A program made the translations under genes and the position numbers. This document shows positions 1 through 64,000 of a stretch of DNA of 64,000 bases, piece by piece. The notes under the pieces are model-generated. The model had not been told where the DNA came from, did not search any database, and saw nothing but the letters and a program-made list of their open reading frames with translations. This stretch comes from an uncultured Atopobiaceae bacterium (lineage in GTDB: Bacteria; Actinomycetota; Coriobacteriia; Coriobacteriales; Atopobiaceae). The first letter of the stretch is position 1, and the number at the start of each line of letters is the position of its first letter. The stretch lies in the NCBI GenBank assembly GCA_947631545.1, contig CANRLS010000002.1, forward strand, positions 1 through 64,000, in the 5' to 3' direction.

Positions 1-76
1 CCCCCGCCTTCGCTATGCTATCGTCATCGGCGATGGGGCGCCTTTGAGGGAACTTGAATCGAGGGAGGGAGGTGCC

Positions 77-910
77 ATGGCCGCGAGTCCCGCCGCTCAG
101 ACGTCGCCGGGTTCCGCGACTCCCAAGGCATCTCCCTGGACCACGGGGCTCACCCGCGATCGCTTCATCCTGAAGGAGCTCGTGTCCCGCGACTTCAAGA
201 ACAAGTACCGCAGGAGCGTCCTCGGCGTGGCCTGGAGCGTCCTGAACCCGCTCCTCATGATGATCGTCATGGCGGCCGTGTTCTCGAACTTCATGCGCGT
301 GGGCGGGAACATCCCCAACTTCCCGCTCTACCTCATCATCGGCAATACGACCTTCAGCCTGCTCTCCGAGTCCTCGACCGCGGGCATGAGCTCGATCATC
401 GACAACGCCTCGCTCTTGAAGAAGGTGAAGATCAACCGGATCGTCTTCCCGCTCGAGAAGGTGGTCTTCGCCCTCGTGAACTTCGCGTTCTCGCTCATCG
501 CGGTGGCGATCGTCATGGTGTGGTTCCAGATCCCGCCCTCGTGGAACATCCTCTGGATCCCGCTCTTCCTCGCCTACCTCCTCGCCTTCTGCGCCGGCAT
601 CTCCATGGCGCTCTCCGCGCTTTCGGTCTTCTTCCGCGACGTCATGCACCTCTGGAGCGTCGTGCTCATCGCCTGGACCTACCTCACGCCAATCTTCTAC
701 TCCATGGACATCCTGCCCGAGGTCATGCAGAGGATCATCCACTTCAACCCCATGTACCAGTACATCACCTACCTGCGCGAGATCCTCCTCTACCAGCAGG
801 CCCCCACGCTCCTCCAGAACCTCTGGTGCCTCATCCCGGCCGCGATCATGCTCTTCGTGGGCTGGCTCATCTTCGCGCGGAGCCAGCGCCGCTTCATCCT
901 CTTCATCTGA
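77..910 (+). CDS. ABC-2 type polysaccharide/teichoic acid export permease
   Basis: A 277-residue integral membrane protein of the Wzm/TagG/RfbA family. It would form the channel that moves a lipid-linked polysaccharide across the cytoplasmic membrane, powered by the ATPase encoded next. After a polar N-terminus of about 45 residues come six hydrophobic stretches, and the region around DFKNKYRRSVLGVAWSVLNP is the usual entry to the first membrane helix in this family. I placed the start at the ATG at 77, because a strong purine-rich Shine-Dalgarno (gggaggt) lies just before it; an in-frame start at 44 would add 11 residues without such a site. The ATPase gene follows 7 nt after the stop. The exported polymer cannot be read from this gene. 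The rest of the cluster lies upstream of the window. Confidence 0.9.
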   Translation: MAASPAAQTSPGSATPKASPWTTGLTRDRFILKELVSRDFKNKYRRSVLGVAWSVLNPLLMMIVMAAVFSNFMRVGGNIPNFPLYLIIGNTTFSLLSESSTAGMSSIIDNASLLKKVKINRIVFPLEKVVFALVNFAFSLIAVAIVMVWFQIPPSWNILWIPLFLAYLLAFCAGISMALSALSVFFRDVMHLWSVVLIAWTYLTPIFYSMDILPEVMQRIIHFNPMYQYITYLREILLYQQAPTLLQNLWCLIPAAIMLFVGWLIFARSQRRFILFI

Positions 911-917
911 GGCGCCC

Positions 918-1706
918 ATGGCCAGCGACATCCTCATGCCGGATCGGGAGCGCGCGGAGGCGCGCCGAGAGCTCGCCATCGACGTCCGCGATGTGTCGAT
1001 GGTCTTCAACATGGCCTCTGAGCAGCTGAACTCCCTGAAGGAGTACTTCATCTCGCTCGCGCGGGGCAAGCTCTACTTCAAGGAGTTCCGGGCCCTCGTG
1101 GACGTGAGCTTCTCCGTGCCCAAGGGCGAGGCCTTCGGTCTCGTGGGCACCAACGGCTCTGGCAAGTCGACGATGCTGAAGATCATCGCCGGGGTCCTCG
1201 ACGCCTCTTCGGGCTCGGTGGCCGTACGCGGTTCGATCGCGCCCCTGATCGAGCTCGGCGCGGGATTCGACGTCGAGCTCACGGCCCGCGAGAACGTCTA
1301 TCTGAACGGCGCGCTCCTCGGCTATTCCAAGGAGTTCATCGACGAGCGCTTCGACGACATCGTCGCCTTCGCCGAGCTCGAGGACTTCCTCGACATGCCG
1401 CTCAAGAACTACTCCAGCGGCATGGTGGCCCGCATAGCCTTCGCGATCGCCACCATCACCGAGCCCGACATCCTCATCGTGGACGAGACGCTCTCGGTGG
1501 GCGACTTCCTCTTCCAGCGCAAGTGCGAGCGAAGGATTCGCGAGCTCGTGGACTCCGGCGACGTGACCGTGCTCCTGGTGAGCCATTCCATCGACCTCGT
1601 CAGGCGCATGTGCGATCGCGCCACCTGGATAGAGAAGGGCCATCAGGTGATGCTCGGTCCCGCGAGCGAGGTCTGCGACGCCTACGAGAGCCTGGCAACG
1701 TCATGA
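918..1706 (+). CDS. ABC transporter ATP-binding protein, polysaccharide export
   Basis: A 262-residue ATPase of the Wzt/TagH/RfbB family, partner of the preceding permease. Visible motifs in order are the Walker A loop (GTNGSGKST, about residue 76), the signature YSSGM, and the Walker B ILIVDE followed by the H-loop SHS. The protein ends soon after the ATPase domain, so it lacks the C-terminal carbohydrate-recognition domain of some Wzt proteins; in families without that domain, export is usually coupled to synthesis. It overlaps the next gene by 4 nt (ATGA), which suggests translational coupling. Confidence 0.92.
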   Translation: MASDILMPDRERAEARRELAIDVRDVSMVFNMASEQLNSLKEYFISLARGKLYFKEFRALVDVSFSVPKGEAFGLVGTNGSGKSTMLKIIAGVLDASSGSVAVRGSIAPLIELGAGFDVELTARENVYLNGALLGYSKEFIDERFDDIVAFAELEDFLDMPLKNYSSGMVARIAFAIATITEPDILIVDETLSVGDFLFQRKCERRIRELVDSGDVTVLLVSHSIDLVRRMCDRATWIEKGHQVMLGPASEVCDAYESLATS

Positions 1707-2824
1707 CGGGGGAGCGCACAGAGGGGGCCGCGATCGACGTTTCGGTGGTCGTGCCCTGCTACAACGTGGAGGGAAGCGTCGCCGAGTGCGTCCGCGGCAT
1801 CCGTATGAACGACCGCGCCTCGCTCGAGATCCTCCTCGTCGATGACGGCTCCACCGACGCGACGGCGAAGATCCTCGCCGAGCTCGCGGAGAGGGACGGA
1901 CGCATCCGCGTCATCGAGAAGCCGAACGGCGGCTACGGCTCGGCGGTGAATCGCGGCTTCGACGAGGCCAGGGGCCGCTACCTCGCCATCGCGGAGCCCG
2001 ACGACTACGTCGCCGCCCACATGTACGACGAGCTCTTCGAGCTGGCCGGATCCTACGGCTTTCCCGATGTCGTGAAGTCGTCCTACTGGCGGGTCATCAC
2101 AGGGGCCGACGGCACTGAGACCCTCCGCCATAACGACTACTACCGGGCCATTAGGCCCCGGATCCAACCCTTCACGTTGAAGGACGAGCCATGGCTCCTC
2201 CGCTACCACCCCTCCATCTGGTCGGCCATCTACCGGCGCGATTTCATCGAGGGGAACTCGATCCGCTTCAAGGAGGCGCCCGGCGCCGGCTGGGTCGACA
2301 ACCCCTTCCTCGTGGACACGCTCGCCCGCGCCGAGTCCATCGTCTACACCGACGACGCCTACTACCACTACCGCGAGGACCTGCCGGGCTCCTCTTCGGT
2401 GACGCTCCCCTGGCAGATCCAGTTCGAGCGCTGGCACGACATGATGGACGTGCTCGATAGCCTCGGCGTGGACGATCCGGAGGTGAGGCGGGCGCTCTAC
2501 GTCGTGGGCTTCCGCTATGCGGAGAAGGCCCTCGCGGCGCTGCCCGAGGGCAGTCCGAGCCATGGGGAGGCGCTCGAGGGCGCCCGGACGATCTTCGAGC
2601 GCATGGATCTCGAGCTCGTGCGCGGGCTCGATCGCGTGTCGCCGACCCTCCGCTCCCTCGCCTTCGAGCTGAGGGGCGAGGAGCCGCCCTCGATGGATCG
2701 GCTCGCCTACGTCGCCTCGCTCATCGAAGCCGGTCTCCACGCCACGGCCATCAACGGCCCAGCCTTCGCCCTCTCCTACGTGGGCCGCTACATCGATGCC
2801 CTGAAGGGGCGCCTTCGGCTCTAG
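1703..2824 (+). CDS. Family 2 glycosyltransferase
   Basis: A 373-residue GT-A fold glycosyltransferase. The N-terminus reads VSVVVPCYN, followed by LLVDDGSTDAT and, further on, AEPDDY, which is the DxD-type metal and nucleotide-sugar binding site. The C-terminal half is helical and resembles enzymes that extend cell-wall polysaccharides. The start is the ATG at 1703, inside the stop of the ATPase gene (ATGA overlap); a longer frame reaching upstream to 1523 is only the out-of-frame reading of that gene. It closes the export cluster, so the likely role is adding a sugar to the polymer handled by the transporter. Donor and acceptor are unknown. Confidence 0.9.
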   Translation: MTGERTEGAAIDVSVVVPCYNVEGSVAECVRGIRMNDRASLEILLVDDGSTDATAKILAELAERDGRIRVIEKPNGGYGSAVNRGFDEARGRYLAIAEPDDYVAAHMYDELFELAGSYGFPDVVKSSYWRVITGADGTETLRHNDYYRAIRPRIQPFTLKDEPWLLRYHPSIWSAIYRRDFIEGNSIRFKEAPGAGWVDNPFLVDTLARAESIVYTDDAYYHYREDLPGSSSVTLPWQIQFERWHDMMDVLDSLGVDDPEVRRALYVVGFRYAEKALAALPEGSPSHGEALEGARTIFERMDLELVRGLDRVSPTLRSLAFELRGEEPPSMDRLAYVASLIEAGLHATAINGPAFALSYVGRYIDALKGRLRL

Positions 2825-2891
2825 GGGATCGGAGCGCCTCACGGGCCTTAGCCCCGAGGGCGCCCGTCCCGAGCCGCTCCGCTTGGATCCA

Positions 2892-3016
2892 TGCTAGAGT
2901 TGAGCCGACCTTTAAGCGCGGTACGGGATGCCCGCAAGGCCAAACGCACTCCTTACGAACCCACACCATGCCCCGGCACAGGCGTCCGCGCTTCAACGGC
3001 GAGGGCGTCTTTTTTT
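2892..3016 (+). promoter_or_regulatory. pyr operon promoter and predicted attenuator leader
   Basis: An extended -10 (TGCTAGAGT, 2892-2900) could start a leader at about 2907; no clear -35 is visible. The leader holds mutually exclusive pairings. The terminator's left arm (2981-2991) can instead pair with 2916-2920 plus 2927-2932 (GCGCG and GATGCC), making an antiterminator. A small hairpin CGGG-ATG-CCCG (2924-2934) would sequester that upstream strand. This is the standard layout of a PyrR-controlled attenuator. I do not see the conserved PyrR-binding loop of Bacillus, so the ligand-protein link is inference from position in front of pyrR. Confidence 0.5.
2981..3016 (+). terminator. Rho-independent terminator in the pyr leader
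   Basis: The stem GGCGTCCGCGC (2981-2991) pairs with the inverted complement ending GGGCGTC (3009) over about eleven positions, with two GU pairs and one mismatch. It is followed at once by seven T residues (3010-3016). It lies 16 nt before the pyrR start, so it can only serve as a leader attenuator or as the end of the upstream transcript. Confidence 0.7.
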
Positions 3017-3031
3017 GCGAGGTGATGGCCG

Positions 3032-3583
3032 ATGGGTGCGGAAGGGCCGAAGGCCCAGGTGATGGACGAGCGCGATATGGAGCGCACGCTCACGCGCATC
3101 GCCCACGAGATCGTGGAGGCCAACGGCGGATCGGGCTCCGTGGCGATGGTGGGCATCGTCAGGCGGGGCTCCGAGATCGCCGAACTTCTGGCCGACGAGA
3201 TCGAATCCATCGAGGGGACGCGACCCCCGGTGGGATCGCTCGACATCAGCTTCTATCGCGACGACGTGGCCCGGAGCATACAGCCGGTGCTCCACGCCAC
3301 CGACATCCCCTTCGCCGTGGACGGGCGCGACATCGTCCTCGTGGACGACGTGCTCTACACGGGGCGCACCATCCGGAGCGCCCTCGACGCGATCATGGAC
3401 TTCGGTCGGCCCAAGACCGTGCAGCTCGCCGTCGTGGTGGATCGCGGCCATCGCGAGCTCCCCATCCGAGCCGACTACGTGGGCAAGAACGTGCCCTCCT
3501 CCTCCGAGGAGGACGTCAGGGTCTGCCTCGGGCGCACCGATGGGCGCATGGCCGTCGAGATCTGGGAAGGGAAGGAGGCCTAG
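3032..3583 (+). CDS. pyrR: Bifunctional pyr operon regulator / uracil phosphoribosyltransferase
   Basis: A 183-residue PyrR. The type I phosphoribosyltransferase PRPP loop is clear (VLVDDVLYTGRT, about residues 102-113), and the C-terminal VVVDRGHRELPI is typical of PyrR. In Gram-positive bacteria the protein binds UMP or UTP and pyr mRNA, and promotes termination in the leader or blocks translation; it also has weak uracil phosphoribosyltransferase activity. Here it is the first gene of the pyrimidine operon and sits directly behind a leader terminator, which fits attenuation. The start at 3032 has a GAGGTGAT ribosome site. The stop is immediately followed by the pyrB ATG. Confidence 0.95.
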   Translation: MGAEGPKAQVMDERDMERTLTRIAHEIVEANGGSGSVAMVGIVRRGSEIAELLADEIESIEGTRPPVGSLDISFYRDDVARSIQPVLHATDIPFAVDGRDIVLVDDVLYTGRTIRSALDAIMDFGRPKTVQLAVVVDRGHRELPIRADYVGKNVPSSSEEDVRVCLGRTDGRMAVEIWEGKEA

Positions 3584-4516
3584 ATGGCGCTTTCGGTCAA
3601 GCATCTCCTGGACACCACGAGCCTCACCGCCGACGACATCACGCAGATCCTCGACACCGGCCGCTCCTTCGCCGAGGTGAACAGCCGCGCCATCAAGAAG
3701 GTGCCGGCGCTTCGGGGCCGCACCATCGTGAACCTCTTCCTGGAGCCCTCCACCCGCACTCGCTCCTCCTTCGAGCTCGCCGAGAAGCGACTCTCGGCCG
3801 ACTCCCTCAACATGGGGGGCTCCACGTCGAGCGTCGTCAAGGGCGAGAGCCTCGCCGACACGATCCAGACCATCAGCGCGATGAACGTCGACATGTTCGT
3901 CTGCCGAGCCTCTTTGGCGGGGACGCCCCACCTCATCACCGAGAACACCGATGCCGTCGTCATCAACGCCGGCGATGGCAAGCACCAGCATCCCACGCAG
4001 GCGATGCTCGACCTCTACACGATCCGCGAGCACTTCGGGCGCCTTGACGGCCTCAAGGTCGCCATCGTCGGCGACCTCTCCCACAGCCGCGTCGCGGGAT
4101 CGCTCGTCCCGGCGCTGAAGACCATGGGCGCCACGCCCATCCTCGTGGGGCCGCCCACCTTCCAGGTGGCCGATCCCGCCTTCTGGGGCGTGGAGCAGAC
4201 GGCCGACCTCGACGCCGTGATCCCCGAGGTGGATGTCGTCTACCTGCTGCGCGTCCAGCTGGAGCGCATGGAGGGCGCAGCCATCCCGTCGAAGCGCGAG
4301 TACAACCGGCTCTACGGCGTGGACGAGCGCCGGCGCCGCCTCATGAGGCCGGGCTCGATCATCTGCCATCCGGGCCCCATGAACCGCGGGATGGAGATCA
4401 TGCACGAGGTGGCGGACTCGCCCCAGGCCAAGGTGCTCGACCAAGTGACGGCGGGCGTGGCCACCCGCATGGCCGCGATGTATCTGCTGCTGGGAGGTGA
4501 GAGCGATGCTTATTAG
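3584..4516 (+). CDS. pyrB: Aspartate carbamoyltransferase, catalytic chain
   Basis: A 310-residue enzyme condensing carbamoyl phosphate with aspartate, the committed step of UMP synthesis. The carbamoyl phosphate loop PSTRTRSSFE, the HPTQA motif and the C-terminal HPGPMNRG are all present. The length is normal for the catalytic chain. No regulatory chain (pyrI) follows, as in Gram-positive bacteria, where control is by PyrR. The gene starts on the base after the pyrR stop and its end overlaps the pyrC start by 11 nt. Confidence 0.96.
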   Translation: MALSVKHLLDTTSLTADDITQILDTGRSFAEVNSRAIKKVPALRGRTIVNLFLEPSTRTRSSFELAEKRLSADSLNMGGSTSSVVKGESLADTIQTISAMNVDMFVCRASLAGTPHLITENTDAVVINAGDGKHQHPTQAMLDLYTIREHFGRLDGLKVAIVGDLSHSRVAGSLVPALKTMGATPILVGPPTFQVADPAFWGVEQTADLDAVIPEVDVVYLLRVQLERMEGAAIPSKREYNRLYGVDERRRRLMRPGSIICHPGPMNRGMEIMHEVADSPQAKVLDQVTAGVATRMAAMYLLLGGESDAY

Positions 4517-5792
4517 GGGAGCCAGGGCCATCGATCCCGCCCGCGGCCTCGATGCGACGGTCGACGTGCTCATCGACGGAAAGCGCATCGCCATGGTCGC
4601 GGAGGGCATCGAGGCCGAGGGGCACGAGGCCATCGACGGCGCGGGGAAGGTGCTCGTCCCCGGCCTCGTCGACATGCACGTGCACTTCCGCGATCCCGGC
4701 TACGAGTACAAGGAGGACATCTCCACCGGGGTGCGGGCGGCCGCCAAGGGCGGCTTCAGCGACGTGGCCACCATGCCCAACACCGATCCCGTGACCGATA
4801 CCGGCACCTCCGTCCGCTACCAGATCGATCGGGGCATCGAGGAGGGCAAGACGCGCGTGCGGCCCATCGGCGCCCTCACCAGGGGCGAGAAGGGCGAGGC
4901 TCTCGCCGAGATCGGCGATATGACGCTCGCCGGCGCCGTCGGCTTCTCCGATGACGGCCACGGCGTGCAGTCGGCCGGCATGATGCGCACCTGCATGGCC
5001 TACGTCTCGCAGTTCGATCGCGTCGTGATCGCCCACAGCGAGGTCGAGACGCTCACCAAGAACGGCGTGGTGAACGAGGGGCGCGCCTCCACGCGCCTCG
5101 GCATGTTCGGCTGGCCCGCCTTGGGCGAGGAGCTCGAGATCATGCGCGACATCGAGCTCTGCCGGCTCACCGGCTGCCCGCTCCACGTGGCCCACATCTC
5201 CACGGCCCGCTCGCTCGAGCTCGTGCGCCAGGCCAAGGCCGACGGACTGCCCGTCACCTGCGAGGTCACGCCCCATCACCTCTTCCTCACCGAGGAGGAC
5301 ATCACCGACGCCTATCAGACGAACCTCAAGATGAACCCGCCCTTGAGGACCCCCGATGACGCCGAGGCGCTCATCGAGGGGCTCGTCGACGGCTCCATCG
5401 ACTGTGTCGTCACCGACCACGCGCCCCATGCGAAGCACGAGAAGGACTGCGAGTTCGAGATCGCCGCCTTCGGCACCATCGGCCTCGAGACGTCGCTTCC
5501 GCTCATGCTCACCAACCTCGTGCGGCCGAACCGGCTCTCGTGGCGGCGCCTGGTGGAGGCGATGGCCCTCACCCCGAGGAAGATCCTCCGCCTTCCCGAG
5601 GTGGGCATCTTCGAAGGGTCCGTCGCCGACCTCACCCTCATCGATCCCGAGGCCTCCTTCACCGTGGACAGGGACTACCTGGAGTCCAAATCGCAGAACT
5701 CCGCGTTCATGGGGGCGCATCTCACGGGGCGCCCCATGGAGCTCTTCGTCTCGGGTCGTCACGTGCTCAGCGCTGGAGAGGTGGTCGCATGA
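4506..5792 (+). CDS. pyrC: Dihydroorotase
   Basis: A 428-residue class I dihydroorotase of the amidohydrolase superfamily. Metal-binding motifs are visible: MHVHFRDPG near residue 60, the later histidines in AHSE and VAHIST, and TDHAPH near residue 305. It cyclises carbamoyl aspartate to dihydroorotate. I chose the ATG at 4506 because a GGGAGGTGAG ribosome site lies just upstream; a GTG at 4497 within that site would add three residues. The start lies within the end of pyrB and the stop overlaps the pyrK start (ATGA). Confidence 0.95.
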   Translation: MLIRGARAIDPARGLDATVDVLIDGKRIAMVAEGIEAEGHEAIDGAGKVLVPGLVDMHVHFRDPGYEYKEDISTGVRAAAKGGFSDVATMPNTDPVTDTGTSVRYQIDRGIEEGKTRVRPIGALTRGEKGEALAEIGDMTLAGAVGFSDDGHGVQSAGMMRTCMAYVSQFDRVVIAHSEVETLTKNGVVNEGRASTRLGMFGWPALGEELEIMRDIELCRLTGCPLHVAHISTARSLELVRQAKADGLPVTCEVTPHHLFLTEEDITDAYQTNLKMNPPLRTPDDAEALIEGLVDGSIDCVVTDHAPHAKHEKDCEFEIAAFGTIGLETSLPLMLTNLVRPNRLSWRRLVEAMALTPRKILRLPEVGIFEGSVADLTLIDPEASFTVDRDYLESKSQNSAFMGAHLTGRPMELFVSGRHVLSAGEVVA

Positions 5793-6607
5793 AGATAGCC
5801 GGCATCGAATATCCCGCGCTCGCGCCCGTCGAGGCCGCCTGCCATAGGGCGCGGATCGCCGAGAACCGCATCGTCGCCGAGGGCATCATGCGGCTCACCC
5901 TCGAGTGCGCCGATCTGGCCCGCGCCCTCGAGCCCGGTCAGTTCGTGAACGTGGCCGTGGGCGGAGAGCCCAGGCAGCTCGCACGGATCCCCCTCTCCTT
6001 CGTGGCGACCCAGGCCCAAGAGGGTCTCGTCCACATCGTCTACGCGCTCCTCGGTCCCGGCACGCGTCGCCTGGCCCGGATCTTGGAGGGGGAGGAGCTC
6101 GACGTGCTCGGGCCCCTCGGCCATGGCTGGCGCCTCGACGAGGGGGCGGCCAGGGTGCTCCTCGTCTCCGGGGGCACGGGCACCGTGCCCGTCTACGCCG
6201 CGGCCGTCTGGTGCCATCGCCACGGCATCGCCTTCGATGCCGTCGTGGGCGCCCGCCACAGGGAGCTTCACTGGGCCGTGGATCGGCTGCGCGAGCGCAC
6301 CTCCGGCGACGTCGTCGTCACCACCGACGACGGCAGCCTCGGAGAGAGGGGCTTCGCGACGGGCCCTGCCCTTCGCCTGATGGGCGAGCGCGCCTACGAC
6401 CTCGTCCTCGCCTGCGGCCCTGAGCCCCTCATGCAGACGGTGTCGGCGAGGGCCACAGAGCTCGGCATCCCCTGCCAGGTCTCGATGGAGCGCACGATGG
6501 CCTGCGGCTTCGGCGCCTGCTCCACCTGCGCCGTCAAGACCACCGGCGGCATGAAGGGCGCCTGCAAGGCCGGCCCCGTCTTCGACGCGAGGGAGGTGAT
6601 CTGGTGA
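5789..6607 (+). CDS. pyrK: Dihydroorotate dehydrogenase electron-transfer subunit
   Basis: A 272-residue flavoprotein subunit of the class 1B dihydroorotate dehydrogenase, which passes electrons from PyrD to NAD. It has the FAD-binding region (LEPGQFVNV), the nucleotide-binding region (VSGGTGTVPVYA) and a C-terminal [2Fe-2S] site with four cysteines spaced as in ACGFGACSTC plus one in KGACKAG. The start is the ATG at 5789 in the pyrC stop. Longer upstream readings of this frame run through pyrC and are rejected. A GTGA overlap couples it to pyrD. Confidence 0.94.
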   Translation: MKIAGIEYPALAPVEAACHRARIAENRIVAEGIMRLTLECADLARALEPGQFVNVAVGGEPRQLARIPLSFVATQAQEGLVHIVYALLGPGTRRLARILEGEELDVLGPLGHGWRLDEGAARVLLVSGGTGTVPVYAAAVWCHRHGIAFDAVVGARHRELHWAVDRLRERTSGDVVVTTDDGSLGERGFATGPALRLMGERAYDLVLACGPEPLMQTVSARATELGIPCQVSMERTMACGFGACSTCAVKTTGGMKGACKAGPVFDAREVIW

Positions 6608-7536
6608 GCGAAGCGACGATGCCCGCGATGGCCGTCGACCTCGGCGGCATCAAGATGGGCAATCCCATCAACACGGCTTCGGGCACCTATGGCCAAGGCT
6701 GGCAGTTCGAGGGCTTCTACGATGTGGGCCTCCTCGGGGCCATCACCACCAAGGGCTGCTCGGCCGAGCCGTGGGAGGGCAATCCGCAGCCCCGCATGAC
6801 CGACGTCTTCGGCGGCATGATGAACTCCGTGGGCCTTCAGAACCCCGGCGTCCGCTCTTTCGTGGAGGAATGCGGTGAGTACCTGGCCCATCTCCAGGAG
6901 CGCGGCTGTCAGGTGATCTGCCAGGTGGCGGGCCATTCGGTGGGGGAATACGTGCGCGCGGTGGAGCTCTTCGAGGAGCTCGCCCCCTGGGCCGCCGGGC
7001 TCGAGATCAACATCTCGTGCCCCAACATCGCCCAGGGCGGCTGCGCCATGGGATCCACCCCCGAGGGCGCCTCCGAGGTCATAGCGGCCGTGCGCCCGCG
7101 CACCAAGCGGCCGCTCCTCGTCAAGATGGCCCCAGAGCGCGTGGTCGAGGTGGCGCGCGCCCTCGAGGCGGCGGGCGCCGACGCCCTCACCGTGATCAAC
7201 TCCATCCCCGCGATGGCCATAGACGTCCATACGCGCCGTTCCAAGCTCTCCCGCCCCACGGGCGGTCTCTCAGGGCCGGTGCTCCACAACATCGCCCTCC
7301 GGATGGTCTGGGAGGCCCATAGGGCGGTCTCGCTGCCCATCTGCGGCGTTGGCGGCATCACCTCGGGCGAGGATGCGGCGGAGTTCATCCTCGCCGGCGC
7401 CACGGCGGTCTCCGTGGGATCGCAGAACCTCTTCGAGCCGGCCAGCGCCCCGCGCATCCTCGACGAACTCGTCGATTGGGTGGCCTCGCAGGGCGTTCGG
7501 GACGTGAACGAGCTGATTGGAGCCGTCGAATGCTGA
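6604..7536 (+). CDS. pyrD: Dihydroorotate dehydrogenase, catalytic subunit (class 1B)
   Basis: A 310-residue FMN enzyme oxidising dihydroorotate to orotate. Family features include GNPINTASGTYG near the N-terminus, the NISCPN segment with the catalytic cysteine typical of class 1 enzymes, and the phosphate-binding GVGGITSGEDA near the C-terminus. Pairing with pyrK shows it is the NAD-linked 1B form rather than a quinone-linked class 2 enzyme. The GTG start at 6604 overlaps the pyrK stop. Confidence 0.95.
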   Translation: MSEATMPAMAVDLGGIKMGNPINTASGTYGQGWQFEGFYDVGLLGAITTKGCSAEPWEGNPQPRMTDVFGGMMNSVGLQNPGVRSFVEECGEYLAHLQERGCQVICQVAGHSVGEYVRAVELFEELAPWAAGLEINISCPNIAQGGCAMGSTPEGASEVIAAVRPRTKRPLLVKMAPERVVEVARALEAAGADALTVINSIPAMAIDVHTRRSKLSRPTGGLSGPVLHNIALRMVWEAHRAVSLPICGVGGITSGEDAAEFILAGATAVSVGSQNLFEPASAPRILDELVDWVASQGVRDVNELIGAVEC

Positions 7537-8243
7537 GCAGGGGGGAAGCCTCGGAGAAGGTCATCTGCGCCCTCGACTGCCCGCTCGAGGAGGGGCTCGC
7601 CCTGGCGAGGGCCCTCGAGGGGCGCCTTCGCTGGGTGAAGGTGGGCATGACCATGTTCTACCGCGAGGGGCCGAGGGCCGTGGAGCTCTTCAGGGAGCTC
7701 GGGCTCAAGGTCTTCCTCGATTTGAAGCTCTTCGACATCCCGTTCCAGGTGGAGGGCGCCGCCGCTTCGGCCGCGGCGACGGGCGCCGACCTCCTCTCCG
7801 TCCATGCCCTCGGCGCCGCCGAGATGCTGGAGGCGGCCGTGAGGGGCGCGAGGTCGGGGCGCGAGGGATCCAAGGTCATCGCCATATCGGTGCTCACCTC
7901 GATGGACGACGACTCGCTCGCGTCCATCGGCATCGAACGGCCCGTCGAGCGCGAGGTGCGGGACCTGGCGCGGCTCGCCTGGGGGGCGGGCGTCGACGGC
8001 ATGGTGTGCTCGCCCCGGGAGGTGGCGGCGCTCCGTGAGGCCCTCGGCGACGAGGCGATCCTCGTCGCGCCCGGCGTTCGGCCCGCAGGCGCCGCCCTCG
8101 GCGACCAGCGGCGCGTGGCCACGCCCGGCGAGGCCGTGGCGGCCGGCGCCTCGATGGTGGTCATCGGCCGCCCGCTCACGGCCGCCGAGAACCCCAAGGC
8201 CGCCTTCGACGCCATCGTCGACCAGATCGCGAGCGCCCTCTAG
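7530..8243 (+). CDS. pyrF: Orotidine 5'-phosphate decarboxylase
   Basis: A 237-residue TIM-barrel decarboxylase making UMP. The catalytic array DLKLFDIP (Asp-x-Lys-x-x-Asp) lies at about residues 68-75, and the phosphate-binding end VIGRPLTAAENP is intact. I chose the ATG at 7530, which overlaps the last codons of pyrD; the frame continues upstream only through pyrD. A 59-nt gap separates it from pyrE, the largest gap inside the operon. Confidence 0.94.
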   Translation: MLSRGEASEKVICALDCPLEEGLALARALEGRLRWVKVGMTMFYREGPRAVELFRELGLKVFLDLKLFDIPFQVEGAAASAAATGADLLSVHALGAAEMLEAAVRGARSGREGSKVIAISVLTSMDDDSLASIGIERPVEREVRDLARLAWGAGVDGMVCSPREVAALREALGDEAILVAPGVRPAGAALGDQRRVATPGEAVAAGASMVVIGRPLTAAENPKAAFDAIVDQIASAL

Positions 8244-8302
8244 CCCGCGCCCGCGCCCGATCCTCGGCCGTCGGGCCGAAATCGAACAAACAGGAGGTTG
8301 AA

Positions 8303-8908
8303 ATGCCCAGCAGCTCCGACCGGCTCGGCGATGCCGAGGTCCTCGCGATCCTGGATGAGACGGGAGCCATACGCCATGGCCACTTCGTGCTCACGAGCGG
8401 ACGCCACTCCGATACCTACGTCCAGTGCGCCCGCGTCATGGAGAGCCCCCGCACCACGGTGAGGCTCGCCGAGGAGGCCATCGCACGGCTCCCGGAGGAC
8501 GTGCGCGAGAGCATCGATCTGGTGGTCTCTCCGGCGGTGGGCGGCATCACCTTCGGGTTCGCCGTCGGCTACGCGCTGGGAGTCGATTTCATGTTCACCG
8601 AGCGCGAGCAGGGCAAGATGGCCCTTCGCCGCAGCTTCGAGATACCCGAGGGGGCCCACGTCCTCGTCTGCGAGGACGTGGTCACCACGGGCGGGTCGGT
8701 GAAGGAGGTCTGCGACGTGGTGGAGGCCGCGGGCGCCACGGTGGCGGGGGTCGTCTCCATCATCGACCGCAAGACCGACCGCGTCTTCGATGCTCCCTTC
8801 TGGCCGCTCCTCGCCATCGAGGTGCCCTCATTCGCACCCGAGGATTGCCCGCTCTGCGCGCAAGGCGGAAAAGCCGAGTCGCTCGGCTCTCGCTCGCTTG
8901 CATCGTAG
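8303..8908 (+). CDS. pyrE: Orotate phosphoribosyltransferase
   Basis: A 201-residue enzyme joining orotate and PRPP to make OMP. The PRPP-binding motif VLVCEDVVTTGGSV is at about residues 119-132. A strong AGGAGG ribosome site precedes the ATG. It is the last pyrimidine gene; the order pyrR-B-C-K-D-F-E covers UMP synthesis apart from carbamoyl phosphate synthase (carA, carB), which is not in the window. Both subunit genes would have to lie elsewhere. Confidence 0.94.
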   Translation: MPSSSDRLGDAEVLAILDETGAIRHGHFVLTSGRHSDTYVQCARVMESPRTTVRLAEEAIARLPEDVRESIDLVVSPAVGGITFGFAVGYALGVDFMFTEREQGKMALRRSFEIPEGAHVLVCEDVVTTGGSVKEVCDVVEAAGATVAGVVSIIDRKTDRVFDAPFWPLLAIEVPSFAPEDCPLCAQGGKAESLGSRSLAS

Positions 8909-9021
8909 GGGCCGGACTGCAAAACTAGCGGTTGCGCGCGGTATGGGCGCTCCGATTCCATGGCGCGAGCGAGGTACGAGAAGCGGATTCGAACGCTTCT
9001 AAACGACAAAAGGAGACGTCA

Positions 9022-9330
9022 ATGCCACTTCCCAAGCTCTCTGAGGAGCAGCGTGCAGAGAATCTGAAGAAAGCCGCCGAAGCCCGTCATGCCCGCGCGG
9101 CGCTCCGCGAGAAGATCAAGAATGGCGAGGTCTCCCTCCAGCAGGTCCTCGAGTCCGACGATCCCGCCGCCAGCCGCATGCCGGTGCGCGCCCTCATCGA
9201 GTCGCTTCCGGGGTATGGCAAGGCCAAGGCCGCCAAGGTGATGGACGAGCTCGGCATCTCGGCCAAGCGAAGGGTCCAGGGCCTTGGCGCCCGCCAGCGC
9301 GAGCATCTCCTCGAGCTACTCTCGAAATAG
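9022..9330 (+). CDS. mihF: Actinobacterial integration host factor (mIHF)
   Basis: A 102-residue basic protein matching the mIHF family: a helical, lysine-rich N-terminus and a C-terminal helix-two-turn-helix around LPGYGKAKAAKVMDELGI. mIHF is an essential nucleoid-associated protein of Actinomycetota, unrelated in sequence to the heterodimeric IHF of enterobacteria. The ATG at 9022 has an AGGAG ribosome site. Placement directly before gmk and rpoZ is the classical actinobacterial order, and is one of the best clues to the phylum here. Confidence 0.92.
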   Translation: MPLPKLSEEQRAENLKKAAEARHARAALREKIKNGEVSLQQVLESDDPAASRMPVRALIESLPGYGKAKAAKVMDELGISAKRRVQGLGARQREHLLELLSK

Positions 9331-9332
9331 CG

Positions 9333-9887
9333 GTGTCACAGAGCTCTCGGCCCATCGTGCTCTCCGGGCCGTCCGGTGTGGGGAAGGGCACTCTGGCTTC
9401 CAGGGTGCTCTCTGCCTGTTCGGATGTGGTGCCCAGCGTCTCGTGCACGACTCGGGAGCCCCGTGAGGGCGAGGTCGACGGCGTCGATTACCACTTCGTC
9501 GATGACGCCGCCTTCGATCGCCTCATCGCCGAGGACGCGCTCCTCGAGTGGGCCGAGGTTCACGGCGAGCGCTACGGGACGTTGGAGAGCGAGGTCGACA
9601 GGGCCATCGGGCGGGGTCTCTCGCCCCTGCTCGAGATAGACGTCCAAGGCGCCCTCAAGGTGCGCGAGCGCCGCCCGGACGCCTTCCTCATCTTCATCGA
9701 GCCGCCCTCCACGGAGGAGCTCCGGAAAAGGCTCGAGGGCCGAGGGACGGAAACGCCCGATCGCATCGAGCTCAGGCTGGCGAACGCCGAGCGCGAGATG
9801 AGCTGCGCCGACCGCTACGACGCGCGGGTGCTGAACGATGACATCGACAGGGCCGCCGAAGAGCTCATCGAGCTCGTCCGCGGCTGA
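9333..9887 (+). CDS. gmk: Guanylate kinase
   Basis: A 184-residue kinase converting GMP to GDP. The P-loop SGPSGVGKGT is near the N-terminus and the GMP-binding region contains SCTTREPREGEVDGVDYHF. The start is a GTG two bases after the mihF stop, so the two genes are probably co-transcribed. The length is at the short end of the family but every motif is present. Confidence 0.95.
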   Translation: MSQSSRPIVLSGPSGVGKGTLASRVLSACSDVVPSVSCTTREPREGEVDGVDYHFVDDAAFDRLIAEDALLEWAEVHGERYGTLESEVDRAIGRGLSPLLEIDVQGALKVRERRPDAFLIFIEPPSTEELRKRLEGRGTETPDRIELRLANAEREMSCADRYDARVLNDDIDRAAEELIELVRG

Positions 9888-9900
9888 TTGAAAGGGAACC

Positions 9901-10182
9901 ATGGATATCACTTCGCCCCAGATCGACGACCTCCTCGCCAAGACGGAGGAAAACCCCTTCCTGCTCTGCTCCATCGCCTCCAAGCGCGCGGCCGATATCA
10001 ACAACATGCTCCACGGCCAGCGCCTGAGGGTCGCCGACGTCCAGGGCTTCGACGATGTCACGAGCATCATCAGCGGCGAGGATCCCATCTCCATCGCCAT
10101 GAAGGAGATCGACGATGGGACGCTGAGCTACGACAAGAAGGAGTTCGACGCAGAGCTCGCTGACGGCAACCAGAACGACTAG
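9901..10182 (+). CDS. rpoZ: RNA polymerase omega subunit
   Basis: A 93-residue omega subunit, which helps fold and assemble the beta-prime subunit. The conserved core runs from PQIDDLL through FLLCSIASKRAADIN, with a variable acidic tail. It follows gmk by 13 nt, with the spacer carrying AAAGGGA as the ribosome site. The mihF-gmk-rpoZ grouping supports the call. Confidence 0.93.
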   Translation: MDITSPQIDDLLAKTEENPFLLCSIASKRAADINNMLHGQRLRVADVQGFDDVTSIISGEDPISIAMKEIDDGTLSYDKKEFDAELADGNQND

Positions 10183-10200
10183 CGGTCGCCTTCGCGAGCC

Positions 10201-11442
10201 ATGGCCGATCCCGTCTGCCTCGTCTCCTATCACGAGATAGGGCTCAAAGGAAAGAATCGCAGGCTCTTCGAGGATGCGCTCCTCCTGAACCTCCGCACAG
10301 CGCTCGACGGCCTGTCGCTGAAGCACTTGGGGAGGCTCCAGGGACGCGTCCTCGCCACGTTCGAGGATCCCGCCGACACGCGGCTCGCGCCAGCCATCAT
10401 CCGGCAGGTTCCGGGGGTCGCTCGGGTCATGGTCGCCTGGCGATGCGCGCGAAGCGAGGAGGCCCTTTGCGCCTCGGCCATCGCAGCGCTCTCGGAGGCC
10501 GGCCCCTTCGAAACGTTCAAGGTGCATGCGAAGAAGTCCAACACGGACTTCGCCATGCACACCCTCGATATGAACCGCGTGGTGGGAGCGGCGCTCTGCG
10601 AGGCCTTCCCCGATAAGAAGGTCCTCATGAAGGCGCCCGACGTCACGGTGCACGTGAACATCGTCGGCGGGGACGGCTACGTCTTCTGCGACGGCGTTCG
10701 GGGCGTGGGCGGACTGCCCGTGGGAACGGCCGGCAAGGTGGTGTCGCTCCTCTCCAGCGGCTTCGATTCGCCGGTGGCCACCTGGATGGTGGGGCGGCGC
10801 GGCGCCTGCGTCTGCCCGCTGCATTTCTCGGGACGGCCCGTGACCTCGGACGATGGCGAATGGCTCGTGCGCGACATCCTCGAGGCGCTCCGGCCCGCCG
10901 GCATCGCCGGCAGGCTCTACGTGGTGCCCTTCGGCGAGGTGCAGCGCCAGGTGGCCCTTGATGCGCCGCCCGCGCTCCGAGTGATCCTCTACCGGCGCTT
11001 CATGTTCCGAGTCGCGGAGCGCTTGGCGCGCATCGAGGGCGCCAAGGCCCTCGTCACGGGGGAATCGCTCGGCCAGGTGGCGTCCCAGACCCTCGACAAC
11101 ATCCAGGCGGTCGATGACGTGGTGGAGGAGCTTCCCGTGCTCCGTCCGCTCATCGGCTCGGACAAGGTCGAGATCATCGAGCGCGCCCAGGAGCTCGGCA
11201 CCTTCGACCTCTCGAGCCAGCAGGCCACCGACTGCTGCACGCTCTTCATGCCCAGGCGCCCCGAGACCCACGCCCGCCTCGCCGCCGTGAGGGCGGCCTG
11301 GGAGGCGCTTCGCCCGGAGCCCCTCGTCCAAGGGCTCCTGGACTCCATCGAGTACATCGATCTTGAGGGTTGCCCCAGCTATAGGCCCCCAAGATCCCTC
11401 TCCGAGCGCCATAGCGACCTTTCGCCGGCCAAGGTCGTCTGA
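10201..11442 (+). CDS. thiI: tRNA 4-thiouridine synthetase
   Basis: A 413-residue ThiI with a ferredoxin-like domain, a THUMP RNA-binding domain (about residues 60-170) and a PP-loop ATPase domain from about residue 180. It adenylates U8 of tRNA for sulfur insertion and can supply sulfur for thiamine synthesis. The PP-loop reads SSGFDSPVA where the usual form is SGGxDSPVA, so one glycine is serine. There is no C-terminal rhodanese domain, as is common outside enterobacteria, so a separate sulfur donor is needed. It lies 18 nt after rpoZ. Confidence 0.9.
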   Translation: MADPVCLVSYHEIGLKGKNRRLFEDALLLNLRTALDGLSLKHLGRLQGRVLATFEDPADTRLAPAIIRQVPGVARVMVAWRCARSEEALCASAIAALSEAGPFETFKVHAKKSNTDFAMHTLDMNRVVGAALCEAFPDKKVLMKAPDVTVHVNIVGGDGYVFCDGVRGVGGLPVGTAGKVVSLLSSGFDSPVATWMVGRRGACVCPLHFSGRPVTSDDGEWLVRDILEALRPAGIAGRLYVVPFGEVQRQVALDAPPALRVILYRRFMFRVAERLARIEGAKALVTGESLGQVASQTLDNIQAVDDVVEELPVLRPLIGSDKVEIIERAQELGTFDLSSQQATDCCTLFMPRRPETHARLAAVRAAWEALRPEPLVQGLLDSIEYIDLEGCPSYRPPRSLSERHSDLSPAKVV

Positions 11443-11588
11443 TCCACAGGCTCCCCACGAGGGAACGGGCCCCTCGAGCTGCCCGGTTAGATGCCCCGCG
11501 CTCCCTGGTGAGGGCGCGGGAACCGAACTTCCGCTTCGCACGGTCGACGTGGGCTCCCGGCGCGCGACCATGGCCGCGGAGGTTCGCC
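11443..11588. other. Intergenic gap thiI-comEA
   Basis: This gap of 146 bases holds one GC-rich hairpin (about 11495-11520: CCCGCG pairs with CGCGGG around an inner CCCT/AGGG stem) without a following T run. A GGAGG ribosome site lies just before the comEA start. I see no convincing promoter. Confidence 0.5.
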
Positions 11589-12377
11589 ATGGCACAGCTG
11601 AGACACACGCTCCACTCGCTCAACCGCCGGCTTGGGGGCAAGGGCGCGCCCATCATCGCGGCCGTCGCCTGCATCTTCGCGGTGGGGATCGGCGGGGTCG
11701 GGATCCTCTTCGCGCAGAGCGCCGATGGCATCACCCTGGAGCGAGGCGACGGGGCGGGCGCCGAAGATGCCGAGGCTCCGGATGCCGAGTCGAAGGAGCC
11801 CGCGGAAGAGGGCGGGGAAGCGGACGGAGCCGATGCGGAGGCGGCCGGCGAAGGGGAGGGGGCCGCCGCTCCGAAGGTCACCAAGGTGCACGTCGATGGC
11901 GCCGTCGCGTCGCCGGGCGTCTACGAGCTCCTGCAAGCCGATCCCCGGGTGGCCGATGCGGTGGCCGCGGCGGGCGGCCTCACCGGCGATGCCGACACCG
12001 CCGCCGTGAACCTCGCCGCCCAAGTGCCCGATGCGAGCAAGGTGCACATCCCCTCGGTGGGGGAGGCGCCCGTCCAGGAGGCCGAGAGCGTCGCCGCGGT
12101 CGGCGAGCCCGTTGGGACGGCCGATGCGTCCGCCGCGGGCGTCGTCTCGGGCAGCGGGTCCTCCGCCTCCCAGGGAACGTCGGGAGGCCTCGTCAACCTC
12201 AACACGGCGAGCGCCGAGGAGCTCTGCGAGCTTCCCGGGGTGGGGGAGGCCACGGCCGCGAACATCATCGCCGACCGTGAGCAGAACGGCCCCTTCACCT
12301 CGGTCGACGATCTCATGAGGGTCTCGGGGATCGGCGAGAAGAAGCTCGCCAAGGTGAGGGATCTTGTCTGCATCTGA
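11589..12377 (+). CDS. comEA: ComEA-type competence DNA-binding protein
   Basis: A 262-residue membrane-anchored DNA receptor. One N-terminal transmembrane segment (about residues 20-41) is followed by an acidic, alanine-rich linker, an SLBB domain (about 96-150, starting VHVDGAVASPGVY), a second linker and a C-terminal pair of helix-hairpin-helix motifs starting VNLNTASAEEL. ComEA binds incoming double-stranded DNA outside the membrane. The ATG at 11589 has GGAGG upstream. It overlaps comEC by 14 nt. Other type IV pilus or ComG genes needed for uptake are not in the window. Confidence 0.92.
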   Translation: MAQLRHTLHSLNRRLGGKGAPIIAAVACIFAVGIGGVGILFAQSADGITLERGDGAGAEDAEAPDAESKEPAEEGGEADGADAEAAGEGEGAAAPKVTKVHVDGAVASPGVYELLQADPRVADAVAAAGGLTGDADTAAVNLAAQVPDASKVHIPSVGEAPVQEAESVAAVGEPVGTADASAAGVVSGSGSSASQGTSGGLVNLNTASAEELCELPGVGEATAANIIADREQNGPFTSVDDLMRVSGIGEKKLAKVRDLVCI

Positions 12378-14745
12378 GGGCGAGCCCTGGCCGAAGAGGC
12401 CGGCCATCCCCCTCGCGCTCATCGCCTTCGCCGTGGTCGTCTCCGGCGCGAGGCTCCTTCTCTGGAGGTTCGCTCCCGGCGAGTGGCGCTTCGCCCCGGC
12501 ATCCGTCTGGTGGGGTTCGGCCGCAGCCGTGACGGTGCTCCTCTGTCTGCTCCTCCGCATCCATCGCACCCGGATCGCGAGCGGCTGGGGCGTCGCGGCG
12601 GTCCTCATCGTCTCGGCCTGCCTTGCGATGGCGCTCGCCCAGGCGAGCCTCGCCCGGCAGGAGGCGACCCTGGCCGCGCTCTCCTCCTCGCCGGTCTCGA
12701 CCTTCGACTTCGTGGCCCGAAGCGACGCCAGCGCCACCGAGAGGGGCGGATGGTGGCTCGAGGCCACCGCCATCGACGGGCGGGGGAGGGCGGTGGGCGA
12801 GGTCTGGCTCTCATCGCCGGTCTTCGCGGCGAGGGGCGACGCCATCCGCGGCGTGGGCCGATTCAAGACCCTCGAGGACGATGATTTCGGACTCTCTTCC
12901 CGGCAGCGGGCCATTGCCGGCACGGTGGAGCTCCTGGGCGATCCCCAGGTCGAGCCCGCACGGGGGATCTCGGGCCTTCTGAACGGCATCCGCTCGGCGC
13001 TGCTCGAGGCCATAGGGCCCGAGGACGATCCCGGCCGGGCGCTCGTGGCCGGTGCCGCCTTGGGCGATCGCCAGGGCCTCGAGGCCTTCGGCGTCGACGA
13101 GCTCTTCTCTCGGGCGGGCCTCGCCCATCTCGTCGCCGTCTCGGGCCTCCATGTCGCCCTCGCGACGTCGCTTCTGGGGAGGCTCCTCCTCGCGATCAAG
13201 TGGCCGAGGACGGCCCGGTTGGCCTCCCTCGCCCTTTGGGGAGGGGCCTACGTGCTCCTCTGCGGCGCCCCGGCGTCTGCCCTGCGCTCCTTCGCGATGG
13301 CCGGCGCCGCCCAGGGGGCGGACCTTGCGGGCAGACGGGCCCATTCGCTCACGGCGGTGGCCGTGGTGGGCCTCGCGATGACGCTCTCGGACGTGGGATG
13401 CGTCGGAGATCTGGGGTTCCTCCTCTCGGCCACCTGTGTGATCGCCCTCTCGCTCTTCTCGGCATGGGCGATGCGGCTGGTGGACGGCCTCTTCGGGGTG
13501 CGAGGGGAAAGGGACGGAAGGCGCCGGGGGAGTGTGCTCGGAGCCTTCGCGCGGAGCGCCCGGGGAACCCTTTCCGCGACGCTCGTCTGCCTCTGCGCGT
13601 CCCTTCCCCTGGTCGCGGTCAGTTACGGGACGGTATCGCTTCTCGCCCCTGTGGCCGGCATCGTCGCAGTGCCCCTCTTCGAGGCCTTCCTCACGTTCGC
13701 CCTCGTGGCCGCGCTCTTCGCCTGGCTGCCCATCCTCGGCCCCATCGCCGTGGGCGCTGCGGCGCTCGTCGCCCGGGCGGTGCTCTGGCTCGTCGGCGCC
13801 TTCGCGGATCTTCCCTTAGGCCAGGCCCAGATCGCCATCGAGGAGCCATGGGCCACGCTGGCGACGCCGATCCTCATGATCGTCCTCTACCTCCTCTGGC
13901 CAAGGCCCGCTCGTTCCTGGATCCTGGGCATCGCAGGTTCCCTCGCCGCAGGTGCCGTCGCCTACTGGTTCGTGCGGCCCCTCTTCGTCCCGCCGCGCGT
14001 CGTCATCCTCGATGTGGGCCAGGGCGACTCCATCCTCATCCAGGACGGCGCCCATGCCGTTCTCGTGGACACGGGGCCGGGCGATGCGGTGGCGAGCGCC
14101 CTCTCGCGCCAGGGCGTGCTCTCGCTCGATGCCGTGCTCCTCACCCATCAGCACGACGACCATGCGGGAGGCGTCCCCAGCCTCGTGGGGAAGGTGAGCG
14201 TGGGAACGCTCCTCGTGCCCGAGGGCCAAGGGGAGGCCCTGGGGACGGGCGTGGAGGAGGCGATCGACGAGCTCGGCTGCGACCTGCAAGAGGTCACCGC
14301 CGGCGACAGGATCGGCGTGGGGCGATTCGACCTCACGATCCTCTGGCCGATGGAGCCCGAGGATGGCGATGAGAACGACGAGTCTATGGTGGCCCGCCTC
14401 GACTATGCGGAGGGCGAGGAGCGCCTGAGCGCGCTCCTCACGGGCGATGCCGAATCGGACGTCCTGGGCGAGCTGGAGCGCATGGGCGAGGTGGGCGATC
14501 TTGACCTGCTGAAGGTCGGCCACCACGGCTCGTCGGCATCGGTGACGCCGGAGACGGCCGATGCGCTCCAGGCCGAGGTGGCCGTCGCCTCCGCCGGCGA
14601 GGGCAACAGCTACGGCCATCCCAAGCCCGATTGCGTGGAGACCCTCGAGGAGTCCGGGAGCCTCTTCCTCTGCACCAAGGACGTGGGCGACGTGGAGGTG
14701 CGCCCGGGCTCGGACGGCCCGCAGGTGGTCTGCGCCAAGGGATAG
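12364..14745 (+). CDS. comEC: ComEC/Rec2 competence channel protein
   Basis: A 793-residue polytopic membrane protein. It has an N-terminal DUF4131-like region, the Competence domain (recognisable by GAALGDRQGL and the VSGLHVAL segment), and a C-terminal metallo-beta-lactamase domain from about residue 545 (VVILDVGQGDS, then HQHDDHAGG). ComEC forms the channel for single-stranded DNA entry, and the C-terminal domain is thought to degrade the other strand. The start is a TTG at 12364 inside comEA, chosen because AAGGTGAGGG precedes it; no better start is seen nearby. Confidence 0.93.
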   Translation: MSASEGEPWPKRPAIPLALIAFAVVVSGARLLLWRFAPGEWRFAPASVWWGSAAAVTVLLCLLLRIHRTRIASGWGVAAVLIVSACLAMALAQASLARQEATLAALSSSPVSTFDFVARSDASATERGGWWLEATAIDGRGRAVGEVWLSSPVFAARGDAIRGVGRFKTLEDDDFGLSSRQRAIAGTVELLGDPQVEPARGISGLLNGIRSALLEAIGPEDDPGRALVAGAALGDRQGLEAFGVDELFSRAGLAHLVAVSGLHVALATSLLGRLLLAIKWPRTARLASLALWGGAYVLLCGAPASALRSFAMAGAAQGADLAGRRAHSLTAVAVVGLAMTLSDVGCVGDLGFLLSATCVIALSLFSAWAMRLVDGLFGVRGERDGRRRGSVLGAFARSARGTLSATLVCLCASLPLVAVSYGTVSLLAPVAGIVAVPLFEAFLTFALVAALFAWLPILGPIAVGAAALVARAVLWLVGAFADLPLGQAQIAIEEPWATLATPILMIVLYLLWPRPARSWILGIAGSLAAGAVAYWFVRPLFVPPRVVILDVGQGDSILIQDGAHAVLVDTGPGDAVASALSRQGVLSLDAVLLTHQHDDHAGGVPSLVGKVSVGTLLVPEGQGEALGTGVEEAIDELGCDLQEVTAGDRIGVGRFDLTILWPMEPEDGDENDESMVARLDYAEGEERLSALLTGDAESDVLGELERMGEVGDLDLLKVGHHGSSASVTPETADALQAEVAVASAGEGNSYGHPKPDCVETLEESGSLFLCTKDVGDVEVRPGSDGPQVVCAKG

Positions 14746-14775
14746 CGCCCGAGGGGCCGCCGGCGGGCGAGACCG

Positions 14776-14781
14776 TACAAT
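14776..14781 (+). promoter_or_regulatory. Candidate -10 for holA
   Basis: TACAAT lies 39 nt before the holA start, giving a leader of about 33 nt that includes the GGGAGG ribosome site. No clear -35 is seen. This suggests holA can be transcribed separately from comEC. Confidence 0.4.
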
Positions 14782-14820
14782 GCGACATGGCGGGGGCGAG
14801 AGGCCGAAGGGAGGCGCTCC

Positions 14821-15816
14821 ATGGCGGGCTCGAGGCTGTTGGCCGCCTACGCGGCCGTGGGCAAGGACGCGCTCAAGCGCGAGCGCGCGCTCGCGCGATT
14901 CCGGCAGCGCTCCCAGGGCCCCTTCGCCGACTTCGACTTCGACGAGATAGAGGCCACGAAGGAGATGGACGAGGAGGCCCTCGCGCGCATCCTCGCCTCG
15001 CTCGACCGGTTCCCCATGGGGCCAGGGCCGAGGCTCGTGGTGCTCCGCAGCGCCGAGGAGCTGCCCAAGTTCGCCGCCGAGGGGCTCGCCTCGTACCTGT
15101 CGGATCCGAATCCGGAGGCGTCGCTCCTCGTTCTGGCCGAGCGCCTGGACAAGCGATCCAAGCTCTACAAGGCCATCGCCGCCCAGGGCGCGCAGGCCAT
15201 CATCGACTGCGCGCCGCCCCGGGCGAAGGACCTCTCGGGCCAGGTGGTGGCCATGGCGGCCGAGCTGGGGCTCTCCATCGACTTCGACGCGAGCCGGGAG
15301 CTCATCGACCGGGTGGGCAAGGACACCGTCATGCTCAGTCGGACGCTGAGGACGCTTCGCGAGCTGAACCCGGGCGAGCGGCGCATCACCCGGCGCCTCG
15401 TGGAGACGTCGGTGAGCCGTGTCGCCGGGCCGGGTCCGTGGGCGGTGGCGGACGCCGTGGCCGCGCGGGATGCCCGGAGCGCCCTCGCGTCGCTCGGGGC
15501 CATGGAGCCCGGTTCCGAGATATCGGTGCACCTCTTCGTCACACGGCGGATCCGAGAGCTCCTCATCGCCAAGGAGCTCGACGCCGAAGGGCGCTCCCGC
15601 GATTTGGCCGGTTGCCTGGGCCTCAAGCCCTACGAGGCCTGGCGGTGCAAGAACCACCTGCGCGATGCGCGAAGGTTCAGCCGCACCGAGCTCGTGGGCG
15701 CCCTCGAGGGCGCGCTGGCGTGCGAGCTGGCGCTCAAGGGCTCGAAGGACTCCAAGACGGCGCTCACCCTCTGGATCGTCTCGGTCTGCGCCGGCGCCCG
15801 CGCGCGCATCGCCTGA
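14821..15816 (+). CDS. holA: DNA polymerase III delta subunit
   Basis: A 331-residue clamp-loader subunit that opens the beta clamp. The N-terminus (ten-residue lead into a KDALKRERAL segment), a central helical region with SDPNPEASLLVLAE and a C-terminal collar domain match the HolA layout. Motif conservation in this family is weak, but the position directly after comEC and next to convergent rpsT is the conserved arrangement in many Gram-positive bacteria and supports the call. A GGGAGG ribosome site precedes the ATG. Confidence 0.88.
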   Translation: MAGSRLLAAYAAVGKDALKRERALARFRQRSQGPFADFDFDEIEATKEMDEEALARILASLDRFPMGPGPRLVVLRSAEELPKFAAEGLASYLSDPNPEASLLVLAERLDKRSKLYKAIAAQGAQAIIDCAPPRAKDLSGQVVAMAAELGLSIDFDASRELIDRVGKDTVMLSRTLRTLRELNPGERRITRRLVETSVSRVAGPGPWAVADAVAARDARSALASLGAMEPGSEISVHLFVTRRIRELLIAKELDAEGRSRDLAGCLGLKPYEAWRCKNHLRDARRFSRTELVGALEGALACELALKGSKDSKTALTLWIVSVCAGARARIA

Positions 15817-15883
15817 GAGCGGCGGGAAGGGAATCGTCGGCAGCCTCTGCCGCTCCCTGGCCCGTACGATGGGTCGCCACGCG

Positions 15884-15916
15884 AAAAGGCCCCGGAGCGG
15901 CATCGCTCCGGGGCCC
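15884..15916 (-). terminator. Rho-independent terminator of rpsT
   Basis: A perfect 12-bp stem (15888-15899 with 15904-15915) with a GCAT loop is followed, on the minus strand, by four U residues (15887-15884). It starts 29 nt after the rpsT stop. The same hairpin may also hinder read-through from the convergent holA transcript. Confidence 0.8.
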
Positions 15917-15944
15917 CGCTTCACCTTCGGTGGCGCGTGCGCCC

Positions 15945-16208
15945 TTAGCCGAGCGTATTCACCAGCTTCTGCACGCCGCTCTTGCGCTCGGCCGCCTGGT
16001 TCTTGTGGATGACGCCCTTGCTGGCGGCCTTGTCGAGCTTGCGGCAGGCGTCGTTCGCGAGCCTCTGGGCGAGGTCCCTGTCGCCCTCCTCCACCGCGAC
16101 GCGCACCTTCTTCACGGCGGTCTTCAGCGAGGAACGGACGGCGCGGTTGCGAAGGCGGGCCTTCTCAGCGGTCTTGATGCGCTTCTTCTGGGATTTGATG
16201 TTCGCCAC
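15945..16208 (-). CDS. rpsT: 30S ribosomal protein S20
   Basis: An 87-residue, strongly basic S20, which binds 16S rRNA early in small-subunit assembly. It starts [15 protein letters not shown], typical of the family. The start is a GTG at 16208 with GAAAGG upstream; the upstream extension of the frame is not S20-like. S20 genes often use a rare start codon, which matters for autoregulation in enterobacteria; whether that holds here is unknown. A strong terminator follows. Confidence 0.95.
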
Positions 16209-16269
16209 GGAATGCCTTTCATGGATGGAGGTCGTCGGTTGCGGGCCGGCTCTCGTCGGCAACCTCGGC

Positions 16270-16302
16270 ATTGTACCCCACGACCGTGGTCTCGGCTATC
16301 AT
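16270..16302. promoter_or_regulatory. Divergent rpsT/lepA promoters
   Basis: On the minus strand TACAAT (16275-16270) would start rpsT transcription near 16263, leaving a leader of about 55 nt. On the plus strand TATCAT (16297-16302) lies only 7 nt before the lepA ATG, so the lepA mRNA would begin at or within a base or two of its start codon. No good -35 hexamer is seen for either. Confidence 0.5.
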
Positions 16303-16309
16303 CAGCCCC

Positions 16310-18135
<1,826 letters not shown>

Positions 18136-18139
<4 letters not shown>

Positions 18140-19233
18140 GCGCGTCTCCCGCCGCCTCGGCCTCGCCGGCGGGCGAGCTTCTGGCCACAAGCGCCTCCGA
18201 AGCGGGGTTGGACGCGGACCTTGCGCCCTTTCCGAGGGCGGTTCCCTTCGCCGAGGCGCTCGCGCGGAACCCCTTCCTCATGGCCCCCATGGCGGGGGTC
18301 AGCGACAGGGCCTATCGGCTCATGGCCCGCGCGGGCGGCGCAGCGCTCGCCTACAGCGAGATGGTATCGGCCACGGGCCTCGAGTACGACTCCTCGAGGA
18401 CCTGGGAGCTCCTGGATCCCGATGCCGCCGAACCCGACCTCGCCGTGCAGCTCTTCGGCGCCGATCCGGCGCGCTTCAGACGGGCCTGCTCGAGGATCGC
18501 CGAGAGGCTGGGGGCCAAGCTCGCGCTCATCGATGTGAACATGGCCTGCCCGGTGCCAAAGGTGACGAGGCGGGGGGAGGGCTCGGCGCTCCTGGACGAT
18601 CCCGCCCTCGCGCAAGGGATCGTCCGCGCGTGCCGACGGGGCCTCGAGGACGCGGGCTCCGCGGTGCCGGTGACGGCGAAGATCCGCCTCGGCCGCACGC
18701 CCGAGCGGCCGGTGGCCGTCCCCTTCGCGAGGGCGCTCGAGGAGGCCGGCGCCTCTGCCGTGGCCGTCCACGGCCGCTTCGCGAGCCAGCTCTACCGCGG
18801 AAGCTCGGATGACGCCGCCGTCGCCCGCGTGGCGGGCGCCGTCTCCGTGCCCGTCATCGGGTCGGGCGACGTGACCGACGAAGCGCGGGCGAGGCCGCTC
18901 ATCGAGGAGGCCGGCTGCTCGGGCGTCTTCTTCGCCCGCGGGAGCTACGGCGATCCCTGGGTCTTCGACCGGGCCAGAGGGCTTTTGGCCGGGGCCTCGC
19001 CCGATGTTCCGAACCCGGCCCAGCGGATGGCGGCCTGGCGCCTCCATGTGCGGCTCCTCTCCAAGACGGGCCAGCACATCCTGAAGGCGAGGACCATCTC
19101 CTGCCTCTACCTCAAAGGGCTGCCGGGCGCCGCCCGCTGGCGCGACCGCGCCATGGGCTGCGGCGACGAGGCCGAGTTCATCGCGCTCTCGCGCGACGTG
19201 GAGGAGGCCTTGCGCAGGGGAGGCCTCGCGTGA
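18136..19233 (+). CDS. tRNA-dihydrouridine synthase
   Basis: A 365-residue flavoenzyme of the Dus family reducing uridine in tRNA D-loops. The N-terminal [12 protein letters not shown] segment and the [19 protein letters not shown] segment with the catalytic cysteine are clear, as is the later [18 protein letters not shown] region. The GTG start at 18136 overlaps the lepA stop (GTGA), with AAGGTGGG as a ribosome site inside lepA. It belongs to the DusB-like group found in Gram-positive bacteria, but I cannot say which uridines it modifies. Confidence 0.92.
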
Positions 19234-20399
19234 GCTCGGCCGCCTCGTTCGAGGCCCTCTACCTCCACATCCCCTTCTGCCGATCGCGCTGCGCCTACTG
19301 CGACTTCCGCTCGCAGGCGGTGGGGGAGGACGGCGACCTCGCCCGAAGCTACGCGGATGCGCTCCTTCGACTCGTCGGCGAATGCGCGAGCGAGGGCGTC
19401 CTCGATAGGGTTCGGACCGTCTACATCGGGGGCGGGACGCCGACCGCGCTCGGCGAGGGGCTGGCAACCCTCATCGAGGGCGTGCGCGATCTTCTTCCCC
19501 ATGGCCTCGGCGAGCTCACGTTCGAGGCGAATCCGGAGTCGACGACGCCCGAGCTCCTTCGGGCCTGCCGAGAGGCCGGCGCCACGCGCGCGAGCATCGG
19601 CGCGCAATCGAGCGATGACGCCGTGCTGAGGCGCCTCGGACGGATCCACAGCGCGCGCGAGGCCCTCCGCGCCATCGAGCGGGCGAGCTCGGCGGGCCTT
19701 CGCGTCTCCGCGGACCTCATCGCCGGCTGCCCGGGCCAGGGGCCGGGCGACCTCGCCAAGGACGTCCGCCGCATCGTGGGCGCCGGCGCCGCGCACGTGA
19801 GCGTCTACGCGCTCGAGGTCCACGAGGGGACGCCCTTCGGAGACCTCGAGGCCGAAGGGCGCCTCGACGCCCCCGACGAGGACGGGGCGGCGGACCTTTT
19901 GGAAGAGGCGTCCCGCGCCCTCGAGGAGGAGGGCCTCAGCCGCTACGAGGTCTCCAACTACGCGAGGCCCGGGGAGGAGAGCCGCCATAACCTCGCCTAT
20001 TGGGAGGGGCGGGCCTACCTCGGGCTCGGCCCCTCGGCGGCTTCGATGCTCGAAGGGGAGGGCGGTGGAAGGCTCCGCCTCGCGTGCGCGTCGACGACGG
20101 AGGCGGTCGCGGGCGCCCGATCGATGCGCGACCTCTCCTTCGACATCGAGGAGCTCGACCGGCGCCAGGCGATGGCCGAGGACCTCATGCTCGCAGCCCG
20201 CCTCTCGAAGGGCCTCTCGAGGGAGCTCGTCGAGCGAGCCCGAGCGGTGCTCGGGCCCAGGGTGGGAGGGACGCTCGCGTACCTCGGGGATGCCGGCCTC
20301 CTCGAGGCGAAGGGGGACCGTCTCGCGCCCACCGACAGGGGGTGGCTCATGGGGAACGTCCTCTATGGCAACCTTTGGGCGCTCGCCGAGGTCGAGTAA
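19230..20399 (+). CDS. hemW: Radical SAM heme chaperone HemW-like protein
   Basis: A 389-residue radical SAM protein. The [4Fe-4S] motif is CRSRCAYC close to the N-terminus (LYLHIPFCRSRCAYCDF), followed by VYIGGGTPT and the HemN-type C-terminal domain. It lacks features of true oxygen-independent coproporphyrinogen oxidase (HemN), so the heme-trafficking HemW role is likely. The GTG start overlaps dus by 4 nt. LepA-HemW neighbourhood, often followed by hrcA-dnaJ, is a well-known Gram-positive arrangement. Confidence 0.9.
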   Translation: MSSAASFEALYLHIPFCRSRCAYCDFRSQAVGEDGDLARSYADALLRLVGECASEGVLDRVRTVYIGGGTPTALGEGLATLIEGVRDLLPHGLGELTFEANPESTTPELLRACREAGATRASIGAQSSDDAVLRRLGRIHSAREALRAIERASSAGLRVSADLIAGCPGQGPGDLAKDVRRIVGAGAAHVSVYALEVHEGTPFGDLEAEGRLDAPDEDGAADLLEEASRALEEEGLSRYEVSNYARPGEESRHNLAYWEGRAYLGLGPSAASMLEGEGGGRLRLACASTTEAVAGARSMRDLSFDIEELDRRQAMAEDLMLAARLSKGLSRELVERARAVLGPRVGGTLAYLGDAGLLEAKGDRLAPTDRGWLMGNVLYGNLWALAEVE

Positions 20400-20402
20400 A
20401 CT
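20374..20402 (+). promoter_or_regulatory. Candidate promoter of the dnaJ-hrcA-dnaJ cluster
   Basis: TTTGGG (20374-20379), a 17-nt spacer and TAAACT (20397-20402, using the hemW stop codon) would start transcription near 20409, about 27 nt before the first dnaJ-like gene. I see no CIRCE inverted repeat (TTAGCACTC and its complement) here. Confidence 0.4.
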
Positions 20403-20435
20403 TGCCCCATCTGCGCCGCGACGAAGGGCCCGTGC

Positions 20436-21578
20436 ATGGCAGGCATGACCGACAAGGACTACTACGAGATCCTGGGCGTCCCGTCGTCGGCCACCACGGA
20501 CGAGATCCGCAAGGCGTTCCAGCGGAAGGCCCGCGTGCTCCATCCCGATGTGAACAAGGAGCCCGACGCCGAGGAGCGCTTCAAGGAGGTCTCCGAGGCC
20601 TATGCCGTGCTCTCGGACGATGCCAAGCGCCGGCGCTACGACGCCATGAAGTCCGGCGGTTTCGGCGCCTACGGGCCCCAGAGCCAAGGGGCCCCGGCCT
20701 CTCCCTTCGGCGGTTCCCCGTACGGAGGGGCGCCCTTCGGGGGCTCGCCCTTCCCCTTCGGCGGCGCGGCGCGCCGCTCGGGCTCCGCCCCGGCCTACAA
20801 GCCCCAGACGGGGGCCAACGTCGTCGTGGAGCTGGAGCTCACGGGCGACGAGGCGGCCCAGGGCGTGCGCAAGACCCTCACCTACCAGCGCTATGTGACG
20901 TGCGACGTGTGCCACGGGACCGGCTCCGAGGGAGCGGAGCGCCATAGGACCTGCCCCACCTGCGGCGGGACGGGGCGCATCAACGTCGACCTGAACGACG
21001 TCCTCGGCGGTTTCGGCATGGGATTCGGCACGATGGTCATGGAGTGCCCCGAGTGCCAGGGGTCCGGTCAGGTGGTGAGCGATCCCTGCCATGCCTGCCA
21101 GGGCACGGGGCGCGTCCAGAGCTCCTCGGAGGTGGTCGTGAACATCCCCGCCGGGGTCCACGACGGCTACGAGGCGCGCGTGGGCGGCATGGGCAACGCC
21201 GGCACCAACGGTGAGACGGGCGGGGACTTCATCTGCCGCGTCGCCGTGGCGGCCGAACGGCTGACCCGAAGGTCCGCCCAGGGCTTCTCCTCCATCGGGC
21301 TCGCGCTGGTGATCCTCCTCGTCGGCATCGTGGTCATGGGGTTCACCCCGTACCTGGCCTCGGTGGGCGTCGTGGCGGCCGTCCCCTTCGCCTACGGCGT
21401 GTACCAGCTCATCGCCGGCGGGCTCGGCGGTCACAACGGCATCTGGTGGAAGCGCGGCGGCCAGGCCGTCGTCCGCGGCATCTCCGAGGGCCTCATGGTC
21501 GCGGTCTTCATCGTGCTCTTCATGAGCTGCACCATGGGCGGCCCCTACGGCTATTACGGCCTCTACGGATCCAGGTGA
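20436..21578 (+). CDS. DnaJ-like protein with membrane C-terminus
   Basis: A 380-residue type I J-protein. In order: J domain (about 6-70, HPD intact in LHPDVN), a glycine/phenylalanine/proline-rich stretch to about 120, and the first substrate-binding domain carrying a complete zinc finger with four CxxCxGxG repeats ([32 protein letters not shown]). After the end of that domain ([10 protein letters not shown]) the second substrate-binding and dimerisation domains are missing. The last 110 residues hold about three hydrophobic helices and a glycine/tyrosine-rich tail. This would tether an Hsp70 co-chaperone to the membrane. It is not a frameshift: the frame is open and terminates normally, 5 nt before hrcA. 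I do not recognise a named family for this layout. Confidence 0.85.
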
Positions 21579-21583
21579 GGCCG

Positions 21584-22555
21584 ATGGTCGCGGGCAGGGC
21601 GATGGCGGTCCTTCGGGCCGTGGTCGAGGAGTACGTGGGCACCTGCGCGCCCGTGGGATCCAAGGCGCTCGTCGACCGCCATGGCATGGGGGTCTCGAGC
21701 GCCACGGTCCGAAACGACCTCGCGGGACTGGAGCGCTCGGGGCACCTCACCCATCCGCACGTGTCGGCCGGACGCATCCCCACCGATCTGGGCTACAGGG
21801 CGGTGGTGGAGGACGGCATCCCCTTCGCCCATGGCCGGGCCATGGACTCGGTGGCCCGCCCAAGCCGGGCGACGAGCCTTCGCGGCCTCTCGCGCGAGCT
21901 GGCGCGGCTCACCCGCTGCCTTGCCGTGGTATCGGAGCCGGCGCCCCAGGGAGCGCGGGTGGCGAGGGTGTCGCTCACCCGCTGCGCCGACGGGCGCGTC
22001 GCCTGCGTGGCCGTCTTCGACGACGGGCACGTGGCGAGCCGCTCGCTCCGCTGTCCCATACCCGACGATGAGCTCGCCCGTGTGGAGGAGGCGGCTTCCG
22101 AGGCCTGCGTCGGCGAGAGGATCGGCGCCGTCGCGGCGGACGGGCGCCTGACGCCCGGGGGCGCGCGCTTCCTCGTGGCGGTCGTCGCCTGCGTGCGGGC
22201 GCTGGCGAGCGAGGCCCATCCTTCGGAGGAGCGGTCGGGGATGGCCTTCCTCCTGGCGCAGCCGGAGTTCAAGGATCCCCAGGTCGTGTGCGTCGTGGCC
22301 GATGCCCTCGAAGAGGCCGACCTGGCGCCCGAGGGCCCCTCGCTCGTCGATGGCGCCGGCCTCATGGTCTCCATCGGCGGTGAGAACGCGGACGAGCGCC
22401 TTCGGAGGATGAGCGTCGTGGCCAAGGAGTACCATGCCTTCTCTGGTGTGGGCTATGTGGCCTGCGTCGGGCCCACGCGCATGGATTACCCGCTGGTCAT
22501 CGGCGCCGTCGAGGCCGCTTCCGAGCGGGCCCGCGCCATCGTGAGCGAAGGCTGA
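21584..22555 (+). CDS. hrcA: Heat-inducible transcription repressor HrcA
   Basis: A 323-residue HrcA. The winged-helix N-terminus is clear (VVEEYVGTCAPVGSKAL, then SSATVRNDLAGLERSGHL) and the HPHVSAGRIPTDLGYR segment is diagnostic. HrcA represses chaperone genes through the CIRCE element and needs GroEL for activity. The ATG at 21584 follows AGGTGAGG, 5 nt after the preceding stop. It lies between two dnaJ genes; grpE and dnaK are not in the window. Confidence 0.92.
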   Translation: MVAGRAMAVLRAVVEEYVGTCAPVGSKALVDRHGMGVSSATVRNDLAGLERSGHLTHPHVSAGRIPTDLGYRAVVEDGIPFAHGRAMDSVARPSRATSLRGLSRELARLTRCLAVVSEPAPQGARVARVSLTRCADGRVACVAVFDDGHVASRSLRCPIPDDELARVEEAASEACVGERIGAVAADGRLTPGGARFLVAVVACVRALASEAHPSEERSGMAFLLAQPEFKDPQVVCVVADALEEADLAPEGPSLVDGAGLMVSIGGENADERLRRMSVVAKEYHAFSGVGYVACVGPTRMDYPLVIGAVEAASERARAIVSEG

Positions 22556-22602
22556 GGTCGAACCGGCGGGATCGGCGGGGCCTGCGGGGAGGGAGGCGCG
22601 GC

Positions 22603-23745
22603 ATGGCCAAGACGGATCGCGATTACTACGAGCTCCTCGGCATCGACCGAGATGCCACTCCGAGCCAGGTCAAGCGCGCGTTCCTCGCCAAGGCGAGGGT
22701 CATGCACCCGGACGTGTCCAGCGCCCCCGACGCCGAGGAGCGCTTCAAGGAGATCAACGAGGCCTACTCGGTGCTCTCGGATCCCAAGCGGCGCGAGAAC
22801 TACGACCGGTTCGGCGATCCGGACGGGCCCGGCGGCTTCACTTCGATGGACGACTTCTTCGGCGGCTTCGACATGGCCGACCTCATGAGCGAGTTCTTCG
22901 GTGCCTCCAGGGCCGGCGGCCAGGGGCGCCGCCAGCGGCGAGGGCGCGATATGGCGGCGCGCCTCTCGGTGAGCCTTCGGGAGGCGGCCACCGGGACCGC
23001 GCGGACCATCGCCTACGACCGGCTCTCCGCCTGCGACGACTGCGGGGGCACGGGATCGAGCGGGGGCGAGCCCCCGGTGAGCTGTCCCGTCTGCGGCGGC
23101 ACCGGACGCCAGGTGACCTGGCAGAACACGATCCTCGGCCGCATGCAGACCCAGGTGCCCTGCCCCCAGTGCGGGGGGTCGGGGACGATCGTCGAGCATC
23201 CCTGCGAGACCTGCGACGGCCAGGGCCGTGTGCCCAGCCACGAGGTGGTGGAGATCGAGGTGCCCGTGGGAGCGCGCACCGGCGAGACGCTGCGCCTCGC
23301 AGGGCTCGGCGAGGCCGGCTGGCGCGGGAGCCCGACGGGCGATCTGGTGGTGGAGCTCCTCGTGGAGGACGACCCTCGATTCCGCCGCTCCGGCGACGAC
23401 CTCGTCCAGTCGCTCGAGGTGGATGCGCTCGAGGCGATCCTCGGCTGCGAGATCGAGGTGGAGGGGATCCTCCCAGAGGAGTCCTTCGTGGTGGAGGTGC
23501 CCCCTTCGAGTCTCGAAGGGAGCGGGGTCCGCGTGGACGGGAGGGGCATGCCCAGGCGCTCGGGCCACGGTCGCGGCGACTTCGTGGGCGTCGTCTCGGT
23601 CCACGCTCCCGAAGGGCTGAGCGATGCCGAGCGGGACGAGCTCCGGCGCATGAGCATCGCCCATGGCGGTCGCGTGCGCCCCGCGCCCGCCTCGAGCGGG
23701 ACGGGCGCGAGAAGGGCCCCCAAGCATGCCCGCCATTCGAAGTAG
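22603..23745 (+). CDS. dnaJ: Chaperone DnaJ
   Basis: A 380-residue canonical type I J-protein: J domain (about 4-68, HPD in MHPDVS), glycine/phenylalanine-rich region, four zinc-finger repeats (CDDCGGTG, CPVCGGTG, CPQCGGSG, CETCDGQG), both substrate-binding domains, and a C-terminal tail rich in arginine and alanine. It stimulates DnaK ATPase and delivers substrates. It shares its first 230 residues' layout with the membrane version two genes upstream, but retains the second substrate-binding domain. The hrcA-dnaJ order is classical. Its end overlaps mtaB by 20 nt. Confidence 0.94.
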   Translation: MAKTDRDYYELLGIDRDATPSQVKRAFLAKARVMHPDVSSAPDAEERFKEINEAYSVLSDPKRRENYDRFGDPDGPGGFTSMDDFFGGFDMADLMSEFFGASRAGGQGRRQRRGRDMAARLSVSLREAATGTARTIAYDRLSACDDCGGTGSSGGEPPVSCPVCGGTGRQVTWQNTILGRMQTQVPCPQCGGSGTIVEHPCETCDGQGRVPSHEVVEIEVPVGARTGETLRLAGLGEAGWRGSPTGDLVVELLVEDDPRFRRSGDDLVQSLEVDALEAILGCEIEVEGILPEESFVVEVPPSSLEGSGVRVDGRGMPRRSGHGRGDFVGVVSVHAPEGLSDAERDELRRMSIAHGGRVRPAPASSGTGARRAPKHARHSK

Positions 23746-25000
23746 CGCCGTCTCGGGAATCGAGCGGCGCCCCACCGTCGCGCTCGTCACCCTCGGGTGC
23801 CGGGTGAATCGCGCCGAGAACGAGGCGCTCTCGCGGACGCTCGAGGGCATGGGCGCGGCGCTCTCGGACCCGGATGCCGCCGACGTCATCATCGTCAACA
23901 CCTGCTGCGTGACGGGCGAGGCCGAGGCCAAGACGCGCCAGGCGCTCAGGCGCGAGGCGGCCCGTCCCGGCGTGCGGCAGGTGATCGCCTACGGGTGCGC
24001 CGCGGCCCTCTTCGAGCCCGCCCTCTCGGAGCTGGGCGAGAAGATCGTCGTCGTGGCGGACCGCAAGGCCGTGGCGGGCGCCACGGCTCGGGCCCTCGGG
24101 AGCGAGGGGACGCTCCCGGCCGAGGGACGCCGGGGCCATGGGGCCCTCGGCCGGTCGCGCGCGAGTCTGAAGATCCAGGACGGCTGCTCGCGCCACTGCG
24201 CCTTCTGCCTGGTCAGGACCGCCCGCGGCCCCTCGCGCTCCATGGAAGCGGACGTTGCGGTGGCCGAGGTGCGCTCGCTCGCGGGCGAGGGCTTCGGAGA
24301 GGTGGTGCTCTGCGGCGTCAACCTCGGTTGCTATGACGATGCGGGAGTCGGCCTCGAGGGCCTTCTCGCGCGGCTCCTCGCCGAGACGGACGTGGGGAGG
24401 CTCCGCCTCTCGTCCATCGAGCCCCAGGACGTGACGGACGGCCTCATCGACCTCATGGCCTCCTCGAGGGGACGGATCGCGCCCTACCTCGCGATGCCGC
24501 TCCAATCCGGTTCGGAGCGGACGCTCTCGCGCATGGGGCGCGAGCTCTCGGCAGAGGGCTATGCCGACCGCGTGCGCGCCGCGAGGTCGAAGATCCCCGA
24601 CGTCGCCATCGCGGCCGACCTCATCTGCGGCTTTCCCGGGGAGACCGACGGCGACTGGGCTGAATCGCTCGAATTCTGCCGGGCCATGGGCTTCTCGAAC
24701 ATGCACGTGTTCCGCTACTCGCCCCGGCCCAGGACCGAGGCATCGGGGCTCGAGGGCCGAGTCGATGCGCGCACGGCGAAGGCCCGCTCCAAGGAGGCGC
24801 GCCGCCTCCGCGACGAGATGCGCGGGCGCTATGCGGCTTCGCTCGTGGGCAGCCGCCAGCGGGTGCTCGTGGAGTCGGAGGGCTTCGGCGTGACCGGGGG
24901 ACTCGTGAGGGCCCGCGTGGACGGCGGAGCTGAGAGGGGATCGCTCGTCGACGCCATCGCGAAGGGGCTCCTCGGGCCCTCCGCGCTCGACTGCAGCTGA
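23726..25000 (+). CDS. mtaB: tRNA t6A37 methylthiotransferase MtaB
   Basis: A 424-residue radical SAM methylthiotransferase converting t6A37 to ms2t6A in ANN-decoding tRNAs. The N-terminal UPF0004 domain has cysteines in LGCRVNRAE, NTCCVTGEAE and YGCAA; the radical SAM motif is CSRHCAFC; a TRAM-like domain ends the protein. NRAENEAL and the CRVN signature separate MtaB from MiaB and RimO, both also present here. The ATG at 23726 lies inside dnaJ; the ribosome site is weak (AAGGG). The dnaJ-(rsmE)-mtaB neighbourhood is common in Gram-positive bacteria; no rsmE is found here. Confidence 0.92.
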   Translation: MPAIRSSAVSGIERRPTVALVTLGCRVNRAENEALSRTLEGMGAALSDPDAADVIIVNTCCVTGEAEAKTRQALRREAARPGVRQVIAYGCAAALFEPALSELGEKIVVVADRKAVAGATARALGSEGTLPAEGRRGHGALGRSRASLKIQDGCSRHCAFCLVRTARGPSRSMEADVAVAEVRSLAGEGFGEVVLCGVNLGCYDDAGVGLEGLLARLLAETDVGRLRLSSIEPQDVTDGLIDLMASSRGRIAPYLAMPLQSGSERTLSRMGRELSAEGYADRVRAARSKIPDVAIAADLICGFPGETDGDWAESLEFCRAMGFSNMHVFRYSPRPRTEASGLEGRVDARTAKARSKEARRLRDEMRGRYAASLVGSRQRVLVESEGFGVTGGLVRARVDGGAERGSLVDAIAKGLLGPSALDCS

Positions 25001-25005
25001 CGGCC

Positions 25006-25011
25006 TAGAAT
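25006..25011 (+). promoter_or_regulatory. Candidate leaderless -10 of phoH
   Basis: TAGAAT matches the -10 consensus at five of six positions and ends 6 nt before the phoH ATG. Transcription would begin at the start codon. No ribosome site lies between. Confidence 0.45.
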
Positions 25012-25017
25012 GGCCCT

Positions 25018-25991
<974 letters not shown>

Positions 25992-25992
<1 letters not shown>

Positions 25993-26603
25993 TGGTGCTC
26001 TCCCTCGTCTGCGCGGATCGATCGCCCGTGCCCCTCGCCCTCAGCGAGGCGGACGTGCTGGAGCTGGCGACCTTCGTCCTCGCCGCCGAGGGCGTGGAGC
26101 GCCCCTGCGAGCTCTCGGTCAGCGTGGTGGGCGACGATGAGATGGCCCGGCTGAACGGCGAGCTCCGCGGGGTCGACGGCCCCACCGACGTGCTCTCGGT
26201 GGAGCTCGAGCGCCCGGGCGACGCCGATCTGGCGCCCGGCGAGCCCTGCTGCCTGGGCGATGTGGTGCTCGATCCGGCCCACATCCGCGACCAGGCGAGG
26301 CGCCTGGGCACGACCGAAGCGGACGAGACGAGGCTCCTCATCGTCCACGGCATGCTCCATCTCCTGGGCTACGACCATGTGAGGGAGGAGGACGCCCTCA
26401 TCATGGAGGCCCGCGAGGACGAGCTCGTGGCCGAGGCCACGCGGGGCGCGCTCCCGCACGTGGCGACGACGCGCCATGGAGGCGAGGGATCGGCGCGGGG
26501 GACTGTCGACCCCAAGGTCCAGGGTACGCTCGGGCCGGATTCCGCGGGCGCTCCCGCGCCCTTCGCGGAGCCCCCCTCCGTCCGCGAGGGAGCGGAGCGG
26601 TGA
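25992..26603 (+). CDS. ybeY: Endoribonuclease YbeY (rRNA maturation)
   Basis: A 203-residue protein with the zinc-binding HGMLHLLGYDH motif (HxxxHxxGxxH) that defines YbeY, a metal-dependent RNase involved in 16S rRNA 3'-end maturation and quality control. The core domain ends near residue 150. About 50 further residues form a glycine/proline-rich tail not usual in the family. It starts in the phoH stop (TGATG) and ends in the dgkA start (GTGA), so phoH-ybeY-dgkA is one coupled unit. Confidence 0.92.
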
Positions 26604-26992
26604 TCCCGGGTTCGGACAGGGACCACCCGAGCTTCGGCAAGAGCTTCGGCTTCGCCATCCAGGGCTTCCGCATCGCCTGGAGGAGCGAGCGCAACATCAA
26701 GGTGATGGCGGCCCTGGGCATCGTCGCCCTCGCGCTCTCGGCGGTGCTCCGCGTGCCCGTGGAGGTCTGGGCCATCGTCATCGGATCCATCGGCGCGGTC
26801 ATCGCGGCCGAGCTCCTCAACACGGCGATCGAGACCGTCGTCGACCTCGTCTCGCCCGAATACCATCCGCTCGCGGGCAAGGCGAAGGACGTGAGCGCCG
26901 CCGCCGTCTGGGTGCTCTCGGTGGCCGTGGGCATCCTGGGGATCCTCCTCTTCGCCTACTACGGGCTCCTTCGCCTCGGGCTCATCGCCTAG
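26600..26992 (+). CDS. dgkA: Diacylglycerol/undecaprenol kinase family protein
   Basis: A 130-residue membrane kinase with three hydrophobic helices. The catalytic segment AAELLNTAIETVVDL and a downstream AKDVSAAAV match the Gram-positive DgkA family, which mainly phosphorylates undecaprenol to recycle the wall-lipid carrier. The GTG start overlaps the ybeY stop. Its place between ybeY and era is conserved in Firmicutes (ybeY-dgkA-cdd-era). Confidence 0.92.
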   Translation: MIPGSDRDHPSFGKSFGFAIQGFRIAWRSERNIKVMAALGIVALALSAVLRVPVEVWAIVIGSIGAVIAAELLNTAIETVVDLVSPEYHPLAGKAKDVSAAAVWVLSVAVGILGILLFAYYGLLRLGLIA

Positions 26993-27064
26993 AGCGCGCT
27001 GGCTAGGCCGGGCCCTCGTGGGGTATGGCTCCCTTGGCGGAGAAACGTCGACGATGGGAGCGCG

Positions 27065-27256
27065 ATGGACCCCAAAGAGCAGGAATTCGATCTGGATGAC
27101 GTGACCCACAACAGCCCCCTCGACGAGGCCGAGACCGAGGAGGAGGACCTGGAGCTCGACGGCTTCGAGGACCATATGCACGACGACCTCGACCTTCAGA
27201 AGGACGATTACGCGGAGGAGCCCTTCCACGAGGAGACGCTCCCCGATGCGCCGTAG
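27065..27256 (+). CDS. Small acidic protein of unknown function
   Basis: A 63-residue reading frame with a strikingly acidic product: about 40 percent Asp or Glu, only two lysines, no arginine or cysteine. It has an ATG preceded by GGGAG, lies between dgkA and era on their strand, and contains no membrane segment. I do not recognise the family. It could be an adaptor, a metal or cation-binding peptide, or a non-functional frame; the strand, ribosome site and position favour a real gene. The era -10 candidate overlaps its stop codon. Confidence 0.55.
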   Translation: MDPKEQEFDLDDVTHNSPLDEAETEEEDLELDGFEDHMHDDLDLQKDDYAEEPFHEETLPDAP

Positions 27257-27259
27257 AAT
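27254..27259 (+). promoter_or_regulatory. Candidate -10 of era
   Basis: TAGAAT overlaps the stop of the small acidic ORF and lies 36 nt before the era ATG, allowing a leader of about 30 nt with its GGGGGGAG ribosome site. No -35 match is visible. Confidence 0.35.
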
Positions 27260-27295
27260 CCGAGGAGCGCGGCGGTCCGTCGGGGGGAGCGATGC

Positions 27296-28231
27296 ATGGG
27301 CGAGTCCAAGGTCCAGGGTGCGGATCGCTTCCGGAGCGGCTTCGTCGCCCTCGTGGGCCGGCCGAACGCCGGCAAGTCGACGCTCGTGAACGCCTGCCTC
27401 GGAAGCCACGTGGCCATCACGAGCGATGTGGCCCAGACCACCCGCAAGCGGTTCCGCGCCGTGATCGACCGTCCCGGGGCGCAGATCGTGCTCGTCGATA
27501 CGCCGGGACTCCATAAGCCCAAGGACGCGCTCGGCGCGGAGCTCAACCGGCAGGCCCTCGCCGAGCTCGCCGATGTGGACGTGGCGGCCATGCTCGTGGA
27601 CGCCACCAAGCCCGTGGGCAGGGGAGACGCCTGGGTGGCCGATCACGTGGCCCGGGCCGAGGCGCCGAAGATCCTCCTCATCACGAAGGCCGACATCGCA
27701 TCGCCCGAGCGCGTGGCCTCCCAGATCGATGCCGCCCGGGAGCTGGCCCCCTTCGACGACGTCCTCGTGGTGAGCGCCAAGGAGGGCTTCAACGTCGACG
27801 CGTTCCTGGAACTTGCGGCGTCCCATCTGCCCGAAGGCCCCCGATGGTTTCCGGAGGACATGCCCTGGGACGCTCCGGACGAGGAGCTCGTCGCCGAGTT
27901 CATCCGCGAGAAGGCGCTCAGGGCCTGCCGGGACGAGGTGCCCCATGCGGTGGGCGTGCGCTGCGACTCCATACGCTACGCCAAGGACGGCCATGCCTCC
28001 GTGAGGGCCGTCATCTACGTCGAGCGGGAGAGCCAGAAGGCGATCCTCATCGGAAGGGGCGGATCGATGGTCCGCCGCATCGGGAGCGAGGCGCGGCGCG
28101 ACGTCGAGCGGCTTCTGGGCGTTCCCGTGTACCTCGACCTCGAGGTGAGGGTCAAGAAGGGCTGGAGGAACGACGAGCGCGAGGTTCGCGCCCTCGGCTA
28201 CGGCTATCCGGATGCCGAGGGGGAGGGCTAG
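27296..28231 (+). CDS. era: GTPase Era
   Basis: A 311-residue Era: N-terminal GTPase domain with G1 GRPNAGKST (about residue 21), G3 DTPGLHKP and G4 TKAD, and a C-terminal type II KH domain with ILIGRGGSMVRRIG. Era binds the 3' end of 16S rRNA during 30S assembly, which links it to YbeY encoded just upstream. The ATG at 27296 has GGGGGGAG upstream. RecO follows after 2 nt. Confidence 0.96.
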   Translation: MGESKVQGADRFRSGFVALVGRPNAGKSTLVNACLGSHVAITSDVAQTTRKRFRAVIDRPGAQIVLVDTPGLHKPKDALGAELNRQALAELADVDVAAMLVDATKPVGRGDAWVADHVARAEAPKILLITKADIASPERVASQIDAARELAPFDDVLVVSAKEGFNVDAFLELAASHLPEGPRWFPEDMPWDAPDEELVAEFIREKALRACRDEVPHAVGVRCDSIRYAKDGHASVRAVIYVERESQKAILIGRGGSMVRRIGSEARRDVERLLGVPVYLDLEVRVKKGWRNDEREVRALGYGYPDAEGEG

Positions 28232-28233
28232 CC

Positions 28234-28983
28234 ATGGCCCGCGGCCCCGCCAGGCGAGCGGAGGCGCTCGTCCTCGACCGCACGAAGCTCGGCGAGACCG
28301 ATCTCATCATCACCCTGCTCGCCCGCGAGGGCGAGCTCCTGAAGGCCGTGGCGAAGGGGGCCAGGAGGCCCGGAGCCAGGCTCTCCGCCCCGACCGAGCT
28401 CTACGGGCGCGTGGATGCGCTCTTGGCCCCGGGGAAGTCGCTCTGGATCCTCACCGACGGGCGGAGGCTCGTGCCGCCCGCGCGAAGGACCGACGACATG
28501 GCGGGGCTCTCGGCCGCGGCCGCCGTCTCGGAAGTCGTGCGGGCGAGCCTTCCCGAGGGCGAGGCGGATCCCTTCGTCTACGCCCTCGTGCTCAGGGCCT
28601 TCGAGGAGATCGCCCTCGCGGGCGACGTCGAGCACCTCGACCTCGTCAGCGCGGCCACGGCGATGAAGCTCCTCTCGCACCTGGGCTGGCAGCCCGGCCT
28701 CGACGCCTGTGTGGGATGCGGCTCCCGGGAGACGACCCATGCGAGCGTGAGCGCGGGCGGCCTTCTCTGCGACGGCTGCGCGGGGGAGGCGGAGGATGCC
28801 GAGAGCGTCGACGCGAGGCGCGCGGCGTGGCTAAGGAGCCTCATCGAAGCTCGCCTGGCCGACCTGGCCGCGGCCCCCGTGGACGGGCCCACCGCCGCCT
28901 GGCTCGCGTCCTTCGCGCGCAACTGGGCGGCCTACCATCTCGATGCCCGCTTGCGCGCCTTCGACTTCCTCTTAAGCTTCTGA
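28234..28983 (+). CDS. recO: DNA repair protein RecO
   Basis: A 249-residue RecO, which anneals single strands and loads RecA with RecR. The OB-fold N-terminus (EALVLDRTKLGETDLI, then ITLLAREGELLKAVAKGARR) and a C-terminal helical domain with a zinc-binding CVGCGS plus CDGCAG pair are present. The ATG at 28234 follows GGGAGGG. The era-recO pair is conserved across Gram-positive bacteria. Confidence 0.94.
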   Translation: MARGPARRAEALVLDRTKLGETDLIITLLAREGELLKAVAKGARRPGARLSAPTELYGRVDALLAPGKSLWILTDGRRLVPPARRTDDMAGLSAAAAVSEVVRASLPEGEADPFVYALVLRAFEEIALAGDVEHLDLVSAATAMKLLSHLGWQPGLDACVGCGSRETTHASVSAGGLLCDGCAGEAEDAESVDARRAAWLRSLIEARLADLAAAPVDGPTAAWLASFARNWAAYHLDARLRAFDFLLSF

Positions 28984-28991
28984 TCGACTTT

Positions 28992-29114
28992 TGGTACCAT
29001 TCCGTTCTTGGTACGTACCTCTTGCCTGGTCGCACGCCCACACCTTGACGGCGCACTCGGCTCGAGGCGAATGGGATGCGGCGGGAGGCCCCGTCGCCTG
29101 GCGAAAGGCGATCC
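28992..29114 (+). promoter_or_regulatory. rpsO promoter and structured leader
   Basis: An extended -10 TGGTACCAT (28992-29000) with TTAAGC 17 nt upstream would start transcription near 29007. This gives a leader of about 108 nt before rpsO. The leader begins with the palindrome GGTACGTACC and ends in two short GC-rich hairpins (GGCG/CGCC arms, and CGCC/GGCG around TGGCGAAA) close to the start codon. S15 represses its own translation through such leaders in several bacteria, but the structure differs between lineages, so binding here is inference. Confidence 0.45.
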
Positions 29115-29390
29115 ATGACGATCACCAAGGAGCGCAAGGCCGAGCTCATCAGGGAGTTCGGCAAGGACGAGCATGACAGCGGCTCGGCCGAAGTGCAGGT
29201 GGCCATCCTCACCGAGAGGATCCGCGAGCTCACCGAGCATATGAAGGTCCACAAGAAGGACTACCACACCCGTCGCGGCCTCCTCATGCTGGTCGGCAGG
29301 CGAAGGAGGCTCCTCGTCTACATCAAGAACCGAAGCGTCGAGGACTACCGGGCGCTCATCCAGAGGCTCGGACTGCGCGACAACGTCTGA
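29115..29390 (+). CDS. rpsO: 30S ribosomal protein S15
   Basis: A 91-residue S15, primary binder of the central domain of 16S rRNA. The S15 core is plain: [17 protein letters not shown] and [17 protein letters not shown]. The ATG at 29115 is chosen because GAAAGG precedes it; upstream in-frame residues are unlike S15. It is followed by pnp, the widely conserved rpsO-pnp order. Confidence 0.96.
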
Positions 29391-29402
29391 CAGGCAAGGC
29401 GC

Positions 29403-29431
29403 GAAGGCACCGGAGACGGTGCCTTCGTCTT
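29403..29431 (+). terminator. Hairpin after rpsO (terminator or processing site)
   Basis: GAAGGCACCG (29403-29412) pairs perfectly with CGGTGCCTTC (29417-29426) around a GAGA tetraloop, followed by GTCTTG. The U-run is weak, so partial termination with read-through into pnp is likely. Confidence 0.6.
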
Positions 29432-29478
29432 GAGAGAGGTGCCGATGCGCCCCGGCACCGAACGGATGGACGGGCGCG

Positions 29479-29529
29479 GGCCGCCTGAGAAGAGGCGGCC
29501 GAGAGGCGCCGGAGGGAAGGGCCCTCCGG
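29479..29529 (+). promoter_or_regulatory. Two tandem hairpins in the pnp leader
   Basis: GGCCGCCT/AGGCGGCC (29479-29486 with 29493-29500) and CCGGAGGG/CCCTCCGG (29509-29516 with 29522-29529) are perfect 8-bp stems with loops of six and five bases. The second lies only about 16 nt before the pnp start and next to its GGAGGAAGGG ribosome site. In enterobacteria, pnp is autoregulated through a leader hairpin; a comparable role here is inference. Confidence 0.5.
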
Positions 29530-29545
29530 AGGAGGAAGGGAAAGA

Positions 29546-31777
29546 ATGACGAAGGTCACCCATGAGTTCGACCTGTACGGAAAGCACTACGCGCTCGAGG
29601 CCGGCGAGCTGGCGAAGCAGGCGACCGGCGCCTGCGTGGTGCGCCAGGGCGACTCGACGGTGCTGGTGGCGGCGACCGTCTCCAACCAGCGCAAGGACTA
29701 CGACTTCTTCCCGCTCACGGTGGACTTCATCGAGCGGATGTACGCCGTGGGACGGATTCCCGGCGGCTACCTCAAGCGCGAGTCGAGGCCGTCCGAGAAG
29801 GCGACGCTCACGGCTCGTATGATCGATCGCCCGCTGAGGCCGTCCTTCCCCGACGGCTTCCGGAACGAGGTGCAGGTCGTGGCCATGCCCCTCGTCGCCG
29901 ACCAGATCGATCCCGTCGACACCATCTGCGTGATGGCCGCGAGCGCGGCGCTCACCATAGGCGGCGTGCCATTCGAGGGGCCGCTCGCCTGCGTGCGCGT
30001 GGGCCGCGACGCCGATACGGGCGAGTGGCTCGTGAACCCCACCTACGAGGAGCGCGACAACTCCGACCTCGACTTGGAGCTCGCCGGTACGGCCGACTTC
30101 ATCTCGATGGTCGAGGCCTCCGCCAACGAGGTCTCCGAGGACGAGATCCTCGCAGCCATGGCCTTCGGCCAGGAGGCCATCGCGGCCTTCTGCGCCGAGG
30201 AGGAGGCGTTCTTCGAGAAGTGGATCGAGGCGAACGGGCCGATCGAGCCCAAGGAGTACGAGCTCGACGAGCCGGTCCCCGAGGTGGTGGAGCGCGTGGG
30301 CGCCCACTACGACGAGATGGCGGCCGCCCTCCACGATGCCGACAAGGCCAGCCGCACCGCCAAGGTGAACGAGCTCAAGGAGCGCATCCGCGAGGAGTTC
30401 AGCGACCAGGAGCGCGAGGAGTGGTCGCGCGCCCTCAACGTGGAGCTGAAAGCGCTCGAGAAGCACGCCATGCGCGACATGGTCATCGACACCGGCGAGC
30501 GCGTGGACGGCCGGAGCGCCACGGAGATCCGGCCGCTCATGGTGAAGCCCGACTACCTGCCGCTGGTTCACGGCTCCGGCCTCTTCCAGCGTGGCCAGAC
30601 CCAGGTGCTCTCGGTGGCCACCCTCGGCATGCTGAACGAATGGCAGCGCCTCGACACCATCGAGCCCGTCGATGGCAAGCGCTACATCCACCATTACAAC
30701 TTCCCGCCCTACTGCACGGGCGAGACCGGTCGCCTCGGCGCCCCCAAGCGCCGCGAGATCGGCCACGGCAACCTCGCCGAGCGCGCCCTCCTGCCGGTGA
30801 TCCCCTCCGAGGACGAGTTCCCCTACGCCATCCGCGTGGTCTCCGAGGTCATGGAGTCGAATGGCTCCTCGTCGATGGCCTCCACCTGCGGCTCGACGCT
30901 CGCCCTCATGGACGCGGGCGTGCCCATCTCGCGCCCGGTCTCGGGCATCGCCATGGGCCTCATCCAGGAGAGGGGCGAGACGGTCGTGCTCTCCGACATC
31001 CAGGGCCTCGAGGACTTCCTCGGCGACATGGACTTCAAGGTCTGCGGCACCGAGCGGGGCATCACGGCGCTCCAGATGGACAACAAGGCCACCGGCCTCA
31101 CCCAGGAGATCCTCGCCCGGGCCCTCGCCCAGGCCAAGGAGGGGCGCGCCTTCATCCTCAAGACCATGCTCGACGCCATCCCCGAGCCGCGCACCCAGCC
31201 CAAGGAGACGGCGCCCCAGATCATCTCCATCAGCATCCCCGAGGACAAGATCCGCGACGTCATCGGATCCGGCGGCAAGGTCATCCGGGGCATCCAGGAC
31301 GACACCGGCGCCACCATCGACATCCAGGAGGACGGCACCGTCTTCATCGCGGGCGTCGGCGGCGCGGGCGACGAGGCCGCCGAGCGCATCAAGGCCATCG
31401 TCAAGGTGCCCGAGGTGGGCGAGGAGTACGTCGGCCACGTGGTGAACGTGCAGCCCTTCGGTGCCTTCGTGGAGCTTCTGCCCGGCAAGGACGGCCTCCT
31501 GCACATCTCGCGCATGGCCCAGGGCCGCGTGGAGAAGGTGGAGGACGTCCTCAACGTGGGCGACGAGGTCCGCGTGAAGGTCATCGAGGTGGACGAGCGC
31601 GGCAAGGTCTCGCTCGATCGTCTCGACAAGCCCGAGGCCCCCGGCGGCCCCTCCCAGAGGGCGGGCAACGGCCCCAGGCGCCACAACCCCAACGGGCCCG
31701 GCTCGACCCGCACCCGAAAGCCCGGCGATCGAGGCGCGGGAGGCGGCCCCAAGCCCAGGCGGCGCCACCGGAGCTAG
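29546..31777 (+). CDS. pnp: Polynucleotide phosphorylase
   Basis: A 743-residue 3'-5' phosphorolytic exoribonuclease. Two RNase PH-like cores are joined by a helical linker; the second core carries the active-site region around SSMASTCGSTLALMDAG. A KH domain (about 569-620, VIGSGGKVIRGI) and an S1 domain (about 625-695) end the protein, with a basic arginine-rich tail. It works with RNase J and RNase Y, also encoded in this window. The ATG at 29546 has a long purine-rich ribosome site. Confidence 0.97.
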   Translation: MTKVTHEFDLYGKHYALEAGELAKQATGACVVRQGDSTVLVAATVSNQRKDYDFFPLTVDFIERMYAVGRIPGGYLKRESRPSEKATLTARMIDRPLRPSFPDGFRNEVQVVAMPLVADQIDPVDTICVMAASAALTIGGVPFEGPLACVRVGRDADTGEWLVNPTYEERDNSDLDLELAGTADFISMVEASANEVSEDEILAAMAFGQEAIAAFCAEEEAFFEKWIEANGPIEPKEYELDEPVPEVVERVGAHYDEMAAALHDADKASRTAKVNELKERIREEFSDQEREEWSRALNVELKALEKHAMRDMVIDTGERVDGRSATEIRPLMVKPDYLPLVHGSGLFQRGQTQVLSVATLGMLNEWQRLDTIEPVDGKRYIHHYNFPPYCTGETGRLGAPKRREIGHGNLAERALLPVIPSEDEFPYAIRVVSEVMESNGSSSMASTCGSTLALMDAGVPISRPVSGIAMGLIQERGETVVLSDIQGLEDFLGDMDFKVCGTERGITALQMDNKATGLTQEILARALAQAKEGRAFILKTMLDAIPEPRTQPKETAPQIISISIPEDKIRDVIGSGGKVIRGIQDDTGATIDIQEDGTVFIAGVGGAGDEAAERIKAIVKVPEVGEEYVGHVVNVQPFGAFVELLPGKDGLLHISRMAQGRVEKVEDVLNVGDEVRVKVIEVDERGKVSLDRLDKPEAPGGPSQRAGNGPRRHNPNGPGSTRTRKPGDRGAGGGPKPRRRHRS

Positions 31778-31877
31778 ATTCCGATCCCCTTGGCGATGAC
31801 GCACGGCGCGATGGCCGCATCCGCATCGGCGCGGGTGCGGCCGCTCACGCCGCAAAGGCGCATGCACCTGCGTCAAT

Positions 31878-31886
31878 TGCTACCAT
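31878..31886 (+). promoter_or_regulatory. Extended -10 promoter of rnj
   Basis: TGCTACCAT, an extended -10 of the same form as the one before rpsO, lies 67 nt before the rnj ATG. Transcription would begin near 31893. The rest of the 176-nt pnp-rnj gap shows no clear terminator. Confidence 0.45.
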
Positions 31887-31953
31887 AGGGGCGCTCCGAA
31901 CGCACTCCAACGCCGCTGAAACGCACCTACCATGAAAGGAGCCTTGGCCATCC

Positions 31954-33618
31954 ATGGCTAAGACCACCGCACCTCTGAAGATCACGCCGCTCGGCGGTCT
32001 CGATGGCATCGGCAAGAACATGACGGCGCTCGAGCTGGGCGGCGACATGATCCTCGTGGACGCCGGCCTCATGTTTCCGGACGATGCCCAGCCGGGCATC
32101 GACCTCGTGCTCCCCGACTACACCTACGTCCTCGAGAACGAGGAGAAGCTCAGGGCCATCGTCATCACCCACGGCCATGAGGATCACACGGGAGCGCTGC
32201 CGTACCTGCTCATGGACCTCGGCACGCGCGTGCCCGTGTACGGATCGCGCATGACGCTCGGGCTCGTCGAGGGAAAGCTCGAGGAGTTCAACCTCGAGGA
32301 CGCCAAGCTCTGCGAGGTGGCGAGCGGCCAGAGGATCCGCGCTGGCGCCTTCGACGTCGAGTTCTTCTCGATGACCCACTCCATCCCCGGCACCTTGGGC
32401 GCGTTCGTGAGGACGCGCCAGGGGACGGTGCTCTTCACGGGCGACTACAAGCTCGACCAGACCCCGGTGGACGGCGTGCTTCCGAGCTACGCGGCGCTCA
32501 ACCGCTTCGGCGAGGAGGGCGTCGACCTTCTGCTCTCCGATTCCACGAACGCCACCGAGCCCGGGTTCACGCCGTCGGAGCGGAGCGTCTCGCCGGCGCT
32601 CCGCCACATCATCAAGAACGCCGAGGGCCGCGTCTTCGTGGCCTGCTTCGCGAGCCACATCCACAGGCTCCAGCAGGTCTGCGACGCGGCCGTCTCCGTG
32701 GGGCGCAAGGTGGTCGTCACCGGGCGCTCGATGATCACGAACACCAAGATCGCCCGCGACCTCGGCTACCTCTCCATCAGCCAGGACGACATCGTCGACG
32801 CCTACGAGGCGGAGGACATCCCCGACGACAAGGTCGTCGTGCTCTGCACGGGCTCCCAGGGAGAGCCGCTCTCGGCGCTCGCGCGCATGGCGGCCGGCGG
32901 GCACAAGACCCTCACCATCACGCCCAAGGACACGGTCATCATCTCCGCGACCCCGGTGCCGGGGAACGAGAAGAGCGTGCAGTCCATCGTGAACTCGCTC
33001 TCGAAGATCGGCTGCGCCGTCTACGACCGCAGCCAGACCCTCATCCACGTCTCGGGCCACGGCTCTCAGGAAGAGCTGAAGCTCATGATCGCCATGTGCA
33101 AGCCGCGCTACTTCTGCCCGGTCCATGGCGAGGCCGTGCACCTTCGCGCCCATGCGGAGCTGGCCAAGGAGCTGGGCATCTCCGAGGAGCGCATCTTCGT
33201 GCTCACGAACGGCGAGACGCTCCTCATGAGAGACCATGTCGTGGAGGTGGGCGAGCCCGTGGAGTGCGGCGTCGTCTACGTCGACGGCCTCTCGGTGGGA
33301 GACGCCGACCCGCTGGTGCTCCGCGACAGGCAGAAGCTCTCCCACGACGGCATCATCACCTGCGTGGCCACCGTCGCGAGCGGCGACCACAAGGTCCGCG
33401 AGGTGGACATCACCGGTCGCGGCGTCTCCTTCATGGACGACGAGCTCCTCCTGGAGGAGGCGAACGACGTGGTGCGCGAGGCCATCAACCGCGCCTCCAA
33501 CCAGAAGGGGCGCAACGCCGATGCCACGCGGAACGCCGTCCGAAAGCAGCTCTCGAATTTCCTCTGGTCGCAAACGCGCACCCGACCGATGATCATCCCC
33601 GTGGTGATGGAGGTCTGA
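31954..33618 (+). CDS. rnj: Ribonuclease J
   Basis: A 554-residue beta-CASP metallo-beta-lactamase RNase with both endonuclease and 5'-3' exonuclease activity in the family. The metal site THGHEDHTGALPY is near residue 70, followed by the beta-CASP region (DSTNATEPG, later GSQGEPLSALARMA) and HVSGHGSQEELKLM near the C-terminus. A C-terminal domain of about 100 residues completes the usual length. The ATG has AAAGGAG upstream. FtsK follows after 3 nt. Confidence 0.95.
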   Translation: MAKTTAPLKITPLGGLDGIGKNMTALELGGDMILVDAGLMFPDDAQPGIDLVLPDYTYVLENEEKLRAIVITHGHEDHTGALPYLLMDLGTRVPVYGSRMTLGLVEGKLEEFNLEDAKLCEVASGQRIRAGAFDVEFFSMTHSIPGTLGAFVRTRQGTVLFTGDYKLDQTPVDGVLPSYAALNRFGEEGVDLLLSDSTNATEPGFTPSERSVSPALRHIIKNAEGRVFVACFASHIHRLQQVCDAAVSVGRKVVVTGRSMITNTKIARDLGYLSISQDDIVDAYEAEDIPDDKVVVLCTGSQGEPLSALARMAAGGHKTLTITPKDTVIISATPVPGNEKSVQSIVNSLSKIGCAVYDRSQTLIHVSGHGSQEELKLMIAMCKPRYFCPVHGEAVHLRAHAELAKELGISEERIFVLTNGETLLMRDHVVEVGEPVECGVVYVDGLSVGDADPLVLRDRQKLSHDGIITCVATVASGDHKVREVDITGRGVSFMDDELLLEEANDVVREAINRASNQKGRNADATRNAVRKQLSNFLWSQTRTRPMIIPVVMEV

Positions 33619-33621
33619 TCG

Positions 33622-36099
33622 ATGCCCAAGAAGCGCAGCTCGAACGCACCTGCCAAAAGGGCATCCCAGGCGGCCTCCCAGACGTTCCTGGGCCCGACCG
33701 GGGGCCAGGACATCATCGGGGTCGTGCTCTGCGTCGTGGCCTGCGCCATGGCCGTGGCCCTGGCGACTCCCTCGTCGGCGCCCGTGACCCGGGCTTGCGC
33801 CGAGGCGCTCGGCCTCTGCTTCGGCGTCGGCGCCTTCCTCGTCCCCGTTGCGGTGGTCTGCCTCGCCATCACGTTCTTCGTGCCCTCGGACTCGCCGATC
33901 TCAGCGCGGGCCTCCGTCGGGCTCTCCCTCTGCGTCGTCTCGGTTCTGGCCGCGCTCTCGCTGAACGTCACGGGCGCGCAGATCGCCCCCGATGCGGTGT
34001 TTCGGCAGGACGTGGCCCAGGGCGCCGGCGGCATGGTCGGCGGGGCGCTCGCCTGGTGCCTTCTGGCATCGGTCGGCCATGACGTGGGCATCGTCATTCT
34101 CGTCGGCATCTTCATCCTCGGACTCGTGATCTGCGGCTTCTCGGTATCGGGGCTCGCGCTCAAGATCCGGCGGGCCAAGAACTCCGCCCGGCAGATCTTC
34201 CAGGAGCGGCTGCTCGAGGAGGGCGGCGACACGGTTCGGCGGGGCGAGCGGAGCGGCTGGAGGCCGGCGAAGCCCACCCGCGTCCTCGATGCGGAGGCCT
34301 CGAAGGAGACCACCTTCATCGGGGCCCGCAAGACCTCGGTGCTCAGGCGATCGAAGGACGCGCCCGCCATGGGACGGGGCGAACCCGAAGCGAAGCCGAT
34401 GGCGCCTCTCAGGGCTCCCGCCTCGCTCGGCGCCTGGTCGGAGGCGGCGTTCGACGGCACGGGCGCCCTCGACCTCTCGAAGATGGCGCAGCCGGAGCCC
34501 GCGCCCGTGGTGATCCCCGAGTTCCTCGCGCGGTTCGGGGAGGACGCGTCCCCCGAGGCCGCGACCGTCGCGCTCGAGGCGCCCAAGGCGAGGAGGGCCC
34601 CGAAGCGGCGCGCCCATCCGAAGGCCGAGGCGGGAGGGACCCCGGGCCTTCCACCGCTCTCGATGCTCGACTCCAACCCCGATTCGGCCTTCGCCTCGGC
34701 GGGGAGGGGAGAGCTCGAGGCCACCGCTGAGAGGCTCCAGGCGACCCTGGAGGAATTCGGCCTCAGGAGCCACGTGGTGGGGTGGGTCTCCGGGCCCCTT
34801 GTGACCACGTTCAAGGTGGAGATGGGCGAGGGCGAGCGGGTGAACCGGATCACGAACCTCCAGGATGACATCGCCCTCACCCTGGCCGCGGAATCCGTGC
34901 GCATCTTCGCTCCCATTCCGGGGACGTCTCTCGTGGGGATCGAGATCCCCAACCGCAAGAGGAGCGACGTGAAGCTCGGCGACGTCCTGCCCCATGCCAC
35001 GGGCGGCCCGCTCGAGCTCGCCATCGGCCGCGACTCCGAGGGCAAGCCCGTGGTCGAGGACCTGGCCACGATGCCGCACCTCCTCATCGCAGGCGCCACC
35101 GGATCGGGAAAGTCCGTGATGATCAACTCCATCATCATGGGCCTCATCATGCGCTCGACGCCCGAGGAGCTCCGACTCGTCCTCATCGACCCGAAGCGCG
35201 TCGAGCTCGGCGGCTACAACGGCCTGCCGCACCTCTACGTCCCGGTGGTGACCGAGCCGAAGAAGGCCTCGGGCGCCCTCGCCTGGGCCGTGGGGGAGAT
35301 GGATCGGCGCCTGAAGCTCTTCGAGAAGGCCGGGGCGCGCGACATCGGCGTCTACAACCGCAAGGCGCGCCAGGCGAGGGAGCGCGGCGACGAGGGCGCC
35401 CCCGCGAACCTCCCGTACATCGTCATCATCGTGGATGAGCTCTCCGACCTCATGATGGTGGCCGGAAAGGACGTGGAGGCCTCGATCGTGCGCATCGCGC
35501 AGCTCGCGCGCGCCGCCGGCATCCACCTCGTGCTCGCCACCCAGAGGCCCTCGGTGAACGTCGTCACGGGCCTCATCAAGGCGAACATCGAAAACCGCAT
35601 CGCCTTCTCCGTGGCCCAGGGCAACGACAGCCGCATCATCCTCGACGAGATGGGCGCCGAGCGGCTCCTCGGCCGGGGCGACATGCTGCTCAAGCGCGCC
35701 GGGCGAAGGACACGTCGCGTGCTCGGGGCCTACGTCTCCGACCGCGAGATCAACGAGGTCGTCGACTTCCTGAAGGAGCGGGGCGACGCCGACTACCACG
35801 AGGAGGTCCTCGAGACCGCAACGGCCGGCGCCGAGGCATCGGGTGCCGGTGAGGCGCAGGACGAAGATCCGCTCCTCTGGGATGCCGCCCGGCTCGTCGT
35901 GAAGACCCAGTTGGGCTCCACCTCGGGCCTGCAGCGCCGACTCAAGGTGGGATACGCTAGGGCCGGACGGATCATGGATATGCTCGAGTCCAAGGGCGTC
36001 GTCGGAGCCCCGGACGGATCGAAGCCCCGCGAGGTGCTCCTCGACGAGGCCTCCCTCGAGGATCTGATCGCCCGGGACCCGTCCTACTCGGAGGTGTAG
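33622..36099 (+). CDS. ftsK: DNA translocase FtsK/SpoIIIE
   Basis: An 825-residue septal DNA pump. About four transmembrane helices occupy residues 25-185, then a charged alanine/proline-rich linker to about 350, the alpha-beta motor domain with Walker A GATGSGKS (about 492) and Walker B IVIIVDEL, and a gamma winged-helix domain at the C-terminus (about 750-825) that reads the polarity sequences of the chromosome. It clears chromosome ends through the closing septum. The stop is directly abutted by the next gene. Confidence 0.95.
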   Translation: MPKKRSSNAPAKRASQAASQTFLGPTGGQDIIGVVLCVVACAMAVALATPSSAPVTRACAEALGLCFGVGAFLVPVAVVCLAITFFVPSDSPISARASVGLSLCVVSVLAALSLNVTGAQIAPDAVFRQDVAQGAGGMVGGALAWCLLASVGHDVGIVILVGIFILGLVICGFSVSGLALKIRRAKNSARQIFQERLLEEGGDTVRRGERSGWRPAKPTRVLDAEASKETTFIGARKTSVLRRSKDAPAMGRGEPEAKPMAPLRAPASLGAWSEAAFDGTGALDLSKMAQPEPAPVVIPEFLARFGEDASPEAATVALEAPKARRAPKRRAHPKAEAGGTPGLPPLSMLDSNPDSAFASAGRGELEATAERLQATLEEFGLRSHVVGWVSGPLVTTFKVEMGEGERVNRITNLQDDIALTLAAESVRIFAPIPGTSLVGIEIPNRKRSDVKLGDVLPHATGGPLELAIGRDSEGKPVVEDLATMPHLLIAGATGSGKSVMINSIIMGLIMRSTPEELRLVLIDPKRVELGGYNGLPHLYVPVVTEPKKASGALAWAVGEMDRRLKLFEKAGARDIGVYNRKARQARERGDEGAPANLPYIVIIVDELSDLMMVAGKDVEASIVRIAQLARAAGIHLVLATQRPSVNVVTGLIKANIENRIAFSVAQGNDSRIILDEMGAERLLGRGDMLLKRAGRRTRRVLGAYVSDREINEVVDFLKERGDADYHEEVLETATAGAEASGAGEAQDEDPLLWDAARLVVKTQLGSTSGLQRRLKVGYARAGRIMDMLESKGVVGAPDGSKPREVLLDEASLEDLIARDPSYSEV

Positions 36100-37581
36100 G
36101 TGGCACGGCCGCAGTTCAGCAAGCTGCTCGTCGATCGCCGGCGCGACCTCGGCCTGTCCCTCGAGCAGGCCGCTCGCGTGCTGAAGATGAAGGAGCAGGT
36201 GCTCGTCGCCTTCGAGACGGGCGACTGGGAGCGCATACCCCGTTCCGGCTATGCCCAGGGGATGCTCTCGTCCTACGCGCGCTACCTCGGGCTGAATCCA
36301 CGGACCGTCATCGACCAGTTCAAGCAGGACCTCTTCGCCTACTCCAACAAGCCGCAGCAGGAGACCGCGAGCGAGCGGGCGCACAGGGATCGGGCCGGCT
36401 ACGCCGACCGCTACATGGGCCATAACCGCCGCATCGACTCCTCCGGCGACATCGATCTCTACGGATCGGCGGGCCCTGCCGGATCCATCACGTCCTCGGG
36501 AACCTTCGACGACGAGATGCTGAGGCGCCTCGAGACGGAGCGAACGGGCCACAGGAGCGTGGGCTACTCCGAGCGCTACGTCGAGGGCGTCGAGAGGGAC
36601 GGGCGCAGGGCCCAGGGACGCAATCGCGCACGGCATAGGCCCTACACGAATCGCATGCCCGGACGCGAGGGAGCTTCGCGATCCAGGGCCCGCACCCGGG
36701 GCGAGCGCTCCTCGCAGGCCGCGCTGCGGGCCGAGCAGCCCACTCGATCGACGATCCAGACCCGCGCGGTGAACGCGGCCCTCTACCGTGACGATCTGCG
36801 CTACGAGAGGGCCAAGCCCTACGAGGCGGCCTCGAGCGAGAAGGGGAGGGTCTCTTCCCGCCATATCGCGAGCACCGATCGGCCGAACGTGCGGCGCCAG
36901 GGAGCGCCCGGCGAGAGGCCCCGCGGCGGTGCGGCCGCCGATCGCCGCCGAAGGAACGCCCAGAGGCCCCAGAGCACCCTTCCCATCGACCAGAGGACGC
37001 TCCTCATCGTGATCGCGGTGCTCTTCGCGATGATCATGGTCGGCGTCCTCTTCACGGTGAGCAGCTGCGTCTCCAACATCTCAAGCACCGACAAGCCCCA
37101 GGTGCCCGTGGCCTCGGCCCCGAACGAGGTGAGCTCCGAAGCGGGCGACGGGGAACAGCCGGAGGGGGAGGCGCAGGGCGAGGGCGATGCGGCGCGGACG
37201 GCGTCGAGGACGCCCGTCGCCGCCAACGCCCAGACGGCGCCCGAGACCGTCACGGTGTCCGTGGCCGAGGGGAAGGTCTCGTGGGTCGAGGTGGTGATGG
37301 GCGATGCGAGCCTCGTCGCCCAGACCGTGAGCGGCCCCTGGGAGCAGACGTTCTCCGTCACCGCACCCATGGAGATCCAGGCCCTCGACGCATCGGCGGT
37401 CACGGTGACGGCGGATGGAGAGCCCCTCTCCTTCGAGTCGAAGGCCTCGGGCGTGGGCGTGATCGAGATAGCGGGCCCGCAGGCGGACGGCGAGGCGGGC
37501 CGATCGGACGATGCCGAGGGTCGGAAGGGCGATGGGGCCTCGACGCGGGAGGGCACGGCCGACGACGAGGGGTCATACTAG
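36100..37581 (+). CDS. RodZ-like membrane HTH protein
   Basis: A 493-residue protein with an N-terminal Cro/C1-type helix-turn-helix of the RodZ kind (about 5-75, RRDLGLSLEQAARVLKMKE and GYAQGMLSSYARYLGLNP), a long basic linker of about 220 residues, one transmembrane helix (about 302-322) and an external C-terminal domain resembling DUF4115 (about 385-460). RodZ links the cytoskeleton to wall synthesis, and in actinobacteria related proteins accompany ftsK. The linker is longer than in classical RodZ. The start is the GTG directly following the ftsK stop. Confidence 0.82.
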   Translation: MARPQFSKLLVDRRRDLGLSLEQAARVLKMKEQVLVAFETGDWERIPRSGYAQGMLSSYARYLGLNPRTVIDQFKQDLFAYSNKPQQETASERAHRDRAGYADRYMGHNRRIDSSGDIDLYGSAGPAGSITSSGTFDDEMLRRLETERTGHRSVGYSERYVEGVERDGRRAQGRNRARHRPYTNRMPGREGASRSRARTRGERSSQAALRAEQPTRSTIQTRAVNAALYRDDLRYERAKPYEAASSEKGRVSSRHIASTDRPNVRRQGAPGERPRGGAAADRRRRNAQRPQSTLPIDQRTLLIVIAVLFAMIMVGVLFTVSSCVSNISSTDKPQVPVASAPNEVSSEAGDGEQPEGEAQGEGDAARTASRTPVAANAQTAPETVTVSVAEGKVSWVEVVMGDASLVAQTVSGPWEQTFSVTAPMEIQALDASAVTVTADGEPLSFESKASGVGVIEIAGPQADGEAGRSDDAEGRKGDGASTREGTADDEGSY

Positions 37582-37618
37582 GCCCGGATACGCGCGTCCC
37601 ATCCTAAGGAGGGAACCC

Positions 37619-38116
37619 ATGGCCAAGGATTCCTCGTTCGATGTCGTCTCGACGGTCGATCTGCAGGAGGTCGATAACGCCTACCAGCAGACGGCGCGGG
37701 AGCTCACCCAGCGCTACGACCTCAAGCAGTCGGGGGCGAAGATCGACTTCGACAAGCGGGCGAGGCAGATCGCGATCCTCGCCCCGGCGGACTTCGTGGC
37801 GAAGCAGGTCCAGGATGTCCTGGGCGGACGGCTCATCAAGCGGGGCATCGACCTCAAAGCGGTGGTCTGGGGCAATCCCCAGGCGGCTGCGGGCGGGCAG
37901 GTGCGCGTCGTGGGGAGCATCGTCATGGGCATCGACAAGGACACCGCCCGCAAGATCGCCAAGGACATCCGCGACCTCAAGCTCAAGTGCAAGGTCCAGA
38001 CCGAAGAGGACAAGCTCAGGGTCCAGAGCCCATCGAAGGACACGCTGCAGCAGGTGATCGGCTTCCTGCGCGAACAGGACTACGGGATTCCCCTCCAATA
38101 TGTCAACTACCGCTAG
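37619..38116 (+). CDS. YajQ family nucleotide-binding protein
   Basis: A 165-residue protein of the YajQ/DUF520 family. It begins MAKDSSFDVVSTVDLQEVDN and ends DYGIPLQYVNYR, both hallmark segments. The fold is two ferredoxin-like halves; some members bind cyclic di-GMP and act with transcription factors, but the general role is unsettled. The start is the ATG at 37619 with AAGGAGGG upstream. Its last 17 bases overlap the rimO start. Confidence 0.92.
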   Translation: MAKDSSFDVVSTVDLQEVDNAYQQTARELTQRYDLKQSGAKIDFDKRARQIAILAPADFVAKQVQDVLGGRLIKRGIDLKAVVWGNPQAAAGGQVRVVGSIVMGIDKDTARKIAKDIRDLKLKCKVQTEEDKLRVQSPSKDTLQQVIGFLREQDYGIPLQYVNYR

Positions 38117-39479
38117 CGCGGGCGCGGGCCCCGTTCCGAGCTTCTACATCTCCACCGTCGGCTGCGCCAAGAACGAGGTGGATTCGGATGCCATGCGCGC
38201 GCGATTGCTCGCGGCGGGCTACGTCGAGGCGCCGGGCCCCGAGGGGGCCGACGTCTGCCTCGTGAACACCTGCGGCTTCCTCGCCGAGGCCACGAGGGAA
38301 TCCATCGAGGTCACCCTCGAGGCGGCGGGGCTCGGATCGGACGGGACCTCCCCGAAGGTCGTGATGTGCGGCTGCGTCCCCTCCCGCTACGGGAGCGAGC
38401 TTCCGAGCGAGCTCCCCGAGGTGGACGCCTTCGTCGCGGCCGATGACGAGGAGGGCATCGCGGCGGTCGTCGAGGGGCTCGTGGGATCGGCCGGCACCGG
38501 GCGGAGGCTCAAGGATGCGGCGTCCGCGCGCACCGCCGGCGGCGCGACGGCCTTCCTGAAGATCGCCGAGGGCTGCGACCGCCACTGCACCTTCTGCGCC
38601 ATCCCCGCGATACGCGGTCCCTTCGTCTCCCGTCTCGCCGAGGACATCGTCGCTGAGGCCCGCTACCTCGTGGAGGGTGGCGCGAGAGAGCTCGTGCTCG
38701 TGGCCCAGGACACCTCGTCCTGGGGTCGCGACCTGCCGCATCGCCCGCATCTCGCATCGCTTCTCAGGAACCTCTCGGAGGAGCTCGAGGGGACGGGTAC
38801 CTGGATACGCGTCCTCTATCTCCAGCCAGAGGGCCTCGATGACGAGCTCATCGACGTCTTCGCCGAGGGCTACGTCGAGAGCGGCGAGGGCGTGCTCCCC
38901 TATATCGACATGCCGCTCCAGCACGCCTCCGGCCGGCTCCTGGGCCGGATGGGGCGCAAGGGCGACGCCGAGTCCTTCTCGAAGCTCATCGCGAGGCTGA
39001 GGGAGCGGATCCCCGGTGTCGTGCTCAGAACCACCGTCATCTGCGGGTTTCCGGGAGAGACCGACGAGGAGCACGAAGAGCTCCTGGCGTTTCTCAGGCG
39101 GGAGGCCTTCGACTACGTGGCGGTCTTCGCCTACTCGCCGGAGGAGGGCACGCCGGCGGCGACGATGGAGGGGCAGATCGAAGGGGAGCTGAAGCGCTCG
39201 CGCACCCAGGCCGCCTTGGACGTGGCCGAGGAGCTGGGCTTCGCGAGCGCCGAGGCGCGCGTGGGAGGCGAGGGGGAGATCGTCATCGATGCGGAGACTC
39301 CCGACGATCCCGACGGCGCGCTCGCGGGCCACGCCTGGTTCCAGGCCCCCGATACCGATGGCATCGTCCACGTGAGCGCGGACGGCGCCGGGCCGGGGGA
39401 CAAACTGACGGTGCGGTTCGTCGATGCCTGGTGCTATGACCTCGAAGGGGAGGTGCCCACCTGTGGCGGAGCCCTCTAG
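38100..39479 (+). CDS. rimO: Ribosomal protein S12 methylthiotransferase RimO
   Basis: A 459-residue radical SAM methylthiotransferase modifying the conserved aspartate of S12. UPF0004 cysteines are seen in TVGCAKNEVDSD, VNTCGFLAEA and MCGCVPSRYG; the radical SAM motif is CDRHCTFCAIP; the C-terminal TRAM domain follows. GCAKNEVDSD is the RimO form of the N-terminal motif. It starts inside yajQ without a strong ribosome site, so coupling is likely. It overlaps pgsA by 17 nt. Confidence 0.94.
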   Translation: MSTTASAGAGPVPSFYISTVGCAKNEVDSDAMRARLLAAGYVEAPGPEGADVCLVNTCGFLAEATRESIEVTLEAAGLGSDGTSPKVVMCGCVPSRYGSELPSELPEVDAFVAADDEEGIAAVVEGLVGSAGTGRRLKDAASARTAGGATAFLKIAEGCDRHCTFCAIPAIRGPFVSRLAEDIVAEARYLVEGGARELVLVAQDTSSWGRDLPHRPHLASLLRNLSEELEGTGTWIRVLYLQPEGLDDELIDVFAEGYVESGEGVLPYIDMPLQHASGRLLGRMGRKGDAESFSKLIARLRERIPGVVLRTTVICGFPGETDEEHEELLAFLRREAFDYVAVFAYSPEEGTPAATMEGQIEGELKRSRTQAALDVAEELGFASAEARVGGEGEIVIDAETPDDPDGALAGHAWFQAPDTDGIVHVSADGAGPGDKLTVRFVDAWCYDLEGEVPTCGGAL

Positions 39480-40299
39480 CATGCGCGGCCAGGGGCCGGC
39501 GCCCGGGATGCGACGCGCGGCGCGGCCCGCCCGTGCTCCCGGCGCCGATCGCCGAGCGACTCCGCGCGACGGGGCGGCGTCCGGGAGCCGGAAGAGGAGC
39601 GCCCTCCCGGATCGGGCGATCCCCGAGCGGCGCGCGAGGCGCGGCCACGGGGCATCGCCCCGAGGGGGCGAGACGGCCCGGCAGGGCGCACCCGATCCTT
39701 CGAACTCGCTCCTCACCGCGGCGAACGTCGTCACGCTCATCCGCGTCGTGGCCACCTTCGCCTGGATCGCCGTCGCGCTCTGGGTGGGGCCGAACGATCC
39801 CGCGAGAGGTTCCCATTCGATCCCGCTCGGGCTTCTCGTGGCCGCCCTCTACGGGGCCATCGCCTTCACCGATACCCTCGATGGCTACCTCGCGCGCTCG
39901 AGGGATGAGGTCACCGATTTCGGCAAGTTCCTCGATCCCATCGCCGACAAGCTCATCTGCATCGGCTCGCTCCTCGTGCTCCTCGACTGGGGCTACGTCT
40001 CGGTGTGGGTGCCGGTCATCATCGTGTTCCGCGAATTCCTCGTATCGGGACTCCGCATGGTGGTGGCGGCGAAGGGCGAGGTGGTGGCCGCCTCGAGGCT
40101 CGGCAAATGGAAGACCGGCTTCACCATGGGCGCCATCGCCGGCTACCTCGTGGCCGCGGCGCTGCCCCAGGGGCCCTTCGAGAGCCCGTTCACGGTCTTC
40201 CTCTTCGGGGCGGCGTGGATCTCGATGGCGGTGGCCATCGTGCTCACCATATGGTCGGGCGTCGATTACTTCGTGAAATGCAGGGGCTACATCCTATGA
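39463..40299 (+). CDS. pgsA: CDP-diacylglycerol-glycerol-3-phosphate phosphatidyltransferase
   Basis: A 278-residue CDP-alcohol phosphatidyltransferase making phosphatidylglycerol phosphate. The catalytic signature DG-xx-AR-x8-G-xxx-D-xxx-D is complete (DGYLARSRDEVTDFGK, then DPIADK), surrounded by about five membrane helices. The first 85 residues are arginine- and proline-rich and not part of the enzyme domain. I chose the GTG at 39463 because GGGGAGGTG lies 8 nt before it; the ATG at 39481 is an alternative. The pgsA-cinA-recA order is conserved in Gram-positive bacteria. A second family member lies at 62929-63678. Confidence 0.88.
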   Translation: MAEPSSMRGQGPAPGMRRAARPARAPGADRRATPRDGAASGSRKRSALPDRAIPERRARRGHGASPRGGETARQGAPDPSNSLLTAANVVTLIRVVATFAWIAVALWVGPNDPARGSHSIPLGLLVAALYGAIAFTDTLDGYLARSRDEVTDFGKFLDPIADKLICIGSLLVLLDWGYVSVWVPVIIVFREFLVSGLRMVVAAKGEVVAASRLGKWKTGFTMGAIAGYLVAAALPQGPFESPFTVFLFGAAWISMAVAIVLTIWSGVDYFVKCRGYIL

Positions 40300-40312
40300 G
40301 GCCGGTGATGGA

Positions 40313-40828
40313 ATGACAGAGGGCTACGAAGAGCTGGGACTGGGGCGCGAGGCGCTGGAACTGGCGGCAGAGCTCGTCGCTCGGGCGAGCGGGGCGGGCA
40401 TGACCCTCGCCACCGCGGAATCCTGCACGGGCGGACTGGTGTCGGGCGCGATCACGGCCGTCTCCGGATCGTCCGATGTGCTCACCGGCGGCATCGTGAG
40501 CTACGACTCGAGGATCAAGGCGTCGCTTTTGGGCGTCTCAGAGGAGACGCTCGCCGTCCACGGGGCCGTCTCGAGCGAATGCGCGGCCCAGATGGCCGAA
40601 GGCGCGCGGAGGGTCCTGAAGACCGATGTGGCGGTGTCGGTGACGGGCATCGCCGGCCCCACCGGGGCCGTCCCGGGCAAGCCCGTGGGCACGGTCTGGT
40701 TCGCCCTCTCCCGCGAGGACGGCACGAAGAGCCTCTGCCGACAGTTCCATGGGAACCGTCGCGAGGTGCGGCTGCAGTCGGTGAACCAGGCCCTCGCGCT
40801 TCTCATCGAGGGGGTCATGGAGCGTTGA
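40313..40828 (+). CDS. CinA C-terminal domain protein (NMN amidase type)
   Basis: A 171-residue stand-alone CinA C-terminal domain, the PncC nicotinamide-nucleotide amidase fold. The N-terminal TLATAESCTGGLVSGAIT and central VSVTGIAGPTG motifs are intact. It hydrolyses NMN to recycle pyridine nucleotides; the N-terminal molybdopterin-binding-like domain of full CinA is absent. It sits between pgsA and recA, where full-length cinA occurs in many bacteria. Confidence 0.9.
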   Translation: MTEGYEELGLGREALELAAELVARASGAGMTLATAESCTGGLVSGAITAVSGSSDVLTGGIVSYDSRIKASLLGVSEETLAVHGAVSSECAAQMAEGARRVLKTDVAVSVTGIAGPTGAVPGKPVGTVWFALSREDGTKSLCRQFHGNRREVRLQSVNQALALLIEGVMER

Positions 40829-41031
40829 TGGAGCCCGCCATGGCGCGGCACGCCCGAGGGGATCGCCCTGTTGGGAGCGCGTGAGCGGCGATTCCCGGGA
40901 ACGTGCGGGTCGAAGGCTCCCCGAAGCGCCTTCGAGGGGCTGGCGTCCCGCCGCTTGCACGACGGATGGGAGTCCCCGGTGGGGCCGGTGCCGCATTCCC
41001 GTTCGCGGGCACGGATAGGCTTCTGAGGAGA

Positions 41032-41060
41032 TTGACTTCAGAACAGGTGTTCGGTATCAT
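41032..41060 (+). promoter_or_regulatory. recA promoter with a LexA box in the spacer
   Basis: TTGACT (41032-41037), 17 nt, TATCAT (41055-41060). The spacer contains GAACAGGTGTTC (41041-41052), a perfect match to the Gram-positive LexA box GAACNNNNGTTC. LexA bound there would cover the promoter. The recA start lies 31 nt downstream of the -10. Confidence 0.9.
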
Positions 41061-41091
41061 CTGTTCGCACGCATCGGAAGGAGATCGCTCC

Positions 41092-42228
41092 ATGGCCAGA
41101 AGCCGCGAGAAGCAACGCATCATCAACGTTCCCGAGACCGAAGCCGAGCGCAGGAAGGCGCTGGACAACACCAAGAAGGAGATCTCCAAGCGATTCGGCG
41201 ACGGATCTATCATGACGCTCGGGGATGAGGCCGACCTCGAAGTGGAGGCCATCCCGACCGGCTCGATCGCCCTCGATGCCGCCCTCGGCATCGGAGGCGT
41301 GCCCCGCGGGCGCATCATCGAGATCTACGGGCCGGAGTCATCCGGCAAGACGACGCTTTCCCTGGAGATTCTGGCCGAGGCGCAGGCGAAGGGCGGCGTC
41401 GTCGCCTTCATCGACGCCGAGCACGCGCTCGACCCCACCTATGCCGCCTGCATCGGCGTGGACATCGACGACCTGCTCATCTCCCAGCCCGACACGGGGG
41501 AGCAGGCGCTCGAGATCTGCGACATGCTCGTGCGCTCGGGCGCCATCGACGTGGTGGTCATCGACTCCGTGCCGGCCCTCGTTCCCCGGGCTGAGATCGA
41601 GGGCGAGATCGGCGACGTCACGGTGGGCCTTCAGGCCCGTCTCATGAGCCAGGCGCTCCGCAAGCTTGCCGGATCCCTCTCGAAGTCCAAGACCACCTGC
41701 ATCTTCATCAACCAGCTGCGCGAGAAGATCGGCGTGATGTTCGGCAATCCCGAGACCACGCCCGGTGGTCGGGCGCTCAAGTTCTACTCCTCCGTGCGCA
41801 TGGACATCCGTCGCGTCGATTCGATCAAGTCGAGCGGCGAGGTCGTGGGCAACCGCGTGCGCGTGAAGGTCGTCAAGAACAAGATGGCGCCCCCCTTCAA
41901 GCAGGCGGAGTTCGACATCATGTACGGCCAGGGGATCTCCAAGGAGGGGTCGATCCTCGACATGGCCGTGCAGGAGGACATCGTCCATAAGAGCGGCGCC
42001 TGGTACACCTACGGCGAGGAGCGCCTGGGCCAGGGTCGCGAGGCCGCGAAGGAGTTCCTCCGCAACAACCGCGACCTTCTCGATCAGATCGAGCACAAGC
42101 TGAGAATCGCCCTCGCCCTCGAGTTCGAGGACGAAGGGGCGGAAGAGGACGAGGCCGAGGGCGAGGATCGCGAGAGGCTGACCCTCATCGACGACGTCGC
42201 GGACCTCGACGACGCCAACTACGCGTAA
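41092..42228 (+). CDS. recA: Recombinase RecA
   Basis: A 378-residue RecA. Walker [10 protein letters not shown] is near residue 80, followed by DAEHALDP, the L2 region with [18 protein letters not shown] and a very acidic C-terminal tail ([16 protein letters not shown]). It drives strand exchange and triggers LexA self-cleavage. The ATG at 41092 has AAGGAG upstream; upstream codons in frame run through the promoter and are rejected. recX follows 18 nt later. Confidence 0.97.
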
Positions 42229-42246
42229 ACGGGTGCAGGTGGCCCC

Positions 42247-42930
42247 GTGGGATGCCTCGCTTGGGATGTGACGCTGCCCGAGAGCACCAAGAGGCGCATG
42301 GGGGCTCCGAAGCCGAAGGCGACCCTGGGCTACGGGGAGGATGAGCGGGGCGATGGCTTCGCGAAGAGCCTTCCCGTGGCCCTTTGCGTGGCGCGGGCCC
42401 TCATCCGCGCGAGGGATGGGGGATTCGAGCCGGAGGGCCCAGGAGAGCTCCTCGACGAAGTCTCCCGCCTGGAGGAGCGCCTCTCCTGGGAATGGCTGAT
42501 CAAGGCGCTCAACCGGAGGGATCTCACCTCGAAGGAAGCGAGCGATAGGCTGCGGCGTGAGGGCTTCGGGCAGCGCTCGATCACGGTCGCCGTGACGCGC
42601 GCCCAAGAGAGCCGCTTCATCGATGATCGGCGCTATGCGGAGACCTTCACGCGCCAGAGGATCGATCAGGGGTGGGGTCGGCGGCGCATCGAGCGCAGCC
42701 TGCGCGAACGGGGGATCGACACCGACTCGATCGATGGGTGGGTCGAAGCGCACTTCTCGTCGGAGAGCGAGCTCGAACGCGCATCGCATGCGCTCGAGCG
42801 CAAGTGCGTGCCGCTGAGGAATCCCTATGAGAAGCTCGTGAGGTTCCTCGTGTCGCGCGGCTTCGCCCTCTCGACGGCGAGGGCGGCCGTCTCGAAGCGG
42901 CTCGACGATGAGGGCGACGACATCGCGTGA
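42247..42930 (+). CDS. recX: RecA regulator RecX
   Basis: A 227-residue RecX, a modulator that caps or destabilises RecA filaments. Three-helix RecX repeats are visible (LTSKEASDRLRREGF, then SRFIDDRRYAETFTRQRI and GRRRIERSLRERGID). The first 60 residues are an extension ahead of the repeats. The start is a GTG at 42247 with CAGGTGG before it. Directly behind recA, so probably co-transcribed under LexA. Confidence 0.88.
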   Translation: MGCLAWDVTLPESTKRRMGAPKPKATLGYGEDERGDGFAKSLPVALCVARALIRARDGGFEPEGPGELLDEVSRLEERLSWEWLIKALNRRDLTSKEASDRLRREGFGQRSITVAVTRAQESRFIDDRRYAETFTRQRIDQGWGRRRIERSLRERGIDTDSIDGWVEAHFSSESELERASHALERKCVPLRNPYEKLVRFLVSRGFALSTARAAVSKRLDDEGDDIA

Positions 42931-43189
42931 AGGCTGTGCGTTCTGTGATGCAGCGACAAAAACCGCAGGTCGCGCCCACGGTGAGATTTGACGGGAATGG
43001 CACGGTGAACGTAGGATTGGGCAAGCCCTCAAGAGCGAACCCCGGTCTCGGGACCGGCGATATACCCTACAGGCACGATTCCACTGCACGTCCATAGCAC
43101 TTCATCGCCGGGTTGGCTCCTGATGGCGCGCTCCACCGTATCGAGACGGCGGAGTCTCGCACGAGAACACGAACCATCTAGGAGCATCC
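42931..43189 (+). promoter_or_regulatory. recX-rny gap with rny promoter
   Basis: This gap of 259 bases contains TTGACG (42988-42993), an 18-nt spacer and TAGGAT (43012-43017). Transcription would start near 43024, leaving a leader of about 165 nt. A small hairpin CCGGTC/GACCGG lies at about 43045-43058, without a U-run. A ribosome site (TAGGAG) precedes rny. I see no small gene here. Confidence 0.55.
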
Positions 43190-44752
43190 ATGGATCCCGT
43201 CTTCAGCATCATCTGGGCCGTCGTGGGCCTTGTGGTGGGATGGGTCATCTCTTGGGCCATCTCCAGCCAGGGCGCGCACAGCAAGATGCGCCAAGCCGAG
43301 CAGTCGCTTGCCGATGCCGAGGAAAGGGCTCGGCGCATCGAGGCCGACGCAGAGCGTTCCGCTGAGACCAAGACCAAAGAGTCGATCATCGCCGCCAAGG
43401 AAGAGGCGCTTCGAATCCAGCGGGCGGCGGAAGCCGACGAGCGCCAGCGGAAGGGCGAGCTCTCGAAGAGGGAGTCGCGCATCGTCTCTCGCGAGGACGC
43501 GCTCGACAAGCGCTCTGAGGCCCTCGATCGCCGGGAGCATCAGCTCTCGAGCGCCCAGGGGCAGGTGGAGCGCAAGAAGAGCGACCTCGACGCGGCCATC
43601 GCCAAGGAGACCGAGGAGCTCGAGCGCATCGCGAGCCTCTCGCAGGACGAGGCGCATGACGAGCTCCTGCAGAAGGTGCGTCAGGACTCCGTGCACGAGG
43701 AGGCCGAGATCCTCCGCTCCTCCGAGCAGCGGGTGAAGGCCGAGGCCGCCAAGACGGCCCGCAACATCGTCTCCCAGGCCATCCAGCGCTGCGCCGCAGA
43801 CGTGGCCGGCGAGGTCACGGTGACGACCGTGCACATCCCCTCGGACGACCTCAAGGGCCGGATCATCGGTCGCGAAGGGCGCAACATCCGCACCTTCGAG
43901 CAGGTGACCGGCGTCTCGATCAACATCGACGACACGCCTGAGGTGGTGAAGCTCTCGAGCTTCGACCCGGTGAGGCGCGAGACCGCGCGGGTGACGATGG
44001 AGAATCTCGTGGCCGACGGGCGCATCCACCCGGTGCGCATCGAGGAGACCTACAAGAAGGCCAAGGAGCTCGTGGACCAGCGCGTCATGGAAGCCGGCGA
44101 GGATGTGGCCTTCGACCTCGGCATCCATGACCTCCACCCCGAGATCGTGAGGACGCTCGGCGCGCTCAAGTACCGCACCTCCTATGGGCAGAACGTGCTC
44201 ACCCACTCCAAGCAGGTGGCCGAGCTCTGCGCGCTCATGGCCACCGAGATCGGGAGCGATCCCAAGCGGGCCAAGCGCGCCGGACTTCTGCACGACCTGG
44301 GCAAGGCCGTGGACCGCGAGATGGAGGCGCCCCACGCCCAGGTGGGCGCCGAGCTCGCCAAGCGCTACGGCGAGAAGCCCGACATCGTCCATGCCATCGA
44401 ATCCCACCATGCCGACATCGAGCCCACGACGGTGCTCGACTTCCTCGTCCAGGCCGCCGACGCCATCAGCGCCTCGAGGCCGGGAGCGCGACGGGAGACG
44501 GCTGAGGAGTACGTGAAGCGCATGGAGAAGCTCGAGGCCATCTCCAACGCCCATGAGGGGGTCGACCACACCTACGCCATGCAGGCGGGCCGCGAGGTCC
44601 ACGTGATGGTGCAGCCCGAGAAGATCGGCGATGACGAGATGACCGTGCTCGCCCACGACATCACCAAGGAGATCGAGGACGGCCTCGAGTATCCCGGCCA
44701 GGTGCGGGTGGTCGTCATTCGCGAGTCGAGAGTCGTGGACGTTGCCAAGTAA
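43190..44752 (+). CDS. rny: Ribonuclease Y
   Basis: A 520-residue membrane-bound endoribonuclease. It has an N-terminal membrane helix (about 5-24), a long charged coiled coil (about 30-160), a KH domain (about 205-270, GRIIGREGRNIRTFEQVTG) and an HD domain with the metal-binding LLHDLGKAVD near residue 365. RNase Y starts mRNA decay in Gram-positive bacteria. The length and layout are typical. Its stop lies inside the start region of the next gene. Confidence 0.96.
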   Translation: MDPVFSIIWAVVGLVVGWVISWAISSQGAHSKMRQAEQSLADAEERARRIEADAERSAETKTKESIIAAKEEALRIQRAAEADERQRKGELSKRESRIVSREDALDKRSEALDRREHQLSSAQGQVERKKSDLDAAIAKETEELERIASLSQDEAHDELLQKVRQDSVHEEAEILRSSEQRVKAEAAKTARNIVSQAIQRCAADVAGEVTVTTVHIPSDDLKGRIIGREGRNIRTFEQVTGVSINIDDTPEVVKLSSFDPVRRETARVTMENLVADGRIHPVRIEETYKKAKELVDQRVMEAGEDVAFDLGIHDLHPEIVRTLGALKYRTSYGQNVLTHSKQVAELCALMATEIGSDPKRAKRAGLLHDLGKAVDREMEAPHAQVGAELAKRYGEKPDIVHAIESHHADIEPTTVLDFLVQAADAISASRPGARRETAEEYVKRMEKLEAISNAHEGVDHTYAMQAGREVHVMVQPEKIGDDEMTVLAHDITKEIEDGLEYPGQVRVVVIRESRVVDVAK

Positions 44753-45866
44753 CGGGGCGCCCTCATCGAAGCGCACCGACGAAGGCCGCGAGGATCTCGC
44801 GGCCTTCGTGGCCGATGTCACCGGCAAGGCCCCCTCGCGCATCGAGGAGAGCTTCGGCGATGGCTTCGTGCGATTGGACGTCTCGGAAGCCGAGCGGCGC
44901 CAGGCCGCCCACGACATCCGTTGGGTCGAGGATGCCGTGCTCGAGCTCCTGCGCAACGCCCGGGATGCCGGGGCGCGCAACATCTACGTCGCGAGCTCCA
45001 GGGAGAGGGCACTTCGGCAGATCGTGGTGGTGGACGACGGCATCGGCATCCCCCCTGCGATGCACGAGCGGATCTTCGAGGCTCGGGTGACCTCGAAGCT
45101 CGACACGATGGCTATGGACGCCTGGGGCGTCCATGGGCGGGGGATGGCGCTCTACTCGATCTCCCAGAACGCGGAGGAGGCCCGCGTTGCCGCATCGGCC
45201 ACGGGGCTCGGCAGCTCGATCGCCGTCGGCTTCGATACGGAGAGGCTCTCCGAGCGCGCCGACCAGTCGACCTGGCCGAAGGCGGTCGACGGGGAGGGGG
45301 ACGAGGGCGCGAGGGCGCTGAAGGGCCCCCATAACATCATCCGCATCTGCGTGGAGTTCGCCCTGGAGGAGGATCCGGGCGTCGAGGTCTACCTGGGAAG
45401 CCCGGCCGAGATCGTCGCGACCCTGAGGGAGCGGGCCCGCCAGACCGCAGACGAGGCGTCGCTCCTCTTCGCGAGGGACCTCGGGGCCCTTCCCCTGGCC
45501 ACGCGGCTCCTCGCCGCGTCCGATGCCCGCGAGCTCGAGGAGCAGGCGCATCGCCTGGGCATCGAGCTCTCGGAGCGCACGGCCCATCGCATCCTCGCGG
45601 GCCACATCAAGCCGCTCCGGAGCGTCAGGGCCAAGGTCCGCCACACGGGCCATGGAGCGACGACTCCGCCCGTCGACCTGGGTCGCGATCAGCGCGGCCT
45701 CGAGCTCTCCGAGGCGGATGCCCGCGAGCTCGCCGAGCGGCTCGCCCGCGCCTTCGAGAGCGTGGCGCCGCGCTACTTCATCACGCTCCGCGAGGCGCCC
45801 CAGCTGCGGGTGGGGCCGAACAAGGTGGTGGCGACCTTCACGATCGCCTCGGAGGAAGAGGGCTGA
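44742..45866 (+). CDS. Orphan GHKL-type ATPase domain protein
   Basis: A 374-residue soluble protein with a GHKL (HATPase_c) domain in its first half: an N-box-like helix (VLELLRNARDAGARN), G1 box DDGIGIP and G2 box GVHGRGMAL. There is no phospho-accepting histidine domain, no sensor and no membrane helix, so it is not a standard histidine kinase; a MutL, Hsp90, topoisomerase or anti-sigma partner is not evident either. The C-terminal half (about 190-374) is not recognisable to me. The TTG start at 44742 overlaps the rny stop; the ribosome site is weak, so the exact start is uncertain. The position between rny and spoVS suggests a link to one of them. Confidence 0.75.
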   Translation: MPSNGAPSSKRTDEGREDLAAFVADVTGKAPSRIEESFGDGFVRLDVSEAERRQAAHDIRWVEDAVLELLRNARDAGARNIYVASSRERALRQIVVVDDGIGIPPAMHERIFEARVTSKLDTMAMDAWGVHGRGMALYSISQNAEEARVAASATGLGSSIAVGFDTERLSERADQSTWPKAVDGEGDEGARALKGPHNIIRICVEFALEEDPGVEVYLGSPAEIVATLRERARQTADEASLLFARDLGALPLATRLLAASDARELEEQAHRLGIELSERTAHRILAGHIKPLRSVRAKVRHTGHGATTPPVDLGRDQRGLELSEADARELAERLARAFESVAPRYFITLREAPQLRVGPNKVVATFTIASEEEG

Positions 45867-45939
45867 GCCCGCGCGCGCTCCAGCCCGGTCCCCGTCGCTC
45901 GCGATGCGCCGTCAAGGATCCCTTCGCGCTGAAAACGTG

Positions 45940-45945
45940 TACCAT
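45940..45945 (+). promoter_or_regulatory. Candidate -10 of spoVS
   Basis: TACCAT lies 79 nt before the spoVS ATG in the 158-nt gap after the GHKL gene. No -35 is obvious. The rest of the gap shows only the GGAG ribosome site. Confidence 0.35.
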
Positions 45946-46024
45946 TCCTAGGCGTCTGCAGAAACGAAGCGCGCACCGCACAACGAACCGGCCACCATCG
46001 ACTTTCCAACGGAGCCGACCTCCC

Positions 46025-46366
46025 ATGGACTTCCTCAAGGTTTCCAGCAAATCATCGCCCGCCTCCGTCGCCGGCGCCATCGCCGGGATGGTGAAGGACG
46101 GCGTTCCCGTGAATCTCCAGGCTGTCGGGGCCGGTGCCGTGAACCAGGCCGTGAAGGCCATCGCCATCGCACGGGGCTTCCTCATCCCCGTGGGCATCGA
46201 CATCTCGGTGGCGCCCACCTTCAGCGACGTGATCATCGACGGGGCCCAGCGGACCGCCATCCGCATCGCCGTCTACGTGCACCGCATCACGGGTCCGGGC
46301 CAGTCCATGGACATGGAGGTGCCCGAGGTGGAGGGCTTCGAGTCCATGGTGGGCAGCGAGTCCTGA
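46025..46366 (+). CDS. spoVS: SpoVS family protein
   Basis: A 113-residue protein with the SpoVS core (LKVSSKSSPASVAGAIAGMV, VGAGAVNQAVKAIAIARGFL and IDGAQRTAIRIAVY), an Alba-like fold that may bind nucleic acid. It carries about 25 extra residues at the C-terminus compared with the Bacillus protein of 86. In Bacillus, spoVS follows rny (ymdA) and ymdB; a similar neighbourhood here, in a lineage not known to sporulate, points to a role outside sporulation. Confidence 0.92.
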   Translation: MDFLKVSSKSSPASVAGAIAGMVKDGVPVNLQAVGAGAVNQAVKAIAIARGFLIPVGIDISVAPTFSDVIIDGAQRTAIRIAVYVHRITGPGQSMDMEVPEVEGFESMVGSES

Positions 46367-46368
46367 CC

Positions 46369-47778
46369 TTGTCCGGGCTTTCGGCGCCAGAGCCCGGGGA
46401 TCTCTTGAACGCCTCGGGCACAGCGGATCTCACCGGCCTCACCTATTGGGTGAGGACCTTCGGCTGCCAGATGAACCTCCACGAGGCCGAGCGCGTGGCC
46501 GGCGTCCTCGAGGCGGAGGGGCTCTTGCCCGTCGCCACGCCCGAAGAGGCCGATGTCTGCGTCTTCATGAGCTGTTGCGTGCGGGAGAGGGCCGATACCC
46601 ACCTCGCGGGCCAGGTATCGGCGATGGCGAGCGCTCCGCCCCCTCCCTCGGGAAGGCGGATCGTCGCCCTGGGCGGTTGCATCGCCCAGCGCGATGCCGG
46701 ACGTGCCAGGGAGCAGATGCCGCGCTTGGACGCGGTCTTCGGCACCCAGGCGATCGCGCGGCTGCCGCGGCTCCTGAGGGAATCGCTCGACGCCCCAAGA
46801 GGGCATCTGGCGGTGGATGTGGCGGAGCCCTACGAGGGCTTCTCGGCGGATCTGCCCCAGCGGCGAGACGATGCGTGGCGGGCCTGGGTGCCCATCATGT
46901 ACGGCTGCGACAACTTCTGCAGCTACTGCGTGGTCCCCTACGTGAGGGGAAGGGAGCGGAGCCGGCCGGCGGAGGCCGTGCTCGACGAATGCGGGCGGCT
47001 CGTGGCGGACGGCGTCCGCGAGATCTGCCTCCTCGGCCAGAACGTGAACTCCTACGGCAAGGGACTCGACGGGGCGCCGAGCTTCGCCGAGCTCCTTCGG
47101 GAGGTGGCGCGAACGGGCGTGGATCGAGTCCGCTTCACCTCGTCGCATCCCAAGGACCTGACGCGCGAGACCCTCGAAGCGATGGCCTTCGAGCCTGCGG
47201 TGATGCCCCATCTCCACCTGGCGGCCCAGAGCGGCTCTGACAGGATCCTCAAGGCCATGAACCGCCACTACACGGCCGATGACTACCTGGCGCTCGCGGA
47301 TCTCGCCCACGCCACGGTGCCCGGTCTCGCGCTCACCACCGACCTCATCGTCGGGTTCCCCGGCGAGACGGAGGAGGACTTCCAGGCGACGCTTGACCTG
47401 GTGGAGCGGGCGGAGCTGGCGGGCGCCTTCACATTCATTTATTCGAAGCGCGCGGGGACGAAGGCGGCCGAGATGGCCGACCAGGTGCCGCGCGAGGTGT
47501 CCGGCGAGCGCTTGGAGCGCTTGGCCGAGCTCGTGCGCGAGCGTTCGGCATCCGCCATCGAGGCGATGCGCGGCACCGTGCAGGAGGTGCTCTGCGAGGG
47601 GCCCTCGAAGCGCGACCCGGGCATGCTGAGCGGGCATTCGCCCCAGAACCATACGGTGCACTTCCCGGTGCCGGATGGCCGGGCGGCAGAGGATCTCACC
47701 GGGATGCTCGTGGATGTGGGGATCGTCGAAACGCGCTCCTACTACGCCCTCGGCGAGATGGTCGGCGAGGCGCGATGA
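46369..47778 (+). CDS. miaB: tRNA-2-methylthio-N6-dimethylallyladenosine synthase MiaB
   Basis: A 469-residue radical SAM methylthiotransferase acting on i6A37. Its N-terminal motif RTFGCQMNLHEAE is the MiaB form; the second cysteine segment reads MSCCVRERAD; the radical SAM motif is CDNFCSYC (about residue 180); a TRAM domain ends the protein. The next gene is miaA, which makes its substrate. The start is a TTG at 46369 two bases after the spoVS stop, with GAG-rich sequence upstream; an in-frame later start is possible. Confidence 0.94.
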   Translation: MSGLSAPEPGDLLNASGTADLTGLTYWVRTFGCQMNLHEAERVAGVLEAEGLLPVATPEEADVCVFMSCCVRERADTHLAGQVSAMASAPPPPSGRRIVALGGCIAQRDAGRAREQMPRLDAVFGTQAIARLPRLLRESLDAPRGHLAVDVAEPYEGFSADLPQRRDDAWRAWVPIMYGCDNFCSYCVVPYVRGRERSRPAEAVLDECGRLVADGVREICLLGQNVNSYGKGLDGAPSFAELLREVARTGVDRVRFTSSHPKDLTRETLEAMAFEPAVMPHLHLAAQSGSDRILKAMNRHYTADDYLALADLAHATVPGLALTTDLIVGFPGETEEDFQATLDLVERAELAGAFTFIYSKRAGTKAAEMADQVPREVSGERLERLAELVRERSASAIEAMRGTVQEVLCEGPSKRDPGMLSGHSPQNHTVHFPVPDGRAAEDLTGMLVDVGIVETRSYYALGEMVGEAR

Positions 47779-48716
47779 GCGCGGCGGTCGGGCTTCCCGT
47801 TCCCTGCGTGGTGGGGCCGACGGCGACCGGCAAGTCCGAGGTCGCCGATGCGGTGGCGCAGATCCTGGGATCCGCCGTGATCTCCGCCGATGCCATGCAG
47901 GTCTACAAGGGCATGGACATCGGGACGGCCAAGGTGCCTCCCGAGGAGCGCTCCGTGCCCCTCCTCATGGTGGATGTGGTGCCGGTGGGCGAGGCTTATT
48001 CCGCCGCCCTCTACCAGCGCGAAGCGAGGGAGGCGCTGGACGCCCTCCTCGCCCGGGGCCTCGTGCCGGTCGTCTGCGGCGGCACGGGGCTCTACGTGAA
48101 GGCCCTCATCGACGAGATGGACCTTCCGAGGGGGGAGGGCGGCTCGCCCTCGAGGAGGCGATGGGAGGCCCATCTCGCCGCTCATGGCGAGCAGTCGCTC
48201 TGGGAGGAGCTGAGGCGCCGAGACGCTCGGAGCGCCGACGCCATCCATCCCCATAACAGCAGACGGGTCGTCCGGGCCCTCGAGATGGCGGACGAGGGCG
48301 TCTCCTATGCCAAGCAGGCGTCGGGCCTTCATGAGCCCAAGGCCTGCTACGACGCGCGGCTCTGGGGGCTCGCACGGGAGCGGGCGAGGCTCTATGCGGC
48401 CATCGACGCGCGGGTCGATGCCATGGTCGGAAACGGCCTCGTGGACGAGGTGGAGCGGCTCATGGGGGAGGGCCTCCTCGAGGCGCCCACCGCCTCCCAG
48501 GCCATCGGCTACAAGGAGATCGCCGCCTATCTGCGGGGCGAGATGGGGCTCGACGCCGCGCTCGATGCCATGAAGCGCCGAAGCCGCCGTCTGGCGAAGC
48601 GCCAGTTCACGTGGTTCCGTCGAGATTCGCGCGTGACGTGGCTCGACGTGGACGAGCTGGGAAGCGATGCCATCGTCGAGAGGATCGTCTCCGACGTGGC
48701 GAAGGAGCGCCCATGA
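47775..48716 (+). CDS. miaA: tRNA dimethylallyltransferase MiaA
   Basis: A 313-residue enzyme adding a dimethylallyl group to A37 of UNN-decoding tRNAs. The P-loop VGPTATGKSEVA, the ISADAMQVYKGMDIGTAK segment and the C-terminal RRLAKRQFTWFRRD are all family marks. ATGA overlaps at both ends couple it to miaB and hflX, so the two steps of ms2i6A synthesis are co-translated. Confidence 0.95.
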   Translation: MSAAVGLPVPCVVGPTATGKSEVADAVAQILGSAVISADAMQVYKGMDIGTAKVPPEERSVPLLMVDVVPVGEAYSAALYQREAREALDALLARGLVPVVCGGTGLYVKALIDEMDLPRGEGGSPSRRRWEAHLAAHGEQSLWEELRRRDARSADAIHPHNSRRVVRALEMADEGVSYAKQASGLHEPKACYDARLWGLARERARLYAAIDARVDAMVGNGLVDEVERLMGEGLLEAPTASQAIGYKEIAAYLRGEMGLDAALDAMKRRSRRLAKRQFTWFRRDSRVTWLDVDELGSDAIVERIVSDVAKERP

Positions 48717-50053
48717 GCGGCCGCTTCAAGCCCCATTCCACCGCCATCGTCCCCGAGCGGGCGCTCCTCGTGGGAGTCGACCTCGGGAGAAGGGACGAAT
48801 GGCCCCAGGACCGCTCCATGGCGGAACTCGCGCGCCTTGTGGAGACGGACGGGGCCGAGGTCGTGGGAACCCTCACCCAGCGCTTGGATAAGCCGGTGCC
48901 CAAGACCTTCATCGGGAGCGGCAAGACCGCCGAGCTCGTCGAGAGGGTGCGCGCCGAGAAGGTCGATGTGGTGGTCTTCGACGAGGACCTCACTCCCTCC
49001 CAGCAGTCGAACCTCGAGAGGGCCGTGGGCGAGAAGGTGAAGGTCATCGACCGGACCGCGCTCATCCTCGACATCTTCGGCCGCCATGCCAAGACGACCG
49101 AGGGACGGCTCCAGGTGGAGCTGGCCCAGCTCTCCTACGTGCTCCCGCGCCTTCGGGGCATGTGGAGCCACCTCATGGGCGAGCAGACCCGTGGCGGCAT
49201 CGGAAGCCGCTTCGGCCAGGGCGAGAGCCAGCTCGAGGTGGATCGTCGAATGGTCAGGAACCGCATCTCCCAGGTGCGCCGCGAGCTCGCTCGCCTGGAG
49301 GCGCGCCGGGAGAACCAATCGAAGGCCCGCTGGGAATCGGGCGTCTACCGCGTCGCGCTCGTCGGCTATACGAACGCCGGCAAGTCGACCCTCATGAACG
49401 CCCTCACCGACTCCGATGTCTACGTCAAGGACGAGCTCTTCGCGACCCTCGATCCCACGACGAGGTCGCTCACGCTCGAGGAGGGGCGGAAGATCACGCT
49501 CACCGACACCGTGGGCTTCATCCAGAAGCTCCCGACGACCCTCGTTGAGGCGTTCCAATCGACGCTCGCCGAGGTCAAGGCGGCAGACCTCGTGCTCGTG
49601 GTGGCCGATGCCTCCGATGGGGCATGGGAGGCCCAGGTGGCATCGGTGATCGATACCCTGGCGGAGATCGACGCCACGGAGATTCCCCGCGCGCTCGTGC
49701 TCAACAAGGCCGACGCCCTCGCCGCCGAGGATCTGGAGAGCCTCCGGGCCTCGCATCCGGAGGCGCAGGTCATCTCGGCCCTCACAGGGGCTGGCCTCGG
49801 AGCCCTGAGGCATCGGATCGCGAGCGAGGCCTCCCTGGGCGACGTGACGATCACCGTCCTCATTCCCTACGGCAAGGGCCAGCTCATGACCATGGTGCAC
49901 GAAAGATGCCAGGTGATCCGCGAGACCTATCGCGAGGGGGGCCTCATGGCCACGGTGAAGGCCTCCGAGCGCATGGCCATGACGCTCGCGCCCTATCGCC
50001 TGGACGACGATCAGACGGGGACGAGCGCCAGCAGCGCGAGCAGCACCGGCTGA
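48713..50053 (+). CDS. hflX: GTPase HflX
   Basis: A 446-residue ribosome-associated GTPase that rescues or splits stalled ribosomes. The N-terminal HflX domain ends with RGGIGSRFGQGESQLEVDRR, followed by a G domain with G1 GYTNAGKST (about residue 220), G3 DTVGF and G4 LNKAD. The start is the ATG at 48713 in the miaA stop. The last 14 codons (a Ser/Thr-rich tail) overlap the 3' end of the convergent acyltransferase gene by 43 bp. Confidence 0.95.
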   Translation: MSGRFKPHSTAIVPERALLVGVDLGRRDEWPQDRSMAELARLVETDGAEVVGTLTQRLDKPVPKTFIGSGKTAELVERVRAEKVDVVVFDEDLTPSQQSNLERAVGEKVKVIDRTALILDIFGRHAKTTEGRLQVELAQLSYVLPRLRGMWSHLMGEQTRGGIGSRFGQGESQLEVDRRMVRNRISQVRRELARLEARRENQSKARWESGVYRVALVGYTNAGKSTLMNALTDSDVYVKDELFATLDPTTRSLTLEEGRKITLTDTVGFIQKLPTTLVEAFQSTLAEVKAADLVLVVADASDGAWEAQVASVIDTLAEIDATEIPRALVLNKADALAAEDLESLRASHPEAQVISALTGAGLGALRHRIASEASLGDVTITVLIPYGKGQLMTMVHERCQVIRETYREGGLMATVKASERMAMTLAPYRLDDDQTGTSASSASSTG

Positions 50054-50748
50054 TGGAGCACGTAGATGAGAAGCGAATGCCGTCCGATGAACTCGATGGG
50101 GCGGGCCCGTAGGTTGAGGAACCACGCCGGATGGGAGTCGGCCGACGAGGCGTAGCCCCAGACGACGCCGATGCCGTACATGAAGGCGAACGGGATGAGC
50201 GGGTAGTAGTCGCCCGAGGCGAAGGCGGGGCTGGGGAAGCCGAGCCAATCGAAGAGCCCGCATTCGTAGATGCCCCGGGGAACGGCCGTCGACAGGGGGC
50301 CGAGGCCGAGGGTTCCGCTCGGGACTCTCGAGGTGAGGGCGAAGGCGATGGCGAAGCCGACGGCCCATCCCCAGTGCTCGAAGCGGAGCCCCGTGCGCCT
50401 GAGCAGCCAGAAGATGAGCGTCGAGGCACCCATGCAGAAGATGATGCCGAAGCTGATGGGGACGTCCACGGCGACGATCGTGGTGACGATGTAGATGCCG
50501 CCCGCCACGAGGAGGTAGCGCGCGGCGCGGGAGAGGTCGTTCCTCGAGAGCGCGTGCATGCGCCCTGCGAGCAGAAGGAACGTCCAGGCGATGCTGGCCC
50601 GCCAGGCATCCTCGAAGAATCCGGAGAACCAGGGAAGATCGATGCCGCGCAGCGCCGTGAGGTCGTAGCACCAGTGGAAGAGCACCATGGATGCCACCGC
50701 GACGCCGCGGATGATGTCGTAGCCGCTGATTCGCTCTCTGGTGACCAT
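50011..50748 (-). CDS. Membrane acyltransferase of the HGSNAT-like/DUF1624 family
   Basis: A 245-residue membrane protein with about seven hydrophobic helices. The N-terminal IIRGVAVASMVLFHWCYDL motif, holding the putative catalytic histidine, matches the heparan-alpha-glucosaminide N-acetyltransferase-like family (DUF1624). It may acylate a surface glycan; the substrate is unknown. There is no Shine-Dalgarno, and TAGACT lies 6 nt before the ATG, so the mRNA may be leaderless. Its stop lies inside hflX on the opposite strand. Confidence 0.82.
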   Translation of the reverse strand: MVTRERISGYDIIRGVAVASMVLFHWCYDLTALRGIDLPWFSGFFEDAWRASIAWTFLLLAGRMHALSRNDLSRAARYLLVAGGIYIVTTIVAVDVPISFGIIFCMGASTLIFWLLRRTGLRFEHWGWAVGFAIAFALTSRVPSGTLGLGPLSTAVPRGIYECGLFDWLGFPSPAFASGDYYPLIPFAFMYGIGVVWGYASSADSHPAWFLNLRARPIEFIGRHSLLIYVLHQPVLLALLALVPV

Positions 50749-50754
50749 GATCGG

Positions 50755-50760
50755 AGTCTA
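50755..50760 (-). promoter_or_regulatory. Candidate leaderless -10 of the acyltransferase gene
   Basis: TAGACT on the minus strand ends 6 nt before the ATG at 50748, so transcription would start at about the first codon. No ribosome site lies between. Confidence 0.4.
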
Positions 50761-50810
50761 TGCGAGGCAGCCTCGAAAGCCCATGCCAGAGGTCTCGAAG
50801 CGGAGTCGCT

Positions 50811-50838
50811 CCCGTGAGCCCGCCGGCGGGCTCACGGG
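50811..50838 (-). terminator. Palindromic hairpin at the lexA stop
   Basis: A perfect 28-bp palindrome (14 bases each side, centre GCCGGC) begins one base after the lexA stop codon. No T run follows on the minus strand, so it is either a U-less terminator or an mRNA-stabilising 3' hairpin. Confidence 0.5.
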
Positions 50839-50839
50839 G

Positions 50840-51508
50840 CTAGATGCCGGTGCGGATGAGCCCGGTCACCCGGCCCAGGATCATGGGGTTCTCTGCGTAG
50901 ATGGGCTCCATGGTCTCGTTCTGGGGCTGGAGCCGGATGCGCCCTTCCTCGCGGTAGAAGGTCTTGACCGTGGCCGAGTCGTCGAGGAGCGCCACCACGA
51001 TCTGGCCGTCATCGGCGTCATGGGCTTCCTGCACGACGACGAGGTCGCCGTCGAGGATGCCCGCGTCCACCATCGACTCGCCCTTCACCCGAAGGAGGAA
51101 GCTGCTGTTGGAGCCCACGAGCTCCGTGGGCAGCGTGAGCGTCTCCTCTATGTTCTGCTCGGCGAGTATGGGCTCGCCTGCGGCCACCCGCCCCACGAGC
51201 GGGAGGGTCGAAAGGCCGGTGGCGGGGTTCTCATGCACGGTGAACAGCGAGCCGTCGGGAATCGCCGCCATCGGGCGGGAGGCGTCCTCGGCATCGCAGA
51301 TCTCCAGGGCGCGGGGCTTGTTGGGGTCGCGCTTGAGGTAGCCGAGACTCTCCAGCGTCCTGAGATGCATGTGCACGGTGCTCGGCGAGCGGAGGTTCAC
51401 CGCCTGGCCTATCTCGCGCACGGTGGGCGGATACCCATGCTCTGCCGAATAGCTGCAGATGAAGTCGTAAATCCTCTGAACGCTCTTGCTGAGGGGACGT
51501 CGAGCCAT
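50840..51508 (-). CDS. lexA: SOS repressor LexA
   Basis: A 222-residue LexA: an N-terminal winged helix (SKSVQRIYDFICSYSAEHGY, then PPTVREIGQAVNLRSPSTV) and a C-terminal S24 self-cleavage domain. The cleavage-site region reads GRVAAGEP (AAG bond; Ala-Gly), the catalytic serine lies in VKGESMVDAGI, and the lysine in DSATVKTFYRE. RecA filaments trigger its cleavage. The start at 51508 has AAAGGGG upstream. Tandem LexA boxes in its own promoter indicate autoregulation. Confidence 0.96.
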   Translation of the reverse strand: MARRPLSKSVQRIYDFICSYSAEHGYPPTVREIGQAVNLRSPSTVHMHLRTLESLGYLKRDPNKPRALEICDAEDASRPMAAIPDGSLFTVHENPATGLSTLPLVGRVAAGEPILAEQNIEETLTLPTELVGSNSSFLLRVKGESMVDAGILDGDLVVVQEAHDADDGQIVVALLDDSATVKTFYREEGRIRLQPQNETMEPIYAENPMILGRVTGLIRTGI

Positions 51509-51532
51509 GGCAAACCCCTTTCTCCCGCTTGG

Positions 51533-51619
51533 AGTATACCAAACATCCGTTCTGAAAACGTCTGTTCGTTTCGCGCATTCCGCGCTATAGTCGGAGGCGC
51601 CGTACGGGTACGGATGTTC
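51533..51619. promoter_or_regulatory. Divergent lexA / LysM-gene control region with LexA boxes
   Basis: For lexA the extended -10 TGGTATACT lies on the minus strand (hexamer 51538-51533). For the plus-strand gene TATAGT lies at 51586-51591. Two near-perfect LexA boxes, both GAACNNNNGTTT on the minus strand, occupy 51541-51552 and 51556-51567 with 15 bp between centres. A third site, GTACGGATGTTC (51608-51619, one mismatch), lies just downstream of the plus-strand start point. The boxes cover both promoters. Confidence 0.8.
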
Positions 51620-51691
51620 GTACGGGAGGGTTCGGAATTGCTCTTCGGGCGTCGCCGTAGATTGGATCCGGACAGCGAGAGGGGAGGACCC

Positions 51692-52288
51692 ATGGGATTC
51701 GAGCCGGCACGGGATGCATGGGACGCGCAGGTCGCTCGCGACGCGCGGGACGCCAGGGACGTTCGGGGCGCAACGGTGCGATTCGAGGCGGAAGTGCCTC
51801 CCCTCATCGTGTGGGAAGGGGGATCCGGCGATGGCGGCGCCCACTCGCTCGACGCTTCGAGGGTATCTCGTTCGGCGGGGGACGTCGGAGTCCTCTCGAT
51901 CGCCCTGGATGCCCCGGCGCTTCCGTGGACGGAGGCTTCGGAGGGGCCGGGCCGGGATGCGGACGCACGGGGAAACGATGGCCTCGAGCCCGTGTCGAAG
52001 GCCCAGCGGGTGCGGTCGGGCTGGAAGGCGACGATCGTCGCCGGGATCCTCTGCGTCGCGGCGACGCTCCTCGCCATAGCGCTCAGAGGGGCCTTCCTGG
52101 ATACGGCCTACGGCTCCCTTCAGTGGGAGGAGCATCGGGTCGTCCCCGGCGAGACGATCGCCTCCATCATCTCGGCGCGCGATCTTCCCGATGTGGGGCT
52201 CGGACGCCTCGTGGGGTGGGTCGAGGACGCCAATGGGCTCGAGTCGGCCGACATCCGTCCGGGCATGGTGCTCAGCATGCCCCGGTAG
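51692..52288 (+). CDS. SOS-linked LysM membrane protein, probable cell-division inhibitor
   Basis: A 198-residue protein with a variable cytoplasmic N-terminus (about 1-105), one membrane helix (about 109-135, ATIVAGILCVAATLLAIAL) and an external LysM-like domain (about 142-197, HRVVPGETIASI, ending IRPGMVLSMP). It is divergent from lexA behind LexA boxes and followed by nrdR. That is the position of yneA in Bacillus, divS in Corynebacterium and Rv2719c in Mycobacterium, which delay division or alter the wall during SOS. The sequence itself is poorly conserved, so the role rests on topology and context. The ATG at 51692 has GGGGAGG upstream; an earlier in-frame ATG at 51614 is possible. Confidence 0.75.
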   Translation: MGFEPARDAWDAQVARDARDARDVRGATVRFEAEVPPLIVWEGGSGDGGAHSLDASRVSRSAGDVGVLSIALDAPALPWTEASEGPGRDADARGNDGLEPVSKAQRVRSGWKATIVAGILCVAATLLAIALRGAFLDTAYGSLQWEEHRVVPGETIASIISARDLPDVGLGRLVGWVEDANGLESADIRPGMVLSMPR

Positions 52289-52312
52289 CTGCTGTCGGGC
52301 GATTGGGTCGCT

Positions 52313-52395
52313 CCACTATGGATAGCGTAGCGGGCCGATGGCGCATACAAGCGCTTGTAGCGGAACTCGTGCCTATGGTGGATTTGTGCTAGGGT
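52313..52395 (+). promoter_or_regulatory. nrdR promoter region with probable tandem NrdR boxes
   Basis: CCACTATGGATAGCGT (52313-52328) matches the NrdR box ACACTATATATAGTGT at 12 of 16 positions. Exactly 32 bp further (centre to centre) lies a perfect 14-bp palindrome TACAAGCGCTTGTA (52346-52359), consistent with the second box of a helically phased pair. An extended -10 TGCTAGGGT follows (52387-52395), 30 nt before nrdR. Confidence 0.5.
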
Positions 52396-52424
52396 TTGCG
52401 CGTGCCGTCCGACGAAGGGAATCC

Positions 52425-52892
52425 ATGCGCTGTCCCAGCTGCGGGTGCGAGGAGTCGAAGGTCATCGATTCGCGTCCATCGGACAACTACACGGCCATAC
52501 GCCGGCGCCGCCAGTGCGAGGCCTGCGGATTCCGATTCACCACCTACGAGCGGAGGGAAGAGCAGCCGCTCGTGGTCATCAAGCGCAATGGCGCCAAGGA
52601 GCCCTTCGACCGAGAGAAGCTCATGCGCGGGCTCATCCGCGCCACCGTGAAGCGCGGCATCGACGTGAACCGCCTGGACAAGATCATCGACGAGGTGGAG
52701 GAGCGCGTTCGCGACTCCGGATCCTCCGAGGTCAGGGCCAGCGATCTGGGCGAGATGGCGCTCCAGAGCCTTCTCGCCGTGGACAAGGTCGCCTACGTGC
52801 GGTTCGCGTCCGTCTACAGGCACTTCGACGACGTCGAGGAATTCTCCGACGAGCTGAAGAGGCTCGCCGGCGAGAGGGGAGCGAGCGTTTGA
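52425..52892 (+). CDS. nrdR: Transcriptional repressor NrdR
   Basis: A 155-residue regulator of ribonucleotide reductase genes. It has an N-terminal zinc ribbon (MRCPSCGCEESKVIDSRP and RRRQCEACGFRFTTYER) and an ATP-cone domain (VIKRNGAKEPFDREKLMRGL) that senses ATP and dATP. The ATG at 52425 follows GAAGGGA. It overlaps dut by one base (TGATG), joining two genes that control dNTP pools. Confidence 0.96.
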   Translation: MRCPSCGCEESKVIDSRPSDNYTAIRRRRQCEACGFRFTTYERREEQPLVVIKRNGAKEPFDREKLMRGLIRATVKRGIDVNRLDKIIDEVEERVRDSGSSEVRASDLGEMALQSLLAVDKVAYVRFASVYRHFDDVEEFSDELKRLAGERGASV

Positions 52893-53335
52893 TGGAGAGC
52901 GTCACCCTGCCCGTCCGGAGATTGGATCCCGAGGTGGAGCTGCCCACCTACGCCTACGAGGGCGATGCGGGGCTGGATCTTCGCTCGGCCGAGGATGCCA
53001 CCCTGGGGCCCTTGGAGCGCCGTCTCGTCTCGACCGGGCTCGCCGTGGCCATCCCCGAGGGCTATGCGGGATTCGTCCAGCCGAGAAGCGGGCTCGCCCT
53101 CAAGGAGGGCCTCTCGATGGCGAACACGCCCGGCCTCGTGGATTCCCACTACCGCGGAGAGCTCAAGGTCTGCGCGGTGAACCTCGATCCCGATCGCGAG
53201 CTCTTCATCTCGAGGGGCGAGCGCATCGCTCAACTGGTCATCCAGGCCGTGCCCTCGGTGAAGATCGTGGAGGCCGAGACCCTGGACGAGACCGATCGAG
53301 GCGCAGGGGGGTTCGGTTCGAGCGGCACCGACTAG
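52892..53335 (+). CDS. dut: dUTP diphosphatase
   Basis: A 147-residue trimeric dUTPase. All five motifs are seen: DAGLDLRS, PRSGLALK, GLVDSHYRGEL with the catalytic aspartate, GERIAQLV, and RGAGGFGSSG at the C-terminus. It keeps uracil out of DNA and supplies dUMP for dTMP synthesis. Translationally coupled to nrdR. Confidence 0.96.
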   Translation: MESVTLPVRRLDPEVELPTYAYEGDAGLDLRSAEDATLGPLERRLVSTGLAVAIPEGYAGFVQPRSGLALKEGLSMANTPGLVDSHYRGELKVCAVNLDPDRELFISRGERIAQLVIQAVPSVKIVEAETLDETDRGAGGFGSSGTD

Positions 53336-53397
53336 GGCGAGACTGAGGATCCGGCCGTAGCGAGCTCGGGGGGACTCGCCGCCAAGAGAGGAGCGTC

Positions 53398-54711
53398 ATG
53401 GAAGGGTTCTTCCACTTGGGCGAGAGGGGGAGTTCCGTCGGCCAGGAGATGCGCGCCGGCCTCACGACCTTCCTCGCCATGGCCTACATCATCGCCGTCA
53501 ACCCGGCGCTGCTCGAGGCCGCGGGCATACCCTTGGCCGCCGCCGTCACCTCTACCTGCGTCGGCGCCGCCATCGCGACCTTCCTCATGGGCATCTGCTC
53601 CAATCGGCCGCTCGCCTGCGCCTCCGGCATGGGCATCAACGCCGTCGTGGCCTTCACGCTCACCGAGGTCACCGGCGGGAGCTGGCAGACGGCCATGGCC
53701 GTCGTCTTCGTCGAGGGCGTCGTCATCCTCATCCTGGTGCTCTGCGGCCTGCGCGAGGCCATCATGGATGCCATCCCGACGCCGCTTCGCCATGCGATCG
53801 CAGCCGGTCTCGGCCTCTTCATCGCGCTCATCGGCCTCATCAACGGCTCGATCGTCGTGAACGACGACTCGACCCTCATCACCATGGGCGCCGTGACCGA
53901 CCCCAACTACATCGTCGGCATCATCTCGATCATCTCGACGATCGTGCTCTACTGCCTGCAGGTGCCCGGAAGCATCCTCCTCGGCATCCTCATCGCCGTG
54001 GTCGTCGGGATCCCGCTGGGGGTGACCGTCCTGCCCACCGGCGTGGTCTCCTGGCTCGACTTCACCACCTTCGCAGCTCCGTTCCAGGACAACGGGCAGG
54101 GGATGATGGCCATACTGCAGGTCTTTCTGAGCCCGCTTCTGCTCATGTTCGCCTTCTCGCTCATGATGAGCGACTTCTTCGACACGATGGGCAGCGCCTT
54201 CGCCGTGGCCAAGCAGGGCGACTTCCTCACCTCCGATGGCCGCATCGAGGATATCCGACCGATCCTCATCGTGGACTCCGCTTCCGCTGCCATCGGGGGC
54301 TTCCTGGGCGCTTCTTCCATCACCACCTTCGTCGAGGCCGCATCGGGTGCCGCCGACGGCGGGCGGACGGGGCTCACGTCGATCACGACGGCCGTGCTCT
54401 TCCTCATCGCGGCCTTCTTCGCCCCGCTCATCGCGGTCGTGAGCTCTGCCTCCACGGCGGGCGCCCTCGTGCTCGTGGGCTACCTCATGATGGATCAGGT
54501 CGCCGACATCGACTGGACGGACGTCCTCTCCGGCATCCCGTCCTTCCTCATCGTGGCGGGCATCCCGCTCACCTACTCTATCTCCACCGGCATCGGCCTC
54601 GGCTTCATCGGCTACATCGCGGTGGCCGTGTGCACCGGCCAATCGGAGAAGGTGAAGCCCCTCATGTGGGTGGCGGCCGTGGCCTTCCTGGTGATGTTCC
54701 TCATCAGCTGA
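53398..54711 (+). CDS. NCS2 family purine permease (AzgA type)
   Basis: A 437-residue polytopic transporter with about 12-14 hydrophobic segments. The N-terminal FHLGERGSSVGQEMRAGLTT, the GMGINAVVAF segment and MSDFFDTMGSAFAVAKQ are marks of the AzgA-like adenine/guanine/hypoxanthine group. It imports purine bases by proton symport; the exact substrate cannot be told. A gap of 62 nt separates it from dut, with a GAGAGGAG ribosome site. Confidence 0.92.
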   Translation: MEGFFHLGERGSSVGQEMRAGLTTFLAMAYIIAVNPALLEAAGIPLAAAVTSTCVGAAIATFLMGICSNRPLACASGMGINAVVAFTLTEVTGGSWQTAMAVVFVEGVVILILVLCGLREAIMDAIPTPLRHAIAAGLGLFIALIGLINGSIVVNDDSTLITMGAVTDPNYIVGIISIISTIVLYCLQVPGSILLGILIAVVVGIPLGVTVLPTGVVSWLDFTTFAAPFQDNGQGMMAILQVFLSPLLLMFAFSLMMSDFFDTMGSAFAVAKQGDFLTSDGRIEDIRPILIVDSASAAIGGFLGASSITTFVEAASGAADGGRTGLTSITTAVLFLIAAFFAPLIAVVSSASTAGALVLVGYLMMDQVADIDWTDVLSGIPSFLIVAGIPLTYSISTGIGLGFIGYIAVAVCTGQSEKVKPLMWVAAVAFLVMFLIS

Positions 54712-54851
54712 CGGGGGCCGCAAAGCGAATCCGTCGACGGGGTCTGCGGCCATGCGCCCGGGCCCCGTCCCATTTGAGCGAATCGCACCGTTTTGGGTAG
54801 CAACGAACCTGTACGGGTGGCTGGGAATGAGCCGAGAGGGGATGTTCGAGG
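54712..54851 (+). other. Gap between purine permease and thioredoxin reductase
   Basis: These 140 bases include a possible U-less hairpin (ACGGGG at about 54737 with CCCCGT at about 54763) after the permease, and a TTGAGC near 54775 that lacks a convincing -10. Nothing else is recognisable. Confidence 0.4.
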
Positions 54852-55790
54852 ATGAGGACCCATGACCTGGTGATCGTCGGAGCCGGACCCGCAGGGCTCG
54901 CCGCCGCCATCTATGCCGACCGGGCCGCCCTCGATTGCCTCACCGTCGAGCAGGGCACCTTCGGCGGCCAGCTGGGGCTCACGGACTTGGTGGACAACTA
55001 TCCCGGCATCGAGGATGTGACGGGCTACGAGCTCGCCGAGAGGATGCACGCCCATGCGGAGCATCTCGGGGCACGGTTCTCGCTCGACGTCATCGAGCGA
55101 CTCGTCTACGACGATGTGCGAGGGCGCTTCCAGCTCGACGGCATGAGCGAGACCTACGAATCGAGGGCGGTCATCCTCGCCTCGGGTGGAACGCCCAGAC
55201 CCGCGGGCTTCGAGGGCGAGGACTTCTTCCGTGGCCATGGCGTCTCCTACTGCGCCACGTGCGATGGCATGTTCTACAAGGACAAGCTCTGCTACGTGGT
55301 GGGTGGCGGCAACACCGCCTGCGAGGAGGCCGAGTTCCTCACGCGGTTCGCGAGCAAGGTCGTGATGGTGGTGCGCAAAGACCACCTGAGAGCCCAGCCG
55401 TCGCTCATCGCCAAGGTCGTGGAGCACCCCAAGGTCGAGATCCGCTACAACACGCGAATCGTCTCGATGGCGGGCGAGATGCTCCCGAGAAGCTTAACGC
55501 TAGAAAATACAGTCAGCGGCAGGCGGTGGGTCGAGGAGCATGAGCCGGGTTCCTTTGGGGTCTTCGTCTTCATCGGCAACATCCCCACGTCGGCGCTGGC
55601 CGAGGGACTCGCCTCGATGAACGCCAACGGCGAGATCCAGACGAACGAGGCCATGGAGACCTTCACGCCCGGGCTCTTCGCGGCGGGCGATGTGCGTGAG
55701 AAGCCGCTTCGCCAGATCATCACGGCGGCGGCCGATGGCGCCATCGCGGCCACGAGCGCCGCGCTCTACCTCGGGGCCATCGTCATCTGA
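54852..55790 (+). CDS. trxB: Thioredoxin reductase family flavoprotein
   Basis: A 312-residue NAD(P)H- and FAD-dependent reductase. It has the FAD loop VGAGPAGLAAA, the redox motif CATCDG (CxxC, about residue 136), the nucleotide loop VGGGNTACEEA and the second FAD motif FAAGDVREKPLRQI. The length suits low-molecular-weight TrxB. No thioredoxin gene is adjacent, so the physiological partner is unknown. A short AT-rich patch with TTA and CTA codons (about 55490-55520) interrupts an otherwise GC-rich gene without breaking the frame. Confidence 0.88.
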   Translation: MRTHDLVIVGAGPAGLAAAIYADRAALDCLTVEQGTFGGQLGLTDLVDNYPGIEDVTGYELAERMHAHAEHLGARFSLDVIERLVYDDVRGRFQLDGMSETYESRAVILASGGTPRPAGFEGEDFFRGHGVSYCATCDGMFYKDKLCYVVGGGNTACEEAEFLTRFASKVVMVVRKDHLRAQPSLIAKVVEHPKVEIRYNTRIVSMAGEMLPRSLTLENTVSGRRWVEEHEPGSFGVFVFIGNIPTSALAEGLASMNANGEIQTNEAMETFTPGLFAAGDVREKPLRQIITAAADGAIAATSAALYLGAIVI

Positions 55791-56138
55791 AAATACGATA
55801 ATATATCTTATGTAAAGTAGAGGAATCCGCAGCTACACCCGCCGGCGACGACCGCGAGCTCCTCGTCCTCGACCTTGCCCTCTGCGGGTGCCTCGGGGAT
55901 GAGGAGCGGCTCCTCGCATGGGTGCACCTGCGCGCTCGACGCGATCGCGCAGCGTGGCGGCCACCGCGGCACGTTGGGCCATGTCCTCCGGTTCCAAGAG
56001 GTTCGAATTGGAGCCTCCGCCCGCGCAGCCGCGAGCGATTCCCCAGCCGCGAAAGACGACGGACGCGACGGCATGCCTTGAAGGGAATGGATGAATCGAC
56101 GGAGCGACCGGTCATCGCCGTAGCGCGCTCGAATGCGG
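55791..56138. other. 348-nt region between convergent trxB and the NlpC/P60 gene
   Basis: The first 30 bases (to about 55820) are AT-rich, in contrast to everything around. The remainder is GC-rich and contains, on the minus strand, fragments of a reading frame ending in a double-glycine leader-like motif (see 55808-55982). I see no convincing terminator hairpin for either flanking gene. Confidence 0.5.
55808..55982 (-). pseudogene. Possible frameshifted RiPP precursor with GG-type leader end
   Basis: On the minus strand the frame ending at 55808 finishes with VEDEELAVVAGG followed by CSCGFLYFT. This looks like the end of a double-glycine (NHLP/Nif11-type) leader plus a short cysteine-containing core. 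Starting from an ATG at 55982 with GGAGG just upstream, another frame reads MAQRAAVAATLRDRVERAGA as a leader-like helix, but it needs one frameshift near 55918 to join the GG motif. A single-frame alternative begins at 56074 (88 residues) but its first half looks like a non-coding reading. No modifying enzyme or exporter gene is near. It could be a decayed precursor, a sequencing-level frameshift, or chance. Confidence 0.25.
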
Positions 56139-57194
56139 CTAGAGGACGGAACCACCGCCCATGAACCCACCGTAGTAGAGGGAATAGAGCTCGCGCTCCT
56201 GAACCGCTCTGCCAGGCGATGGCGCGTCGATCATCATATAGCGGCCGGTGACGGGATCCATGCCCACGAAGAGCGCCACATGGCCGCCGCCGCTCATGGC
56301 GACGATGTCGCCGGGCTTGAGCTGGCCGACGTCGCTCGTCCAGGTTCCGTGGTCCTTCAGCCACTGGATCTGCTCCCACGTGGTGCGCGGCAGGTCGACG
56401 CCGAAGTGCCGGTAGACCCACCAGGTGAGCCCGGAGCAGTCGAAGCCCCCCTCTTCAGGGCTCTCGCCGCTGGAGACGTAGGGCCAGCCGAGCCATTCGC
56501 GCGCATAGGCGAGGACCTCGGGATGGCCATCGCCGGGCGCGACGACGTCCTCCACGGGATCTTGCGGTTCGTTCTGCTCCGGGGGCAAGGGGTCGGCGGC
56601 CGAGGGGTCGATATCGGGATAGCCGAAGCGACCCTGGTAGCGCTCGGCCTCGCTCATCGAATCTTTGCCGCGCGTCCCCCACCACTTGGCGCCCTCGAAC
56701 TGCCAGCCCTTCCAGCTCTGGGAATTCGCCCACGTATAGTCCGTAGAGTAGATATGGGCGCCGGCGGTCGTTATGTAGGGAATATAGAGGCGATACATCG
56801 GAGTGCCCGACGAGTCCGCCGAATGGAACTTCACGCCCTCCTGAACCCACCCGAGCGTCGGCAGCGTGTTGTACTCGTTCTCATCGAGCGTGAAGAGATG
56901 GTCGTCGTTGTTGGGGTTGTACAGGCGATACACGGGCTGCGCGGACTCGCTCGGCACGTAGAGGGCGACCCACTCGTAGTTCCAGCCGATGCCGTCGAGG
57001 ACGTTGCGCTCGTTCCTGTCCGTCGTGAAGAAGCCCTCTCCCGTGTTGGGATTCTCGAGGTAGTAGAGGGGCAGCTCTTCCGCGGAAGCGGGATCTGCGA
57101 GAGCCGGGGCAGCGGAACCGGTGAGGATCGCCGCCGCTACGGCCAGGGAGCTCGCAGTCGCTCCAATGGCCCTTCGGATCGCCTTGACGTCCAT
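56139..57194 (-). CDS. Secreted NlpC/P60 peptidoglycan hydrolase with DUF5648-type repeats
   Basis: A 351-residue exported protein. A signal peptide (about 1-33, SAAPALA then DP) is followed by three related repeats (about 40-165) with YYLENPNTGEGFFTT, YRLYNPNNDDHLFTL and YRLYIPYITTAGAHIYST, typical of DUF5648. A linker leads to a C-terminal NlpC/P60 domain with the catalytic cysteine in FDCSGLTWW (about 252) and histidine in GGGHVALFVG (about 304). It should cleave stem peptides of peptidoglycan; the repeats may bind the wall or a glycan. It follows apt on the same strand after 163 nt and has its own candidate promoter. Confidence 0.9.
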   Translation of the reverse strand: MDVKAIRRAIGATASSLAVAAAILTGSAAPALADPASAEELPLYYLENPNTGEGFFTTDRNERNVLDGIGWNYEWVALYVPSESAQPVYRLYNPNNDDHLFTLDENEYNTLPTLGWVQEGVKFHSADSSGTPMYRLYIPYITTAGAHIYSTDYTWANSQSWKGWQFEGAKWWGTRGKDSMSEAERYQGRFGYPDIDPSAADPLPPEQNEPQDPVEDVVAPGDGHPEVLAYAREWLGWPYVSSGESPEEGGFDCSGLTWWVYRHFGVDLPRTTWEQIQWLKDHGTWTSDVGQLKPGDIVAMSGGGHVALFVGMDPVTGRYMMIDAPSPGRAVQERELYSLYYGGFMGGGSVL

Positions 57195-57328
57195 GGAATC
57201 CCTTCGCTCGCCCTTCAGAGCCGCTTCCCCCGATCGCGGGGATGGGATCCGCGCACCATCAGACCCCAGACTCCCGCTGCGCGATTCGCTTCACCTTCCC
57301 ATGCGGTGCGTTCGCGAACCGGCAGCCA

Positions 57329-57361
57329 CACCATACGCAAACGATATGGTGACATTGTCAA
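57329..57361 (-). promoter_or_regulatory. Candidate promoter/operator of the NlpC/P60 gene
   Basis: On the minus strand a consensus TTGACA (57361-57356) lies 20 nt before TATGGT (57335-57330). The spacing is long for a standard promoter. An inverted repeat CACCATA-N9-TATGGTG (57329-57351) sits between them, as an operator would. The -35 overlaps the apt stop codon. Confidence 0.4.
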
Positions 57362-57897
57362 TCGACCTTGACCAAGGAGAAGAGCTCCGTACCCCCCACT
57401 TCGTCGGCCAAAAGCTTTCTAGGGTTAAGAAAAGCCAGCTCCATGATGCAGCCGAAACCGACCACCTTGGCGCCCGCCTGCTCTGCGAGCCGAGCGCAGG
57501 CCACGGCCGTGCCTCCGGTGGCGAGCAGGTCGTCGACGATGATCACGCGATCGCCGGCGCCGAGCGAATCCCTGTGGATCTGCAGCTCATCGGTGCCGTA
57601 CTCCAGCGCGTACGTTTGGCTGTAGACCTCGCGCGGCAGCTTTCCCGGCTTGCGGGCGGCGACGAAGCCCGCAGAGAGCCTGTAGGCGATGGCGGAGCCA
57701 AGGAGGAACCCCCGGGCTTCGGCGCTCATGACCTTCGTGATGCCCTTGCCGATGTAGTGGTCGACGAGCTCGTCGATCACGCAGGCGAAGCCCTGGGGAT
57801 CTCCCAGGAGCGGCATGATGTCCTTGAAGACGACGCCGGGCTCCGGATAGTCCGGGATGTCGACGATGAGGCTCTCGTAATCGAAGTTCGCGCCCAT
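57358..57897 (-). CDS. apt: Adenine phosphoribosyltransferase
   Basis: A 179-residue purine salvage enzyme making AMP from adenine and PRPP. The PRPP motif VIIVDDLLATGGTA and N-terminal IPDYPEPGVVFKDIMPLL are characteristic. It lies 54 nt behind the MerR gene on the same strand. The purine permease encoded 3 kb away could supply its substrate. Confidence 0.95.
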   Translation of the reverse strand: MGANFDYESLIVDIPDYPEPGVVFKDIMPLLGDPQGFACVIDELVDHYIGKGITKVMSAEARGFLLGSAIAYRLSAGFVAARKPGKLPREVYSQTYALEYGTDELQIHRDSLGAGDRVIIVDDLLATGGTAVACARLAEQAGAKVVGFGCIMELAFLNPRKLLADEVGGTELFSLVKVD

Positions 57898-57951
57898 GCT
57901 CTCCCCTTCCCGCAGACGCCACCTGTGAGCGCCCGCATCATCGGATCGACG

Positions 57952-58674
57952 TCAGTCAGCCGACGACCGCTCCGTCGGCCTTCTCAGGCTGTTCTTGAGG
58001 TTCCTTCGTATGAGCGCCGCACGGACGTTGCCCGTGAGCGCGAGGATCTGGTCGAACGCGCGGTTGCGCTCCTCCCAGGCAGCTTCGGGCGACTCTCCCC
58101 TCTTCTGGCCGAAATACGAGAGCACCTGTTCGAAGAGGAAGCTCTCGCGATTGGCGGCCATGACGTACTGCTTGAGGTTCCTGGGCTCGATGCCGAAGCG
58201 ATGGAGCGCCTCAGCGCTCCGGATGAGCGCGAAGTCGTGGCCGTCGACGAGGTCCCTGCCCTTCGGCGAGCGCTTGAGTTCGATGAGCTGGCATTGCGCG
58301 AGCGATTGGACGAAGCTCACCGAGACGCCCAGGAGCTCGGGCATGCGCTCTATGGGATGGAGCCGCTCGGTGACGTCCTCGGTGTCGACGACGGCTTGCG
58401 GATAGGCGTTCACGCCGCCCATGCCGGTTCCGTTGCCGTCGAGCTCCTCCTTGATGACGGAGAGTGGCAGGAAGCGGGTTTTCTGCAGATAGAGGATGGT
58501 CTCGAGGCGCTTCACATCGGAGGGCTTGAAGAGCCGGTAGCCGCCCGCCGTCCGCTCGAGGTCGAGGAGCCCCTCCTCCTCGAGGTAGCGCACCTTCGAC
58601 ACGGTGAGGTCGGGATAAGAGCCCTGTAGGCGCTTGACGACCTTGCCGATGGTGATGGTGCCCCCTTGAGCCAT
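57952..58674 (-). CDS. MerR-family regulator, FtsR/Rv1828-like
   Basis: A 240-residue regulator with an N-terminal MerR winged helix (TITIGKVVKRLQGSYPDL, VSKVRYLEEEGLLDLERT and GGYRLFKPSDVKRLE) and a long C-terminal part lacking metal-binding cysteines; a second helix-turn-helix-like region appears near residues 110-150. Two-domain MerR proteins directly behind a GarA/OdhI FHA gene are conserved in actinobacteria (Rv1828, and FtsR of Corynebacterium, which acts on ftsZ expression). The link to cell division here is inference from that context. Confidence 0.82.
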   Translation of the reverse strand: MAQGGTITIGKVVKRLQGSYPDLTVSKVRYLEEEGLLDLERTAGGYRLFKPSDVKRLETILYLQKTRFLPLSVIKEELDGNGTGMGGVNAYPQAVVDTEDVTERLHPIERMPELLGVSVSFVQSLAQCQLIELKRSPKGRDLVDGHDFALIRSAEALHRFGIEPRNLKQYVMAANRESFLFEQVLSYFGQKRGESPEAAWEERNRAFDQILALTGNVRAALIRRNLKNSLRRPTERSSAD

Positions 58675-58686
58675 GGAGAACCTTCG

Positions 58687-59106
58687 CTACCCTTCCGCGG
58701 GTATCCGGCTCGTGCTCTGCGTGGTGTGGTAAACCATCCTGAACGTGCCGATCTGGATGGTCGAGCCGTCCTCGAGGGCGGCTCGGTTCACGATGGCTCC
58801 GTTCACCCAGGTGCCGTTGAGCGATCCGAGATCCTCGAGCATGGCCTTGCCCGGCGAGAGCTCGAGGCGGGCGTGATGGCGCGAGACCGTCATGTCGTTC
58901 AGGAAGACGTTGTTCGACGGGTCGCGCCCGATGGTCACGAGTGGGGTGTCGAGCACGAACGTCGTGCCGGTGTGCGGCCCCTTGACGATGCTCAGCGTGG
59001 GATTGGGCAGCCGATCGGGGCTGAGCAGGTCGGGAACCGTCTCGTCCGCAGAGGGCATCTTGAATATCGTCGTAGGGTTCTCGCCCTCATGCCTCAGGTC
59101 AGCCAT
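58687..59106 (-). CDS. FHA-domain protein of the GarA/OdhI family
   Basis: A 139-residue phosphopeptide-binding protein. The FHA domain (about 38-115) has IGRDPSNNVFLND, VSRHHARLEL and LGSLNGTWVN. The N-terminal tail contains PTTIFKM (Thr12-Thr13), matching the twin-threonine motif ETTSVFR that Ser/Thr kinases phosphorylate in GarA and OdhI, which switches them off 2-oxoglutarate dehydrogenase and glutamate enzymes. No kinase is encoded in the window. The MerR gene follows 12 nt after its stop, and the GGAGG ribosome site is clear. Confidence 0.85.
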   Translation of the reverse strand: MADLRHEGENPTTIFKMPSADETVPDLLSPDRLPNPTLSIVKGPHTGTTFVLDTPLVTIGRDPSNNVFLNDMTVSRHHARLELSPGKAMLEDLGSLNGTWVNGAIVNRAALEDGSTIQIGTFRMVYHTTQSTSRIPAEG

Positions 59107-59131
59107 GAACCTCGCGCCTCCAGCTTCGGAT

Positions 59132-59152
59132 GAGCGTTACGCTCCCATGATA
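59132..59152 (-). promoter_or_regulatory. Promoter of the FHA-MerR operon with a start-site palindrome
   Basis: TATCAT on the minus strand (59152-59147) is a good -10; transcription would begin near 59140. GAGCGT-T-ACGCTC (59132-59144), a perfect 6-bp inverted repeat, spans that start point and could be an operator. Confidence 0.45.
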
Positions 59153-59161
59153 GCGGGGAGG

Positions 59162-59536
59162 CTACCTGCAGGCCACGGCCGATACCTGTATCGGGGCGCC
59201 CAACGGCAGCGATGCGGCGCCGACGACGTTCCTGGCCGGATAGGGCTTGGAGAGGCGCTCGGCGAGCACCTCGTTCACGATTTGGACGTCGGCGAGGTCG
59301 GTGAGCCACACGGTGAGGGAGCAGGCGTCATCCAACGAGAGGCCGGCGTCTTGGAGCACCGCCTCCACGTTCATGAGGCACCGGGCGGCCATGGCCCCCA
59401 CCGAGGCCTCGATGACCTCGCCGGTGAGCGGATCTTGGGGCAGCTGCGCCGAGACGAAGACGTAGCGGGCGGCCGATGCCCCTTGGGAATAGGCGCCGAG
59501 GGGCTCGGGGGCGGCGGCGGTTCTTATGGCGTACAC
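59162..59536 (-). CDS. RidA-family protein
   Basis: A 124-residue trimer-forming Rid protein (YjgF/UK114). The GAYSQG motif, the substrate-binding arginine in YPARNVVGAASLP and the overall length match. The conserved glutamate of true RidA (Glu120 in E. coli, in IEIEAIA) appears to be serine here (QVSAVA), so enamine deaminase activity is uncertain and it may belong to another Rid subgroup. The GTG start at 59536 follows AGGGGG. It lies 8 nt behind a PLP-dependent enzyme gene, a typical partner because such enzymes release reactive enamines. Confidence 0.88.
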   Translation of the reverse strand: MYAIRTAAAPEPLGAYSQGASAARYVFVSAQLPQDPLTGEVIEASVGAMAARCLMNVEAVLQDAGLSLDDACSLTVWLTDLADVQIVNEVLAERLSKPYPARNVVGAASLPLGAPIQVSAVACR

Positions 59537-59544
59537 GGCGCCCC

Positions 59545-60783
59545 CTATCGTTCGAGCTCTCGAAGGGCCGCATCGAGCCTCGGCAGGGCCTCTTCGATGA
59601 CGGAGGTCGGACAGGCGAGGTTCCAGCGCTCGAAGCCCCTCCCGAGGTCGCCGAACATCGGCCCCTCGTCGAAGAAGAGGCCGTGGGCCCGCAAGATCCG
59701 CTCCTGGGCCTTCGGATCCCTGCCGGCGGCCGTGAGGTCGAGCCAGGCGAGGTAGGTGCCCTCCATATCGGTCACCTTCACCCACGGGTGGCTGGCTGCG
59801 AGGTGCTCCCTCACCAGCTGGTAGTTCTCCCAGACGATGGCGATGAGCTCCTCGAGCCACCCCTCGCACTCGTCGTAGGCCACCTGGCAGGCCCTGTAGG
59901 CGAGCGCGTTCAGGCTGTGGAAGCCCGATTTGGCGAGCTCGTTGGTGAAGTCGCTTCGCATCCTGGGGTTCTGGATGAAGATGTTCGAGCACTGGAGCCC
60001 GGCGATGTTGAAGGACTTGGAGGGCGCGGTGCAGGTCATCGCCCATTCGAACTCGCCCGACTTCATGACCTTCATGATGGTGGTGTGGCCATGGCGGCAG
60101 CCGGGCATGATAAGGTCGTCGTGGATCTCGTCGGAGACGATGAACACGTCATGGGCGATGCAGAGCTCCACGAGGCGACGGAGCTCGCCCTCGGTCCAGA
60201 CGCGTCCCACCGGGTTATGGGGGCTGCAGAGGATGAGGAGCCGGTTGGACGGATCCTTCACGAGCTCGGCGAGGCCCTCGAAATCCATGAGGTAGCGCCC
60301 CTCCTCGTGGAGAAGCGGGTTCTCGACGACGCGCCGGCCCGTCTCGAGGACGCAGCGATAGAAGGGCGGATAGACCGGGGTCTGGATGATGACGCCATCG
60401 CCCACCTGCGTGAACGCCTTGACTGCGGTGAAGAGCGCGTCCACGACGCCCGGCGTCTGGACGAGCCAATCGAGCGAGGGCGTCCAGGAGTGGCGGCGGA
60501 ACTGCCAGCCCAGGACCGCGTCGAGGTAGTCGTCGGTGGCCTGCGTATAGCCGAGGGTGGCGATGGCGGCGGTCTCCTGGATGGCCCGCACGATCTGGGG
60601 CGCAGTCCGGAACTCCATGTCGGCAATGGAGAACGGCACGACGCCCGGCTGCACATCCTCGTCCTGCTCGTACATGAGCGCCCATTTGGCGGAGCCCTCG
60701 AGGGAGCGGTCGAGGCGCGTCTCGAAGTCGTAGCTCCTGCGTCCCTCTATGGGAAAGGGCAATGGCGAGGTGTCGTAGGCCAT
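59545..60783 (-). CDS. PLP-dependent aminotransferase, MalY/PatB cystathionine beta-lyase type
   Basis: A 412-residue fold-type I PLP enzyme. The Schiff-base lysine lies in TAPSKSFNIAGLQ, preceded by SPHNPVGRVW and VSDEIHDDLI; the N-terminal WALMYE and VPFSIADMEF segments are typical of the MalY/PatB group, which cleaves C-S bonds in cystathionine or cysteine conjugates. The substrate is not decided by sequence. A clear AAAGGAG ribosome site and a -10 at 60834-60839 give it its own transcript, shared with the Rid gene. Confidence 0.9.
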   Translation of the reverse strand: MAYDTSPLPFPIEGRRSYDFETRLDRSLEGSAKWALMYEQDEDVQPGVVPFSIADMEFRTAPQIVRAIQETAAIATLGYTQATDDYLDAVLGWQFRRHSWTPSLDWLVQTPGVVDALFTAVKAFTQVGDGVIIQTPVYPPFYRCVLETGRRVVENPLLHEEGRYLMDFEGLAELVKDPSNRLLILCSPHNPVGRVWTEGELRRLVELCIAHDVFIVSDEIHDDLIMPGCRHGHTTIMKVMKSGEFEWAMTCTAPSKSFNIAGLQCSNIFIQNPRMRSDFTNELAKSGFHSLNALAYRACQVAYDECEGWLEELIAIVWENYQLVREHLAASHPWVKVTDMEGTYLAWLDLTAAGRDPKAQERILRAHGLFFDEGPMFGDLGRGFERWNLACPTSVIEEALPRLDAALRELER

Positions 60784-60833
60784 GGGCTCTCCTTTGCGCG
60801 CGGTGGGGTCCGCGAGAGCGGGCCCCGGTTCGA

Positions 60834-60839
60834 AGTCTA
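60834..60839 (-). promoter_or_regulatory. Candidate -10 of the aminotransferase gene
   Basis: TAGACT on the minus strand, 50 nt before the ATG at 60783, allows a leader of about 43 nt. It falls in the 60-nt gap after the GcvT-like gene. No -35 match is visible. Confidence 0.4.
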
Positions 60840-60843
60840 CGGG

Positions 60844-61782
60844 TTAGGCGCCGATGCCGAGGGCACGGGCGCCGATGAAGCCGCCCTCTGGGCGAAGGAG
60901 CCCCTCGAGCCCGAGCTCCTTCGGCGCGAAGGGTCGGATGGGCGCCTCCAAGTAGGCTTTGAGGCCCTCCCGATCCTCGACGAGGCGGCCCCAGATGACG
61001 GGGGTTCCCACGGGCGTCACCTGGGGGAACGACAGGAGGCTCCGCCAGATGACGGGGGCCGCCGGGGAAGGCAGGATGACGAGCCAGGCGTCCTCGGGCC
61101 AGGGAAGTCCCACGCAGGTGGTGACGATGCGGTCGAGCTCGAGGCGCGCGAGGGCGCCCGCTCGGGGAAGCTCGGTATCGTCCGCCAGGTAGTCGTCGAG
61201 CACCATCCGTGCCTCAGGGCCTTCGATGGCGAGCGTGACCAGGCCCGAGACCGGATCGTCCAGCTCCACCTCTGGCCAGAGCGACTCGCGGCTGCCGTCT
61301 TCGGCCGGCATCCCCTTGAGGGCCCTCATCGCTTCGAGCCAGGCCCTGAGGCCCTCGGCCAGCCCCGCGGGCACCCAGACGATGAAATCCTCCGCGTCGA
61401 TCCCCCCGATGAGCGCGGGGGCTATGACGGTGCCGTCGCCGGAGAGCGCGAGGGCGAAGGCGCAGCTGCCGGGCATGGGAGCCGCTGCGCTGAAGACGGT
61501 TGAGGCGAAGGAGCGCGCGCCCTCGCCGCCGATGAGGATCGACGAGAGGTCGCTCATGTCCGCGAGGGCGCAGCCCTCGATGGGCGCGTTCCACTCGCCA
61601 TCGCCCTCGCCGTAGCGCTCGACGAAGGGCGTGCCATCGCGAAGCGCGCCCGCTTGCGCGCGCAGGAGCTCGTGCTCCACGGCCAGCGGCCAGGCTCTTT
61701 CGCGAAGCCGTTCGTCGGCTCGCCGGGCGCAGCTCGACTCCCGCTCGGAGTCCTCCCCTATCGCGTGCGGCTTCTCTGCCAT
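60844..61782 (-). CDS. GcvT-like folate-binding domain protein
   Basis: A 312-residue protein resembling the glycine-cleavage T-protein/YgfZ fold: EGCALADMSDLSSILIGG near residue 70, then an ALSGDGTV and DFIVWVPAG region like the folate-binding core. No gcvH or gcvP is near, and several segments look divergent, so it is unlikely to act in glycine cleavage. Other members help iron-sulfur cluster assembly or demethylate small substrates. It begins immediately after the carboxypeptidase stop, with no gap. Confidence 0.72.
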   Translation of the reverse strand: MAEKPHAIGEDSERESSCARRADERLRERAWPLAVEHELLRAQAGALRDGTPFVERYGEGDGEWNAPIEGCALADMSDLSSILIGGEGARSFASTVFSAAAPMPGSCAFALALSGDGTVIAPALIGGIDAEDFIVWVPAGLAEGLRAWLEAMRALKGMPAEDGSRESLWPEVELDDPVSGLVTLAIEGPEARMVLDDYLADDTELPRAGALARLELDRIVTTCVGLPWPEDAWLVILPSPAAPVIWRSLLSFPQVTPVGTPVIWGRLVEDREGLKAYLEAPIRPFAPKELGLEGLLRPEGGFIGARALGIGA

Positions 61783-62925
61783 CTAGACCTCGATTCCGCG
61801 CACGCTGAGTCCGAGCCGGGAGGGCTCGAGGCTCAAAGCGGGCGACTTCATCAGGCGATCGGCCCTGAACTCGCAGGCGATCACCTGCCTGTCCCCCTGG
61901 ATCCATCGGCCCATGCCCACCTGCTCTCCCCCGGTGGGCGCCAGATCGGGAGCGATGAAGACGCGCTCCGACGCCACGGGACCTCCCCACGGCCAGATGA
62001 GCCCCGTCACGTCGGCGGGGGCCGTGGCGCAGATGTCCCAGCCGAAGCGGAGCGGATAGTCCCAGCGGAGCTCCACGATCTCAGGGCCGGCCACGACCCT
62101 GTGCTCGTAGGTGCCGTAGGCCCAATCCCAGAGCGCGCGGGTATCGGCCCAGCGCCCCTCGGAGCTGGCGCAGCCGAGCACCGTGGAATAGAGCGTCGTG
62201 TTGGTCTGGCGCACGGCGCCGAGGAAGGTGACGCCGGCGTCCACGGAGCCCGTCTTGATGCCCATCGCACCGGGGTAGGCGCCCAGGAGCTCGTCCGTTG
62301 AGTCGTAGGTGAACTCGGCGCCCTCGCTGTCGGCGACGGTCACCTGCTCCGTGCGCACCCATTGCGCGATGAAGGGGTAGTGGGTGAGCGCATAGCGGCC
62401 CATCACGGTGATGTCCTTGGGGCTCGACACGTGGCCCTCGGCCTCGAGGCCGTGGGTGTTCGCGAAGTGCGAGGACCCCATGCCCAGCTCGCGGGCCTTC
62501 GCGTTCATGAGGTTGCAGAACGCGGCCTCCGAACCGGACACCTCGTTCGCCACCATGACGGCGCAGTCGTTGGCCGAATAGACGAGCATCACCTTCAAGA
62601 GGTCGCCGAAGGAGAAGGTCGCCCCCACGGGAAGATCCGAGAGCTGGGCATAGGGGAAGTCCGGGAACTCGACCTTGGTCACCTTCACGGGCGTATCGAG
62701 GGGCACGCCCGAATCGAGGGCCACCATGGCCGTCATGACCTTGGTGATCGAGGCCGGCGCGAAGATCCCATCGCCGTCGAGCTCGTAGAGCACGTCGCCC
62801 TTCTCATCCATGACGAGGGCGCCCTGGGCCTCGATGAGGGCGGGGTCGGCCGAGGCCGGACGCGGCGAGACGATGACGATGAGTCCCAGGAGCAGGGCCG
62901 CAAGGGCCCGCCAGACGCGCCCCAT
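61783..62925 (-). CDS. D-alanyl-D-alanine carboxypeptidase (S11 family)
   Basis: A 380-residue low-molecular-weight penicillin-binding protein. A signal peptide (about 1-26, ending ASADP) is followed by the three active-site motifs: SITK (in FAPASITKV), SAN (in VYSANDC) and KTG (in MGIKTGSV). It trims terminal D-alanine from stem peptides. There is a C-terminal extension of about 110 residues but no evident membrane anchor at the end. Its start lies 3 nt after the stop of the second phosphatidyltransferase gene. Confidence 0.93.
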   Translation of the reverse strand: MGRVWRALAALLLGLIVIVSPRPASADPALIEAQGALVMDEKGDVLYELDGDGIFAPASITKVMTAMVALDSGVPLDTPVKVTKVEFPDFPYAQLSDLPVGATFSFGDLLKVMLVYSANDCAVMVANEVSGSEAAFCNLMNAKARELGMGSSHFANTHGLEAEGHVSSPKDITVMGRYALTHYPFIAQWVRTEQVTVADSEGAEFTYDSTDELLGAYPGAMGIKTGSVDAGVTFLGAVRQTNTTLYSTVLGCASSEGRWADTRALWDWAYGTYEHRVVAGPEIVELRWDYPLRFGWDICATAPADVTGLIWPWGGPVASERVFIAPDLAPTGGEQVGMGRWIQGDRQVIACEFRADRLMKSPALSLEPSRLGLSVRGIEV

Positions 62926-62928
62926 GGC

Positions 62929-63678
62929 TCAGCCGTCCTCGCGCGGTACGCTCGGGGCGACGCCCTCGAGGCGCCCCTCGTCCCTGTCGCGCTTGAGCTG
63001 CAGACCCTCGAGCGTGTACATGATGGCGGTCGCGATGGTGCAGCCGCAGCCCGCGTAGACGAAGAGAAGGCCGAGCGACCCGCCCTGGGCGTTCAGGACC
63101 GGGAGCCAGGGCACGTCGATGAGGCCGAGTCCCGGCACCTGCGGAACGCCCAAGAGGCAGAGGCAGAAGCCGAAGAGCAGAAGCGCCGTGGTGACCTTGC
63201 CGATGAAGAGCACGTCGAGGGGCCGACGGCGCACGCCGGTGAGAAGGATCATGCCGATGCCGAGGTAGACGTCGCGACCGATGACGAGCACCGGCACCCA
63301 GACGGGGAGCTCCCCCACCCAGCAGAGCGCCACGACGCCCGTGAAGAGGAGCAGGCGATCGACCGCCGGATCCATGAGCTTGCCGATCCAGCTCACGGTC
63401 TGGGTCCGGCGCGCCACCTGGCCGTCGACGAAGTCCGTGAGCGCGGCGACGGCGTAGATGACGAGGCAGGCGATGCGGTTCACCCGGTTGATGAAGAGGA
63501 AGAAGAAGACGATCGTGAGGATGATCCGGCAGAAGGTGATGACGTTCGCGACGGTGAAGACCTTCATCGAGGGGTTGTTCGCCGAGCCGAGGGGCGCCGA
63601 CGGGTCGGCGGAGTTGATCTTCTCCTCGAAGTAGCGGATGCGCACGGAGCCCCCGAGCCCTTTCGTCGTGGATGCCAT
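62929..63678 (-). CDS. CDP-alcohol phosphatidyltransferase (second PgsA-like)
   Basis: A 249-residue membrane enzyme with the signature DG-xx-AR-x8-G-xxx-D-xxx-D (DGQVARRTQTVSWIGK, then MDPAVDR) and about five helices. It differs clearly from the pgsA at 39463: other flanking sequence and a hydrophilic tail. It could make another phospholipid, such as cardiolipin or phosphatidylinositol phosphate, or be a second PgsA. Start at 63678 with no Shine-Dalgarno and a -10 hexamer 9 nt upstream. It heads an operon with the carboxypeptidase and GcvT-like gene. Confidence 0.88.
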   Translation of the reverse strand: MASTTKGLGGSVRIRYFEEKINSADPSAPLGSANNPSMKVFTVANVITFCRIILTIVFFFLFINRVNRIACLVIYAVAALTDFVDGQVARRTQTVSWIGKLMDPAVDRLLLFTGVVALCWVGELPVWVPVLVIGRDVYLGIGMILLTGVRRRPLDVLFIGKVTTALLLFGFCLCLLGVPQVPGLGLIDVPWLPVLNAQGGSLGLLFVYAGCGCTIATAIMYTLEGLQLKRDRDEGRLEGVAPSVPREDG

Positions 63679-63687
63679 CGAAGCCCC

Positions 63688-63722
63688 ATGGTAGCGCAGC
63701 CCTCGCACTCCGATTCGGAGTG
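63688..63722 (-). promoter_or_regulatory. Promoter and 17-bp inverted repeat before the second phosphatidyltransferase
   Basis: TACCAT on the minus strand (63693-63688) ends 9 nt before the ATG. Upstream, where a -35 and spacer would be, lies the perfect inverted repeat CACTCCGA-T-TCGGAGTG (63706-63722), a good operator candidate. Confidence 0.5.
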
Positions 63723-63775
63723 AAGGGCATTTCGTGGGCCGTACCGGACGCGGGCCCTCGGGCGCTCCCATCCCC

Positions 63776-63781
63776 TATGAT
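63776..63781 (+). promoter_or_regulatory. Candidate -10 of the right-edge gene
   Basis: TATGAT lies 24 nt before the ATG at 63806, with GAAAGGAG as ribosome site between. The operator-like repeat at 63706-63722 lies further upstream and could serve both divergent genes. Confidence 0.4.
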
Positions 63782-63805
63782 TGGGCGCTGCGTGAAAGGA
63801 GCGCC

Positions 63806-64000
63806 ATGTCCGTCTACCAGAGGGCCCTCAAGGTCTTCTCGACCGTCGCCATCGTCATGGGCGCGATCGTGCTCGCCGCGGGAGTCATCGTCATCGTCGC
63901 CGCCTTCACGGTCGGCATGAGCCCCGATTCTCAGGCGGGCGTCGTCGATGCCCTCGCTGCCCAGGGCATGAGCGGCGCCTCGGGGAGCCAAGTGGCCTGG
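63806..64000 (+). CDS. Membrane protein, truncated by the window edge
   Basis: The first 65 codons of a gene cut by the window end. After YQRALKVFST comes a hydrophobic helix of about 25 residues (VAIVMGAIVLAAGVIVIVAA), then a polar segment beginning FTVGMSPDSQ. GAAAGGAG precedes the ATG. I do not recognise the family; the visible part suggests a small or polytopic membrane protein. It diverges from the phosphatidyltransferase gene. Confidence 0.7.
   Translation, partial: MSVYQRALKVFSTVAIVMGAIVLAAGVIVIVAAFTVGMSPDSQAGVVDALAAQGMSGASGSQVAW

Follow-up and report, generated by a model that had tools for sequence, protein, structure and literature searches.

The window analysed here, a stretch of 64,000 nucleotides from an uncultured Atopobiaceae bacterium, carries at positions 20436–21578 an open frame of 380 amino acids (alternative start at 20445, MTDKDYYE) for a predicted membrane-anchored, class-A-derived J protein with full-length family relatives, here termed TM-DnaJ; all features given in the following lie on the + strand. 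A hemW-like gene (19230–20399) precedes it, an upstream neighbor that was kept at the locus in our synteny comparison of 22 loci. Only 5 bases separate the TM-DnaJ stop codon from the start of hrcA (21584–22555), encoding the heat-shock repressor (PF01628 above cut-off at C2:21878-22501), which is followed by a canonical class A dnaJ (22603–23745) whose product matches profile positions 3–152 of PF01556 and TIGR02349 to position 351. The open frame, as well as the succession of hrcA and a canonical dnaJ downstream of it, had already been recognized in a first-pass annotation of this DNA, and both were borne out. TM-DnaJ and the adjoining class A DnaJ are two of three J proteins in the genome to which the window belongs; the third is a class B DnaJ, encoded in a dnaK-grpE-dnaJ-hspR operon (G000:C39, L005; hspR of the MerR type) that likely represents the Hsp70 partner set of TM-DnaJ.

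The N-terminal part of TM-DnaJ has the organization of an ordinary DnaJ. The J domain (residues 8–69; 20457–20642) was identified by PF00226 with an E value of 4.7e-25, includes the HPD motif at residues 36–38 and was modelled by AlphaFold with pLDDT values mostly of 83–91. It is followed by a Gly/Phe-rich linker (residues ~73–122; 20652–20801; pLDDT < 50 over residues 75–124) and by the first DnaJ beta-sandwich (residues 130–279; 20823–21272), whose strands in the AlphaFold model span residues 129–135, 144–155, 226–237, 246–249, and 265–271. Inserted into this domain is a zinc finger of four CXXCXGXG repeats (residues 156–225; 20901–21110; PF00684, E 1.3e-12), with all eight cysteines invariant in an alignment of the relatives and canonical DnaJs. 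The similarity to DnaJ then ends: the Pfam DnaJ_C profile PF01556 was matched at positions 2–80 of 152 only, versus 3–152 in the adjoining DnaJ, and the NCBIfam DnaJ model TIGR02349 scored 250 bits versus a cut-off of 377, with the match terminating at position 266 of 354. Thus, the intact J domain and the complete four-repeat zinc finger, but also the absence of the second substrate-binding and dimerisation domains, were all read correctly in the first-pass annotation. Since no part of the first beta-sandwich is missing on either side of the zinc finger, TM-DnaJ, judged by its sequence, keeps one client-binding domain.

In place of the missing domains there is a hydrophobic tail (residues ~284–366) with, as had been proposed, about three hydrophobic segments: predicted TM helix 1 (residues ~284–303; 21285–21344; Kyte–Doolittle (KD) peak 2.59 at residues 286–304; helix 281–300 in the model), predicted TM helix 2 (residues ~308–328; 21357–21419; KD peak 1.60 at 310–328; helix 305–328), and predicted TM helix 3, which carries a conserved SC at its end (21474–21533; KD peak 2.06 at 345–363; helix 351–366). 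Helix 2 is the weakest segment of the window protein and lies just at the threshold; it is stronger in most relatives, with KD values up to 2.85, and in certain relatives just one or two segments exceed the threshold. With the same cut-off, nine soluble proteins encoded in the window (among them HrcA, LepA, HemW, and DnaJ) gave no segment, versus three in DgkA and nine in ComEC, the membrane controls. Helices 2 and 3 are connected by a predicted cytoplasmic loop with a conserved WW[KR] motif (loop 2; 21420–21473), and a short Gly/Tyr-rich C-terminal tail (21534–21575) is predicted, from sequence and alignment, to lie outside. Among 26 relatives, the mean number of Lys plus Arg residues was 0.04 in loop 1 versus 3.2 in loop 2, the latter being devoid of acidic residues; therefore, according to the positive-inside rule, an N-in/C-out topology is predicted, which places the J domain in the cytoplasm and leaves the short tail on the outer side. 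Both tryptophans of loop 2 were invariant in 13 aligned tails, as was the final cysteine of helix 3 (13/13, mostly as SC); the WW motif is absent from the third-family proteins mentioned below and from one further relative (G064). The tails of G064 (L119) and G016 (L110) are devoid of the conserved SC, and that of G064 has an extra terminal hydrophobic segment. A lipobox at the conserved SC was considered and rejected, as position −3 is occupied by F, M, or L among the relatives, which is a poor fit. No Pfam family was consistently found in the tail, the search for known membrane domains giving 24 scattered hits, of which the best (E 0.006) concerned one member.

Structure prediction, a check suggested in the first-pass annotation, gave a good model of one part of the protein. 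AlphaFold, run on a seven-row alignment only, modelled the J domain and the beta-sandwich of the window protein well, and a Foldseek search with the model matched DnaJ structures via the J domain and beta-sandwich 1. The tail appeared as three helices with pLDDT values of 26–58, and in a relative (L009) the first tail helix alone was formed (pLDDT 24–39); the tail helices and their arrangement are therefore only putative as modelled.

Within the window's family, the Atopobiaceae, to which all named relatives belong, 140 genomes were compared, and the TM form was found in 135 of them. Four of the five remaining genomes are drafts in which another J protein only was detected, and the fifth, 57% complete, yielded nothing. 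A tail-only profile picked out the same TM proteins and matched this family, a second family, and two genomes of a third related family. The second family can be inferred to be the Coriobacteriaceae from a Collinsella aerofaciens record with the same protein and the same gene order; the Collinsella protein is listed in RefSeq as “DnaJ domain-containing protein” (WP_320678003.1). This profile, which detects homologous tails only, gave no match in a further family (f2, probably the Eggerthellaceae), nor elsewhere in a class sample, nor outside the order in a sample of 396 genomes of the phylum. The spread of the architecture, which the first-pass annotation had wished to see traced, thus comprises three families as far as tail homology is concerned, and in at least two of them almost all members retain the TM form. 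A mobile or plasmid origin was rejected: the sole match with >80% query coverage in the plasmid collection was a record of 900 kb from Collinsella (NZ_OY725717.1, L121), labelled “plasmid 6”, whose genes are common housekeeping genes of the chromosome, arranged in their usual chromosomal order.

When the shared region (J domain, linker, beta-sandwich 1, and zinc finger) was used to build a maximum-likelihood tree, all 20 TM proteins tested formed one clade with a support of 100/98, separate from the neighboring canonical DnaJs. The four label changes in the tree are due to three mislabelled canonical DnaJs (G020, G024, and G144), called “TM” merely by a crude hydropathy cut-off, and to two distant outgroups. 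In relatives that lack the TM form, the locus is mostly arranged as lepA-dus-hemW-hrcA-dnaJ. The order is hemW-TM-dnaJ-dnaJ in Coriobacteriaceae and most Atopobiaceae, and hemW-TM-dnaJ-hrcA-dnaJ in the window's genus and one other genus; at every locus examined, the TM-DnaJ gene is thus directly upstream of dnaJ or, in these two genera, of hrcA-dnaJ. The single, strongly supported clade and this distribution point to a single old domain exchange followed by inheritance, and the simplest account would be one duplication with domain exchange, then vertical descent with loss of hrcA in most lines. Judged by synteny, the putative source would be either the neighboring dnaJ or an older copy. Median dN/dS values of 0.15 for the J domain, 0.23 for beta-sandwich 1 plus zinc finger, and 0.43 for the tail indicate purifying selection in all parts of the protein, strongest in the J domain and weakest in the tail. 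Some individual loci deviate from the common pattern. In one genome of the third family (G149; L106, 5912–9630), two near-identical tandem TM-DnaJ genes precede the canonical dnaJ, which is either a recent duplication or an assembly artefact. In a 1.0 Mb genome (G029; L109, 7116 onward), the canonical dnaJ beside TM-DnaJ is very divergent, with ~246 amino acids and no second beta-sandwich. In a three-contig genome (G003; L112, 6371–7158), the TM-dnaJ is split over two reading frames, representing either a pseudogene or a sequence error.

J proteins set the place and the target of Hsp70 action, and those of class A normally dimerise in the shape of a V, with each of the two beta-sandwiches offering client sites (PMC8215388). 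TM-DnaJ shares the J domain, the G/F linker, and the zinc-finger-bearing first beta-sandwich with class A proteins such as E. coli DnaJ, S. pneumoniae DnaJ (6jzb, alignable over residues 7–297), and yeast Ydj1 (1nlt), but differs from them in having a predicted TM end instead of the second beta-sandwich, the dimerisation domain, and a soluble C-terminal tail. With a defining part of class A DnaJ lacking, TM-DnaJ is, on sequence grounds, more aptly called a predicted membrane-anchored derivative of class A than class A proper. The E. coli proteins DjlB and DjlC are tail-anchored class C J proteins, DjlC being proposed to serve HscC; they resemble TM-DnaJ in the C-terminal anchor, the cytoplasmic J domain, and local Hsp70 recruitment, all of them predicted in the latter (PMC8215388). 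In contrast to TM-DnaJ, which has beta-sandwich 1 and the zinc finger and hence does not match the class C feature “J domain only”, their J domain is the sole part common with DnaJ, and their partner is HscC instead of DnaK. Among the described J proteins of bacterial membranes, DjlC comes closest to the proposed working principle of TM-DnaJ. DjlA, for which an efflux pump has been proposed as client in Caulobacter, is likewise a bacterial membrane-bound J protein working with DnaK (PMC8215388), as TM-DnaJ presumably does. Unlike TM-DnaJ, DjlA is a class C protein devoid of zinc finger and beta-sandwich. Its TM segment is N-terminal and its J domain C-terminal. The eukaryotic proteins DNAJB12 and DNAJB14 have neither the CXXCXGXG zinc finger nor the DnaJ beta-sandwich. 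These residents of the ER membrane share with TM-DnaJ a cytosol-facing J domain and a TM anchor (both predicted in the latter) and act in membrane-protein quality control (PMC12890720). Plastid FIP and ORANGE are membrane proteins with a DnaJ-type CXXCXGXG zinc finger (PMC5915565), but are devoid of a J domain, and therefore of Hsp70 stimulation, and FIP has two repeats only. A full catalogue of Leishmania J proteins lists class A members with at most one N-terminal TM segment, and the literature searched yielded no class A protein having a TM bundle at its C terminus. The initial remark that no described family with this layout could be named thus held within Pfam, NCBIfam, the PDB, and open-access papers, a scope that does not extend to the principal survey of J-protein architectures in bacteria (Barriot et al. 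2020).

We consider it probable that TM-DnaJ is a cytoplasm-facing, membrane-stationed DnaK recruiter derived from an ancestral dnaJ copy. The starting point would have been a dnaJ copy at the hemW-(hrcA)-dnaJ locus in an ancestor common to the Atopobiaceae, the Coriobacteriaceae, and the third family, in which a membrane anchor of three helices took the place of the second beta-sandwich and the dimerisation domain. By this anchor the protein would be inserted into the cytoplasmic membrane, exposing the short tail on the outer side and the J domain, the linker, and client-binding domain 1 with its zinc finger on the cytoplasmic side. Unfolded or partly inserted proteins may be held by beta-sandwich 1 together with the zinc finger close to the membrane, where the J domain would trigger ATP hydrolysis by the cellular DnaK, such that the general Hsp70 machine would gain a membrane-bound working site. 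Exported or membrane proteins are a reasonable guess as clients. A membrane-recruited Hsp70 partner, as originally suggested, thus remains the best reading, in line with the intact J domain, the orientation predicted by the positive-inside rule, and the conservation of the tail across three families. The low-confidence tail models and the relatives with just one or two segments above the hydropathy threshold count against it. The sequences directly show which domains are present, the hydrophobic segments, one origin with inheritance, and the gene linkage, from which membrane insertion and orientation, recruitment of DnaK, and the type of client are inferred.

Several other explanations were weighed against this one. 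TM-DnaJ might be a dedicated co-chaperone for one or few membrane clients that are bound by the TM helices, with a secondary role for beta-sandwich 1 and the zinc finger. The bacterial membrane J proteins studied are mostly specialists (PMC8215388, PMC10754441), and the tail preserves specific residues (WW, several Gly, SC), that is, more than hydrophobicity; we nevertheless regard this as rather unlikely, as the retention of all eight zinc-finger cysteines and of beta-sandwich 1 at a dN/dS of 0.23 is generalist-like and no obvious candidate client gene was seen at the TM-DnaJ locus among the 22 loci. A speculative and rather unlikely reading is that the TM bundle is an active part besides being an anchor, making TM-DnaJ a class A half-chaperone that would pass hydrophobic segments of membrane proteins between DnaK on one side and the machinery for membrane insertion or degradation on the other, and thereby a bacterial counterpart of the ER-membrane J proteins with one origin inside the Actinomycetota. 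We deem it improbable that the anchored J protein is a sensor of membrane state or heat stress that tunes heat-shock regulation via HrcA or HspR. The gene lies immediately 5' of hrcA in two genera, and the two proteins are nearly complementary across the order: among 199 genomes, TM-DnaJ was present in 101, HrcA in 86, and both in three, all of the window's genus, with locus synteny revealing both in one further genus (G020). However, HrcA is absent from most genomes with TM-DnaJ, the complementary pattern may go back to a small number of losses in the tree, and within the window neither a CIRCE operator nor any HAIR site above chance was found. It is very improbable that TM-DnaJ is a soluble protein with the tail as a buried helical substitute for the missing dimerisation domain: such a substitute might be needed, and AlphaFold did not resolve the tail, but its uncharged segments (KD 1.6–2.85) are like those of DgkA and without equivalent in the soluble controls, and the positive-inside bias is strong. 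Finally, the split gene in G003 would suit a dnaJ duplicate in decay whose end is hydrophobic by accident, an idea that is refuted by the conservation of TM-DnaJ at full length in well over 100 genomes, its single old origin, and purifying selection on all its parts.

If membrane-stationed recruitment of DnaK is the correct reading, TM-DnaJ would represent a class-A-type Hsp40 that is held at a bacterial membrane permanently, and the lineages having it comprise common members of the human gut flora, for example Collinsella. A generalist J protein would here have become tied to one place, its dimerisation half having been traded for an anchor, and TM-DnaJ would offer a test case from nature for the question of whether a single beta-sandwich with the zinc finger suffices to serve DnaK.
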